This document shows positions 1-64,000 of a stretch of DNA of 64,000 nucleotides, piece after piece. The stretch is from contig OX485803.1 in NCBI GenBank assembly GCA_950295325.1, positions 64,495,554 to 64,559,553 of the forward strand. Direction: 5' to 3'. This stretch comes from Polytrichum commune. Taxonomy: Eukaryota > Streptophyta > Polytrichopsida > Polytrichales > Polytrichaceae. The position numbers were made by a program, and so were the translations under genes. Numbering within the stretch: the stretch's first letter is position 1; the number at the start of each line of letters is the position of its first letter. The notes under the pieces were generated by a model. It was not told where the DNA came from and did no database searches. It saw only the letters and a list, made by a program, of their open reading frames with translations.

Positions 1-345
1 TGGATACTTTGTGAAAGTAAAATGCATTAACTAAAATACTATAAATAAAACATACTAAAATAAAACATTAATTTTAGTTCCATTTTAGAATGACAAAGAC
101 CTTTTCAATGGTAAGTCACAAAAATTATAACCTCGGTGCTATTGAGGGTTTTGCAACATTTTTGACTTCGAAGTTAATTACATGCTTTATTGACAGTTTC
201 ACTTCAAAAATGAAATCCCAATCAATTGTTCATTTACTCAATGAAAGTGACAATATATATTGGATTTTGGACCTTGAAGATGAAGTGCACTCAATATGGG
301 TTATATGGACAAGCGGCCTTCAAGAATGCAAGGGCAATTTTTTTT
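1..345 (+). repeat. Diverged half-copy of the foldback element at 57284-58341
   Basis: This stretch aligns collinearly with the right arm of the foldback element (about 57936-58260). Shared landmarks include AGAATGACAAAGAC, AATGGTAAGTCA, the region reading ATTACATGC, and GAAGTGCACTCAATATGGG. There are many substitutions and small indels, so it is an old copy. The inner end of the arm lies at the window edge, so the partner arm, if it exists, is outside the window. The reading frame through it is not conserved and I do not regard it as coding. Confidence 0.7.
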
Positions 346-2251
346 CCAAAGTTAGGTGGAGCAGGCAACAATTTTCGGTCAAGATATGAAAACTTTTGAT
401 TTTTTTGAGGGGGCTGCCCGGAGGTGCTAGATCACGGGCCCTGGCCCCTACCCACCTCCCCTTGAAAGTTCATAAGAGGAGGCTTCTTAACGTCCGCCGA
501 GGCTAATTTCAACTTGATGCTCCGGTTGAAAGAAAGACTCGAAACTTCTAATATATACTACAATTTGGGCAAACCAAGACCCTTGCCTCCATGGAACCAG
601 TGTACAGGTTGTTTCACCCGAGCCTAGCCTATATACTACCATATCAAAATCAAAATAGTGATTGAAACTTATCTCTAATAATGGAGTTACATAGGGGACA
701 CTCCAATACAAAAGGTGCACCATGTCCTTCCAAAGAGGGCTTTCCCAGGGTGGAATGAAACGATAGTTGGGAGGGTTGTCGCCAGGTGGAAACGCCAGCA
801 CAGCACATCGAACACAAAACGACACTGCCAACTAGAACTCCCTCGAGAAAGGAAGAGAGAAAGAAAGTGCTTTCTTCGTCCGCACAGAAGAGAAGCGAGA
901 AAATCTCCGAACTGGGCGTTGAGTCCCGTGCAACAGCCACACAACGCAAGCTTAAATCACTCTATAACTGAGCAATGAGCACAACTTAACTGGTAAACGA
1001 CTCCTGGGCATCACCACCATCTCCCGCCACCATCCCATTCCCTTCGCTGGGATTTCCGCCATTATCATGCTTCATGCTTCATGCTTCATGCCACCCTCAG
1101 CAACGCACCCTGCAATAACATAAAATTGTTTGTTTTTATTTGGTTGGTTGGTTATGTAAGTATGCGTGTGCGCTTGCTTCCATCACTGGCGTGGCAAGTG
1201 CATGATCCAGTTGTTGCTTCGTGTGTCAGTCAGGATAGCCATTGCAGGAGCTGGCCCATGATTCGTCGTGAGGCGCACAAGAAGCTTGGACTCAAGTTTG
1301 GTTGCTCCTATGATCATCACGCTACTTGTACACTCCGCCCTTGCTGCTGGGAACATTGAAGGATGTAAGTAAGGGTAGGGGCGTGGAGGAGGTTTGGAGT
1401 GGGTAGTTGGATTGGATTACGCATCTGGAGCTGAGCTCCTCTGAAGTTGTTCCCGGGGGCTGAATCAATCCGCGTGTATAGGAGTAAGAGAGGAGAAAGC
1501 GCCTTCTTTTTGTTGTTGTTGTCGTCGTCGTCGTTGTTGATTAGACCGGTGCAGTTGCAGCTGCATTGTTAGATTCGTCCGCGGAAGCTGGTGGTGCGGT
1601 GCCCAAGATTCGTCGTCGAGGTCCATTTTTGTTTCTCTTTTCTTTCATTTGACCCGAAGCTGGGAGTGGCTTGAGTGAGTGAGTGGGTCCGCTTGATCGA
1701 TCGGGAGGATTGATTTTGTAGTGGGTTTGTTGGTTCCTCTTCCTTGCTCAGGTTCTCTGGATTGGGTGTACTTTCGGTGTCGAAACGGGACTGAAAGGTA
1801 GAAGGACGTATAGATAGCTCGTTGCTGGAGATGATGAGCTCGAGAGGCCAAGAAAGGGATGAGCGCTAGCTAACGGATGTCGTTACAAAGTTGTCCTCCT
1901 CACCGATGATGGAGATCATCACCGTTGAAATGCATGTTTCGTGTCCAATTCCTCCCAAGCTAGCCTAGATAGATAGATCGCAGATAGATAAATGGATAGA
2001 TTGGTGTGTTGAGGATTGAAGAGTAAAGTGATAGCCTGTTATACAAGACACCATTGCTAGTTCATCTAAGTATTGGGGAAGGGTAGAATTCCGAAGCGAC
2101 AGTATGCGGTCATTGAAAACAGAAAGAAAGCAATAAAATATTCCGGATAGATAGTTTTAGAGTGGTCGGTATTTTTCTCCTGTGCTCAGGTACAAACTGA
2201 TAAGGAGGCTCAAAGATTCTCATTGAGCTCTCCAGTCCAAGGTCCACCGAA
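346..2251. other. Intergenic; upstream region of the pectin methylesterase gene
   Basis: I see no convincing coding sequence here; the short reading frames resemble nothing recognisable. The stretch holds a (TTG/TCG)n trinucleotide run at about 1511-1540 and a short GATA run near 1968-1990. It presumably includes the promoter and 5' leader of the gene starting at 2252. No TATA box or leader intron could be assigned with confidence. Confidence 0.5.
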
Positions 2252-5200
2252 ATGGGGACACCAAAACCTCAAACTAAGATCACCGCAGGATCCATAGCTC
2301 TTCTTTTTTCCTTTTTTTCTTTGATTGGGCTTTTAATCTTCCAAGAACCACTGCAAGCTCACGCCTTCACAAATCACCGAGTGACGGAGTCTTGGAATAA
2401 AGATGATGCTCAAGGTTCCAGATGGCGTGGTGATCTTTTTCCGGTATCATTACAACGGAGACTACTCCAAGCTCCTCCACCTGACAATTCCTACACGATT
2501 GGGTTAGCCTGTTCAGCAACACGGTACCCAGCCACTTGTTTGAACACCTTAAACCCTGATTCCCGTGCTCAAAATCTGAGTGCACAGGGGTTAGCCCAGC
2601 TGCTTGTGACCATTTCCAAAGAACGTTCATTCATCGCCATCGCTGATGGGCAGACTCTTGCAACTTCGGTGGTGCCGCCTGCGGCTAACCCCAACTTGAC
2701 TGCAGTCTCGGCTCAATGCACCGAAGAGCTCGATTTGGCTTCATATCATCTCCAAAACTCAGAGTTCGACTTTTCGGGGAATTTGTTGAAGGAGATCCAG
2801 GCATGGTTGAGTGGTGCATTGGCCCAAAGTAACGATTGTTACTATGCCTTAACCCCATTTCGAGACATGGTGAATGTGGATCCCTTTGTTCCTGCGATGT
2901 TGGACCGGATGAATGTGACGGTGGAGATTGTTAGTGATGCTTTGGCGATGGTGGATGCCCTTATTGGATTTGGCCCGGATGTGACGTTGTGGAAACCGCC
3001 TCCGGAGACAAGGGTGGAGCAGATCGACAGGTTGTTGAGCTCGTATTCTGATTTATTCCCGTTGTGGCTGGGGTCTAAGGATCAGATGGATATGAGCCAA
3101 GATTTGCAGGAGTTTACTCCCTCGGTCACCGTGTCGTTAAATTCCATGATGCCAAGTATTCAGGAGGCTGTCAACCAGGCCCCTTCTTGGAGCACCACAA
3201 GGTAGAATTTCATAACGTAACCCATGTGCGTGTTTGTTGGGACGATCGTGTGCAATTTTCAGAATGAGAGATTGAGTTGAGAGCTCTCTTCTTGATCATC
3301 GTAGACATTTCTTTTTCTGGATTGGAAATCAAGAACGGAGGTGGTTTTAGGCATTTCGGAGGATTCATCTGGTATCGACTACATTAACATGAAGTTTAGC
3401 ACTAATATCCATGTGCTCAGTTATTCTTCCGGCACTGTAGATAAAGCTTCTCTCGCATTCTTTTTCGGATGATCGTGCAATTTTCAGAGTGAGAGATTGA
3501 GAACCCTTCTTGATGATCGTTTGCATTGCGAGGATGTGGTATAATCTATATGAACACTTAGAAGGAGCTGTGATTATACAAATTGGCACTGTTTAGAGGA
3601 ATTGATTTCTGCCTCACAAAATCCGGTGGAATGTGGGTCTCATACCCATCGGCACAGAGATCTGTGCAGCTTCTCACATTCTCCGGAGATTGTGCAGATT
3701 TAAGAGATTGATAGCTCTCTGCTTGATCTTTGTAGACATTTTTTTTCCTGGATTGAAGACTAAGAAAATAGGTGGGCGTAGGCAGTTCGAAGATTCATCT
3801 GGTATAAACTACATGAACACTTGCAAGTTTAGCGTTAATATCCATATGCTCAGACATTGTCTCAGCACTCGATATCTAGCTTCGCTTGCACTCCACTTAT
3901 GAGGCAGTTTTCTGTCACATGTGATTGTTAAAGCAAGAGATTGACTGCGCTATTTGATCGTAGAAATTTCCTTTTTAATCATAATATAAGAAAGGATGGC
4001 GTGTGCATTTCAAGAGTTCATAAGCTACAAATTGCACTAATAATGCAGTTTTGCACTGCTTAGAAGAATGGATTTCTGCTTCATAAAACCGGGCAGGATG
4101 TGTTGCTACTGACGTTCCTTACCATCCACATGAAGTCCTTATTCACAATTTGATTGTGAAACCCTTCTTCACATTATCGCCTTTCACGTGAGAGTCCAGT
4201 GGGCTACAATTTGTGATTGTCTGTTTCACTGGGGCCTGCAAATAAAGATAGTTACGTCCGTTGACATGTGACGCAGCAAATAACGTTTTTTTGACATGAA
4301 ATATCAAATGTACCTCAGGTATGTGATCTACATCCAGGCAGGGATTTATAATGAAATTGTGAGAGTACCCAAAGAAAAGACCAACCTCATGTTTCTGGGA
4401 GATGGCATCGGCTTGACTGTCATCACAGGGAATATGGACACTTCGGTGATGGGCATGACCACTTGGCTCTCTGCTACTGTTGGTAAGTCAAACTCCTCGT
4501 AGGAGAAGCCCCTATTTTTCAATAAAGATTTTCTCGCTTCAATATTCTCAAGAATGTAGTGGTTGCTAGGGCTAACATTATGTGCCGTTCTCACATGTGA
4601 ACTACATTTGCATTTCTTGATTATGAACTCTTTCAGATGTGTAGGTCACCACCAGTGTTGGACTGGTATCATATTTGACTGATGCTACTCGGGTATAAGT
4701 ATTGACCTAAATAATAATTTGGGTATACGAGGATTCTTTAATCTTGTGGTAGCCAACAAGTATCAAAATTTGACTGGTATTACAATTTGGATACCGGATG
4801 GGGCTTTTATTTGATACCGTTATTGATATTGTATATTGATACCATGCAATATATGCATACTCCAACATTGATAACAACCCCTGAACTATTTACATGTAAC
4901 AAGGGTTGTGCAAATTTTTTGGGGACTAATGTAATCGTGGGATGTGCTTATGGCAGCTGTCAATGGAGCAGGATTTATTGCACGGGGTATCACATTTGAG
5001 AACTCGGCAGGTCCCGAGCAACATCAAGCAGTTGCACTGCGAGTTTCAGGTGACCAAGCTGCCTTTCAGAGTTGTTCTATTGAGAGTCACCAAGACTCAT
5101 TGTATGCACATACACTTCGGCAGTTTTATAAGGACTGCACGATAACTGGCACTGTGGATTTCATATTTGGGAACTCTGCCAGCATTTTCCAGAATTGCAA

Positions 5201-5907
5201 CATTGTGGTGCGCACACGACCCGGAGTAGTTGGTGGCTATACAAACACCTTGACTGCTCAGGTATGACCAAATTTATTCAAAGACTTTTGGGATGGAATA
5301 AATACCGCATAATTGGACATTTTAACAGAGACATCCTGGGTATTTCTGCACCCTCAGTATTGCTATTGGTGCACATGGTGGGATACAAACCTAGTTCATG
5401 TTTTGAAGTAATAGGCTGAGTGAGTTCTGAATTAACCTGTAAAGTTAATGAGGTGGGCTTTAGATGATTATTGGGAAACTAATGTGGCATTTCGCTGTGA
5501 TGCAGGGTAGAACTGATCCTGGTCAGAATACAGCCCTAATTTTCCAGAACTGCTCCGTATATGGGACTCCGGAGTACGAGGCGTTGTATTTGGCTCAACC
5601 AACACTGTATCGAGTGTACTTGGGCAGGCCATGGAAAACCTATTCCCGCACCATCTTCATCTACACGTCTCTCTCCGATATTGTTCAAATAGACGGATGG
5701 CTACCTTGGAATGGAGATTTCGCACTAAACACACTTCTCGATGCTGAGTACGGAAGTTACGGCCCGGGGGTAATTGACTTGACGCGACGAGTGTGGTGGT
5801 CTACTCAGCTATCCCTCCCGCAAGCTCAAATTTTCTCCACTCAGAGATTTCTGCAAGCCGACACATGGCTCCCTGCAACCCTGGTTCCATACTCTCCCGT
5901 TGTGTAA
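2252..5907 (+). CDS. Pectin methylesterase, type I (PMEI-PME), 4 exons, 606 aa
   Basis: The protein is a secreted pectinesterase that removes methyl esters from homogalacturonan in the cell wall. Exons are 2252-3201, 4319-4482, 4957-5261 and 5506-5907. All junctions are GT-AG and the phases close to one 606-residue frame. A hydrophobic signal-anchor covers residues 14-31. The PMEI-like pro-domain has four Cys (87, 96, 156, 196), and the catalytic domain begins near residue 291. Family motifs are present: QAVALR (Q395), QDSLY (Q417, D418; the usual form is QDTLY), DFIFG (catalytic D439) and LGRPWK (R514, W516). The dibasic RRLL motif sits at residues 69-72, before the PMEI domain; the interdomain position reads KDQM instead. 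The first ATG with a signal-anchor was chosen. The gene looks intact. Regulation is not visible. Confidence 0.93.
3240..4140 (+). repeat. Degenerate tandem duplications inside PME intron 1
   Basis: Intron 1 of the pectin methylesterase gene contains about four related blocks starting near 3240, 3478, 3690 and 3925. Each has an AGAGATTGA element followed by a TTGAT/GATCGTAGACATTT-like stretch, a GATTCATCTGGTAT segment and an ACTGCTTAGA/GATTTCTGC segment in varying completeness. The repeats explain why this intron is about 1.1 kb while the other introns are about 0.2-0.5 kb. They are diverged, so the duplication is not recent. Confidence 0.6.
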
Positions 5908-8423
5908 TGGCTTAAATCTCATACATATTTAGTTGGAATCTCATTAATTTGACCGTCTTCTCCAACAAGTTGCATGGCTGTGTGCGTTATTTCTTTCTGG
6001 ACACACCCATACCACTCTTTGGAGATCACGGCCCTTAGGTCATCATAATTGAAGGGGCATACACGTGCGGTGTTGGGAATTATGACCCTTGCCCCTTCGT
6101 GGAGGTTAATTTCCTCTGTTGTAGTCTAGTAACTATAGTCAAAATTACAGTCACGGTTAATTGTAACGGACACCCAACCGCTTGGCTCCTCTTTAACCAA
6201 TAAAAAGTGTCTGTCTTGACTTCATAGAAGCAGGGGTATTTGTTCTTCTAACATCTCAGAGTAGCATCTGAGGAGGAGAGTTGTGTACAGTTGAAGATAT
6301 GTGACTGAATACATGTCACCTTCTTCATGCCTCCAAGTTGAAGAGTTTGTTGGTGGCAATAATATTATTGGTGTTTTATTTCTCAGCATTCTTCATCCAT
6401 CAGTGAGCACAGTTGAATGTACCATTGTTTTTAATCAGATACCAGTCATGAAGCTTAATCATGAGCTAGAAATTAGACAAATCACACAGAAGCTCTTCTT
6501 CCACTAGTGTGGCAACCGTGTTGGCATCACAAAGCAAAGTATCCAATGAAATGAAATGAAATACATTTTCAAGTCCAGAAAACCAAAAGATCTTACAGGT
6601 CTTATACAAATACATCAAGATGGTCTTAAACAGGCTAATTCCCTAGGCTTCTATGAGGTAAGAGACCAATGAAAACGCCTTACAATGCCTATTCTTCCTC
6701 ATTTTTAAGATTGCCGGGCACTGGAATTTTTTTAATGCAGCACCATTGCCATGTCATTTGTCTTTTTGCCACATCAAAATCAAACCAAACCAAAACCAAA
6801 CCCAGAAAAGTATCGAGTCATTAAGGCCACGTCATTTGCCTTTCCTCTTGTGTGCTAGCTACTTGCCCCTCTCAACCAATTAGTGTTCTCCAATCTGAAA
6901 AACTTCTATTCATGTGATTTGGGCCTGAGTCTAGATCATTGGGTACATCCAAGAAAGATGCATTACCAACTTGCACTGAAGACAAAAATGCATGTGTGTT
7001 GAGAAACACATTCAGAACTTGACAGAAATATCCTCAGAGCATGAGGCCAAGAGCATGTGCCTTGCGCAATTGAAGAAATTGCAAGTCTACCACTAGAGAA
7101 TGTTTTGCAAATTCTTCACTTGTGCATTATGTGTCACTAGCTCTGGGACTTGTATATTATTATTATTATTATTTTTTCCACCGAGCCATAGATTTTCAAA
7201 GATAAGGCAAATTAACAAATTATTGGTATTAATAAACGTGTGCTAATGAAAATGAACATGAAATGCTTTAGTCTTTAAGTTTTTATCACAAACTAGTCAC
7301 TTGGAGGAGCCTTTTTTTAATTTGCTAGACACTTGAGAACCTACTAAAAATGAGTTAAATTGATTAAAAAAAATTAGCTTCAAATTTGGCCGATCAAAAT
7401 TGGGTTTGTCAGTTATAAGTGTCCAGCATTATATACCTTTTACATCTTGATTCCAATTTTCAAACTTGAAATGACAATCTCTATGATTCACCATTGATGC
7501 AGGGTGAGACAACTCCCAATTCGATCCCATGGCCAAACTTGTTTGTGGGGTTGGAATTGCCCACAAAAAGGCACATACATGGATCCCTCATTTGACATTT
7601 TTCATCACTTACATAAAACAATTGAAAACTATGTGTGAAGTTATCGTATAGTACTGTAAGAAATAGACTAAATATGTTATTTAGTGTCACTTACTATTAG
7701 GAGCTACGCACTCCTATATCTTTTTACATTAATGTTTAGTCAGGTTCAGAAATTTCCCTGGAGGGCTGCCCCAGCCCGGATCTGACACCCCCCGTAGTTC
7801 GTAGGGGGTACTTAATGTCCGCCCTATAGGAGGGCTAAGTGAAGATTCTCTTTGTCCTCAAACAATCAAATAGATAATTCAATCTCGTCATTAGCACATG
7901 TCTCTTTGCTTTCTCTTAACTACATCCATCCCATCTAGCACTTGGTGACTCACACATAGGTGTCCAATTAAGAAGAATAACCTCATAAGGCCCACATAAC
8001 CCAGGTACCGGTAATTCAACACCCTTATTTATCCAAGAGCTGAATGTCCTAGAGATGAAGACTTTGAAAGCTTCTGGAAAATTCACATCAGATTTTGATT
8101 TGGACATTGAATCATCAAATACTTGCTTTGGTGTACTTTGATCAAATTCCGTGAACAGAAGTGGAAGGGCTCGTAAATGAAGCACATGAACACCAAAGAG
8201 CTGATGATCCACTCAAAACAAATGATAAAAACAAGTGTTGACATCGCAGTCATTGTCTGATAAAAAAAAAGTTGGATATAAGAGTTCTGAACAGGCTAAC
8301 TTGATTTCATGTTTTCATGGCTACAAAAATTCCCATCGCATTTGAGGAGGGTAGTGTACAAATTGTAAAGAAACTAAAAAGCAAACCTGTGTCTATACTT
8401 CATTTCGATTGCCATTTTCATTC
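5908..8423. other. Intergenic region between two genes
   Basis: It contains the 3' flank of the pectin methylesterase gene, AT-rich DNA, a short (TAT)n run at about 7150-7176 and probable old repeat debris near 7740-8212. The CCCGG/GTCCGCC-rich patch near 7760-7840 weakly resembles 400-500. A 98-residue frame on the minus strand at 7916-8212 is unrecognised and may be a transposon fragment. Nothing else was supportable. Confidence 0.4.
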
Positions 8424-10916
8424 TCATTCACCAAGTGGTTGAGAGTAGTTTTTGTGACCTAATTTATGCTGCCACGGTTGCACACACATTCCTCCTACCT
8501 CATCATAGAACCAAACTTGCTTGGCTTTCTGTCGAATCACCTTGCTCTCTAACCCATCAATCCAGTTATTGTGCAACACATACACACCATTGCTCACACA
8601 AACCTGGACCACATTCGGATGCCACCAATACCCATCGGCTATACCATTTGGAAAAGTATGCCTATCCAAAAAGATAGTGCGCAGGCCATTTGCTGTCTTA
8701 CATTCAGTCGAATCAACTCGGAGCTGTCCCCGGTTGCCACACAAAACACGGTTGAATATTTGGTCTTCCACATCTGTTGATGTTCTTGTTCTCAACTGCT
8801 TCACAATCTCCTTGAACGTCTCGATCACTCGCGTGACGGCTTGCGCGTAGAAGAACCCCGAGTTCACGGTACCATGTCGGTTTGATGGTCGGTTCATATT
8901 TGGCTCATCGACCTGCACGGGAAACATGTCGGGTCCAAACGATTGCAAGTAGGGCAACGGATTCTTGAACCACACGACATCGAGATCACTCCACAAAACA
9001 TTATAACCTTTCTGCAAAATTTGTAACACAGCCTGCAACTTCATGATCAGAAGCTCCTGCAAACATGTTGACCTGGGGTTACAGTAATCGTTGCTTCTGG
9101 TATTGTTATTGTTTAAGGTTGGCTTCTCTTTTCGAGCTACTTTGAACACGGGCAGGCCTTGAAGGAAGGCGAACTTGTAAATTTCCTTGTCGAACGCGGC
9201 GACGAGGATGTTGTTCACTCCGAGAGACCGCGCACGACACATGAAACTCATCAGAAACTCCTTATACGCAACTGACACCCCAACGAGCACAATATTATTG
9301 TGACCATCGACAACCCGGGCGAGGAGCTGGTCCAAGTCATGTGAGAAATCAGGTCCAGTTCCGATTGCAGGGCTCCGGATGACCTCGAGCCGCATCCTCC
9401 CTTCCTTTTCGAGAAAAGTTTCGGAGTAATGCGTCCCAACAGACGGATCGTCCTCCCAGCTGTCACTCCCGCAACGGCAAGGAACTGCATCAGATCGCGA
9501 GCTGCTGACACACAATTGAATTGTGACAGGGTCTTGGCATGCAATGAGTTTCCACCCTCCGGAGAGAAGTTCCCGCTCCTCGGCCCAGAAGTCACGTTGG
9601 CTTCTGTACAAGTATAAGTTGGCAATAGACTGCCACTCTTCCACCGTGGAGCTCGACTTCAAAATCCTTTCAACAGGAAGAATCGGAATCGCGGGTCGAA
9701 ACGGTGGCGGTCGAAGCACGTGAAACCCGACTAGTGCGTCCGTAGAATCAACCACTGCTCGCATACCCTTTGCAAATCCGCGCGCCATCCATTGGTCATG
9801 GTAGCCCGCGCCGTAAGTGAACGGTGGCATGGGTGAAGGGAATAGAGGGTCGTCTTTGCTGTTCCCAAGATTCCATGCCCACATGTCAACTCCGTCCAAA
9901 ACCTCCAGCCGGCCAGAGGATCCGACATAACTCGCCAATTCGCGGTCAATCATCGAGTCCCCTGTGATCGAGTGCTCCAAAAAGATAATTCCCCCGCCCT
10001 TGTGGACGAACTTGAATGGGAGCTCCCGCATCGCGAGTTGCCGAGAAACCAACACCCAGTCGTCGAAGGTGCCTGCGATTTTTCGAATTCCCGGCATAAA
10101 GTCCTGCAGTAAGATGACGTTGGGTTGGATCAAGACAGTGACATTTGTGTCGGCCACATGCGCTCTGGCGACCATCGAGTTGAACATTGGCAGACCATTC
10201 AGGCTGTAGTCTATGCTGGCTTCCACCGACACCATCCCAGGAAACTCTTCTGCCACTTTATGTAAAGACGAGTGATTACCCAACAGGACAACTCGTGGCC
10301 GTGGGCTCAAATGCAACCATGACAGCAGTGCTTGCCGGTTAAAATCACTCTCACTCTCTGCAATTGCAGATGGTGCACTGAAAATTGTCACCGTAAGATG
10401 TTGTGAATTGTCGACCTCCTGAGGAGCTTTCTCCAAATCATTCTCCGCCCATTCAACTCGTTGGCGCAGCCATCTCACAGACGACGAGAGCCGATCATAC
10501 TCTTCCTCCACCGTTCCAACATACTGCGGGTCCGTGAAGTCGATCACTTTGTCTTCCTCCTCCTTTGAGTATATGCTCAATGTGGCTCTCTTTTGAAGCC
10601 GGGAAATGGTTTTTGGCAATTCTCGAAGAATGAGGCGTGAGCTCGACATCACTTCCCGGCGGTTGGGCAGACTCGGTGTGTGAGGATAGAACCCTGACAA
10701 GCTCACCAGGTTCACTAATAACGTTGCTGCAAGAATTGTTGCTAATGTGATGGCAGGATACACACATTTATTGCATTTCATCCTCCGTCGGGATGGGCGC
10801 CCCCCCGTGCAGATAAGTGCTGCTGCCACCACCACTCCCATGATTTTGATAACTAATAATCTACTCTCTGTTGCATTTGCTCTATTATCTTTCAGCAATG
10901 ATGATGATGAAACCAT
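8424..10916 (-). CDS. Two-module glycosyltransferase, GT77/PF03407-like C-terminal domain, 830 aa
   Basis: This is a single-exon gene for a probable Golgi type II membrane glycosyltransferase. Hydrophobic segments lie at residues 20-37 and 52-77, followed by a Lys/Glu-rich stem. Residues about 172-400 resemble a GT-A-like module: TVTIFSAPSA, NRQALLSWLHLSPRP, then a PPFTYG...HDQWM block. In it the expected acidic metal-binding triplet is replaced by IQPNVIL (263-269). Residues about 500-815 match the nucleotide-diphospho-sugar transferase family (PF03407). They show LWSDLDVVWFKNP (DLD at 644-646), VNSGFFYA (685-691) and DQIFNRVL (719-725). The PF03407 domain is shared by plant arabinosyl- and xylosyltransferases; donor and acceptor cannot be told from sequence. 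Met26 or Met46 are possible alternative starts that keep one membrane segment. No introns were seen. Confidence 0.85.
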   Translation of the reverse strand: MVSSSSLLKDNRANATESRLLVIKIMGVVVAAALICTGGRPSRRRMKCNKCVYPAITLATILAATLLVNLVSLSGFYPHTPSLPNRREVMSSSRLILRELPKTISRLQKRATLSIYSKEEEDKVIDFTDPQYVGTVEEEYDRLSSSVRWLRQRVEWAENDLEKAPQEVDNSQHLTVTIFSAPSAIAESESDFNRQALLSWLHLSPRPRVVLLGNHSSLHKVAEEFPGMVSVEASIDYSLNGLPMFNSMVARAHVADTNVTVLIQPNVILLQDFMPGIRKIAGTFDDWVLVSRQLAMRELPFKFVHKGGGIIFLEHSITGDSMIDRELASYVGSSGRLEVLDGVDMWAWNLGNSKDDPLFPSPMPPFTYGAGYHDQWMARGFAKGMRAVVDSTDALVGFHVLRPPPFRPAIPILPVERILKSSSTVEEWQSIANLYLYRSQRDFWAEERELLSGGWKLIACQDPVTIQLCVSSSRSDAVPCRCGSDSWEDDPSVGTHYSETFLEKEGRMRLEVIRSPAIGTGPDFSHDLDQLLARVVDGHNNIVLVGVSVAYKEFLMSFMCRARSLGVNNILVAAFDKEIYKFAFLQGLPVFKVARKEKPTLNNNNTRSNDYCNPRSTCLQELLIMKLQAVLQILQKGYNVLWSDLDVVWFKNPLPYLQSFGPDMFPVQVDEPNMNRPSNRHGTVNSGFFYAQAVTRVIETFKEIVKQLRTRTSTDVEDQIFNRVLCGNRGQLRVDSTECKTANGLRTIFLDRHTFPNGIADGYWWHPNVVQVCVSNGVYVLHNNWIDGLESKVIRQKAKQVWFYDEVGGMCVQPWQHKLGHKNYSQPLGE

Positions 10917-11211
10917 CCCTTAAACTTGAGATTTGTGAGTCATGGATACAGTATGACCTCCAGTGATGCGTGCTCCTCTGCCTCGTCATCCACAAACTGC
11001 TTCTCACAATCCTCTCCACCATTACTGCGCCAGATCGAAGCTGCCTTGAAGCAACCAAAAAGATGTCAAATTTCTGCCACCAAACAAGAAGCAGCAAGAC
11101 AGTTAGTTAGCATCACATACCGAGCTTTTGACATTTAGCTTAGTATGTTCAGAAAAAGACAACAAAATTGGAAGAGATTATTAGTGGGAATCATCGGCAG
11201 TTATCCAGAAC

Positions 11212-11560
11212 AGCAGCAGGGAACTCATCAACTCTTTGCCTTTGATTCAATGGTATCACACTAATGTACAATAATATTAATTATAAGAAAACAATTCAAA
11301 AAGACTCGTCAACAAAACTGTTGTGGATAATTAAGAGAGACTCATCAACAGGAATTATGTAGCAGCAGGGAACTCAACAACTTTTAGCATTTGATTCAAC
11401 ATAATCGCAGAATTTACAAAACTAATAAATATAAGTAGAAATTGATTTATAGACTCACCAACAGGAACTATGAAGCAGCAGAGGGAACTCATCACCTCTT
11501 TGCATTTGATTCAACCGAAGCACAGAATGTACAACACTCATAATTATAAGAAAATGATTT
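11212..11560 (+). repeat. Three diverged tandem repeats upstream of the glycosyltransferase
   Basis: Three related units begin near 11212, 11361 and 11472. Each starts with GCAGCAG(AG)GGAACTCA, then a TTTGCATTTGATTCAAC-like segment, an AGAAT(G/T)TACAA segment and an ATAATTATAAGAAAA-like stretch. Spacing is about 110-150 bp. They lie 0.3-0.65 kb upstream of the minus-strand glycosyltransferase start, so they are in its promoter region. Function is unknown. Confidence 0.6.
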
Positions 11561-14500
11561 AGAGAGACCTAGTGCATTGCCTTCTGCAAGAGCATCAAGT
11601 GACCATATGTACCCAATTTTAAGGAAACAGGACGTGGAATTGCTCATTACATTGAAGTGCTTGTCTTTTGACCTGATGATGACTATCCTTCTATCTGCGG
11701 TTCAGAATCTAAGTGGCAGGTTTATAAATACACTATGCGCCTTGGCAAATTCTTCACTGAATGAGACGAGATGGCAGATATATTGCAGACTACAAATCCA
11801 AAAGCCTCTCAATCCACCAATAGTTAGCTTGCTTTCACACAGTTGCACAATTTTGCAAAACCCTAAAAAACCACATCCGCACCTCCATTTGAAAATCCCA
11901 TCTCAAACTATGCGTGACAACAAAAGAAAAAAACAACAACTTACTGACAATTTCTAATCACTCCTTTGTAAGTAGCCACACGGAGTTGAGTAGATTTTAC
12001 ACACACAAGTTGGTAGATTCGGTGAGCTTTACAAACCCAGACAAAGTCTAATGCGTTCCCAGAATAAAATGTTGAAATGGGCGACAGGGTTTAGGGTTCT
12101 TCCTCCTATTGGATCATTCCAAAGACTCCATTAGTACAGATCCCTCACGTAATGAAGTCCCCAAATTCATCAGCAAGGACTTGTAATGGCTATTGTAAGC
12201 ATTTTTCCGGGTTAATAGGTAATCGAATGTACACAGAATCTCGTCACTTGATTTGACGGGGGTTTAAGAAAGACGAGAAGCACTAAAATGTGACAATGAT
12301 CCTTCATATCCCTCACATTCTCACTCTGCTTCACGACCAACTGATGTAGAACAAAGGCATTATCGAAATCCCTGAAAAAACATCACCATTTCCCATAGAA
12401 CTCTTGCAATGTGTAAGTTGCACGGGATAGATTCAAAAATAACCAGAAAGTCGGTGGAGGGTACCACTACCTCCGAATGTTGTCGATGTCAACGAACTCT
12501 GACATCCTCCACAACCATGTGCAGATGCTTGCTGCTGCTTGTTGTATCCCGAAAGCCTTCTTCCATTACACCATCGTCTTCACCCTCCGAACAATGCTAA
12601 CCAACTACCCACTCCTCCTACAATAACTACGCTCAGAGCTTTGATGTTGAAACAGGGGATACGCCATATGTGTTTGTGTTATAATATCCATCACCAGATA
12701 CTTAGATGCTCATTCACCGTTCACATCACCTCTACAACGGGATGGAGTCAGTCACTGTTTCCACTAATCAATGTGACACCGAATGCAGTGCATTGCTTGC
12801 TTGATGGTGATCCTGATTCCTCCCTCATTGTCAAGGAAAGTGTTCCAACCGATTTGTTCACCACTGTGGAAGTTTGGGAGGAACCCACCCAACTCAATCC
12901 AACCCACAGTAGGAGCCAATGTCTTAGTGCGATTGGTACAAAAGCTTGACGGAGGAATTGAGATAGTACCGGTATGTATGTACCCAAATGGTTGTTTTCT
13001 AAACTCTTATTAGTAGGCCTGCACCACTGCGTTGAAGCTATGAAGGTGTAGGTTTCAGCGACAGTATCCGGCTACCATGGTCGCAGGCAAGCAGAGTAGC
13101 AAAGAGCCGATTAAAGTAGCTTTAGCCTAACTTGCACAATACACGATGATTGCAATGCATATGCGTACTCCCGATGCGCGTGGACGCGCTTTGCCGCGTG
13201 CACACCGCAAGTTCACGTGGCATCCACGAACCACGGCAGTATTTCTGGTCATCCCAAAATAAGCAACCTAAGTATATCATGACTCCTGTGTGCCTACCTA
13301 TCTATCTATTCAAGTAAGTAAGTTGTAGCTCTTTTCCTCCTCCGTAGAACTCGCACAACCCTGTTGCTGCACGTTTCCATCGCAAACTTTTCTGACCTTT
13401 CGTCGACGATGACCCAAAAATTTACTTCATTGAAGCGCCACAACTTAGCTTCAAAAACTTGGAAAAACTGCATTGCCCGGCTGCACTTCGCTGACCCCGC
13501 CTTTGTTTCTTCGAAGGCTTCAAAAACTTCAACCGCCACGGGGTCGAACCTAACCTACTACCATCGCATGAAGTACATTGTACATAAACTTCGGAGGCAT
13601 CCTCATCTTCCCAACACTTCGGAGCTCACTTGCCCCCACAACAAATTGCAAAAGACGCATATAGCAGCCGCCACTAAGTTACCGCCCAATTGTTACAAAT
13701 TTCTGTACTCACCACTAACCTTCACACCACGAACGTCAAAAACTATTTCTTCACTGCGCCACACTTCGAACAGGCTGCCATCGCTGAGATGATTACACAT
13801 TAAAAAAATAAAAACAAAAATGAATTAACCTACTACTACCCTGCACTCCGGAAAACCAACTCAACTGTCGACGTTACTTCGAAGACTCCGAAAACCTCAA
13901 CAACAAAACACTTACCCTTGTCATCATCCCAAGTAATACTTCGGAGCTACACAACAACAAAATTTCAAAAAGACTCAAACAGCCGCCGCCACTAAGTTAC
14001 CGCCCAATTACAAATTCCTCTACTCACCTCACTGACCACCTTCAACACGCCTTGAACCAAAGTTCATATTCCAGTAGTAAATTACGCACGCTTTCAAAAA
14101 ACCCTGGACCCATAAAGGCGGCGGTGCTCGGACGACCCACTAAGCTCCGAAGCTTGCTTAATGAGCTCTTGGAACTGGGAAATATCTTATTACCTATTGC
14201 AAGAGTAGGAAAGAAGAGTGGGCTAAGCTAAGTTAGGTAGCTAGTTTAGCTTGAGTCTGTTCAGTAATGTGAGTTAAGTTAATAAGCTAGGGAGGCGGCC
14301 ACACTCAACAAAGAGCATGGCAGTAAAGATAAGTATCAACAACGTCAATGTTTGCAGGAGTGGCAACAGACACACTAACAGACAGACAGAGATTTGTCAT
14401 AAATGGTGTCATAAATGCAGTTTTGTGGAATTTCCCTTCAACGCCCTTGATGATCATGGAGTCTCTGCAAACTGGTGAAAATTTCACTCGCCCACATATA

Positions 14501-14880
14501 TAATTAGTTAATTAGTACTACAACTCGCATTTTGACGAATACTGTAAACGTCTTTCGTGCAAGGAAGTCAGCTTTATTGAGCATTAAGTTAGTAAAACGA
14601 ACATACTGTGCGTTACAAGTTTTATGTAGTACAGCAAATTCAAATGTGTTCTCCTGCCAAATTCCTCTGTGTTAACGTTGCAGTCCATTCGTACGAATAT
14701 GGCCTTTAAGTTCCTCTGGGGTGAGGATACGATACGCCTCCTGAAGCTGGTTAATATTTATATGGATCGACAGAGTCAACTGACAGTCACTCATCATGCG
14801 GGGCATGCATGGATAATGAAATTCTCCATATTTCAAATAATATATAAATCTTATTCTCAGTAAAGAGCCAGTAGTAAGTC
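11561..14880. other. Intergenic, with a partial duplication at 13584-14060
   Basis: No recognisable gene was found; the short reading frames lack family features. A block at about 13600-13720 and a second at about 13930-14020 share CTTCGGAGCT, CAGCCGCC and CCACTAAGTTACCGCCCAATT, so this stretch contains a diverged duplication. The neighbourhood is rich in CTTCG/CTTCAAAAA motifs. A short GACAGACAGACAG run lies near 14380. Confidence 0.4.
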
Positions 14881-17800
14881 GGTTCTTCAAGAGCATCGAG
14901 GAACGGACATATGTAATGCTTATCTTTAGCAAACACTAACTAGTAGAGTAGGTCCATAGCTGTTGAAACAACCTAGAAATTGAAACGTGAATTGAGCGGT
15001 CAGAACTCCATAATATAAAGACCTCACTAATTGTTCAGAATGTATTTGTTTGTGATCCATGTATTTCCGTTGTACAAATACTAATATATTAGGATATTTT
15101 ATTAATTAGAAGGTCCGAGGCACCTCACACAGAAAATACATGCACCTCAGTTTCAACCAAGCACGTGCTTTATTTCCTAATTTGAAATAAGAAAGATAAA
15201 CTAAAAAGCATCCTCGATACTATCTTGTAAAGACCTCACTTAAGTATCATTTGGTAGGCGGTGACTAGGGATCTATACTTGCACTAAAACTCTCTCTCGT
15301 CCACTTTGTCCAATATATGAACTATTTGTTCATGCATACGTCACACCGACGTTCCGACTCCTTACCGATCCATCCACGTCCAATAGTCCATAGAGCTCCT
15401 TTGGTGCAAGCCTCACGTATATGTGTCACATGGTCACATGGTGGGACTAAGGATTGGCCAACTCACAAAGTTGGTGGAGATGTGGGGTATGCCCATGGGC
15501 CAAATGCCAACCATTGGATCAAGATGATCCAAGGGTTGAAAGGAGCATTGTTGGAACATTGAAGACCAATAGTGAAGACCAAGAGATTGGGCTTGATTGA
15601 GAGCTCGAAGAAGCAACATGAAGGATGCAACAATTGACATGAGTACACAACAAACATCAAGAATGAGCAGAGTGATGGTAGCGTTGTCCCAAGGATCTAG
15701 TCGGAGGCATACAATCTCGAGAGTAGGCCACTAGTGATATATCACACCATAGAGGGAATAGGCACTAAAATCTTACTTGCCACTCAAGAAACGCAAAATA
15801 AAATAAAATATTGGCAACATTAACTAGATCCAATGAGAAGAACCTAGTGGGAGGATTGAGGGACGTGTCATGTAGGGGCAAGAAAGAAGGCGAAGGTGAA
15901 CAAATTGAGTCAAAGGTGGAGATTCATGGAGTTGAGAACGTTAGGTAAAAGAGAAGTGATATTGCTAAGAGACGAGGTTCTTGAGCTCTTGGACACCGCC
16001 ATTGCATACATTGTTAGACAAAGTGAGGGAAGGATGCCAAGAGAAAAGAATGAGGGCCTAAAGCAAGGTTGGAATCTTCTAGCTCAATCAAAACATTTGC
16101 AATCTACCCGAACGACATTAGGTTGTCACCAAGGGATCCATGGGTGATCAAAGGCCCAATACTAGATCGAAACCGAATCGACAACAACATATGAGCATGT
16201 AGGCATGCCACTAGCCATGAAGAGGACAATGTTTGAAACTGACCATGTGGAAAAGAGCTAACTTGTACAAATGGTTTGAAGTGGCCATCTTTGAGAGAGA
16301 GGCCTTCTCTCAAGAGGACCTAAGAATTCCGATCTCATCGTGGTGTGATGTTGTCATCCTGCCCACAATACCGAACACTTGCTTACGAAGGTAAGCTCCT
16401 TGGTCCTTATTAAAGAATCTCTACCATGATTAACCGAAACCAACAAAGGGTGATTGTGTGATGAATATAGAGGACAGCGAGGAGGTTGACAATCCATCAC
16501 TAGAGAACTCAGAGGATGAGGAAGAGCAAAAAAATGCCCAAGATGAAGAAAAACAACATGTTGAGGTGCCGGAGGAGACCTTGGAGAAACTCCAGGTGGC
16601 TCTACTCGTGCTTTCACCATGATAACTAAGCATATTTCAATGTTACGGACCAAGTCATGCAAGTGATAATACATGTGGTTGAAGCAGTCTAACAAGTGTG
16701 CACACAAGCAAACTTAAAGACAATATCAACGCCAAAGTCATGAAATTGGCATGGCAATGTCACTCCCATGTTGGTGATTTACTCACCCAAGGGAGGAAGT
16801 CCAACCAATAAAGATACCCGAAAATGCCAGAGATCATGAAACTCATTCTAGTGATGGAGCCATTTGCCAAAATAGGGATTGGATGTACTTGGATCCTTGC
16901 ATACAAATACAACAATGAATGGACACAAGTTCATAGTGGTTGCAACTTACTACTTCACAATATGGGTGGAGTTGCAACCACTAGCATTGAAGGATTGTGA
17001 AGTAATTGCACATTCTTCTTCAATTAGATTATGATGCAACACTCTACCACCAAGACATACTTATGGACAATGGACCCGAATTTGGTAATGTATCAATGGG
17101 CATTGATGCCATACAATGAACGTCAAGAATGTCAAAACATGACCGTATCATCCACAATGCAATGGGACTCACTAAGCGGTTTAACATCTCCATGCGTGCT
17201 TTGCTTGAGGGGTTGTACACATCATGGACCATGAAGTTGTCTCATTTCAGAGAGCATTTTTCCATGGTCACACTTCCATGATCTGATTTCTAAAAATTAC
17301 ATTCTTAAAGCCTTTGGGCCCCTACCTAGGTGTAAACCGAACATGGACCAAGAGAAGTGACCATGCACCAAATAATGGATGTGCTTGTTTTTCTTAATAT
17401 ATGTCCAAAAAGGGAAAAATTTGGAAAATTTCTTCATGTTTAACCCTCCCCTTCTTCATCTTCTTCTTCCCTTCTTTCCTTATAACTATGGAAACATTTG
17501 ACAAAAACCACAAAAAAAAACTATTAAAATTTATTAAAACAAGATTTTTGTGTCACGGTGTCCAAACATCTGCCGCAAGAGAACCTCTTTTGCCTCTCCC
17601 AATGCAAAACCCGTTGGACCATGACTGTGGATAATATAGGCCTGAAAATATACCTTTTTGGGACCTCAAGTTCCATGGTCACTCTTACTTCTTCTTTTTC
17701 TTGATACAAATTGAAATGATCCTGAGACGAGTTCAACGACCAATTCAACGACCAATCACATTTTTTTAGAGAAGGAAAGAACAACTTCATGATCCATGAT

Positions 17801-18970
17801 GTAAACAACCCTTGAGAAGAACGGGGAATGCGACAACATGTGGAATGAGCTTGTACATGGCATTTGTTTGCTTATCGGATGAGCTCAAGCACGCAATTCT
17901 CACCATTTGAACTACTACATGGACGGAAGCCTACTCTTCCCAGTTACACTAGTCCGCTGAGAGGTAAACTTTCTAAGCCAATGACTTTTACTTTTGATGA
18001 CTACATTATTTATTTTGACATGATGTGTTGGGGGGGGGGGGGATGGTGGTGGCTACACATCACAACATTGTATCGCCAATTTGCACACATGAAGAATCAT
18101 GAGAAGCAAGCCAAGTACAATTACAACTTTGACAATGGTGACCTTGTTGCATCATACATGAAAGAGAAGAAATGCAAACAAAAGGGGCAAGTTTAGAGTG
18201 CATGAAAGAGAAGAAATGTGAACGGAAGGGTCGGTTTAGAGCACATTACGCCGGTTTGTGTGCCATCACCAAATTGCACCTAGCTACCAGAGATAAAATT
18301 CTCGGTGGCTCCAGCAAGTGTAGGAGTTGAAGAGTTGTTGTTTCACATGCATTCGAATTGGTGAAGTGTGCACTCAAGAATGATCTCAACAACCTCAATG
18401 TGGTAGGAAGGGCTATGAGTTGGGTCTCAAAATCCATTATAGATTCCAACACACTTTGAAGACATCGTAGGCTTTTCCTTTTGTAGGATTTATCCCACGC
18501 AAGTTGGGTTGGCCATTCGTGAGGTTTTTCAATGCTAGTTGCACTCCTCTTTAGACTCATAAGATACAAAATGTATGCTTATGCTCTCATCTTCTTCAAA
18601 AGGGGTAGCATTACATATGTAATGCTAACCTTTACCAAATACTACGTATTTATATAGGCCAATTATTGTTGGGACATCCTATAAACTGACACTTGGATTG
18701 AACAGTTAGAACTTCGTTACCTAAAGAACCACTCAAGTCTCATCTAGCATGTGTTTGGGAATCTACATTTGCACTAAAACTCTCTCTTTCTCTCTCACTC
18801 ATCCACTCCATCCACTTTGTATTCTATTTGTTCATGTATCCATCTCACCAACGCTCCAACTCCTTGTTGTGTCCTTACAATACATCCAAAGCCAACGGCC
18901 CACGAAGCACCTCTGGTGTGAGCCTCACATACATGTGCCATGTGGTCATAGGCCGACTCACAAACTTAGC
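14881..18970 (+). mobile_element. Decayed Ty3/gypsy-type LTR retrotransposon
   Basis: Two diverged direct repeats flank an interior with integrase remnants. The left LTR is about 14881-15475 and the right about 18592-18970. Shared landmarks are ATATGTAATGCT, TTGCACTAAAACTCTCTCT, a TTTGTTCATG...ACTCCTT stretch, and a GTGCAAGCCTCAC/GTGTGAGCCTCAC segment followed by CATGTGG/CATGGTCA. The left LTR carries extra sequence near 15100-15230. The interior has lost its reading frames; I found no reverse transcriptase. Left and right copies differ extensively, so the insertion is old. Exact ends and a target duplication were not resolved. Confidence 0.6.
16916..17965 (+). pseudogene. Integrase remnants of the gypsy-type element
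   Basis: Two separated stretches look like parts of a Ty3/gypsy integrase. At about 16916-17010 one frame reads HKFIVVATYYFTIWVELQPL, like the catalytic-core start of gypsy integrases (HKYIVVATDYFTKWVEA type). At 17864-17965 another frame reads FAYRMSSSTQFSPFELLHGR, like the integrase C-terminal YRxxxxxxTxxSPFELLYGR signature. The intervening sequence has stops and frameshifts and a 12-base G run at about 18031-18042. The gene is not functional. Confidence 0.6.
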
Positions 18971-19790
18971 ACAACAACATATCCTAAGTTGATCACAACA
19001 TGATGAAAAGTGCTTTCCTCTTATTATAATTCCGTATATTCTACATCACATGAGTTGTAACCTTCGCTCAAAGGGTGTGTGTTTGATTAATTACACATTG
19101 CCACATGGATGGTCACATGTTCATCCGAGATGAATGCCTTGTTGACATTCTCATTCATTTGTTTTTGGACATTTTCCCATGTTTTGCTTCGCCTTTACTT
19201 GCAAGAAGCTCTACACGAGTTTCCAATGCCCCTTGCAAATCTACACTTGACCATCCATATTGAAATAAATAAAGGTTCTTGCATTTATGACGAGTCACTA
19301 GTTCTAGTGAATATGTAACGGATTATACCATGCCCACACAAAGCCAATTGTTGATCATGGACCCAAAAAAAAGGAGTCCCTCTTGATCGGGAAAATGCAT
19401 ATGTTTCCGTAACTACTGCTACCAGTAAGGATTTGTTGTCTTATTCACAGTAACCTCATTCGATGTAACATACTACAATTTCGCCAATACATACAAGACA
19501 AGAACTCTCCGATCAAGATGGAAACCTTCCCACTCGTGTGGACCAGCCCCTGGCCAGCCATTGGTCCTCGCATGGACATGGTATCAGTTTGTTGTTGTTG
19601 TTGTTGTTGTTGCATGTGCAACAAGCATATCGTTTGCTAGTATGTATAATATTCGTATGCATATAGGAACTGATATTACGAAACCGCACATGCTTCCAAG
19701 TGTGTCATACGTATGCACATAAAAACTGACAGTATGGAAGTTTGTATCGATTGACAGAGGAATGCATGGGTGACGAAAATCTCACCCATG
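18971..19790. other. Intergenic
   Basis: No gene was recognised. A (GTT)n run of about 24 bp lies at 19589-19612. The rest is AT-rich anonymous sequence leading into the tandem satellite. Confidence 0.4.
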
Positions 19791-20563
19791 CATACTTCAA
19801 TCTCCACAAATACAATTAAAGTATCTCCAGTCAGTTCAGTTCAGTACGTTGAGGGCTTCTCAATCCGAAGAAGCACAAAACAGACAGACAGACGGACATA
19901 GCCTAATTTCCAGCAAAGATTCACAAGAGTAAAAAAAATTAAATCCCTCTCCTAGCTGATTCCCGTCCGTTCACAGTGGTACGATTTGGAGTCTGGAGAG
20001 GATATGAAGTCTGTGTATGGGGACTCATGATGATACTTCAATTTCCTGTGCATACTTCAATCTCCACAAATACAATCAAAGTATCTCCAGTAAGTTCAGT
20101 TCAGTACGTCGAGGGTTTCTCAATCCGAAGAAGCACAAAACAGACAGACAGACAGACAGACAGACATAGCCTAATTTGCAGCAGAGATTCACAAAAGTAA
20201 AAAAAATAAAAAATCCCTCTCCTAGCTGATTCCTGTTCGTTCACAGTGGTACGCTTTGGAGTCTGGAGAGGATACGAAGTCTGTGTATGGGGACTCATGA
20301 TGATACTTCAATTTCCTGTGCATACTTCAATCTCCACAAATACAATTATAGTATCTCCAGTAAGTTCAGTTCAGTACGTCGAGGGTTTCTCAATCCGAAG
20401 AAGCACAAAACAGACAGACAGACAGACATAGCCTAATTTGCAGCAGAGATTCACAAGAGTAAAAAAAATTAAATCCCTCTCCTAGCTGATTCCTGTTCGT
20501 TCACAGTGGTACGATTTGGAGTCTGGAGAGGATATGAAGTCTGTGTATGGGGACTCATGATGA
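19791..20563 (+). repeat. Tandem triplication of a 260-270 bp unit with nested CAGA microsatellite
   Basis: Units start at 19791, 20051 and 20321, each with CATACTTCAATCTCCACAAA. They contain CAGTTCAGTACGT, a (CAGA)n tract, CCTCTCCTAGCTGATTCC and GGAGTCTGGAGAGGATA. The last unit stops at about 20563. The CAGA tract length differs among units, giving most of the period difference. Identity between units 2 and 3 is very high and unit 1 is somewhat more diverged, so growth was stepwise and fairly recent. Small reading frames inside are repeat artefacts. Confidence 0.9.
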
Positions 20564-22468
20564 TGCGCAAAATTTATACCCATCAACACACACAAGTGCA
20601 GGCATCGAGGTCATCATGGGGTGCATGAATAAATTGATGATGGAGATGTCAGATGAGCTCAACTCTCCCACTGTACGTACGCAGGGAGAAAGCTCGCTAG
20701 AACTCATGATTCACAAACTCGCTCACTCCCATGGGGTTTATAATGATTTGCAGCTTCAAATTTTGGGGGAATTATGTGTATGGGAGCTAGTAGCTAGTAC
20801 ACTAATCTACACTAAATATGGTATTTAGTGTTTGATTATATTTAGTGTTGTTACCACCCTATCATGCTCAACACTACTTTTCAAGTCTTTGATGATTAGT
20901 GTTAGACATAAATGCACTGCCATCTTCCCTACCGTCACCTCCCTTCTCCTTTTATTATTATGATTTTTTTTTCATATCCTTACTAACACTAAATTCGTGC
21001 ATGTAATTTCCACATATTACCATAGTTGATATTTAGTGTTTGAGTTTACATTTAATATTACTTACTTTCATAGGGTTAGTGATATTTAGTGTATGCGTTC
21101 ATATTTAGTGTAGTGCCATTGGTTCTATTTGCCTTGCTCGATACTCATTGTACACCACCCATGTAGAGTCACCAACACTAAATGTAAACCCCCAACATGA
21201 TTTGTCATTCTTTGTAAATTAAAAATTAAAAATGGGCAGTTTAGATTGACAATTTTGCAATTATTGTCGCTAATTAAGTGATTTTCATCTAAATTTTGAT
21301 TATTTATGACAATCTTCAGTACGTAAATGTTAGGATGCAAAATGTACCAGTTTTATTTTAATAATTGGTATGGATTTCATGCGTTATGCCACAAAATAGT
21401 GGGTGAGCAAGAGCATGAGTAGGTAGGGTTTTGGGCAATGGAAGAACTAAACATAAGTCGGGATGACAATATTACTTGTAAACTTGTTCATGAGTAGTGT
21501 TGTTAGAAAATAGACCACAATGACATAAAATACCATATGACACTAAATTCAATGTTTAGTGTACTTAGGTGCTTCACTAGCATTTTTTTCATGACATCCA
21601 AATAAGGTTTTAGTGCAAACCAACACACAAATCACATGAGGGCCGAGGAATCAAGGTGTATGGGTAAAGTCATCCACAACAAAGGTGAAAATGGAGTGAC
21701 CTATGCTATAGCCTCAAAATGATTGTTTTTAGATGATTTGTATCTAGACATGGGGTCATAGACCTTGAATTAGTTTAGAGGGGGTGTGGTTGGAATGTAT
21801 CATCCCTCAACCTATGGAGACTTGTGTATATTCCGGAAGGGGGGGGGACTCTTTGTATTGTGTATGCAATAACGTGAGTGTAAGAAAGGGTATTATTTAA
21901 GGCATTAGCATACATAATATACATACGGGAGAGGTATTACAATTATGTATTATGAACATTGGAAAAGGCTATTAAGAATGTTGAAGTAAAGGTAGATGTA
22001 CACAAGGGGGCCTTGGGGTGTAGAGAAAATATTGACAATAGATGTGTTGGTTTCATCCAATTCACATTTTCATCCATTATTGTCATATGGTAATAGTCCT
22101 CAATGACTACCTTGTCCATTCTTGCTAGGGTGTGCATTTTAGGTTATTACAAACTTGAGGCTTATTGAACACTCATGGGCTCCCTAAATTTTAATTTTAA
22201 TTTCTTTTAATAGTAAATTTTATTATGGCTAAGTTAGTGTGCTCTTGTCTTTGTTTTGCTTGATGGAATCGTTGAGTTACATGCTATGGATAAAAAAATG
22301 TTCAATAACTTTTTTTATTGGATAGCGAAGATGGATTTTACACGTAATAATTGAATATTTAGTTTGAGATTTACATTTTGTATATGTAGTAGAGACATTT
22401 GTTACATTAATGTATTGTATTTAAAATACACAAGTCCATTTTATAGCATGCCGTTAGTATGTGCATAT

Positions 22469-22523
<55 letters not shown>

Positions 22524-23628
22524 TGTTTGTTTTTCTCTATAAACTTCTTGTATCATATGATATATCATAGCAACCCATGCACGTCATTTAGGTATCCAAT
22601 GTAGAGTCCACCCCTGCGTATATATTTTGAGTCCCTTCACACAAGATGGTTGAGTTTGCACATGCGTCACGAAAAGGACCACAAATTATGACCCTAGGGT
22701 GGGTTTACATCAAGTTATGGGTCCAAGAAACTTGGGATTCTAAATACCCTTTATTGTATTGCACTCATGGACTCAAAATTGGACTCAAGGTTGGAATCGA
22801 GCTCAAGGATTGGTTCTCAAACTAGGAAGAGTATTTTCTTGAGTGGGGACCATGGAGATTTGGTGGGAAAGTGTTGTGACATTAGCAACACGTCACTTTT
22901 TCACACCTTGGACCTAAACCCTAGTGTAAAAATCTTCAAGTCCAATTATTTGCTCGTGACCAACAAGATCGCTTAATTTTAAAGTTACTTTGGACCTGGA
23001 CCCTAGCACAAACCCTAGCGTAAACCAAGCATATCTAAAAATGGGAACTTACTTGTCATGTTTGGCAGTGTGTGCCATCCTTTGTATGATTCTGAAAATA
23101 CAAGCATGATATATTGCTTTAGAAAGGCTTTGCATCGAGTTCCTTGTCACTTTAGACCAAAAGAAAAGAAAACGAAAAGAAAACCAACACAAGTATCCTT
23201 ACCGACGTGAATATGAACCCGTTGGCCCTCACTTGCTCGAGAGTCCCCTTGGTACTCTAAGCTTATTTGATTTGAGAGGATAGTAAGTATCAATCATACA
23301 CAAAAGCATAGGGACACTCAATCAAGAATTAGGTACACGTGCGGCTACCTACTACGGTGCAAGTGCTTGCTCTATCATAGCATCCAATTTAGGTCATCTG
23401 ATCTCAAAATTAAAGCAGCATGTATATTGTGTCCAGCAAGGGATAAGAAAAGAGTACTCCCAAGTATGCGGGTGTTATTCGGTTAGTTTCTCTTCATCTC
23501 CATCTTCTAATGAACATATTTACATCTTCATAATTGTGTTACACCAACAAATATATGATGACACTTCAACAAATATATGATGAAACATCAACAATTATGA
23601 TACTGAAAATTTGACCTTCTTTGATGAA
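20564..23628. other. Intergenic with TTTAGTGT-rich cluster and GATA microsatellite
   Basis: No recognisable gene. Between about 20801 and 21562 the motif TTTAGTGT or its complement ACACTAAA occurs about ten times. A (GATA)n microsatellite of about 55 bp lies at 22469-22523. A G run is at about 21840-21847. A 93-residue plus-strand frame at 20547-20828 resembles no family I know. Confidence 0.45.
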
Positions 23629-23980
23629 GGGCCGGTTCACACTATGGCCAAACTTCAAGAGGAGAAGCGTTTGGACCAATGAAAATGCAGAAATGTCCAA
23701 AGTCCGTCCTCTCGGCCTTCACACTAGAGGCCGAAGTCCAAAAGAGCCTAGGTGGCAGCACTTTTAAGAAGTTATGGCGCCAAGAGTTTGGCCTCTCGAG
23801 CAAAGTTCCGTCGAGCAAAGTTCTGTCGAGAGGCCGAACTTTTTTTCATTAAAATATTCAAAATCTGACAGTGGATTGTTTTAATATACTTTTACAACCC
23901 AAAGGCTTCTCCTCTCGACATAGTTTGGTCCAGAAAAGTGACACTTCTCCTCTCGACTTGGGCATAGTGTGAACCGGCCC
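23629..23980. mobile_element. MITE with GGGCCGGTTCACACTATG terminal inverted repeats
   Basis: The 352-bp element begins GGGCCGGTTCACACTATGGCC and ends with the reverse complement of GGGCCGGTTCACACTATGCCC. Inner arms also pair: AGAGGAGAAG near the left end against CTTCTCCTCTCG near the right. There is no coding capacity. The flanks are GAA and TTA, so a clean target duplication is not visible. The terminus resembles that of the 24894-25381 element, suggesting a related family. Confidence 0.7.
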
Positions 23981-24052
23981 TTAGTTTTGGTTGTGGAAAG
24001 TGCACATGTGTTTGAGTCCTTGAATTAGTACATAGGTTGCTTCATTTATGTT

Positions 24053-24190
24053 GATTATTGAGTGTAGAGTAGTTAATGAAATTTAAAGACATAGTCCAGT
24101 CTCTTTAAAACATGTGTCTTTGTGATGTTTGTTCTTAGCTCCACACTTAACCACACATTATTCAACTGTAGGTCCGATTAAGAAAAGTGA
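24053..24190 (+). repeat. Dispersed repeat family R2, copy 1
   Basis: This copy is recognised by TTGAGTGTAGAGTAGTTAAT, GACATAGTCCAGT, AACATGTGTCTT and GATGTTTGTTCTTAG, ending at GGTCCGATTAAGAAAA. Related copies are at 24741-24850 (+), 29387-29497 (+) and 62761-62930 (-). The family may be LTR-derived; I could not classify it. Confidence 0.55.
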
Positions 24191-24740
24191 CCGAATGTCG
24201 CACCTTACATATGCTCCGGTCTAAAGTTTTTGACATAAACTGATCGAGTTTTGAGATTTTAAGTGTTTAAGAAAACAAAAGTTTGTTGAAAAGCGAAAAT
24301 GGGGTATTACACATTATCTAATTTCTTAGGAGAAATGGGTAGGTTGAAACTTGTCTAAGGTCGACATGCCTTATTTAAATATTCCTTGGCTCTTCCATGT
24401 GGGAAGAGACTTAGTGATGGTATATGAAACGAGCCAAAAGTTTAGCAACTAATTAGAAGCGGCCATGTATGTGATGTGATTCGGAAGTGTGTAGCGACTC
24501 GTTCTCCAAGTGGAACCCAATTGCAAGTGGTTGTTGATTTCAAGTGGTCTCTAAAATGAGCCGATGTTTGGCCTTGGTCAGACCACCAACTAGGACTCGC
24601 CATGTATGCATGATAATTATAAAGCAAAGCACTCTTGTGACTAGCCACTTGCTGTTAATTACCACCAAACTCATACTACTTGGATTCCTGAGATTAAAAA
24701 ACTTGCGCGTCTACAAATGTATATGAAAAAGCCAAGATCC

Positions 24741-24850
24741 ACCCTCTTTTAAACACATGTCTTCATTGGTATATGTTCCTAGATATGAACCTCACCATGC
24801 ACCACTCAAATATAGGTGTCCGATTAAGATAAAATACTAAATAACGTCCC
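24741..24850 (+). repeat. Dispersed repeat family R2, copy 2 (partial)
   Basis: It shares the CTTTTAAACACATGTCTTC segment, CCACTCAAATATAGGTGTCC and GATTAAGA with the other R2 copies. It lacks the AGTGTAGAGTAG start. Confidence 0.45.
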
Positions 24851-24893
24851 CTCACACAACCCCTTTTCAGGCATCACATTGAAATACACCTAA

Positions 24894-25381
24894 GGGCCAC
24901 TTCACACACGAGACTGAAAGCCCGTGACCATCACACTTCAAGCACTCTTGTTGGTGGTAAAGCCGGAGCCAATGCAAGCTCGCTTCACACTACGCTTGAG
25001 GGACCCACGGAGTATGTGAATGCAAGATGGATGTAAGGTCTACATGGCATCGAATGGATCGTGTTTCACGGTCACTTGGACTAATTTCAAACACCACCTC
25101 TTGGAGGCATGCCTAACACAAAACCGGGAGACCATGGCACTCCAAACGCTCACAACCGTTGATTTAGTCTATTTTATCATGTGTAAGGATCCACGTGAAT
25201 AGAAATTCATTGAAATAACATTTGGTTGAGGGCCCGGTCACATATGACTTCACACTACACTTGAGGGCCCGTGACCACACCACATGATGTTGGAGGTGTG
25301 TGGGGACGGCCTTTGGACACTTGTCTTTTGGGCTCTCATAATTTCATGGTCGCGGCTCTTGGCTCGCGTGTGAAGTGGCCC
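24894..25381. mobile_element. Tourist-like MITE (PIF/Harbinger type), TAA target duplication
   Basis: A 488-bp non-coding element with terminal inverted repeats: left GGGCCACTTCACAC, right its complement. Both sides are flanked by TAA (24891-24893 and 25382-25384), the 3-bp duplication typical of PIF/Harbinger and Tourist elements. The inner sequence carries repeated GGGCCCGTGACC and CACTTGAGGGCCC segments. A second copy of this family, in inverted orientation, is in an intron at 51820-52266. Confidence 0.75.
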
Positions 25382-26431
25382 TAAGTACTTACCGTCTGCC
25401 AATCCACTCGAACTATCCAAAGAGACAAAGATGTGATCCAAAGTTCCGAGCCTTATATAGATGGCATTCATCCATATACTACACACACACACACACGCTT
25501 TCTACATATATATAGAGTTTATGTGTTCAAATACCATCCAAATCAGGCTTCTTTTACACACCGAGGGGAACATCATGTTCCCCACCAACTGTCACCAAGT
25601 GGCCCACTTAGGACTCTTCTATGCGTTCCCGCTAATAAGGTGGGAACTTTGTCTTTTTCTCCGTCACTTGCCAACTTGCCAATAAAATGAAAGAAAGAGT
25701 GGGTTGGGTTTGTGCGATATTTATTAGAGATGGAGTAGGTAGAGGAAATGATGTGGAATGCAAGTTGATTTGTAATTTCATTCCTTGTAATTGATCAGTC
25801 AGTTACATTATCCTGAAGAGGCAGGTGTCGGGAAAGTGAGGTTGCTTTATTGATTAACCAAGAGGGGGATATGTATGTGGGTGAGCCGTTGTTGACAACC
25901 TATAGTGAGCTTAAGAGCGTGTAATTCTATGGGGATTGCTCCAAATTCGGCCAACAAAATATGGTAGGTTGTTGAAGAACGCACTTTGATGTGGGACATC
26001 GTACGGCATCTTTATGCCCTTCTCGAAAACCTTCCAATGAGAGTATTTCGAGCTGCCTCCCCAACTTTCAATGCCATGTGTGAAAGTTGGAAGCACCATT
26101 GCCTTGAATAGACGGGATTTGGGTTCCCAACATGTGACTTTGAATACTGCTTCTTTCCTTATGGTGCCCATCAAGGCCTTCATACTTGCGATTCTTCGCC
26201 TCTTACTAGATGGCTCAAAGTATCCATGCGAATAAAAATCAATCCCACAATAGTTATATTCATGAGTTAACAGGTCTGAGATGACCCTAAACTACCGGGT
26301 GATACCCATCTCTGAGTGGAGTGGTTGGCGGTTCGATTCTTGCTGTGAAATCTTCTCTCTAATTGACGGAAAAAAACTAAGTCTCACCAAGTCTTAAATA
26401 TTATTTATGTAAATTTTGAGGGTTTAAAACT

Positions 26432-26612
26432 TTAATTAGTACATTATCTTATGCCAAGGATAAATTAAAAACATACTCACATGTGATATTGACGATCAAA
26501 GCACAAAGTATGTATCTTTGTCCATGAGCACTTGTGGTGTGTTTGTGAATCTTAAATCTTCAATAGCATTAAGATATTTAGCCATTTCAAAAAGTGCACT
26601 TCAAGAATAATT
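26432..26612 (+). repeat. Dispersed repeat family R1, copy 1
   Basis: This copy contains ACATTATCTTATG near its start, a TTAAATCTTCAATAGCATTAAG stretch and AAAAGTGCACTTCAAGAATAA near its end. Related copies are at 28585-28705, 45719-45845, 49075-49247 and 60530-60680, all on the plus strand. Confidence 0.6.
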
Positions 26613-27600
26613 TAGATAGAGCCACTTTTGAAATGATTTGCTAAAAAATGGAAGTTTGTAGCTTAAAAACACATATGTTTTTCTTTTTCTTTTTCTTTTT
26701 CTTTTTGCATCCAAAAGCTCAATATGAACCTCCTAATCACTTAAGGGTTAGATGCATGATAAATGACATTCGATGTGCATTGACCTCCACCAAAAGTAAT
26801 ATTGAATGAGAGGATCGCTCGTATGCAACAACAACTGCCCGGAGGGTCACTGTTGAAATTTTATTAGACCACGTGAGAAAAATATATAGGGTACTTTTAA
26901 TTCAATATAGAAAAAAATCATACATGGTTGGGAATTACTATAGATTGGATGAAATGACCCATACAATATTACATCTAAAACATGGTAGGGGAAGAGTATA
27001 GGTAGTATTAATTTTTATTTATAAAGTAGGGTATGTAATATTTGGAGAGAACAAAGCTTTTATGTGAGGTTCAATGAACGTCTTTGGATTGGATGAGAAA
27101 GTTACTCAATTGACTAAACATCATCGAATTCAAATGCTGGCAAGTTTGGGATGGTCACTAAGAGTTTCAAGATAGTGATGGATTGGTTTAAAACATTGTT
27201 GCAACCAAGTACCATTCAATGTTATTTGCACATACATTAATGTATTGTTGTTGTTTTGTTATGGATTAACATCAATTTATGTCAATTTTTTGAGATCTTG
27301 ATGAATGGTACAATTTACGAACACAATGGAGCCTATAGAATAAGTTCACAGTGTAAATTATATTTACCCATAGGGTCTTGAAAAATACCTCAAAGTACCA
27401 TGTTATCCCCAACTAAGGTGCCAATTGTTTAAGAATTTCACATAAACATCCCATCTTTAATTAACCCCCGAACGCACGTGGTTTACAAAAGTACATAGCT
27501 TGCGATCTCCCCAAGGCAACAACAATTCCCTCTCACCTGTAAGTTAGGGTACACACAGACAAGTTTTGATCTCACTGTTTGAGATACCTCATTAGAAGGC

Positions 27601-27976
27601 ACCACAAGCCTTGGCTTGGTGGTTAGGGCTCATGGCCCCCAATGAGGAGGTTGTGGGTTCTATTCCCCATGCCGGCAAGGTGCTCACCACCGTAGTCCAC
27701 CAACTATGGTGGGGGGGTCCTTGAACCTTGTTGTATGGGTACCTCAAAGCCCTTTGGGGGGATACCATGTCCGGTATCTACAAGGCACTAGTGGCTAGCT
27801 AGGAACTAGTATAGTGTGTCACTATAGTGCCCATCCTCGAAAGGGGAGAGTAGTATTGCCCCAATGTCCCCTTGTCCGGTGGGCATCGGGTCATTGACAT
27901 TACGAACGGACACTTTATTCACGCCGGCCCCTTGCTTAAAAGGGACTGGAGTTTCTATCTATCTATCTATCTACCT
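27601..27976 (+). mobile_element. tRNA-derived SINE
   Basis: The head has an internal RNA polymerase III promoter. An A-box-like GGCTTGGTGGTTAGGG begins at 27613, and a B-box-like GTGGGTTCTATTCCC begins at 27653, about 40 bp downstream, as in tRNAs and tRNA-derived SINEs. The body is about 300 bp and ends in a (TCTA)n tail at about 27955-27976. The short plus-strand reading frame inside is not considered coding. The flanking duplication was not resolved. Confidence 0.7.
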
Positions 27977-28037
27977 CACTACTGTAGAGATACTGTAAGT
28001 TTCCATCAGTATTTGAGAACACAGTTACTGCTAGGAG

Positions 28038-28200
28038 CCTCTTTCTTTCGATTAGACCATCAAGTTGACGTTACCCTCTATCGCACAGAGGCATGCCATG
28101 CACTGCATTCCGCCACTCTAGGGAATCGGCTGCTTTGAAACCATCACGATGTACTTTCAGTCCCATTAGCCTTTTGGCTTCCCGGACTTTAAACTTTCAT
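28038..28200 (+). repeat. Dispersed repeat family R3, copy 1
   Basis: It shares with 49731-49885 a CTTTCTTTC start, a CAAGTTGA...ACCCTCTAT block, CCGCCACTCTAG and TTTCAGTCCCATTAGCCTTTT. Identity is high enough to be unambiguous. The type of element is unknown. Confidence 0.65.
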
Positions 28201-28584
28201 TTCGTTTCGTGGAGCGTGTGGGAGAACGAATGATGGGCTCTCAACGCATCACCATTGGAAGATTTGAATGCACGTAAGCTTCAAAGCCTGATTAACCTGA
28301 CATTGCTTTTGAAATTTGGGCCTGCACACTAATTCCCGTCAGTGCCACCCGTACAATTAATCAACCACTTTGTTGTAGTGTACCAAGTGCCTGCATTAAC
28401 TTAATGGTCCCAAATGGGAACGTCTGCATTGCTGTGGCTTCAAGAGAGGGCCAACAACTTGGAATGTAAGTAAGTTAACCCTTAAATCGGCGTGGGGTCT
28501 TGATACGGTAATACAATCATATACACAATTTATACAGGCTTCACCAAGTTCAAAATCATGGTTATATGATCATGTGATTAAAAA

Positions 28585-28705
28585 TCTTATTATATAGGTT
28601 GTCTCATGTCAAGGGCAATCACGCTGTGTATTTGAACTCAAATCTTCAATAACATCCAAGTGTTTAATTTACTCACACAACCAGTGCACTTGAAGAAGAA
28701 GTTGA
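28585..28705 (+). repeat. Dispersed repeat family R1, copy 2
   Basis: It shares CATGTCAAGGGCAA, GTGTATTTGAACTCAAATC, TTCAATAACAT and AGTGCACTTGAAGAA with the other R1 copies. Confidence 0.6.
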
Positions 28706-29386
28706 TTTTCAATAGGGTTTGCTTTTGAAACGATTAGCTAAAAATGAAAGAGTGTGCTACTTTCTGCTTGGAGAGACCTAGTCTGGGGCTGTTAGATGCT
28801 CAGGGGTTATGGTGAGTTGGGATCACAACAAAGGAAGGTGTCTCGGGAGGAAGGGGTTATTGCATACGGTATGAGAGTACCCCCTTATCCATCCAAAAGA
28901 AACCCATAGGTTTGTGGTTGAATCATCTTAAATGACTTGAAACTATACCCATTTGGGGCCTTTGAGGTTAATTATGATTTTGAGTCAACTAAAATGAACC
29001 ACCTCATGTGTTCATATTGTTTCATGGTTTTTGTATAGGATGAATGAGAGGTACGCTCATATGCAATAATTCCCTCTCTTATGTATCTCACTTGTTGGTC
29101 CTTCAATTATGAAGCTCTTTCGATATGGTCCAGTGAAGGTGTGTGGGCCTATAATGCTCACTTGCATTTCTACATACACCTTTAGCTATTGGGTGGGACA
29201 ATGAACTATCTCATCTGGTTAGCAATTGCGAATCATGAAGTTTTGTAAATCAAGCGTCCAAACTCGAGTTGGCAAACAAAAATTACAAGATGTCAAAGTG
29301 AATGCTCGTCTTTCTCTTTAACAAATCACATACGCCCTCTTAGTTGTGTTAAACAATGAACCTAGAATGGTGTCCTTATTTTGAAT

Positions 29387-29497
29387 ACATAGTCCAATCA
29401 TCATAATACATGTCTTTTTGATGTTTGTTCTTAATTACAAACCTTGTCATATGCCACTCAAATATAGACATCTCCATAAGGTTGGCGTTTGATTAAG
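29387..29497 (+). repeat. Dispersed repeat family R2, copy 3
   Basis: It shares ACATAGTCCAATC, ACATGTCTTTTTGATGTTTG, GCCACTCAAATATAG and a GATTAAG end with the other R2 copies. It ends about 40 bp before the target-site duplication of the large transposon. Confidence 0.5.
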
Positions 29498-29538
29498 GCC
29501 CACTTGCCTTACTTCATACTCTTATCATAACTGGTCGC

Positions 29539-29550
29539 TCATCGAAGTTA
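29539..29550 (+). other. Left copy of 12-bp target-site duplication
   Basis: TCATCGAAGTTA directly abuts the left end of the transposon and is repeated exactly at 41436-41447 beside the right end. The preceding C also matches, so the duplication could be 13 bp. Confidence 0.85.
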
Positions 29551-29623
29551 GGGGAGTGCTATCTTATGAGCGGTGAGCAATGAGCGGTGAGCGATGAGCG
29601 GTAACTTATGAGCAGTGAGGAAG
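29551..29623 (+). repeat. Left terminal inverted repeat with TGAGCRR heptamers
   Basis: After GGGGAGTGCTATCTTA the sequence runs as near-tandem 7-mers TGAGCGG, TGAGCAA, TGAGCGG, TGAGCGA, TGAGCGG, then ATGAGCAG and TGAGGAAG. It pairs with the right end at 41355-41435. Subterminal repeats of this kind are commonly transposase binding sites; that role is inferred here. Confidence 0.85.
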
Positions 29624-29747
29624 ATGAAAATTTTGGTAATAGGGCCACCAATATCCTATAACCGTGGAATTGTGGCCTTAAAAATGATGATTTTAGGGTT
29701 TAGTAATAAGAGGCTTGAGAAGGATAAACAACATGAAGTCCAAAAAT

Positions 29748-32700
29748 TTATTCATCAGTAGTAGCACTAGACATGAAACTATCTTTTGCCTCGTCATCTA
29801 TATATATTCGAGCACCTTTGCATTGCGAATTGATTTTGGAACTATAGCAAGATTCTTCATTTGGATCCGAATCTTCGAGATTCAACATTGCAATTGCAAC
29901 ATTCTCGGCATATGATGGGAGACGCGGGCTACGGCTTGGACTTCGTAGGAATTGTCTATGTGCCCAAAACGGGAGACATGTCCTCTTTCCAATCGTATTC
30001 CTGAAATCAAATCGATGAAACATGTAAATAATGTGAAGAAATAAAAATGAACCAATGAATTGAATGAAACGAATGAATTGAATAAAAATTTATTGTATCA
30101 AAACTTACTCACACTCAAATTCAAGCATCTCCTCATCCGAGAGGTCATCATCTTCTTTTGTGAGATCTTGTATATTCTCCTTAGATGACCCCTCTTTCAA
30201 AACCTTTTCCAAAAGCGGTTTCAATATGTGCTCAAACATGTCATTATCACCCTCAAATGCAAGAAGATGTCTGCCACATGCGCGTGTTGCTAGGATAGAA
30301 GCTCCAGTGGAACACGTCAAATCAACAACGCGTCCATTCGATGGTGTAAACAATTCAATAAGATCTTGAAAAAAACGCGGCGATTTTTGATATGGCCCCC
30401 TCCAAGGTCTTCCCGATTTTTGAAGAAGCATGTTTTTTTCATCCACAAAATTGAAAAGCAAGTTTTTGCTTTTCAATCCAGTGCCAAAAAAAGTGGAGTT
30501 TGGTTGTCTCGTGGATTTTGTGGTAGTAAAATCCCTTACCAAGACATGAGCCATAAATGCCGGAGTCTACAAAAAAATATAAATTGTGTTAAAACTATAT
30601 ACAATACAAATAACACCAAAATAATTAAATAGAAACAATTGTGATGTGTTATACTTACGGTGTACGTTGGAGACTCCGGATCCTTGAACACCATGTACGA
30701 ATTGAGGCAAATAAAAGTCCTAACAACTTTCATGTTGCCGTTGTGTAAGGTTGAATTCAAAACCTTCTTGGTTTGCATATCGATAGCAGAAAATACTATG
30801 AGGACGCCATCATCAGACAAGATGGACTTGCACAAGGACATTGTTGCAACCATCCAGTTCTTGTCATATTTATTCCAAAGAGGAATTTCAGCAGGTTTAT
30901 TGGAGAGGTTGAAGTCAAGACCGTCGGGAAATTGGAGAAAAACCAAGTCAACGGCAAAGGGAGTCGGACTTCCCATGACATGAAATTCGCGATTGTCATT
31001 GAACTGAAATACCACAACATATCACAATATAAGACACAAAATAAAACCCAAATGAAAGTAAGAACATTAGAAGAAATTCCAAAACAATAACACTTACGTT
31101 TTCAATAAATTCCCGCCATTGGATCCACTCAGGAGGGCCTAAATCCACCCCTTTAGACTTGTTCTTGACAGCAGTAGATCGAGCAAACGAGAGCGTGAGA
31201 AAGTTCTTCAATATGAATAACTCTTTTCTCAAAATATCCGTTGGCGCACGATGAATAGCGTCATAGGTGCTGGAGTAATGAAATTCCAATACATCGCACC
31301 CATACTTTGAACTTTCGCCTCCAAGTGGATTCTTATCCAAATCATTGGAAAGAACAAGCAATTCTTCATGTTGTGAAATTTCCGATTGACCTTATATTTT
31401 GGTTTCAGGAACATGTTTCCTCTTACGACGTTTTGTCTCTTTTGGTTCTGGCTCTCTAAGTTTAAGCTGCACAATTTGTGCTTGCAAAATTGCAGTATCA
31501 CGAGGATCCACATTTTTAGCATCATTTATCTGACGGATTGTCTTCTCACTTGACGGACATGCATCCTTAGGACAATCAAGATACCAACCACAATCCTCAT
31601 AGTGTGGGAGCGACCAATCCAAACAAATCTCAGTAGTGAACATGCATGAATCTCCTGCACCAGTGTCACGCCAATTTGGGAAAAAACGAGGTTCCCCTAT
31701 AACGCATTTATGTGGAATCAAAACATATCAAAAATACCTACACACAAAAATATTGTAAGTCAAATATTCCATGACAATTTGACAAATGGAATAAAAAAAA
31801 TCAAAAAAATAATAAGATTAGGTTGTACCTGTATAATACACGTTTCATAGCAAGATCAATATTAGGTTGCTCATCCCAACCGTTGTGTTTTTTAACTTTT
31901 CCGCTTTGGAATTCACGATAGAATATTGAATTGAAAGCCGCAAACTTCCAGGTTTGGATATACTCGGAGAGAGTAGGCACATCTGCAGGCAACTGAAGAG
32001 GAGATGAAAGAATACTTTGAAGCTCTTCGATAGCTTTTTTTTCCAACTGTGCCCAATATGTAGACTTTGATAACCAATCATCAAGTGCAGAATCAGAGAG
32101 GGGCGATTTCGGGAAGTGCAATGCATCTTTGTCAAATCTATTGTCATTCCAAAGTTTGAGCCATCCAACTTTGACTTCTGAATCCACATTACTGACAGCA
32201 ACACGATGAAGTTTCTCTTGTAGCATTTCAGGCACCGAAAATGAACCCCAATGGTGCTTAACTTCTTCAAGGAAAGCAGAGGTAAGGTTGATGTCGACAA
32301 TCGCTAGTTGTTTCGTAAAACTAGAAGATAACATTGCACGTTTTTTATTGACAGCTACGGACATTGCTTTTGAAACTCCGTCTGATGTCCGTTCAAGAGG
32401 ATGAGTTTCATTGTACTGGTTGAGAGCAATATCGCTAGCCTCAGCAAGTTCTTGCTGAAAAATCAAACAAAAGTTAATATTTATAAGTACATATAGATGT
32501 AATGTAAAATGAAGATGAATAAACATAAGGCACATATTAGCAATGGTAGAAGAACTTACACTGTACATGTAATCCAAAAAAAGTGGTCGTGTCAAAGAAT
32601 ACCAAGTTTCAACGGACTTCTCCTCACATCGTTTATAATTCTTTGGATCCAGTTGCTTTCTGAAGGAAGTCAAAGGCATGGTGCCTATACTTTGCATCCG

Positions 32701-35700
32701 ATATAAAGTATGCACCAAATTGGTGGATACGTGAGAATTTTCGGTTGACCTAAAAAAAAATTTAAATTGATTAGATTCATGATGATATAATTTGGATAAC
32801 AAAATATAAACTAGAAATAAGTATAAAAAAATAGGTAAGAACATTACTTGTTGATGTCATGCATAGCAGTCAACAAACTTGGAATATCGTCAAGCTCGGG
32901 CGCCAAAATGATAGAATCCACGAAGACATGACGTTCATAATCTTCGGTATATACGCGGTCAATATAATTTTTCCAAGCAAAAAATCTGTGATTTCCATCC
33001 CATATAAAAAACATCTTGTTCTTGTATGACGTCAATGACAAATCTGTATCCAATTGAGATTCAAACAGGGCATTGGCTTGAGCCCAATTTGGGCTCCAAG
33101 ATGCGCGAACCTCATCATCCACGAATTGAAAGTTTCCCTTAGAATCGGTGGCCGATATATAAAACACACGGTCACCATCACGATAACCATTAAAAAAATC
33201 AGACTCCAATTTAGTAATGTCACCCTTCAAAGCAGGACGCACAATCGGCATAGGAACCATGCGACATAAGGGTACACGCAAGCGAGCATTAGGTCCAGCA
33301 CGGATTGAAGAAATTGTGGAAGTGGAATTGACCTTTCGTTTGTTCGTAAGCTCCCACACTTTCTCTTGATAAGTTTCATTGTCACCATCATTATCTTCAT
33401 CCGAGTCAAAATCATCGAGGGATTCATTTATTTTTTTCTTTTTCTTATTATGAAGATTTGACGATATATCCTGATGATGATGAACCTGTTGAGATGGACG
33501 ATCTTGAGTTGAATGCATTGTGCAATCATCATCAGTCGAAATAAGAGTCGTTCTCTCCAAATCCATTGATTCGTCCTAAAACAAATGAAATAAGTTTAAT
33601 AAATAATCCAAAACCAGTAGCAACACATTAGCAATAACATTACAAAACCAACAGCAATAGCAACAACAATAACAACATAATACCACGAACACAGGGAAAA
33701 ATGACAAAAATTATTCTACACATTGCCATTTACATCTCTAAATATTGTACGATTACGGTGGCCGCTCACCCCAAAACTACAAGGGCAGACCCTGTGCGTT
33801 AACGCACAGGGTCTGTGTGTCCAACTACAGGTCTACAAAAGTTGGGCGCGAGGTTTGCGTCGAATGACCCAAACTGTCCACCCAGTTTCGATCGAGCGAC
33901 CCAAACCGCCTACAGCCAGTTTGGGTCAGATGACCCAAACTTTCTACGCGTGGTTTGGGTCGGCCGACCCAAACCATGCGGACAGTTTGGGTCGGTCGAT
34001 CCAAACCATGCTCACAGTTTGGGTCGACCGACCCAAACCATGCTCACAGTTTGGGTCGGTCGACCCAAACCATGCTCACAGTTTGGGTCGGTCGACCCAA
34101 ACCATGCTCACAGTTTGGGTCGACCGACCCAAACTAGGCGGACAGTTTGGGTCGACCGACCCAAATTAGGCGGACAGTTTGGGTCGACCGACCCAAATTA
34201 GGCGGACAGTTTGGGTCGACCGACCCAAACTGTCCGCAATTTACGCCTGAATATGCGCAAATACCCTGTCATCACGAAAGTACAAACAAACCTTGTACTG
34301 CACCTGTAGATGAGAGAGCTTGCAGCGTCGAGCTAAGGTCCGACAGATGAGAGAAAAAAGACTGAATGCTTTGGGGGTGTGGCAATTTATACTACTCGTC
34401 CTTACAGCCATATTTAGCGTGGCTCTTCGTGGCCCTGCATAGCCGCTAGAAAGTTGTCAGCGTAGACCCTGTGCGTTAACGCACAGGGTCTACGCTGGCA
34501 ACTTTGAGGCCACTGTGCGTTAGCGCATAAGGCCTGTGCGTTAACGCACAGGGCCGAGGCATGAATTTTATAAAAAACTTTTTTTTTTGAATTTGATAAA
34601 AAACTTTGTCTGGAATTGGTAGATTTGCCAAAACTTGTAAAATCTGGAAAAAATGCTAATGGGGTCCAAAAAAAAAAACAAAAATATGCTATATTATCTA
34701 AATCTCCGTAGCTAAAAATTCTTCTCATATTTTTTTTTGGTTTGAAATCATTTTCTTTTCTCATTCTTCTATCTATTTCCTTGTTTTGGGCCACCTCGTA
34801 GATTTTGGGTTTCGGGGCAAGAAAAAAATTATGCTATTTTGTGTCATTTTCTAGCTCCTATAACGTATTGCATGAATACTTGAGTAGACATATTTCTCAT
34901 TTCTTGCATTCTAACCCCGTTTTGAATAGTTTTTTTGGTCCTACGCTCTGAATATCGATTTAAATTCATACAATAGATATTTGTTTTACTTTTAGGCTCT
35001 CCTAGTCGTTTTACCTCCCAATTTTTGGCGTTCCTAAGTTGCTCTTACAAACCCTGTGCGTTAACGCACAGGGTTTTAGCTCCGAACTTTGGCCTTCCTA
35101 AGTTGCGCTTACAAATCATGTGCGTTAACGCACAGGGTTTCTCCTCCCAACTTTTTGCCACCTAAGTTGCTCTTACAAACCCTGTGCATTAACGCACAGG
35201 ATTTCCCTTCCTAACTTTTGGCCTTCCTAAGTTGCTATTACAAACCCTGTGCGTTAACGCACAGGGTTTTAGCTCCCAACTTTTGGCCTCCCTAAGTTGC
35301 TCTTATAAACCCTCTACGTTAACGTATAGGGTTTTACCTCCCAACTTCTCGACTCCTAAGTTGCTCTTATAAACCCTCTGCGTTAACGTATAGGGTTTTA
35401 CCTCCCAACTTCTGGCCTCCTAAGTTGCTCTTATAAACCCTCTGCGTTAATGTATAGGGTTTTACCTCCCAACTTCTCGACTCCTAAGTTGCTCTTATAA
35501 ACCCTCTGCGTTAACGTATAGGGTTTTACCTCCCAACTTCTCGACTGCTAAGTTGCTCTTATAAACCCTCTGCGTTCTCCTCCTGACTTCTAGCCTTCCT
35601 AAATTTTTGTTATATACCATGTGCATTAACGTATAGGGTTTCTCCTCTCCAATTTCTAACCTCTATAAATTGCTACTACAGGACATGTGAGTGAACGTAC

Positions 35701-36047
35701 AAGGTTCTCCGTCCTAACTTACAACTTATGCACTATCAAATTATGTGAACGTTGAACTGACTTACTTTTTTGTTTGTCATCTTCTTTGAACCCGTCTTCA
35801 ATTCGGACTCTGATACACGATCGTCTACATCTTCTTTGCTCTTTGCACCTTCATCATCCTCCATCGCATCAAAATCCAGTGTCTTCACAGTTTCCTCTAC
35901 CATACTCAACAAGTTTCTTTTCCCTTTCTTATTTGCATTCTTCTTTCCCACACTCAGTCTGAATCTCTTTTTCTCGGAAGTGAAATACAAAGCTTTCCTA
36001 CGTCTTCTCTTCGGCCTCACGGGTGTTCTCTCTACATCGTCCACCAT
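29748..36047 (-). CDS. Accessory transposon gene: ParB-like domain plus beta-class DNA methyltransferase-like domain, 8 exons
   Basis: Exons on the minus strand: 36047-35766, 33575-32848, 32749-32560, 32454-31842 (or to 31829), 31696-31098, 31003-30659, 30566-30109 and 30000-29748. All other junctions are GT-AG and phase-consistent. The product is about 1,150 residues. Residues 1-94 are basic (RPKRRRRK) and acidic, with a Lys run (KKKKK) near residue 140. A ParB/sulfiredoxin-like segment has VPLCRMVPMPIVRP and WDGNHRFFAWKNY (DGNHR near 287-291). A Cys-rich stretch (ICLDW...DCGWYLDCPKDAC) follows. The C-terminus has beta-class methyltransferase order: VDLVFLQFPDG (motif IV position), LSDDGVLIVFSA, then RVVDLTCSTGASILA (motif I) and GRHLLAFEGD. 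Oddities are an in-frame TAA at 31394-31392 and a phase problem at the exon 4-5 junction unless a weaker GTGTAT donor is used. The protein may be nuclear and DNA-binding; enzymatic activity is doubtful. Confidence 0.7.
33786..33815. repeat. 30-bp perfect palindrome (GTTAAC family)
   Basis: The 30-bp perfect palindrome is centred on GTTAAC, with core TGTGCGTTAACGCACA. It lies in the first intron of the accessory gene, just before the 32-bp-period array. It is the same motif as in the array at 35035-35730. Confidence 0.9.
33853..34230. repeat. 12-unit, 32-bp-period array of short inverted repeats
   Basis: Each unit has 10-bp arms GTTTGGGTCG and CGACCCAAAC around a 2-bp spacer (usually GT or AC), then a 10-bp linker such as CATGCTCACA or TAGGCGGACA. 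Unit starts are 33853, 33885, 33919, 33953, 33985, 34017, 34049, 34081, 34113, 34145, 34177 and 34209. The period is 32 bp except for two steps of 34. The first three units are more diverged. The array lies in the first intron of the accessory gene. Apparent reading frames through it are artefacts of the periodicity. Confidence 0.95.
34458..34497. repeat. 40-bp perfect palindrome (GTTAAC family)
   Basis: A 40-bp uninterrupted palindrome is centred on GTTAAC, with outer arms AGCGTAGACC and GGTCTACGCT. Two related partial palindromes follow at about 34512-34558. In transcribed RNA it would form a long hairpin within the intron. Confidence 0.9.
35035..35730. repeat. Array of GTTAAC-centred palindromes, period about 60-65 bp
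   Basis: About eleven units each combine CTAAGTTGCTCTTA(C/T)AAACCCT, a GTGCGTTAACGCAC-type palindrome and AGGGTTT(T)...CTCCCAACTT. The later units carry a decayed palindrome (CTGCGTTAACGTATAG), so symmetry fades toward 35730. The array lies in the first intron of the accessory gene, next to its first exon. Confidence 0.9.
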
Positions 36048-36569
36048 CGTTGGTGTCTATGATATGTTTTCTATCAGGTACTATCATTTATTCTTCCAAT
36101 GTATCTATCTCACAAAATCCGGCGTATATTATGATCACATGTTGTAATTGGCGTTCAATGAGCGAGATATTTCGACGCGTTTGTCATTATGTGTTTATTT
36201 TTGTTATATCCGCCAAAATTTTCTGACACCTACTTTGTTCTATTCATAATGATCAATAATTTATTTTTCCAACCAATTTTAATTCTTTCTACATCTACGT
36301 CAGTCCACACATATATATTTTAAATTTCTACCAATATTTTTAGTATTTGACGCCATTTTGTGTATATCTTGCTCGTAAATATTCTCTGACTATTATTGTG
36401 TTATGTCCATTTCTGTATTATTAGATGCTATGTATCACACGCTTTCATCTCCATCCATTATTGTATCACACGTTTTCATTTCCATTCATTTCCTCACACA
36501 ACTCTATACAAAAGTAACATTCACCCCATATTCTTGTGATATATTGTTCATATGTTCTTTTGATTTTCT
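36048..36569. promoter_or_regulatory. Divergent promoter region between transposase and accessory gene
   Basis: The two start codons of the transposon genes face away from each other across 522 bp of AT-rich DNA. This interval must contain both promoters or one bidirectional promoter. No specific promoter elements were assigned. Confidence 0.5.
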
Positions 36570-39500
36570 ATGGCTACCATTAGAGCTCATGGATCTTTTG
36601 TTCCCTTCATCTTGCCACTCCAAGATGATGGTCATGTGAGTATTTCAGAGGATTTATTTAGTTTGAGATTCAACCTCCAGATAGGAACCATGTATTTAGA
36701 GCATGAGATGTACTCTGCAAATGGAGAGGTGTATGAAACGATTTTGGTTCCAAAAAATAGAACTGATGTTGGTTTTATGTGGATCCTAGGACCTGGTTCA
36801 TTTAGGGTGATAGGACTTTCTGAGTCTCAGATGCAAGTTTCAACTGTCATTTTGACAAACGAATCCGGTACATCCACAGTTCAAATTCCCTCTATCGCAC
36901 CTGTTAAGGTGGAACCCCTTGATGATAGTGTGTTTGTGCTATCAGATTCAGAAGATGACATTTGTGCATCTATTGATCTTTCAAACACATCGCCATTTCC
37001 ATTTAGAAGTGTTCATTCTACTCCTTCCCAACTTCCTATACATGTAGCCAAATTCCCTTGCGGTCTTATGTACAAGAAGGTGGTTCCCCAAATCTCACCT
37101 TCTCAACGTCCTCCACTACACCCTTCACCTTCATCTACAGGGTTGACTATGATTGATGCCTTGAAGCTGACAAAGTCAAGAAAAAGATCAAAGTCCGATC
37201 TTGCATCCATTGATTTTGACAGTATAGATGTTCGTGAAGTCAAGTACTTACCATCTTCTTTTAATGGTGATGTTTTGTTTCTCTTGCCTCCTGTGGCACT
37301 CAAAGCTCCAAATACGTATGGTCGCTCAATGGACGGCATGGACAAGATGTGCGACGGTCACCCTTGGTGCACCACCAAAACCACGAATATCCAAAATGAC
37401 TTTGGACTGTCTTTCCGGCGCTCTACTTGTGCTGGTCATCTCGAATGTCATAATGACTACTGTGATTACATGAATCGCAATGGGGGCCTCCGGAACAACA
37501 CTGAATGGGCCGGTTCAACTCCTATCCCATTTGCTGTGGGTGTTGTTCCCCCTACTAAGTCCACTGTCGAGTGTAAGGTATGTCGTTCCACACCTGTGTG
37601 CATTGCTTTGTGTAATGCTCGAATCATATACATCCAGTCCACATCCGTTGGAATGTCCAGGGCTTGCATTCATCTTGGTGTACATGATCACCCTGTGGCC
37701 AATGGCACATGCCGTGAATCATTGGACATGGCATACCAATGCGTTGCAAATGAGGTATTGAAAACACCCACAGCAAAAAATTCAGCCATAGTTATGGCGG
37801 CGAGCAAACAATTCTTGGCCGATTACCTTCTCAAATCTCCCGCAAATGTCGAAGGCCATCACTTGGTTGGTTCATCCCTAGAGGTCGTCATGGACAAATT
37901 CAGCACTCTTGCGTCCCCAAATTGTCGTGACTTTGTATCTGGATCAAAGCGTTTTTTGCGTAGTGGAATGGGAACTATGGATAGTATTATGGCGCTCAAA
38001 GACCACTCTGCTTTCAAATTCGTCCATGGTAGTCGGTTCCCAGGGCAGTCAAAGGACAAAGTGTTTATTTTCAAGATGTCTGTAGACCTTCCAGGTAGTG
38101 GTGTGGAGCTTGTGAGGAGGATGCAAGTCGGTGGGGATATGGAGAATTCATGGATTATGTTTGACCATGTCAAACGTTTGAAGGACTGGACGACCATGGC
38201 TTGCCATGTGTACGACAGTCGATACTGTAAAGTGTTGACTATTGCGTGTTGTGACATGCAATCTGAAGATGGTGCAGCACAAATTCTCTTTTGGGAAAAT
38301 TTGAATGCTGTCATGGCAGAAAATGGTGTACCAAACGTAAACTTCAAAGGATTTATGGCTGATAGTGCTCAAGCTAATTGGAATGCGGTGAGGGCGATTT
38401 ACGGGGATGGTGATCCAAGTCTACCCATGGTTGCACGTGAGCGTACATGTCTTTTCCATTGGTCCGCAAGCTTGGATAAGGTGACCCAAAAGTATATCAA
38501 ACCATCATTGCAATTTCAACACAAACAAATATGCAAGGATTACAAAGACGCGAAAACAATGGACGACGCTGAGACCAAGTACCATGTGATTCGTTCTTGG
38601 TGGTTGTCATCTGGAGCTGCCTCCGAAGAAGGCATCCTTGGCCTTTCAGAGTGGTTGGGATTTTGGCACTTTCGTTACAGACAATGGGGTGGCCATATGC
38701 TACTTGTAAGTACATATCAAACTTCATTATTCAATGTAATATATCTTATGTTTTTCTTATCTTTGTTTTTCTGTGTTGTTCATAGGATATGACAATAGAA
38801 AAACGTGCGGGAATGCCAACATGCAACCTTGCAGAGACTGTACACAACAAACAACAAACAGTTTGGGTCGTTCGACCCAAACGTGGCAGCCATTTTGGGT
38901 CGAACAACCCAAACTGCGCAAACAGTTTCGGTCGTTCGACCCAAACCTTGTATGCAGTTTGAGTCGAACGACCCAAACATGGCAGCCATTTTGGGTCGAA
39001 CGACCCAAATTGCGCAAACAGTTTCGGTCGTTCGACCCAAACCTTGTAGGCAGTTTGGGTCGTTCGATCCAAACGTGGCAGCCATTTTGGGTCAAACGAC
39101 CCAAACCTAGATATATAATCTATCTTATGTTTGTCTTATCCTTGTATTTGTGTGTTGTTCATAGGATATGACAATAGAAGAGCGTGCAGAAATGCCAACA
39201 TGCAACCTTGCAGAGACTGTACACAACAAATGGCTCCAACAGTCCGGCAACAAGATGACTTGTTTATATGAAGCTACAGTGGACGACATGATCCGTGCCT
39301 TCATGCAAATTGCAAATTACCGGACATGGTTGAAAGGGGGGTCTGATGGTAAAGGTCCTGATTCGGCCTCCTTGAAACTCAAAGCAGCTGCCAGGTGTGG
39401 AGATCCAAAAATGTTGGCTGATGCCATGAAGTCTTACCCAGGGGCAGAAGACGTCAACACTAGAGATTGTGCATTGGAAGGGTCAGAACTCTTTGGTTCT

Positions 39501-40532
39501 ACCAAACGCAAACTCAACCTACCACCGGGTGCTGATTGTGACTCTCATCGACCCGACAAAGTGAACTATTCCATTCCTCGTCCCAACACCCGAGCAACTC
39601 GTCAACGCATAGAGGAATCGTTGAGTTCTGCAATTCATGATGTGGCTCATACTACATCCGTGTTAGAGACTGATTGTCTTGCTTCCAATTGGCACATTGC
39701 AAGATTACCACCCAACTCAGCCAAACGATGTTGGGCACTGCAGGCCATTACAGGGACTATGTGCAATGCTAAAATCGGGACTGGGAAACATGGCACACCT
39801 GCCCCAACATACAAAGGGCTCAGGAAGGAATTTCGATCTCCCAACAATGTGGAGTATGAATTTTGGTTTTGCCCTGACGACATCAAGCGTTGTGTGAGTG
39901 GCAGTAAGAAGAAATATGTGTTGGACTGGCCTATAGTACCCAACACGTGGCCGGTGAAGATAGGTACCAATCTATCGAGAAAGGAGGTTTTGGCACTTGA
40001 AGATGCTGGATTTCAACTACAGCAGAGGGAGGCATTGTCCCCTCGTCGTAGGCTTTCAACAATTGCAACTCTCCCCATCCCTCGCTCGTATTTTTCTATA
40101 CCACCAAACCCGGATGCCCACCCTACATTCAGGTTTGGGAAGACAGTGCGTCGTAATCCAACAGCACCGCTAGCGGATCACAAAAACAAATGGGAGAGTG
40201 CCGGACTCATGGAGGGTTACTATGTGGTTGGGATCACTGCCATTCCATATCCGGGCTTTGGAGTGATAATCAACATTGTCTCCAAGCAGGATATCACCTA
40301 CCATGTGACAATTGGCGACATCCCGCATTGCACATGCCCGGATTTCACGAAAATGTCCTCTCATGCATTGGGAAAGAAAGGAAAATGGGTGTATTGTAAA
40401 CATCTTTATTATGTGTTTAGATTTTTGTGCAAGGTGGATTACGAGAGTGACAAGTTCATTCATGCACCTACATATACCTATAATGAGGTCATGCGACTAC
40501 TTGAACTTGCTGGTATTGTAGAATGTGAGTAG
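36570..40532 (+). CDS. Mutator-like (MULE) transposase, 2 exons, 1167 aa
   Basis: Exons 36570-38705 and 39165-40532 join in phase (GGHMLL then DMTIEER) to one 1167-residue frame. Residues about 255-375 form a Cys/His-rich region like the GCM/WRKY-GCM1 zinc fold of many MULE transposases (RRSTCAGHLECHNDYC, CKVCRSTPVC, ACIHLGVHDHP). The catalytic-core signatures include MFDHVKR (D532), FKGFMADSAQANWNAVRA (D598) and RTCLFHW (C627, H630). A SWIM zinc finger lies near the C-terminus (C1101, C1103, C1123, H1125). A basic KSRKRSK at 202-208 may be a nuclear signal. The enzyme would cut and join element ends. The intron (38706-39164) contains a decoy acceptor at 38785 and a palindrome array. The frame is uninterrupted, so the gene may still be active. 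Confidence 0.88.
38741..39230 (+). repeat. 111-bp direct duplication of the intron acceptor and exon-2 start
   Basis: Copies at 38741-38851 and 39120-39230 both contain TCTTATGTTT, TGTGTTGTTCATAG, GATATGACAATAGAA and ATGCCAACATGCAACCTTGC. They differ at several positions. The palindrome array lies between them. Splicing to the first copy (acceptor AG at 38784-38785) would read into the array and reach a TGA. The second copy continues into the long downstream frame. Confidence 0.9.
38861..39106. repeat. 8-unit, 32-bp-period inverted-repeat array in the transposase intron
   Basis: Units start at 38861, 38893, 38925, 38957, 38989, 39021, 39053 and 39085, exactly 32 bp apart. Arms are variants of GTTTGGGTCG and CGACCCAAAC with a TT or AA spacer, and linkers are GTGGCAGCCA, TGCGCAAACA or CTTGTATGCA-like. 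It is the same family as the array at 33853-34230 but with different spacers and linkers. Confidence 0.95.
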
Positions 40533-41220
40533 TATTGCAAGTGTTCTATTAAACAACATATATTTCAATGTCAATAAATGACATGTTTTGGTTTGGATTA
40601 TTATAATAAAAATTAGCAATGGACTGAAAGTATTTCAAATGATTCAGTAACTTCATTTCTATTTAGACTACACCCAACCGTGAGCGGTTTCATTTATTCA
40701 TACGGATAAATAATAACAAGTTTCTAAAAATAAAAAATAATTAAGAAGATTCTACGCACATCCGCGTAGTAATGTCTTCTTGGTATCCGCCTATAGATTA
40801 TTCCTTCTTTATCACTAGCTCAATTTGGGATAGCACCAGTCAATGTAACCAACCGGATTCGAACCCGGGCTGATCCAGACCTAATACCAGTCTCTTACAC
40901 AACTCGCATCCACAGGCGGATGTCTCAAAACCTAGTAACTACCTACATATTGACAATTTCTATTATCTAATTTCCTTGTTTTTGTAGATTGTGGGCCTTA
41001 ATTCAACCCGTGAGCGGTTTGAGTGGCTCACAATTATGGCACCTACATATACGTATAATGAGGTTATGCACCTACTTGAATTTGCTGCTGTTGTAGAATG
41101 TGAGTAGTTGTACAAGTGTTGGTTGTAACTACATGTATAAGGATGTCAATAAATTACATGTATTTGTTTGGATTATTATAATAAAAATCAGCAATGTATT
41201 GAAAGTGCTTTAAATGATCC
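40464..41220 (+). repeat. 182-bp direct duplication of the transposase 3' end
   Basis: Copies at 40464-40645 and 41039-41220 span the last codons of the transposase and its 3' flank (GAATGTGAGTAG; TTTGGATTATTATAATAAAAA). They are separated by 393 bp holding a tRNA-like SINE candidate. The second copy encodes only the last residues and is non-functional as a gene. It may supply a second polyadenylation region. Confidence 0.85.
40676..40935 (-). mobile_element. Possible tRNA-related SINE insertion inside the transposon
   Basis: On the minus strand a B-box-like GGGTTCGAATCC (plus 40856-40867) lies downstream of a GCGAGTTGTGTAAGAGACTGG segment that loosely fits an A box. An A/T-rich tail follows. 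Both sides of the insert carry GTGAGCGGTTT (about 40681 and 41007), which could be a target duplication or a copy of the element's own TGAGCGG motif. Assignment is tentative. Confidence 0.35.
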
Positions 41221-41354
41221 ATGGCAATAGGGCCCTTTCACTTATGTTTCATTTAAAATACTTGCAATTTACAATTGAAAATATGCAATTAATTTGTCAA
41301 AATTGTGGTTGTGTACCCTAAACCCGTGTGTCTTTACTAAATTTGGATTCATTG

Positions 41355-41435
41355 CTCATATGTTACTGCTCATTGCTCATGTGTTACTGCTCACCGCTCA
41401 CCGCTTACTGCTCATCGCTCATAAGATAGCTTCCC
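41355..41435 (-). repeat. Right terminal inverted repeat with TGAGCRR heptamers
   Basis: Read on the minus strand it begins GGGAAGCTATCTTATGAGCG and continues with TGAGCAG, AAGCGG, TGAGCGG and TGAGCAG, then ATGAGCAA, TGAGCAG and ATGAGCAA in looser spacing. It matches the left end at 29551-29623 apart from 2 bp near the tip and variation in heptamer number. Confidence 0.85.
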
Positions 41436-41447
41436 TCATCGAAGTTA
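41436..41447 (+). other. Right copy of 12-bp target-site duplication
   Basis: TCATCGAAGTTA is identical to 29539-29550 and directly follows the right end of the transposon. Confidence 0.85.
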
Positions 41448-44400
41448 TAATCTATTTTTGAACTATGGGGCCTTAAGCCTATTATATGGCCTATAGGACT
41501 AATGTACCTCATAACATTGCTCAACTCTTTGGTTGGCTTCCATGAGACCAAGTATCGGGCGAACATACTTGTTTAATTATGGGATTTCCCACTTATGAGA
41601 AGCACTCACGTTGTACTATAGAATTTCCTAAGTCCACCATCCAGTATAACCTAGCCATGTGTAGGTTTAGGGTTTAGGGTGCATTAGGACTAATTTGGGG
41701 ATTTTGATGGTGACTGTGACATCAAATTTGCTAAAATGGCTAATAAGTTATAAGGTGTTCCCAATGTTTTCACCTTCAACTTATGTGGATGCCAAGAATC
41801 TTTGATGATTCGTGGCATTCATGTTAGGAGATCTCGTTTAAAACCGTCCATTGTAGGTTTGTGGTTGATTCTTTCAACTTCGATCAATCTCACTAACGTA
41901 ATTCAAGGTCTCCAATGCTAATCTTGGGGCCATATAAAACACTAATTTAAAGAACCAAATGCTAAGTGCTTATCAACATTTTCACCTTCAATGTATACTA
42001 TGAAAGTTGCTAAGCCATGGCCATGATACATGGCACGTGTGTAAGAGACCCCTGTGAAGGGTTGGTTCATCCCAACTTAATCTCACCATATCGAATATTG
42101 TCACTAGTGATTGATAATTAGTGGATAGATCTATAATTAGTAAGGTTTACAATATATATATATATATATATACACACACACTCTCTATTTTAACCTTGCC
42201 TTAAATGAATCGCAAAAATAATAAAATATAACCCCAAAGGACTAATTACTTTAGGGTTAGGTAAGTCTCACCTAACAAATATCCACCATAGATTTGATAT
42301 CATGAATCTACGGACAAGGATAGTTACCTAATCTTATATTAAGTGAAAGGAAGCATGAGAACCTCCTTTCAAAGGTTAAGCCCCATGAGCAGTTTACCCT
42401 AAGTAACTTTTGGGATTAATGTAAAAGTGTGCGGGTGTGTGGGAGGTGTAGGCTAATTGCCTTCTTCTTTGCTCACGCAAAATGGCTAAGGAATAGGTAG
42501 AATACTCAATAGCAGTTTGAGCATGTAATGATACAAAATGTATGCTTATGCCTTATTTGATTGTGTGACATAAATAACAATTGGGTTTTACTGTTATTCA
42601 CCTTGTGTGCGTTACTAACCCTCTCTTTGGATTTGGTTGGTGGTATGAGCACTTGTGAGGTAGACCCTTCACAACTTTGATGGCAAGTTTAGGTTTTGTA
42701 TTTCATCTTCTTCACAAATAATGTGTGTATAATGCTTAGGTATTCTATAATGATGAAGAATACATAGCATGAGTTAACTTGAGAGTGAACTATTGGAATA
42801 TACTTTAGACACAATCCTTATACTCTTTTTGAAATTTGATTTTGTAAGCCTCGGATATGGTATGTCAATATTTAATACAACCTTAGGGGTAGCAATGCTC
42901 AAGGTTTTTAATTGCTTACATACATACCAACGTGAAATAGTAGCAAAAGCATAGAGTTAGATATGCAATGATGTAGTCTTGAGGGATGTTCCCACCCACC
43001 CTCCCGAGTTTTGCAAAGTTACATAGATATGTAGAAGAATGGTTTGGCCTCTGAATAAGAGGATGTATTATGAAAGGTTTATGCTTGAAAAATAAGCCTA
43101 GACCTATTCAAGAAATGCCCAACTCTCTCCTTAGTGTGAATGAACTTAGAGGCCAACCTAAATTTGCGAGAAATTATGTATTGTGTAAGAAAGTTGAGAT
43201 CTCTTATTAGGTTAACATCTCAGGATTTTTTTCTTCTCAATATGACAATGTGTGTGAACCATGCAAACAAATACCACAAAAGCTTACAATGGACCTCTTG
43301 GGCATTTAAGGATTAAGAATCAAGGATAATAACTAAAAGGAACGTCAATGTTCTCATACACTGACGTGCGAAGTCCATTCACCACCTACTCCTCATGTCC
43401 ACATGGCCAAGAATCAAGGATATGTGCAATTGTAGTCTTTGTTGCTCTAAAAGAACTTGAATCAACACATTGAACACTAATATAAATAATTTCTCTGATC
43501 ACTTGAGTTAAAAGGAGGTTTTTTGTTTGTTTGTTTATTTTTGTTTTTGTTATTGCATTGCATATCATGACTTCAAGTGTTCTTTCAAATAGGGTCCATT
43601 TTTTTACAAATTAATTGTATCATGCGGCGGCCTCATCTCTCTAATGTGCTCGACACAAACTTGACATTGAACACGGAACTACAAAGTGTAGGCCATGTAA
43701 GTCAAGGAAACAAACTCAAGTATTGCTTTCATCTATTTCAAATATGATTGTAATCTTCACATGGAAACCATTATTCAAGGTATCAACCTTAAAATAAACC
43801 TCATATTTGTTGGTAATTGTTCTTATAAATTAATGTCAAATCCATGGTGTACCTTTTCCTCAATTGATAATGTGTAAGACTTGAGAATATGAATCATTTA
43901 TGTTAGTAAACTTAGGTCAACAAGGCATTGTTGATCTTAGGTTGTTCATGGAAATCATGGGATAACCTAAGGTGTAATGCCTTCTTTTTAGGACGTGAAC
44001 ACAATGAATGATAAGGAAATTATACAGAGAGGAATACATAAGGGGTTTATAATCAATTCTTACATTATTTATCCAACTTTCTTTTGTTCAAGATTAGGTT
44101 TGTCATGTACTTGATTAAGACTTGGTGAGTGTCTTTATTTAGTTATTTGACTTGTGAGGTTGGCATTTTTACTCTTCCAGTTATTCATGGCATGATTATG
44201 GATTGTACCTCTGACCCTTGTTGTGATGACTATGAGCAAATTGTCATTTCATCCTTTTGCCTGAACCTCTCAATAAGGAAGTTATGATTTTAGTTTTTTT
44301 GTTTCCTTTTTAGCAAGATTTATATTGATCAAACATGTATGCCTACTCTCTATGACATACAAAATTCAAATATCAATGAGAGAAAGTTCTCGACAACATG

Positions 44401-44615
44401 AATGTTCATGTTGATTCTCAAAATGTAACACTCACATAGAGAATCTCAAGGGTTTAAAGGAGGGTCCAACGATGATCATAGGTTGAACACTGTAACGCTA
44501 TGATGTTCAAAGAAGTTATATTGGAATTAAAAGTGGAAATGAACAATGAGTTTCTCAAAATGCTTTGTGCATGTTTCCTCTTTAGCAAGATGTCACTAAA
44601 TACTTTCACTCTCCT
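41448..44615. other. Intergenic, AT-rich
   Basis: No gene was recognised across this 3.2 kb. A (TA)n run followed by (CA)n lies at about 42150-42183. Short frames on either strand lack family features. The end of the stretch is the promoter side of the aspartic protease gene. Confidence 0.45.
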
Positions 44616-47600
44616 TTGCAGCATACCTCAATGAAATTGGCCGACACTTACTATGTCAACACATTTCTCCATGTTTGTGTATCAAGCAAATGCATTACAA
44701 CAATGGTCATAATATTCCTAATCGCGAGTTTCACTTGGATATATAAAGACCAAAATGTTGTTGATAAACATAATCTTCATGACGAAGTTATAATATTTCA
44801 GCTGCATCCGAGGTTTAAAAATGCATCTATTGATGAAATTATTAGCAGAAGTAGAAGGCATGAGCAGCGAAATTACTACCGGCTACGAAGAAGAGTTTCA
44901 GGTCTGACTAAGCTTAACTATGAGCAATCTCCAATATGGGAGGTGAAGAGCTTGTTTTGGTTTTTGTATATTAAATTGAGTATTGGTCGCCAAACATTTG
45001 ATGTGCTCATAGACACGGGGAGCCCCGTACTCTGGTTGAATTGCAAAATTCCTCATCTCAATGTTGGACCAAGTCCCAACTTGGTAAGTGATGCAAATTT
45101 GAATCCAAAATTTTTTTTATTACATGATTTTCTTCTCCAACTGTGGGGACATAACATTCATGAAGTGAAGGAGAAATTGTTCTATTTCCTTGGGAATAAT
45201 CTTAGTTGGTTGCATTTTGATTATGGAATAGAAATGCAAGATGTAAAATCTTGGTTCAATTTCAACATATATTTGAAATGGATGAGAGAGAGGGAGTAGA
45301 TTTTATTTCGTTAGGGGGGGGGGGAACACGTTTCATAAAATGAATAATGTTGTGGATGTTGTAGGGACATTGCATTTCAGATTTTGGGGGACATAACACT
45401 CACAGGATGAGGGAGAGATATTTCTAGTTCATTGGGAATAATCTTAGTGAGTTGCACTATTGATCCTAGAATAAAAGTGCAAGATGCAAAATCTTGATTC
45501 AATTTTAACCTACATTTGAAGCGGATGAAAGCGAGGGAATAGACTATAATACATTTAGAAAAAGATTAATGTTTCATAGATTGAATAATGTTATATACGT
45601 TATAGAACTTCATAGCCATTTAAAGACTACGGGTGCTAGTGTGAGCGACCTATCTACACCATGTTTATGAATCCTCACGAGATCTTAGAAATGGATTGAT
45701 TAAATTTAGAGAATTGCAGTTTTATTAAGCACACAATCTTATGTCAAGAACAAAATAAAAAATACAGTTGTATACGAAAATGAAGATTATAAGAACATAT
45801 AATTTGCATTCAAGGACAACCATGTCTTGTGATTGAACCCTGAATGTTTGATGACGTTAAGTTTTTCAGCTCAATTTATACATGTTTTTGTGCATGTCGA
45901 GGCCCCATTATGAATTCCTATACATTTAGGGTTAGATTGAAAATCAACCCTTGTAGAAGGAAAGTTTTAGTGCATCTAACACTACATGGTGATACTTTAT
46001 AGGGCAAGGTGAATGAGCCATATGCACCAACAAGAAATAACTTTGTCCCATACGAATCAAACATATGCAGTCAGATAAATGAGTGGCACACAGCAGCCGA
46101 TCACTTCACTTACAACAATTTCAAGTATTGTGGGTATCAAGTCAATTATCTCGACGACTCCGTTGCCAGAGGCGTATGGATCAACGATTCAATTAAATAC
46201 AAGATGTACATGGACCAAAATGCAATTCATTCTTTTGAAGCCAACTTTGGGTATATTTACAAGTGACAAACTGGGGGATGGCAACTCTCCATGTGATAGT
46301 ATGTTATTTTAAACTCCTCATTTCCTTAAAGGACTGGAATTTCGAGTCCTCGTTTCACTTCTGTAATTGCAAGAAATTGGATGTTGATGCTATTATTTTG
46401 TTGTACAAGCATTTTGGTGGAGACATCTCAAACTGCAAGTGATCAACGTTTAGTGTTGAGCCAATGTTAATACCACACCCTAACTCACCGTTTAGCTGTT
46501 GATGCAGCTCATAATTCAGCCTTCTAGATTATTCAGTGAGATATTGTAGGCAGAAAAGATCAGCATTGCCACACTATGTTTGGTAGGAATTGATTTGATA
46601 TTGTAGTTTGATGTGATTGAATCGTGAAAATTGTTCAGATGCAAGTGTGATTTTAGAGGTTTGAGATGGATTCTGAGTTGATGTTTGCATTATGCGACTG
46701 AGTTTTCTTAGGCTGATAGATCAATAATCTTGATTATTAACACTACGGCAGGTGCACGTATGAATTTGAGTCGAACTATTTGGATTCAAAGTTGGATGGA
46801 GTTTTGGGTTTGCAACACGTCAAAGATGTGTCACTACCAACTCAGTTTACTCGAAAGATTGGGATTCGTGATATTTTTGGTCACTGTATTGCTCCCAAGG
46901 AACCAAATGGGGATATGTCCGGGTACCTCATATTTGGTTATCATGCGTTAACAATGTCACAAAAAATAACATGGGTTCCTATATTTGTAGCCACACCACC
47001 TTCCAGGTATCTTGAATCGTCTTATCATACTATTGAATCTAAGACGCAAATGTCATTTCATGACTGCATCTGGGAATTGTCCAAAGTCGGTTCTTATTTT
47101 GGACAATTGAGAGTGATTTTGAGACTGGGCATATAGGGGTTAAAGAAAATGAAGAATAATTAGTACATGTGATGCCACAAGAATTCAAGTGATTTATAAA
47201 TTGTTCATTAGATGGTTGTATTGCACTCAATAGCTGCATTGGATTGCTTCACAAGTAAAAAAAGAACACAATGCTAAACCCATAAACCCCACACCAAGCC
47301 TTGAATCATCACCCTCTTTCCGATGTAGTGAGCCTGAATCAATTGAACTTGAAGGGTGGGCTTGGATGGCATACACCACGTTTCATGTCCACATTGCAAG
47401 TGGGTTTAGAGCTCAAAAACGCATGGTGACATTTAGAGGTCACTTTGTTTCTGTGGAAAACTTCTCCCAACTAGCGACTTCCTTGAGGCGATTGATTCAC
47501 CCATACTAAGTTGAAATGGAGCCTCAAATGAAACCGCCTCTGAATTGTACTTGGATGTCTTTGAGGAGATTTTGTTTGAGGATGAGCATCATGTAGTTCA

Positions 47601-48757
47601 CACTAGAATGTTATGGAAGGCTATTAAGAGGTTCTTTATATGCCAGCATGACTCGTGCTTTCTATTAGATCATTGAAGTCGTTAATGATGCGTAAACTCC
47701 ATTATGGATACGAACACTTATTTGAGGTTCAAGAGGGAGTAGTCGAGTTTGACACTGGAAGTGTGGAATCGTATATGAGAAAGGATGTGTATGACGTGTT
47801 ACATCTCATGGTACGTCCACGGTTGTTACCAAATCCTTATTGATAGTATTTGTCATTGATTTTTTCTGTCTCTCTCAACCACTACGCTGGGTTTTCTGAT
47901 CCTTCACTTGATATCATGAGTATTTTGAGGCACATAGCTAGCCCAAAATAAGTCAGATTTGGGTGATGGATGTGATCGGGCGCCACTTGGATCTTGATGC
48001 AGGTTACTGAGAATGCAAGGCACTTGGAATTTGCAAGGGATGACATTGATGATGAGCCTTTCCAAACATGCTGGAGAGTTGACTCAGGCATTTCGTATGC
48101 AAACAACAAAATAAACCCTTGCTGTAAACTTATGTCGTCGTTGTTGACACGGAATCTCTCAAAGCGTTGCCCATGTTTCACATTGGCTGTCATATCGATG
48201 GTTGTTGCAATTTTCGTCTAGTAATGTGTTAAAATCGTATCTTGGCCCACGTAATACAACACTTAATATCAGGGCTGAACATATATGACATGACCTGACA
48301 CATTTTTGGGGTTTACTGGATGTTTCATAATATTTTCAAGCCCATCAAAATTTGACGACATCAAATTCCACTTTGGACACAATGCTGACTTGAAGATAGA
48401 ACCATATAAGTTCATAAGGAAAGTTGTAAGTGTTTCCATCCGTAAATAGTTGATGCCATTTGTGTACATGGGCATCTAAAATTCTCTGCCTCAATTTCAT
48501 GAATGGAATGACACTCATACATAGCCTGAATATTGTCCACAGCAGTCTTGGCTTAATCCTTCTCCTCAAAATTTTTAATTTGGTGACATCTCATCCTCAA
48601 TATTGTTAACTCGCAGAAGTACATGGTCTCACTTTCCTACTTTACCCTCTAGTTGATGAACTCTGTTTTGTCGAGCAGAGTAATGAACACTACTGTTTCG
48701 GATTAATAAAAGAGGACGCATCAGAAGACCCCACAAATCTGATTGCGTCACTTGGAG
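44616..48757 (+). CDS. Nucellin/Asp1-like aspartic protease (A1), 3' end not found
   Basis: This is a pepsin-fold endopeptidase of the plant A1 family. Supported exons: 44616-45083, 46003-46250, 46752-47006, 47669-47810 and 48003-48094. Less certain exons are 48341-48425 (or to 48441) and about 48617-48757. A membrane segment lies at residues 28-43. The first catalytic motif is DVLIDTGSPVLWLNC (D133). Next come YCGYQVNYLDDSVARGVWINDS, LDGVLGLQHVKDVSLPTQF and FGHCIAPKEPNG...GYLIFG, as in nucellin-like proteases. The second catalytic motif is VVEFDTGS (D352), then TCWRV, FDDIKFHFGHNADLKI and EHYCFGLIKEDA. The final beta-strand region (the YDxxxxxIGW block) was not located downstream. Phase between the last two exons closes only if the GTAAAT donor at 48442 is used. 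The gene may be a 3'-truncated copy. Confidence 0.7.
45719..45845 (+). repeat. Dispersed repeat family R1, copy 3 (in protease intron 1)
   Basis: It shares CAATCTTATGTCAAG, TTTGCATTCAAGGACAAC and a TTGAACCC segment with the other R1 copies. It lies in the first intron of the aspartic protease gene. Confidence 0.5.
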
Positions 48758-49074
48758 GTAAGTGAGGATTTACATTGATAGTTTCATAATATAATATGTG
48801 GGCCAAGGATTTGTGGCGTCTAAATAAACTCGTCCATTAGGAAGGTGAAAATGAGGCGAACTATATTAATGCCTGAAAATAATTGTCTCAAGAATATTTG
48901 ACTATGGAAATAACATCATATGTCTCAAATTAGTCTAGTGAAGTCACATTGAAATGGAATATGCTCTCAACATTCGCAACTCTTAAGAGGCTCAACATAT
49001 GAGCTAAATACTTATTTTCTACAAGCCTCAACAAGTCTTGAATATATTATTCTACATTTATGGGATTGAAACTT

Positions 49075-49247
49075 TTCTTTACTACATTATCTTATGTCAA
49101 GGGCAACGTGTAATATATGATATTGTTGATCAAATAATTAAGTAGGTATTTGCATCCAAAAGCACCCAAGTGTTGAATTTGAATCTCAATATTTAACAAC
49201 ATGAAGGTATTAAACCAATTTGAAAAGTGCACTTGAACATAATTAAC
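49075..49247 (+). repeat. Dispersed repeat family R1, copy 4
   Basis: It shares TACATTATCTTATGTCAAGG, TTTGCATCCAAAAGCACCCA and TTGAAAAGTGCACTTGAA with the other R1 copies. Confidence 0.6.
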
Positions 49248-49730
49248 TTTTGGGATTGAAAATTACATACAAAATTGGAACAGGAATATGGTTGCTCGAC
49301 TATCTAGTGATCTATGACAATGAACAACAACGCATCGGGTTCTCAACAAGTGATTGTGAACATGGTAATGACAAAAAAAGGAAACGAGAAGGCCCCACAA
49401 AATAGAATGGTGAGTGAAAAATATGACATGCAAAAGAGGCAGAGGCCTCTTCTTCACCACGTTATTTTGACAATGCCCATAGAATGTCTCGACTAACCGA
49501 AATATGCCATTCAAAATTGGGTGCATTCAAAGCCTCCGAGTGGTCTCACTAGGACACCCATGACAACCTAACCACATCTAAAGTAACATATGATGATATC
49601 AAGGACGCCTTTCTTGCCAAAGAGTGGAACATTTTCCATCTCTTAGGGAAGCAACTAGACTACCTCCACCTCAAGGATTTTCTCAAATGCGAATGTGAAT
49701 TTGTATTTGAAGCAACCATTGACACCACCA

Positions 49731-49885
49731 CCTTTCTTTCAATTGGATCACCAAGTTGATATTAGCCTCTATGTCATGGAGGCCATCACACTCCGCCAGT
49801 CTAGAGAATTAGTTGGCTAGACCATTATGATGTGCTTTCAGTCCCATTAGCCTTTTGACTTCTTGGACTATAAAATCAATTTCAT
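49731..49885 (+). repeat. Dispersed repeat family R3, copy 2
   Basis: It shares CCAAGTTGATATTAGCCTCT, CCGCCAGTCTAG and CTTTCAGTCCCATTAGCCTT with 28038-28200. Confidence 0.65.
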
Positions 49886-51409
49886 ATCATTCCATTGGGA
49901 GTATCAAATACCTCAATCAAAGTTGGATATAAAGGGTGTACTAGAGATTGCAGTTGATAAAGTATGAAAAATTAGACCATGTTAGGTGACCACATCAGAA
50001 TGAAGTTAGGAAAAGGACATATTCTTGGCAAAGTTTGATGTACCATGGATACAGCTTCTCACACATGTTCAAAAAAATCTAATATCTTTGGTGTCACTTG
50101 ATGTTTTATTCTATTGACAAATGTTTTACACAACAGTCGATTTCACTCTTAACTTCTTGAAGTGTATTGTGGTTTCATTAGATCATATAAAAAGTAAGTT
50201 TTCTAGAGCTCAACTTTTATTGTACCTAAAAGAAAAGTTATTGCTAATGATTTTAAGTTCACATCAATACAATAGCAATATTTGGTAATTTTCATTAAAA
50301 ATTTATAATCAATCAAGAATCATTAAACTTCAAGAAATTGTGATAATATAGGGGATTTTAAAATCAACCACATAGTTTGTTCAAACGACCACAAAGACCT
50401 GTCAAAACTTGATTTTTCAACACACACATGAAGAGGAGCAAGATATTACCTCCACTTCCTCTTTCTTTACATTTCAACTTACAACTAGAATCGTTCAAAT
50501 TTTGATAGGTCATGTGACCACACAACACATCTATGCGATCATTTTACCATGGTATGGTCAATTGAAAAACTCCCTAAATATATGTAGTTGAATTATAGTC
50601 CAAACTCTCATAATTACATTAAGAGTAGATATACACTTTGAGATAAGAAAAAAGAGTTCATAGAAAATTGACAATTCCAATCAAAATAATACGAAGTTAC
50701 TACATATAGGAATCTATCAACAAAGAGAAAACTTACTTCATTCTTGACTTTTTAAAATTCTTGTGAACAACTATCATTTTATATTGGAACCAATGCCATT
50801 GCCAAGAAAACTTCATGAGGAACACAATGATACCTATCATGACCTTCCTAGCACCTTTCTTTTGGATGAATTTGCCTCCAAGAGTCATTCATAAGCCGAA
50901 AAATGGCCTCTTAGGAAGTTCAGGGTCAAGGAAGCTGAGAAGAAAAAGAAAAAGAAAATTTACGCCCGTACATTGTACCGGCATGAATGTGAGCCCGTTA
51001 TCCAAATGCTTAACACGGCGGGCCATGTTGTAGCATGAGGAGTTATGTCAAGGAAGCTGAGAACTCAGTCTAAGGTTGTTATTAAATTCTTGCATCATAC
51101 ATATACGTAAGTTCATAGCACTTCTTAGAAGGAAAAAGCCACAACTACCATGTAAAGGATGGTCAAGGAAAAAGCTCGTATGAGATTGAATCATGCATGT
51201 TCACTTAGAATCCATGTGCATGATTGTGGGTTTTAAACTTGAATAATGAACCATTCATTGAAACCTCTTACAAAATCTCTACCATTTTCAAGGTGATCAA
51301 TACCACTGCAAAACTGTAGGACACACCTGTAGCACTAAGCTTGCTTTTCGGACATCAAATTCCTTATAAAACTTCTCAAATCTGGAACTCTAATTACTGT
51401 GCCGTATGT

Positions 51410-57142
<5,733 letters not shown>

Positions 57143-57283
57143 AGCTGCTGCTGCTGCCCTAACTTACTTACAACCCTCCCTTCCTTACTTTACTTACAAC
57201 ACACACTCACTCACTCAAAGTTCAAGAGGGCAAAAGAAAACAGAAATCTCTCTTCTGTCTCCCCCGTCCTTCCTTCCTTCCTA

Positions 57284-58341
57284 GGGTGAACCAGCAGGTA
57301 CACTCGTACCTTCGGGGGATGAAGGCCTCGCGGATGACACTGAAAACTTCATCCTTCTTTATGGGGAAGCCCGCTTGACTACAAATCCCATATTGAGTGC
57401 ACTTCGCCTTCAAGGTCTAAAATCCAACATATATGTGCACTTCCAATTAGTAAATAAGCAATTCATTGGGATTTCATTCCGGAAGTGAAACCATCAATGA
57501 AGCATGTAATCAACTTGGAGGTCAAATAAAATTACAAAATCGTCATTAACATTGAGGTTATAATTTTTTTGACTTACCATTTGAAATTGTCTTTGTCATT
57601 CTAAAATAACACTTAAATTTAGTGTGCTGATTTAGTATGTATATTTTATAATATTTTAATAACGCCGCCTACTTTCACAAGTATTCATAAATAAATAAAT
57701 AAACTACTGGAATTCATTAATTAAATAAATGTAATTACTGGAATTATTTAATTATTTAATTTAATTGCTGAAATGAATTACTGGAATGAATTGGTTCAGT
57801 TAATTAAACATTATAATTAATTAGTCTTACTTTATTTGGTAAGCACACTTTTCTGATTTATTTGGGCTTAAATAGGATTCATCAGAATTAATTAGACTTA
57901 ATGACATTACATCACACTTAATTGGTTTGAATGTGTATGAATACTTGTGAAAGTAGGCGGCGTTATTAAAATATTATAAAATATACATACTAAATCAGCA
58001 CACTAAATTTAAGTGTTATTTTAGAATGACAAAGACAATTTCAAATGGTAAGTCAAAAAAATTATAACCTCAATGTTAATGACGATTTTGTAATTTTATT
58101 TGACCTCCAAGTTGATTACATGCTTCATTGATGGTTTCACTTCCGGAATGAAATCCCAATGAATTGCTTATTTACTAATTGGAAGTGCACATATATATTG
58201 GATTTTAGACCTTGAAGGCGAAGTGCACTCAATATGGGATTTGTAGTCAAGCGGGCTTCCCCATAAAGAAGGATGAAGTTTTCAGTGTCATCCGCGAGGC
58301 CTTCATCCCCCGAAGGTACGAGTGTACCTGCTGGTTCACCC
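57284..58341. mobile_element. 1.06-kb foldback element with about 406-bp near-perfect arms, TA-flanked
   Basis: The left arm (57284-57689) and right arm (57936-58341) are reverse complements without gaps. I noticed only one mismatch by eye (TATGTTGG against TATATTGG). The arms are separated by a 246-bp AT-rich spacer with repeated ACTGGAAT. The termini read GGGTGAACCAGCAGG and are flanked by TA on both sides, consistent with a TA target duplication; CTAG at each edge also makes the palindrome extend 3 bp further. The element has no transposase. Its left end is about 140 bp upstream of the DAP start codon. The two similar short reading frames, one in each arm, are mirror images of each other. 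Confidence 0.85.
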
Positions 58342-60529
58342 TAGCCCTGCAACTGCCTGGCCTGCCTTATCAGAAGATGCTCACACCTTCTTCACTTTGT
58401 AAGAAAAGGGGCTTCATACGTTAATAAGTCAGGGGATGACCACACATAAGGTAGATGGTGGTGCTAAAACCGTCACTTTGGCTACAGCGATGAGCATATC
58501 TATTCTTCTTATGCCTAAGTTAGGAATATTTTGTTAAAGCCTCATTAGCATTCGACAATGGATTCCAACGCACCAAAATATGCCTTATGCAAAATTTGTA
58601 TGCAAAAGTTATAAGGGTTCAAATTTTGATTGGTAGATGATCCAATACCAACACGAAAACCTAATGTCAAGGTGATGACCATCCTCAGAATTCATATTGT
58701 ATGAGGTACTAAGCTCTTAAAGCGTCACTTTAAGATACTTTTGCTATTTCATGCAGCTAGATAGTTTGGAATTTTTTCAAAAAAAAAAATCCATAGATTA
58801 ACAAGTCAATATAAAGTCTACAAAAAAGCTTTCAAAGTATAAAAAAATCCGCAAAGCCATCTTAAGGAAAGAGCCTTGTATTGTCAACTAGGGGGTCTAT
58901 TGAAGTTGGATTGCTAAGTGAGAATCATCACATATATCAACCTTGTTGCGGGTGAGGATCTTCTATTAAATGAAGGAAGGTGTTGTCCCCCTTTTGTGGA
59001 TCACTTTTTACACCATCTAATTAAGCATATACAGTATATTCCCAATTAGCCATTATGATTGGCCAAAGTTGGTGCTCTTGTAAAAGTGTTCTTGCATCCT
59101 TCTTGCACCGTTGTTATGAATGGACAAAGTGTTGCTAGTTAAAACTTAATGTTGCATATGATAATCGATTTTAACAATGACTTACTCAATGGCATTGTTG
59201 CACTCACTTGTTGACGGATTAAGGATTAAAAATAGGTGTCACCAAAAGGCAGGTGACGCTTTAAGGCCTCATTACCTTAGATTGTGCAAGATGTTAGGGT
59301 GTTGGTTCTAGGTGGGGTGTTGACATTAGCACCATCTACCTTCATATACATTTAACCAAAGAGTATGTAAATTAAGTGGTCCTTAACGTGACAAACCCTA
59401 GGGTTTTTTCCAATTTTGGGTCTCTTCACATTTTTGAAAAAATTTAAGATGACTAACATGGCTTAGAAAATGGGCTAGAAACATTATATGCAAAAAAAAA
59501 TCATCAAACGTTTTTTTGATGATCTTATAATTAGTCAAAATGCAATGCAATTGGGTAATTTTGGGTCAAATAGGAGGTTCACTACATATTGTTGGATTGT
59601 TAGGTGAAACCAACAAAAAATCAGTCTTAAAGAGTGAAAGAGTTTTACATTAATTGAAGGTATTGCTGACCATTTGTTGAACACTTCTTACATTGCCTTG
59701 TTGAGTGTGTTTATCCTAGATTAATGATTGTAATTGGGCAAAGTTGGTGCTCTTCTTAAATTGTTTTTACATTCAATTATGTACACATTTAATATGATTG
59801 ATCAAAGTGGCTTTTAACTTTAGCTAATTTTAGGCACCCATTGCACTCACTTGTTGACACTTGAAGGGTGAAAATAGGTGACACTAATGGGCCAATGATG
59901 CAACAACCCTACAATAAGGACCACATGCCTTGAGCATTCTTTAACACCAAGCACTAATATCAAGGGGTGTTAACCCTTACATGCCAAAGGCATTTTTTGA
60001 CAAGTAAGATTAACAAAGATGGGTTTTTACTAGGGTCCAAGACTGAAGAAAATCCAAAATCAAGCAATCCTATTTGTTGAAAGTAATCCTATTGGTTGAC
60101 AACAAACTTCTGGACATAAGGAGTTTACACTAGGGCCCAAATCCAAAGTATGAGAAAATCATGATAAAATGGAGTGGCGCTAATTTGGCACCACTTTCCC
60201 ACCAAATCTTGTTAGTCCCAGCTCAAGAAACCACTCCACCCAACTTGAGAAACCAAACCTCAAGCTTGGGTCCAATCTTGAATCCAAAAGCAAGGTTCAT
60301 ACAAGTGAGTTTTGAACCCTAAGTTTCTTTGGGCATGGACTATGATAGTAACGCGCCCTAGGAAGGTTGTCCAATTTAAATGAGTGAAGATGATATATTC
60401 AAAATGTACAATTTAAATACCCTTAATCTCTAAAGCTCTAAGGGGTTTAGTGGATGGACTATATACACAATTTCTATGAGCCAGAGCAAATCTTAGAAAT
60501 ATGTTGTACATATTTATGGGTTGATTTTT

Positions 60530-60680
60530 TAATTTAGTAAGTACATTGTCTTATAGGAAGAACATAAAAACAATACTAAATATGCATTTGCATTCAAGGG
60601 CACCTAGATTGTGTATTTGAACCCAATTCTTTAATAATGTTAAGGCGTTCAACAAATTAAAAAAGTGTACTTGAAAAATG
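60530..60680 (+). repeat. Dispersed repeat family R1, copy 5
   Basis: It shares TTTAGTAAGTACATTGTCTT, CATTTGCATTCAAGGGCACC, GTGTATTTGAACCCAA and AAAAGTGTACTTGAAAAAT with the other R1 copies. Confidence 0.6.
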
Positions 60681-60766
60681 AGTATATTAACTCAAAATAT
60701 AGGGGGCGAATTAATGTTGGAAACCTCTTGTAAACAAAAACCATGCAATATAACATGTGATATATA

Positions 60767-60797
<31 letters not shown>

Positions 60798-62760
60798 AGA
60801 TATAATAGCCTTGAATAAGGGTATCCTAAGTTAAATACTATGTAGGCTCAAATGAGATGGATGAAAAATACTTTTATCTAGTCTATTTTTGTAGATGAAT
60901 CATGGTTTTAGGGTTTTGGGTGAGCCAAGGCGGTCAGATATCTCGATAATGGTCTTCTCTTGAATGAAGCCTAAGCTCATCTTTTGTTGTAGCCGTTGGC
61001 ATGTTTGGTCTGCCGTTCTTAAAGTCATTGCACGTCTTCTAGGGTTTGGTTATGTTTTGTACCTTTGAGCATTGGAATGTTTTGTTGTTGCTCTTCACAA
61101 CACCGGTTGGCTTTTGGTTATCTCTACGTGCATTTTTTCTTGATAGAAAACTATATGCTTGGCGAGGGCGTCAATGCAATCCACGATGGCAACCGTTCAC
61201 GTTCAGCGCTTAGGTTACTGGTAAGTTATATTCTAGCTTTTCAACCTCACAAGTTGGAGGGTTCTAAACACCATAATTGGGTCAGTCATTTATGTTTCTT
61301 CCTCAAGACAAGAACGCTTGCTAAACATGTTGGAAGTTGCATACTTTGGTTAGTGTTGTTTAGTTGTCTAGGATTTTTTTTGGTTTCTTTGCACTCATGT
61401 TGGTAATGGAGGATCTTGGTCCATCCAAATCTAACATTGGTGTATGGAAACATTGACTTAACCTTGTTTTATAACTCGAAAAGTAGCCGTGTAGGGTGTA
61501 CCAAAATGGCCACATTATGTCATGGGTCTAGCGGCATAGGCTGCCCAAGCATGTTGCTCTTAAACGTCGACACGAAAGGGCATATTTGAGACAATATTCG
61601 ATGTTTAAAATTATTTTTGTAAATGTTGTACAAACTCTTGCTACCCTGCAAATGTTGGACAATTGTGTTTCTTAACACACTAAATTTTAAGATTACACTC
61701 TACTTGCATTCTTCATTACAATCTTGTTGGTGTAATTAAATTCTATTGTCTTTTCTTCTTGCCTTAGCATAACAATGCAATCCCGTTGTTAAAATGCCAA
61801 TTCACAATGCAACCCCCCCCCCTCGGCTAAAAATTAAAGGCTATAAAAAATTTATAAGAAAAATAGGGTATTTAATATTGAATGCATTCTAGATTTCTAA
61901 TTACCAATAGGGTATTAAAATTATAAGCTTAATAGCTTTTTTTATACTTTAAGGACTCCTAATATTCTAATTTCCAAAGCATTACCCCCCTTGAAAATAA
62001 GTGGTTATCGCATGTGTCTCCAAAAAAATTCTATGGGTGCCCCCCCCCTAGTATATTTATGTAGGTGTAAAATATGAGAGTGTTTTCAAATCGCCCCCAT
62101 GTATGCTTCATATGTTCATTGTGTTGGGGTATCATTAGTTAGAGAGGAGTAGCTAGCTAGCCTCTTCACATGTTTGAAAAAATCACTTCATATGAGCACC
62201 TCGAGTTGATCAATATTGGTTTCTTATGAAATGTCAAATTTTCTCTAGAAAATAAATACATATACTATAATAGAGTTGCCTACATTTTCACTTTGAGAAT
62301 CAACGGTGGGGCCCAACGCAAAGAGGTGGGCGTCTAGCCCTTGCTCCAAAGCCATTGACAAGTTAGCAAACAAGTAGGGAGGGATGAAAGGGGCCACTCT
62401 CAAGTATTTGGTGAACAATTGCCCGATGAAGACCCAAAAACCAATTGTATTGTTGGAGATAGAGTGTGACAGATTGAGAGGCCCTTACCTAGCTACCTAT
62501 GTGTGGAGTGTTACAAAGGGATACGATAATCTCCATGCGTTGCCATTACACACGATAAACTAACTTCATGCCACTGATCAAAAAAGGGAGATCAACAAAG
62601 CAATCACTCATGCACTCTCATTATCACTAGATTATAGGTGTTTTCTGCCTTTTGAACTCTTCCGCCTCTTCAAATATGCAACATATGAAGGGGAGAATAC
62701 ATTCAATACTCTTCCCAAACCCACATCACTTGGCAATTCCAAAGGCTAAAGAATGTCATG

Positions 62761-62930
62761 AAATAGAGTCTAAGGCACGCGGGTGTTATTTAGTCAGTTT
62801 TCTTGATTAGACACCTATATTTGATTGGTGTGGTTCGGTAAGGATCAAAGAACAAACTCCGTAAAGACACATGTTCAAAAGCGATTGGACTATGTCTTCA
62901 AATTGTATTAACTACTCCACACTCAATAAT
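62761..62930 (-). repeat. Dispersed repeat family R2, copy 4 (inverted)
   Basis: On the minus strand it reads ATTATTGAGTGTGGAGTAG, GACATAGTCCAATCGC, ACATGTGTCTTTA and CAAATATAGGTGTCTAATCAAG. It matches 24053-24190 over its full length. Confidence 0.6.
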
Positions 62931-63199
62931 GAACACATTTGAGAGGACTTATATGATTAGTTAAGAAAATCAACAAACATGCACATCCGATAATCATAAC
63001 CATTGCTGATCTGCTTCATTGCAAATTTGGTATAGCAACACAATTTTTGTGTAAATCTAATTGGTAGAAGTTGGAGACATGAAAAATGACCAAATAACAC
63101 CCACATACCTTAGACCTTCCACCATGTCCACCTTATCCTGCGAGTGACTCATCAGGTGGGGTTAATCCGAGTGATGACCTGTCACATGAGTAATCTGAC

Positions 63200-64000
63200 G
63201 TGGCATCCTTGTCAGCCCGACATGGCGATTCTTTCAAGTCGACGATCCAAACATCATTATTGTCTCGTGTGTCTCTGACGTTCCTGCTTCTCCTCCTCCT
63301 TCTCCTTGTTGAAATTCTTGAACCTGGATGCTCACGATCCTGTGTTAGTGCTCTTCATACAATTCAATTAGACCTTCAAAATTCTGTCGACAAGTCGCTT
63401 GTGGGTTCCTTCGATCTCTAGTCTTTGGACACGCACAGAATTGGTTGAACAACGTTTCTTCACAAGACTAAGTCAGTGTTGCTTCTCTGTAAATTGCTCA
63501 AACGAAGAGATTCTTGGAGCTTGTGGACTAAAAAGAGCGACAAAGGAAGGTGGACTTAGAAGTTTACTGGAATTCGTCAATCTGTAATTTGCGTGAATAC
63601 ACTATTAGAGGAGATGTGATGCACCAACTTGCTTGGTTTTGTGGAGCCCGGGAGTTTTCAGCCTCAGAAGTGGTTGTTTTGCTTGAAGAACTCTATGAAG
63701 CCAATTTTTTTGGAAATCGAAAATCTGGGAGCAAGGGTTATGTTTGAATCAAGAGAATTGGGTGAGGTGAGGTTAATTTGAGGTTGTAGCTGAGACAATT
63801 GGGTGAGAAAGAACGAAGGCGGGATGAGTAAGTGAGACATCTGGAAGTCATCATCTTTTTCTTCATCTCTGTGATGTGAGGCTGTTAGTTCCAAGACTTA
63901 TTCAGCTGCAGGATGAGGTTGTGAATTTCATTTCATTATTCTTGATCGACACGAGGGCCACTTTCTGCACAAGGACTTACCACAGTACCCTTACATCGAC
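63200..64000 (+). other. Possible 5' part of an unrecognised gene
   Basis: This stretch is less AT-rich than its surroundings and contains several overlapping plus-strand frames. One at 63200-63421 has a Leu-rich hydrophobic segment (LTFLLLLLLLLVEIL) from a CTC/CTT tract. Others are at 63399-63587 and 63550-63747. None matches a family I recognise and no exon structure could be assigned. It could be the leader or first exon of a gene running off the window, or another repeat. Confidence 0.2.

Follow-up and report, generated by a model that had tools for sequence, protein, structure and literature searches.

Transposon-encoded proteins that combine a ParB-like and a methyltransferase domain are known from algae: the Ectocarpus element Sola1-1_Ec32 has, on the opposite strand from its transposase, a gene for a 1104-aa ParB plus N4/N6 methyltransferase protein, and similar proteins occur in green and red algal transposons, as far as the available text of that study goes (PMC12477816). 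Fusions of a ParB-CTPase fold to an N6_N4 methyltransferase are described as common in phages and prophages in the accessible part of another report (PMC12704722). Among plant MULEs, the VANDAL elements of Arabidopsis pair motif arrays with an anti-silencing protein, VANC, according to the available portions of two studies (PMC5735166, PMC10398659).

The 64,000-nt window of the Polytrichum commune genome analyzed here holds a complete MULE-like transposon with two divergent genes, a transposase and a ParB-like/methyltransferase-like accessory gene (Table 1). It extends to a land plant, and to a gene under selection, a poorly known accessory class that was described from algae in the literature we found. 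As in the accessible description of the algal genes (PMC12477816), both domains lie in one protein of about 1100 aa encoded opposite the transposase of a DNA transposon. Compared by description only, the Polytrichum gene differs in its land-plant host and its MULE-like element with 10-bp target site duplications (TSDs), and it adds a degenerate methyltransferase motif IV in the window family and documented palindromic arrays. These four features are what is new here, and no land-plant transposon gene of this type was found among the matches listed in the open-access literature. A preliminary description of the locus knew of no plant transposon with such a protein; the view that proteins of this type are undescribed in transposons is not supported, given Sola1-1_Ec32 (PMC12477816).

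Resemblances to the other systems are partial. Like VANC, the gene belongs to a MULE-type element with tandem motif arrays in introns or other non-coding parts that vary between copies, but the VANC motifs are short same-orientation words in the available account (PMC5735166), whereas those of Polytrichum are long palindromes. The phage and bacterial fusions share with it the two domain types in one chain, as far as the accessible text describes them (PMC12704722); unlike them, the Polytrichum gene has a large middle domain and eight exons, and tblastn returned no convincing match, either for 870 of its 1173 residues against phages (45 records under an E limit of 10, the best at 0.01) or for the 315-residue methyltransferase segment against plasmids (4 records, best E 0.03). 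Relatives sought in viral contigs and in bacterial and archaeal genome contigs yielded none that could be confirmed. The DNMT-bearing retrotransposons of charophytes and dinoflagellates likewise carry a DNA methyltransferase, but one of the C5-cytosine type on a retrotransposon, with no ParB mentioned in the available text (PMC5890265); fungal DNA transposons carry a DNA-modifying accessory enzyme of the TET/JBP group which, in the portion accessible, is a dioxygenase, unlike a ParB-methyltransferase (PMC12730594).

Table 1. Features of the transposon and its two genes (positions in the window).
Feature	Position	Strand	Description
MULE-like TIR transposon, complete	29551..41437		11,887 bp; two divergent genes; TIR arms, TSD, boundary common to copies
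Left terminal inverted repeat	29558..29619		87% complementary to 41369..41430
Right terminal inverted repeat	41369..41430		87% complementary to 29558..29619
ParB-like/methyltransferase-like accessory gene	29748..36047	-	8 exons, 1173 codons; 2 nonsense codons in window copy
Exon 1	35766..36047	-	basic N-terminus, 94 codons
Exon 2	32848..33575	-	acidic/basic linker, then ParB/sulfiredoxin-like domain with VPLCRM...VRP and DGNHR
Exon 3	32560..32749	-	3' of ParB-like domain
Exon 4	31829..32454	-	middle domain, matches no known family
Exon 5	31098..31737	-	middle domain and linker; both nonsense codons of window copy
Exon 6	30659..31003	-	methyltransferase half, motif-IV position (VDLVFLQFPDG)
Exon 7	30109..30566	-	methyltransferase half, motif I (GRVVDLTCSTGAS)
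Exon 8	29748..30000	-	C-terminal tail and stop
Intron-1 palindromes TGTGCGTTAACGCACA	33786..35269		exact at 6 sites; longest arms 18 bp
Intron-1 array of TTTGGGTCGNNCGACCCAAA palindromes	33918..34237		spacing mostly ~32 bp
TTTGGGTCG palindrome in transposase intron	38861..39105		also in intron-1 array
Transposase gene	36570..40532 (36570-38705, 39165-40532)	+	2 exons; 1167 aa, open in window copy

On reading by eye, the window transposon is flanked by a 10-bp TSD (ATCGAAGTTA, at 29541-29550 and 41438-41447), and TSDs of 9-10 bp, different at each insertion, flank eight further copies (E03, E04, E06, E07, E08, E09, E10 and E24), so that TSDs are present in nine of the 15 copies, those whose boundaries could be placed. 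MULEs are recognized by terminal inverted repeats (TIRs) with TSDs of 8-11 bp, and the window element has TIRs together with TSDs within that range; the placement of the accessory gene within a TIR element in the preliminary description therefore stands. Its transposase carries what we take to be a D..D..CxxH pattern and a SWIM-like zinc finger scoring 12.6 bits, below the Pfam cut-off of 19.6, and gave no match to the Pfam MULE transposase domain (PF10551). Exon 6 of the accessory gene recurs at 70% identity or more in at least 138 places of the 408-Mb genome, a lower bound since the search scores the best 150 candidates, which argues that the gene is not a product of chance. Substitutions private to single copies are dominated by C>T/G>A changes (280 of 448), raised in CG, CHG and CHH contexts, so that the copies show decay of the methylation type, the footprint of silencing.

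The eight exons of the accessory gene add up to 3522 nt and join in consistent phase, and all seven introns of the window copy run from GT to AG. Every splice site is kept in seven of the 15 copies read, two of which retain an uninterrupted frame over the full length; these properties rule out a chance open reading frame or a wrong gene model. The eight exons, location and minus strand given in the preliminary description are borne out, although the two nonsense codons of the window copy had gone unreported.

Residues ~190-340 of the protein look like a ParB/sulfiredoxin-like fold, as judged by agreement among the top structural matches rather than by E-value. An AlphaFold2 model built from 17 sequences (pLDDT 78.6, pTM 0.76) retrieved ParB, Noc, KorB, PadC, Srx or SbnI structures as 37 of its first 38 PDB matches in Foldseek, the remaining one being Atu1540; the best match among solved structures had E=0.14 (probability 0.91, all E-values above 0.1), and a viral library returned a ParB-rich list with a best E of 0.018 (probability 1.00). 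Structure prediction thereby supports the fold that had been proposed from the letters of the sequence. The stretch WDGNHRFFAWKNY lies in exon 2, and the GxxR phosphate-binding motif is present as GNHR, its N, H and R invariant and its G nearly so in the 17 aligned sequences; a family-B copy outside that alignment (L050) reads GNHP. The ParB-like domain gave no match to the Pfam ParB profile (PF02195), the ParB-like profile phrog_1033 matched six of 17 members (best E 0.05), and a profile search of PDB sequences found no ParB, its best match being katanin p60 at E=0.025; the PDB sequence searches as a whole gave no relevant match. The middle domain of the protein had no match in Pfam.

Profile matches support a probable derivation of the C-terminal third from beta-class N6/N4 methyltransferases, with an IV-like motif in exon 6 preceding motif I in exon 7, the order that the preliminary description had read. 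The window-family protein matches PF01555 at E=4e-4 (20.8 bits, below the curated cut-off of 26.7) and phrog_67 at E=1.3e-7, and a family-B relative exceeds the same PF01555 cut-off with 32.5 bits over profile positions 1-216 of 221. The SAM-binding motif I is kept in families A (the window family), B and C. The canonical catalytic motif IV of beta-class amino-methyltransferases is [DNS]PP[YFW]. At the position of the canonical DPPY, family B has DIPY, family C has EYPD and the window family has QFPD, 23 of its 26 exon-6 sequences read retaining QFPDG; because of this replacement, the window-family version may be inactive.

Families B and C repeat the ParB-like plus methyltransferase-like architecture, family B being 23% identical to the window family and families A and C 36% identical over the aligned segment, and these relatives are likewise multi-copy and dispersed. 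The family-B exon modeled alone with AlphaFold2 reached a pLDDT of 33.

All six TGTGCG-N4-CGCACA palindromes of the window lie in intron 1 of the accessory gene, and the genome holds 852 such sites versus four for the reversed control. TGTGCG palindromes are largely restricted to the element among the sites listed, 43 of 50 having a family-A copy no more than 10 kb away. Family B has a palindrome array of its own with the same half-site, and 40 of 42 sites of its variant lie just upstream of the family-B copies, at 11 of 11 of them, in neighborhoods that make up 0.05% of the genome. No known copy lies near a cluster of seven TGTGCG sites or near two isolated sites of the family-B type. Arrays were absent from two copies (E22 and E23), both of which match the window over the 3' part of the accessory gene only, and the family-C stretch read (L052, L053) held no palindrome whose arms reached a length of 8. 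The palindromes TGTGCGTTAACGCACA, TGTGCGCTGGCGCACA and TTTGGGTCGACCGACCCAAA may be recognition sites for the ParB-like domain in the window family and family B, and as such are concrete candidates open to simple gel-shift testing. A second palindrome, TTTGGGTCG, has 9,731 sites and also occurs in an element whose neighboring gene is not recognizably a ParB-methyltransferase, from which it follows that palindromic arrays are not exclusive to the accessory gene; the arrays could instead be sites for the transposase, or minisatellite growth could have left them as by-products.

Substitutions shared among copies show purifying selection on the accessory gene (66 N/46 S, ratio to expectation 0.48, p=1.6e-4) and private ones show none (294/97, ratio 1.01); the corresponding ratios for the transposase are 0.31 and 0.88. 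These values support the accessory gene as a component of the transposon that is under selection alongside the transposase. They make it very improbable that it is a passenger without a role for the element, as the 13 of 15 copies read that are not fully open might suggest, and the recurrence of the architecture in families B and C speaks against a passenger as well. We give next to no credence to an ordinary host gene caught once in a transposon, given the dispersal of exon 6, the independent TSDs in nine copies and the multi-copy, dispersed relatives.

How the protein serves the element is a matter of its putative function, our best guess being sequence-specific self-marking or anti-silencing. 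We put at roughly even the prospect that the gene serves a land-plant MULE-like element as a functional accessory and that its product, which joins a ParB/sulfiredoxin fold, a middle domain and a methyltransferase-derived domain with motif I kept and canonical motif IV lost, would bind nucleotide and DNA, recognize the parent element by the palindromic arrays of its introns, and act in trans at these sites so that the element stays expressible or mobile. It might do so by countering host DNA methylation, the role that VANC plays for the VANDAL elements of Arabidopsis; relatives whose motif IV is nearly canonical might instead mark DNA with N6-methyladenine or N4-methylcytosine. VANC has, to our knowledge, no ParB or methyltransferase domain, and the Polytrichum protein, if it acts in this way, would offer plant transposons a second, unrelated route to answer DNA methylation. 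A methylating enzyme that itself acts on adenine N6 or cytosine N4 of the element's DNA would agree with the methyltransferase profile matches in families A and B, the retained motif I and the closeness of DIPY to DPPY in family B, and has been proposed for the algal relatives in the available text (PMC12477816); the loss of DPPY in the window family and family C makes it unlikely, and with it weakens the methylation part of the DNA marking envisaged in the preliminary description. A helper of transposition that binds the internal palindromes and assembles or positions the ends, or limits copy number, as a second MULE gene product might, is conceivable but rather unlikely: it is encoded with the transposase, both genes are under selection and the transposase intron has palindromes too, but the arrays are internal rather than subterminal. 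A bolder and unlikely reading is that plant transposons domesticated a phage-type ParB-methyltransferase as an addressing system, in which nucleotide-gated loading of the ParB-like domain at parS-like, element-specific palindromic arrays would be followed by spreading over the element and by its shielding or marking, the methyltransferase being active in family B or a DNA- or SAM-sensing scaffold in families A and C, and families and palindromes co-diversifying within one genome.

A copy at C2:44453701 was considered as retro-processed, but its lengths better fit a deletion around exon 3. Exon-7 matches of 66-78% identity were considered as diverged subfamilies, but the ten read belong to the window family itself and carry frameshifts or indels. 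The L071 protein, which matched no family, has a motif-I-like stretch by eye, and an ORF adjoining family B, whose Pfam kinase match falls below the cut-off, may be a kinase, judging by one motif.

The transposon carries an accessory gene that is under selection and encodes a ParB-like domain and a methyltransferase-derived domain with an altered motif IV. The preliminary description had placed this gene, with eight exons, on the minus strand of an element with terminal inverted repeats (TIRs), and this organization was confirmed [Table].

Features of the transposon and its two genes (positions in the window)
Feature	Position	Strand	Details
TIR transposon	29551-41437		TIR arms 87% complementary
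Direct repeat ATCGAAGTTA flanking the transposon	29541-29550 and 41438-41447		seen by eye
Accessory gene	29748..36047	-	eight exons, 3522 nt
Transposase gene		+	two exons, 1167 aa; open in window copy
METHYLTRANSFERASE-like domain	spliced segment, late exon 5 to exon 7		PF01555 and phrog_67 matches

The window occupies C1:64495554-64559553 of a 408-Mb genome. Four matches to the LEAFY family PF01698 in this genome, each above the cut-off, compared with none in 14 prokaryote controls, place it among land plants or close streptophytes, outside which LEAFY is not known. Fifteen copies of the element were examined, the window and 14 others. The nine whose ends could be delimited are flanked by 9-10-bp duplications distinct for each insertion, and the whole unit, with both genes, was therefore mobile in the past. 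A genome search with exon 6 that scored 150 candidates returned, among these best 150 rows, 138 matches at 70% identity or more, making at least 138; the other rows were one further place in two pieces (57 and 73%) and ten places at 37-38%. Adjoining a normal copy, a diverged relative at C7:40171557-40173809 has 67-79% DNA identity to parts of exon 1, intron 1 and exon 2. The transposase frame is open in four of the 13 copies compared, the window counted among them. Its SWIM-like finger scored 12.6 bits in Pfam, below the cut-off of 19.6, no Pfam MULE domain was matched, and it displays a D..D..CxxH pattern of the kind seen in MULEs; the element is called MULE-like on the strength of its duplication length, this finger and this pattern. 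The first part of transposase exon 2 occurs twice, at 38787-38855 and 39165-39233, with the palindromic array in between, so that two splice acceptors are possible.

The accessory gene is fully open with all splice sites in two of the 15 copies; one further copy has an open frame and one lost splice site, that of the window has two nonsense codons, and the remaining 11 carry breaks or truncations. Eight copies (E09, L037, L039, L040, L041, L043, L044, L045) have a one-base frameshift at a common position of exon 7, which suggests either that a subfamily arose from a gene that was broken before it spread or that the slip recurred. Across the 15 copies, substitutions found in a single copy (294 nonsynonymous, 97 synonymous) are unconstrained, with a ratio of 1.01 relative to expectation, and those in two or more copies (66 and 46) are constrained, at 0.48 (p=1.6e-4), in counts that ignore tree and recombination and score stop codons as nonsynonymous; the corresponding transposase ratios in 13 copies were 0.88 and 0.31, and a simpler count gave a Fisher p=0.0013. 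The sources of the copies are under purifying selection, and inserted copies decay neutrally. The gene region has 448 private substitutions, 280 of them C>T or G>A and 39 A>G or T>C; per site, C>T is elevated to 0.233 in CG, 0.235 in CHG and 0.172 in CHH contexts, compared with 0.016 for A>G/T>C. Cytosine methylation in every sequence context leaves such a spectrum, and the host therefore appears to silence these elements.

The ParB/sulfiredoxin-like assignment was borne out by structure prediction, although E-values were weak. At the level of profiles, PF02195 gave no match, and a PHROG named ParB-like was matched by six of 17 relatives (best E=0.05). A profile search of PDB sequences returned no ParB, its best row being katanin p60 (E=0.025). 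AlphaFold2, run on an alignment of the window sequence and 16 of 150 listed matches, gave a model with a pLDDT of 78.6 and a pTM of 0.76; V-R, a spaced W..W..N..F and the N-H-R of DGNHR are invariant in this alignment. Among the top 38 PDB matches to the model, 37 are ParB, Noc, KorB, PadC, SbnI or sulfiredoxin, the odd one being the Agrobacterium protein Atu1540; the best scored E=0.14 with probability 0.91, and E stayed above 0.001 throughout. In a viral library many top matches were named ParB or partitioning, with other names mixed in (best E=0.018, probability 1.00). The predicted ParB-like fold is thus argued for by the strong concordance of these matches. PMC12704722 reports that the ParB-fold proteins it assayed depend on the GxxR arginine to bind NTP, and the GNHR of the accessory protein conforms to this motif. 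The domain belongs to a family that is large here: a query from the diverged family B found at least 150 matches, the list from which the 16 aligned sequences came, most of them at 36-48% identity and family-A (window family) copies among them.

The methyltransferase-like domain also proposed earlier was matched in the window family below the PF01555 cut-off (E=4e-4, 20.8 versus 26.7 bits) and by phrog_67 (E=1.3e-7). The assignment is supported by a family-B relative (L049, C1:9661250), which shares 23% identity with the window family in a 524-position alignment (E=3e-39) and scores 32.5 bits against PF01555, above the cut-off, in a match that spans positions 1-216 of the 221 in the profile. 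Since AlphaFold2 gave no usable model for L049 alone, the fold rests on sequence profiles. Motif I is preserved in families A (DLTCSTGAS), B (DLSVGTGAS) and C (DLTAGTG). Motif IV, canonically DPPY, SPPY or NPPY, varies from DIPYG (B) to EYPDG (family-C locus L052) and QFPDG (window family), the last retained in 23 of 26 exon-6 sequences with a one-codon change each in E04, E11 and L037. Because QFPDG departs from the canonical motif, the usual catalytic residues are absent, and the window-family protein may be a pseudo-methyltransferase.

The combination of ParB-like and methyltransferase-like domains recurs beyond the window family. Upstream exons of family B encode VPIPLCRMIGMEVVRP and MFHIWDGNHPFKAW, followed by a middle domain and the methyltransferase; the family-C sequence examined comprises the latter two. 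By eye, six of the ten 37-38% exon-6 places have a same-strand ParB match 2.3-4.1 kb upstream and a seventh has one at 7.7 kb, with none among the best 150 rows for the remaining three (that of L052 included); at least seven motif-I matches have a ParB match 5-6.2 kb upstream of them. Directly upstream of the family-B gene and on its strand (L051:2000-3098, C1:9657599-9658697) lies a broken stretch resembling a protein kinase (GRGSYGVVWK; 11.4 bits for Pfam Pkinase, under the cut-off). Upstream of a family-C exon, L053:1-1900 is a long stretch with repeating reading frames and no palindromes.

Perfect palindromes with arms of at least 8 number 21 in the 11.9-kb element versus eight in the other 52.1 kb of the window, and two motifs or near variants account for 18 of the 21. 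Motif 1, TGTGCG-N4-CGCACA, is largely limited to these elements among the sites listed: all six window sites lie in intron 1 of the accessory gene (0 in 100 shuffles), and the genome has 852 sites versus four for the reversed control. Of the first 50 distinct sites listed, all on contig C1, 43 have a family-A copy no more than 10 kb away, and one cluster of seven has none at that distance. Thirteen of the 15 copies have 4-11 exact sites, all inside the element as bounded (for E11, E22 and E23, on the right by the end of the sequence examined); the motif is absent from E22 and E23, whose similarity to the window is confined to the 3' part of the gene. In family B the motif takes the form TGTGCGCTRGCGCACA, with 42 distinct sites in the genome. 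Forty of these lie 3.3-4.3 kb upstream of the ParB exon and are spread over all 11 family-B copies (11 of 11), although the 20-kb neighbourhoods of these copies amount to 0.05% of the genome. Families A and B, 23% identical, thus have a half-site in common, each carrying its own version of motif 1; no such palindrome was seen in the family-C stretches examined (L052, L053).

We infer that the accessory protein would bind its own palindromes and might counter silencing or aid mobility. In function, VANC of VANDAL MULEs offers the closest model, a likeness of anatomy that implies no membership; PMC5735166 and PMC10398659 describe its target motifs as tandem repeats that change rapidly and are located in introns and other non-coding sequence. 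Alternatively, motifs 1 and 2 could both be recognised by other proteins. Motif 2, TTTGGGTCG-N2-CGACCCAAA (TTTGGGTCGNNCGACCCAAA), found in intron 1 and in the transposase intron, has 9,731 genome sites versus 0 for the reversed control, many in arrays outside family A, and is therefore not specific to the accessory gene. One motif-2 region (L071, C1:616089-626109; similar ~10-kb regions exist) carries a different multi-copy protein, a 511-aa frame found at 91 places with 90-100% identity, which has by eye a motif-I-like GDCIFNVFGGS and no recognised domain in family searches.

The view that this protein type was undescribed in transposons is not supported. PMC12477816 describes in Ectocarpus Sola1-1_Ec32 a 1104-aa gene opposite the transposase which, like the accessory gene, joins ParB and methyltransferase; its authors cite green and red algal cases (to Iyer 2011 and Petroll 2025) and suggest that such proteins may bind the element that encodes them and modify it epigenetically. 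As no land-plant ParB-methyltransferase transposon gene was among the matches listed in the open-access literature, the present gene is a land-plant variant of an already known kind. Bacterial-type N6_N4 methyltransferase and/or ParB genes above Pfam cut-offs at C10:4592-15353, C12:29034-30278 and C23:8829-9982 are probably bacterial contamination of the assembly.
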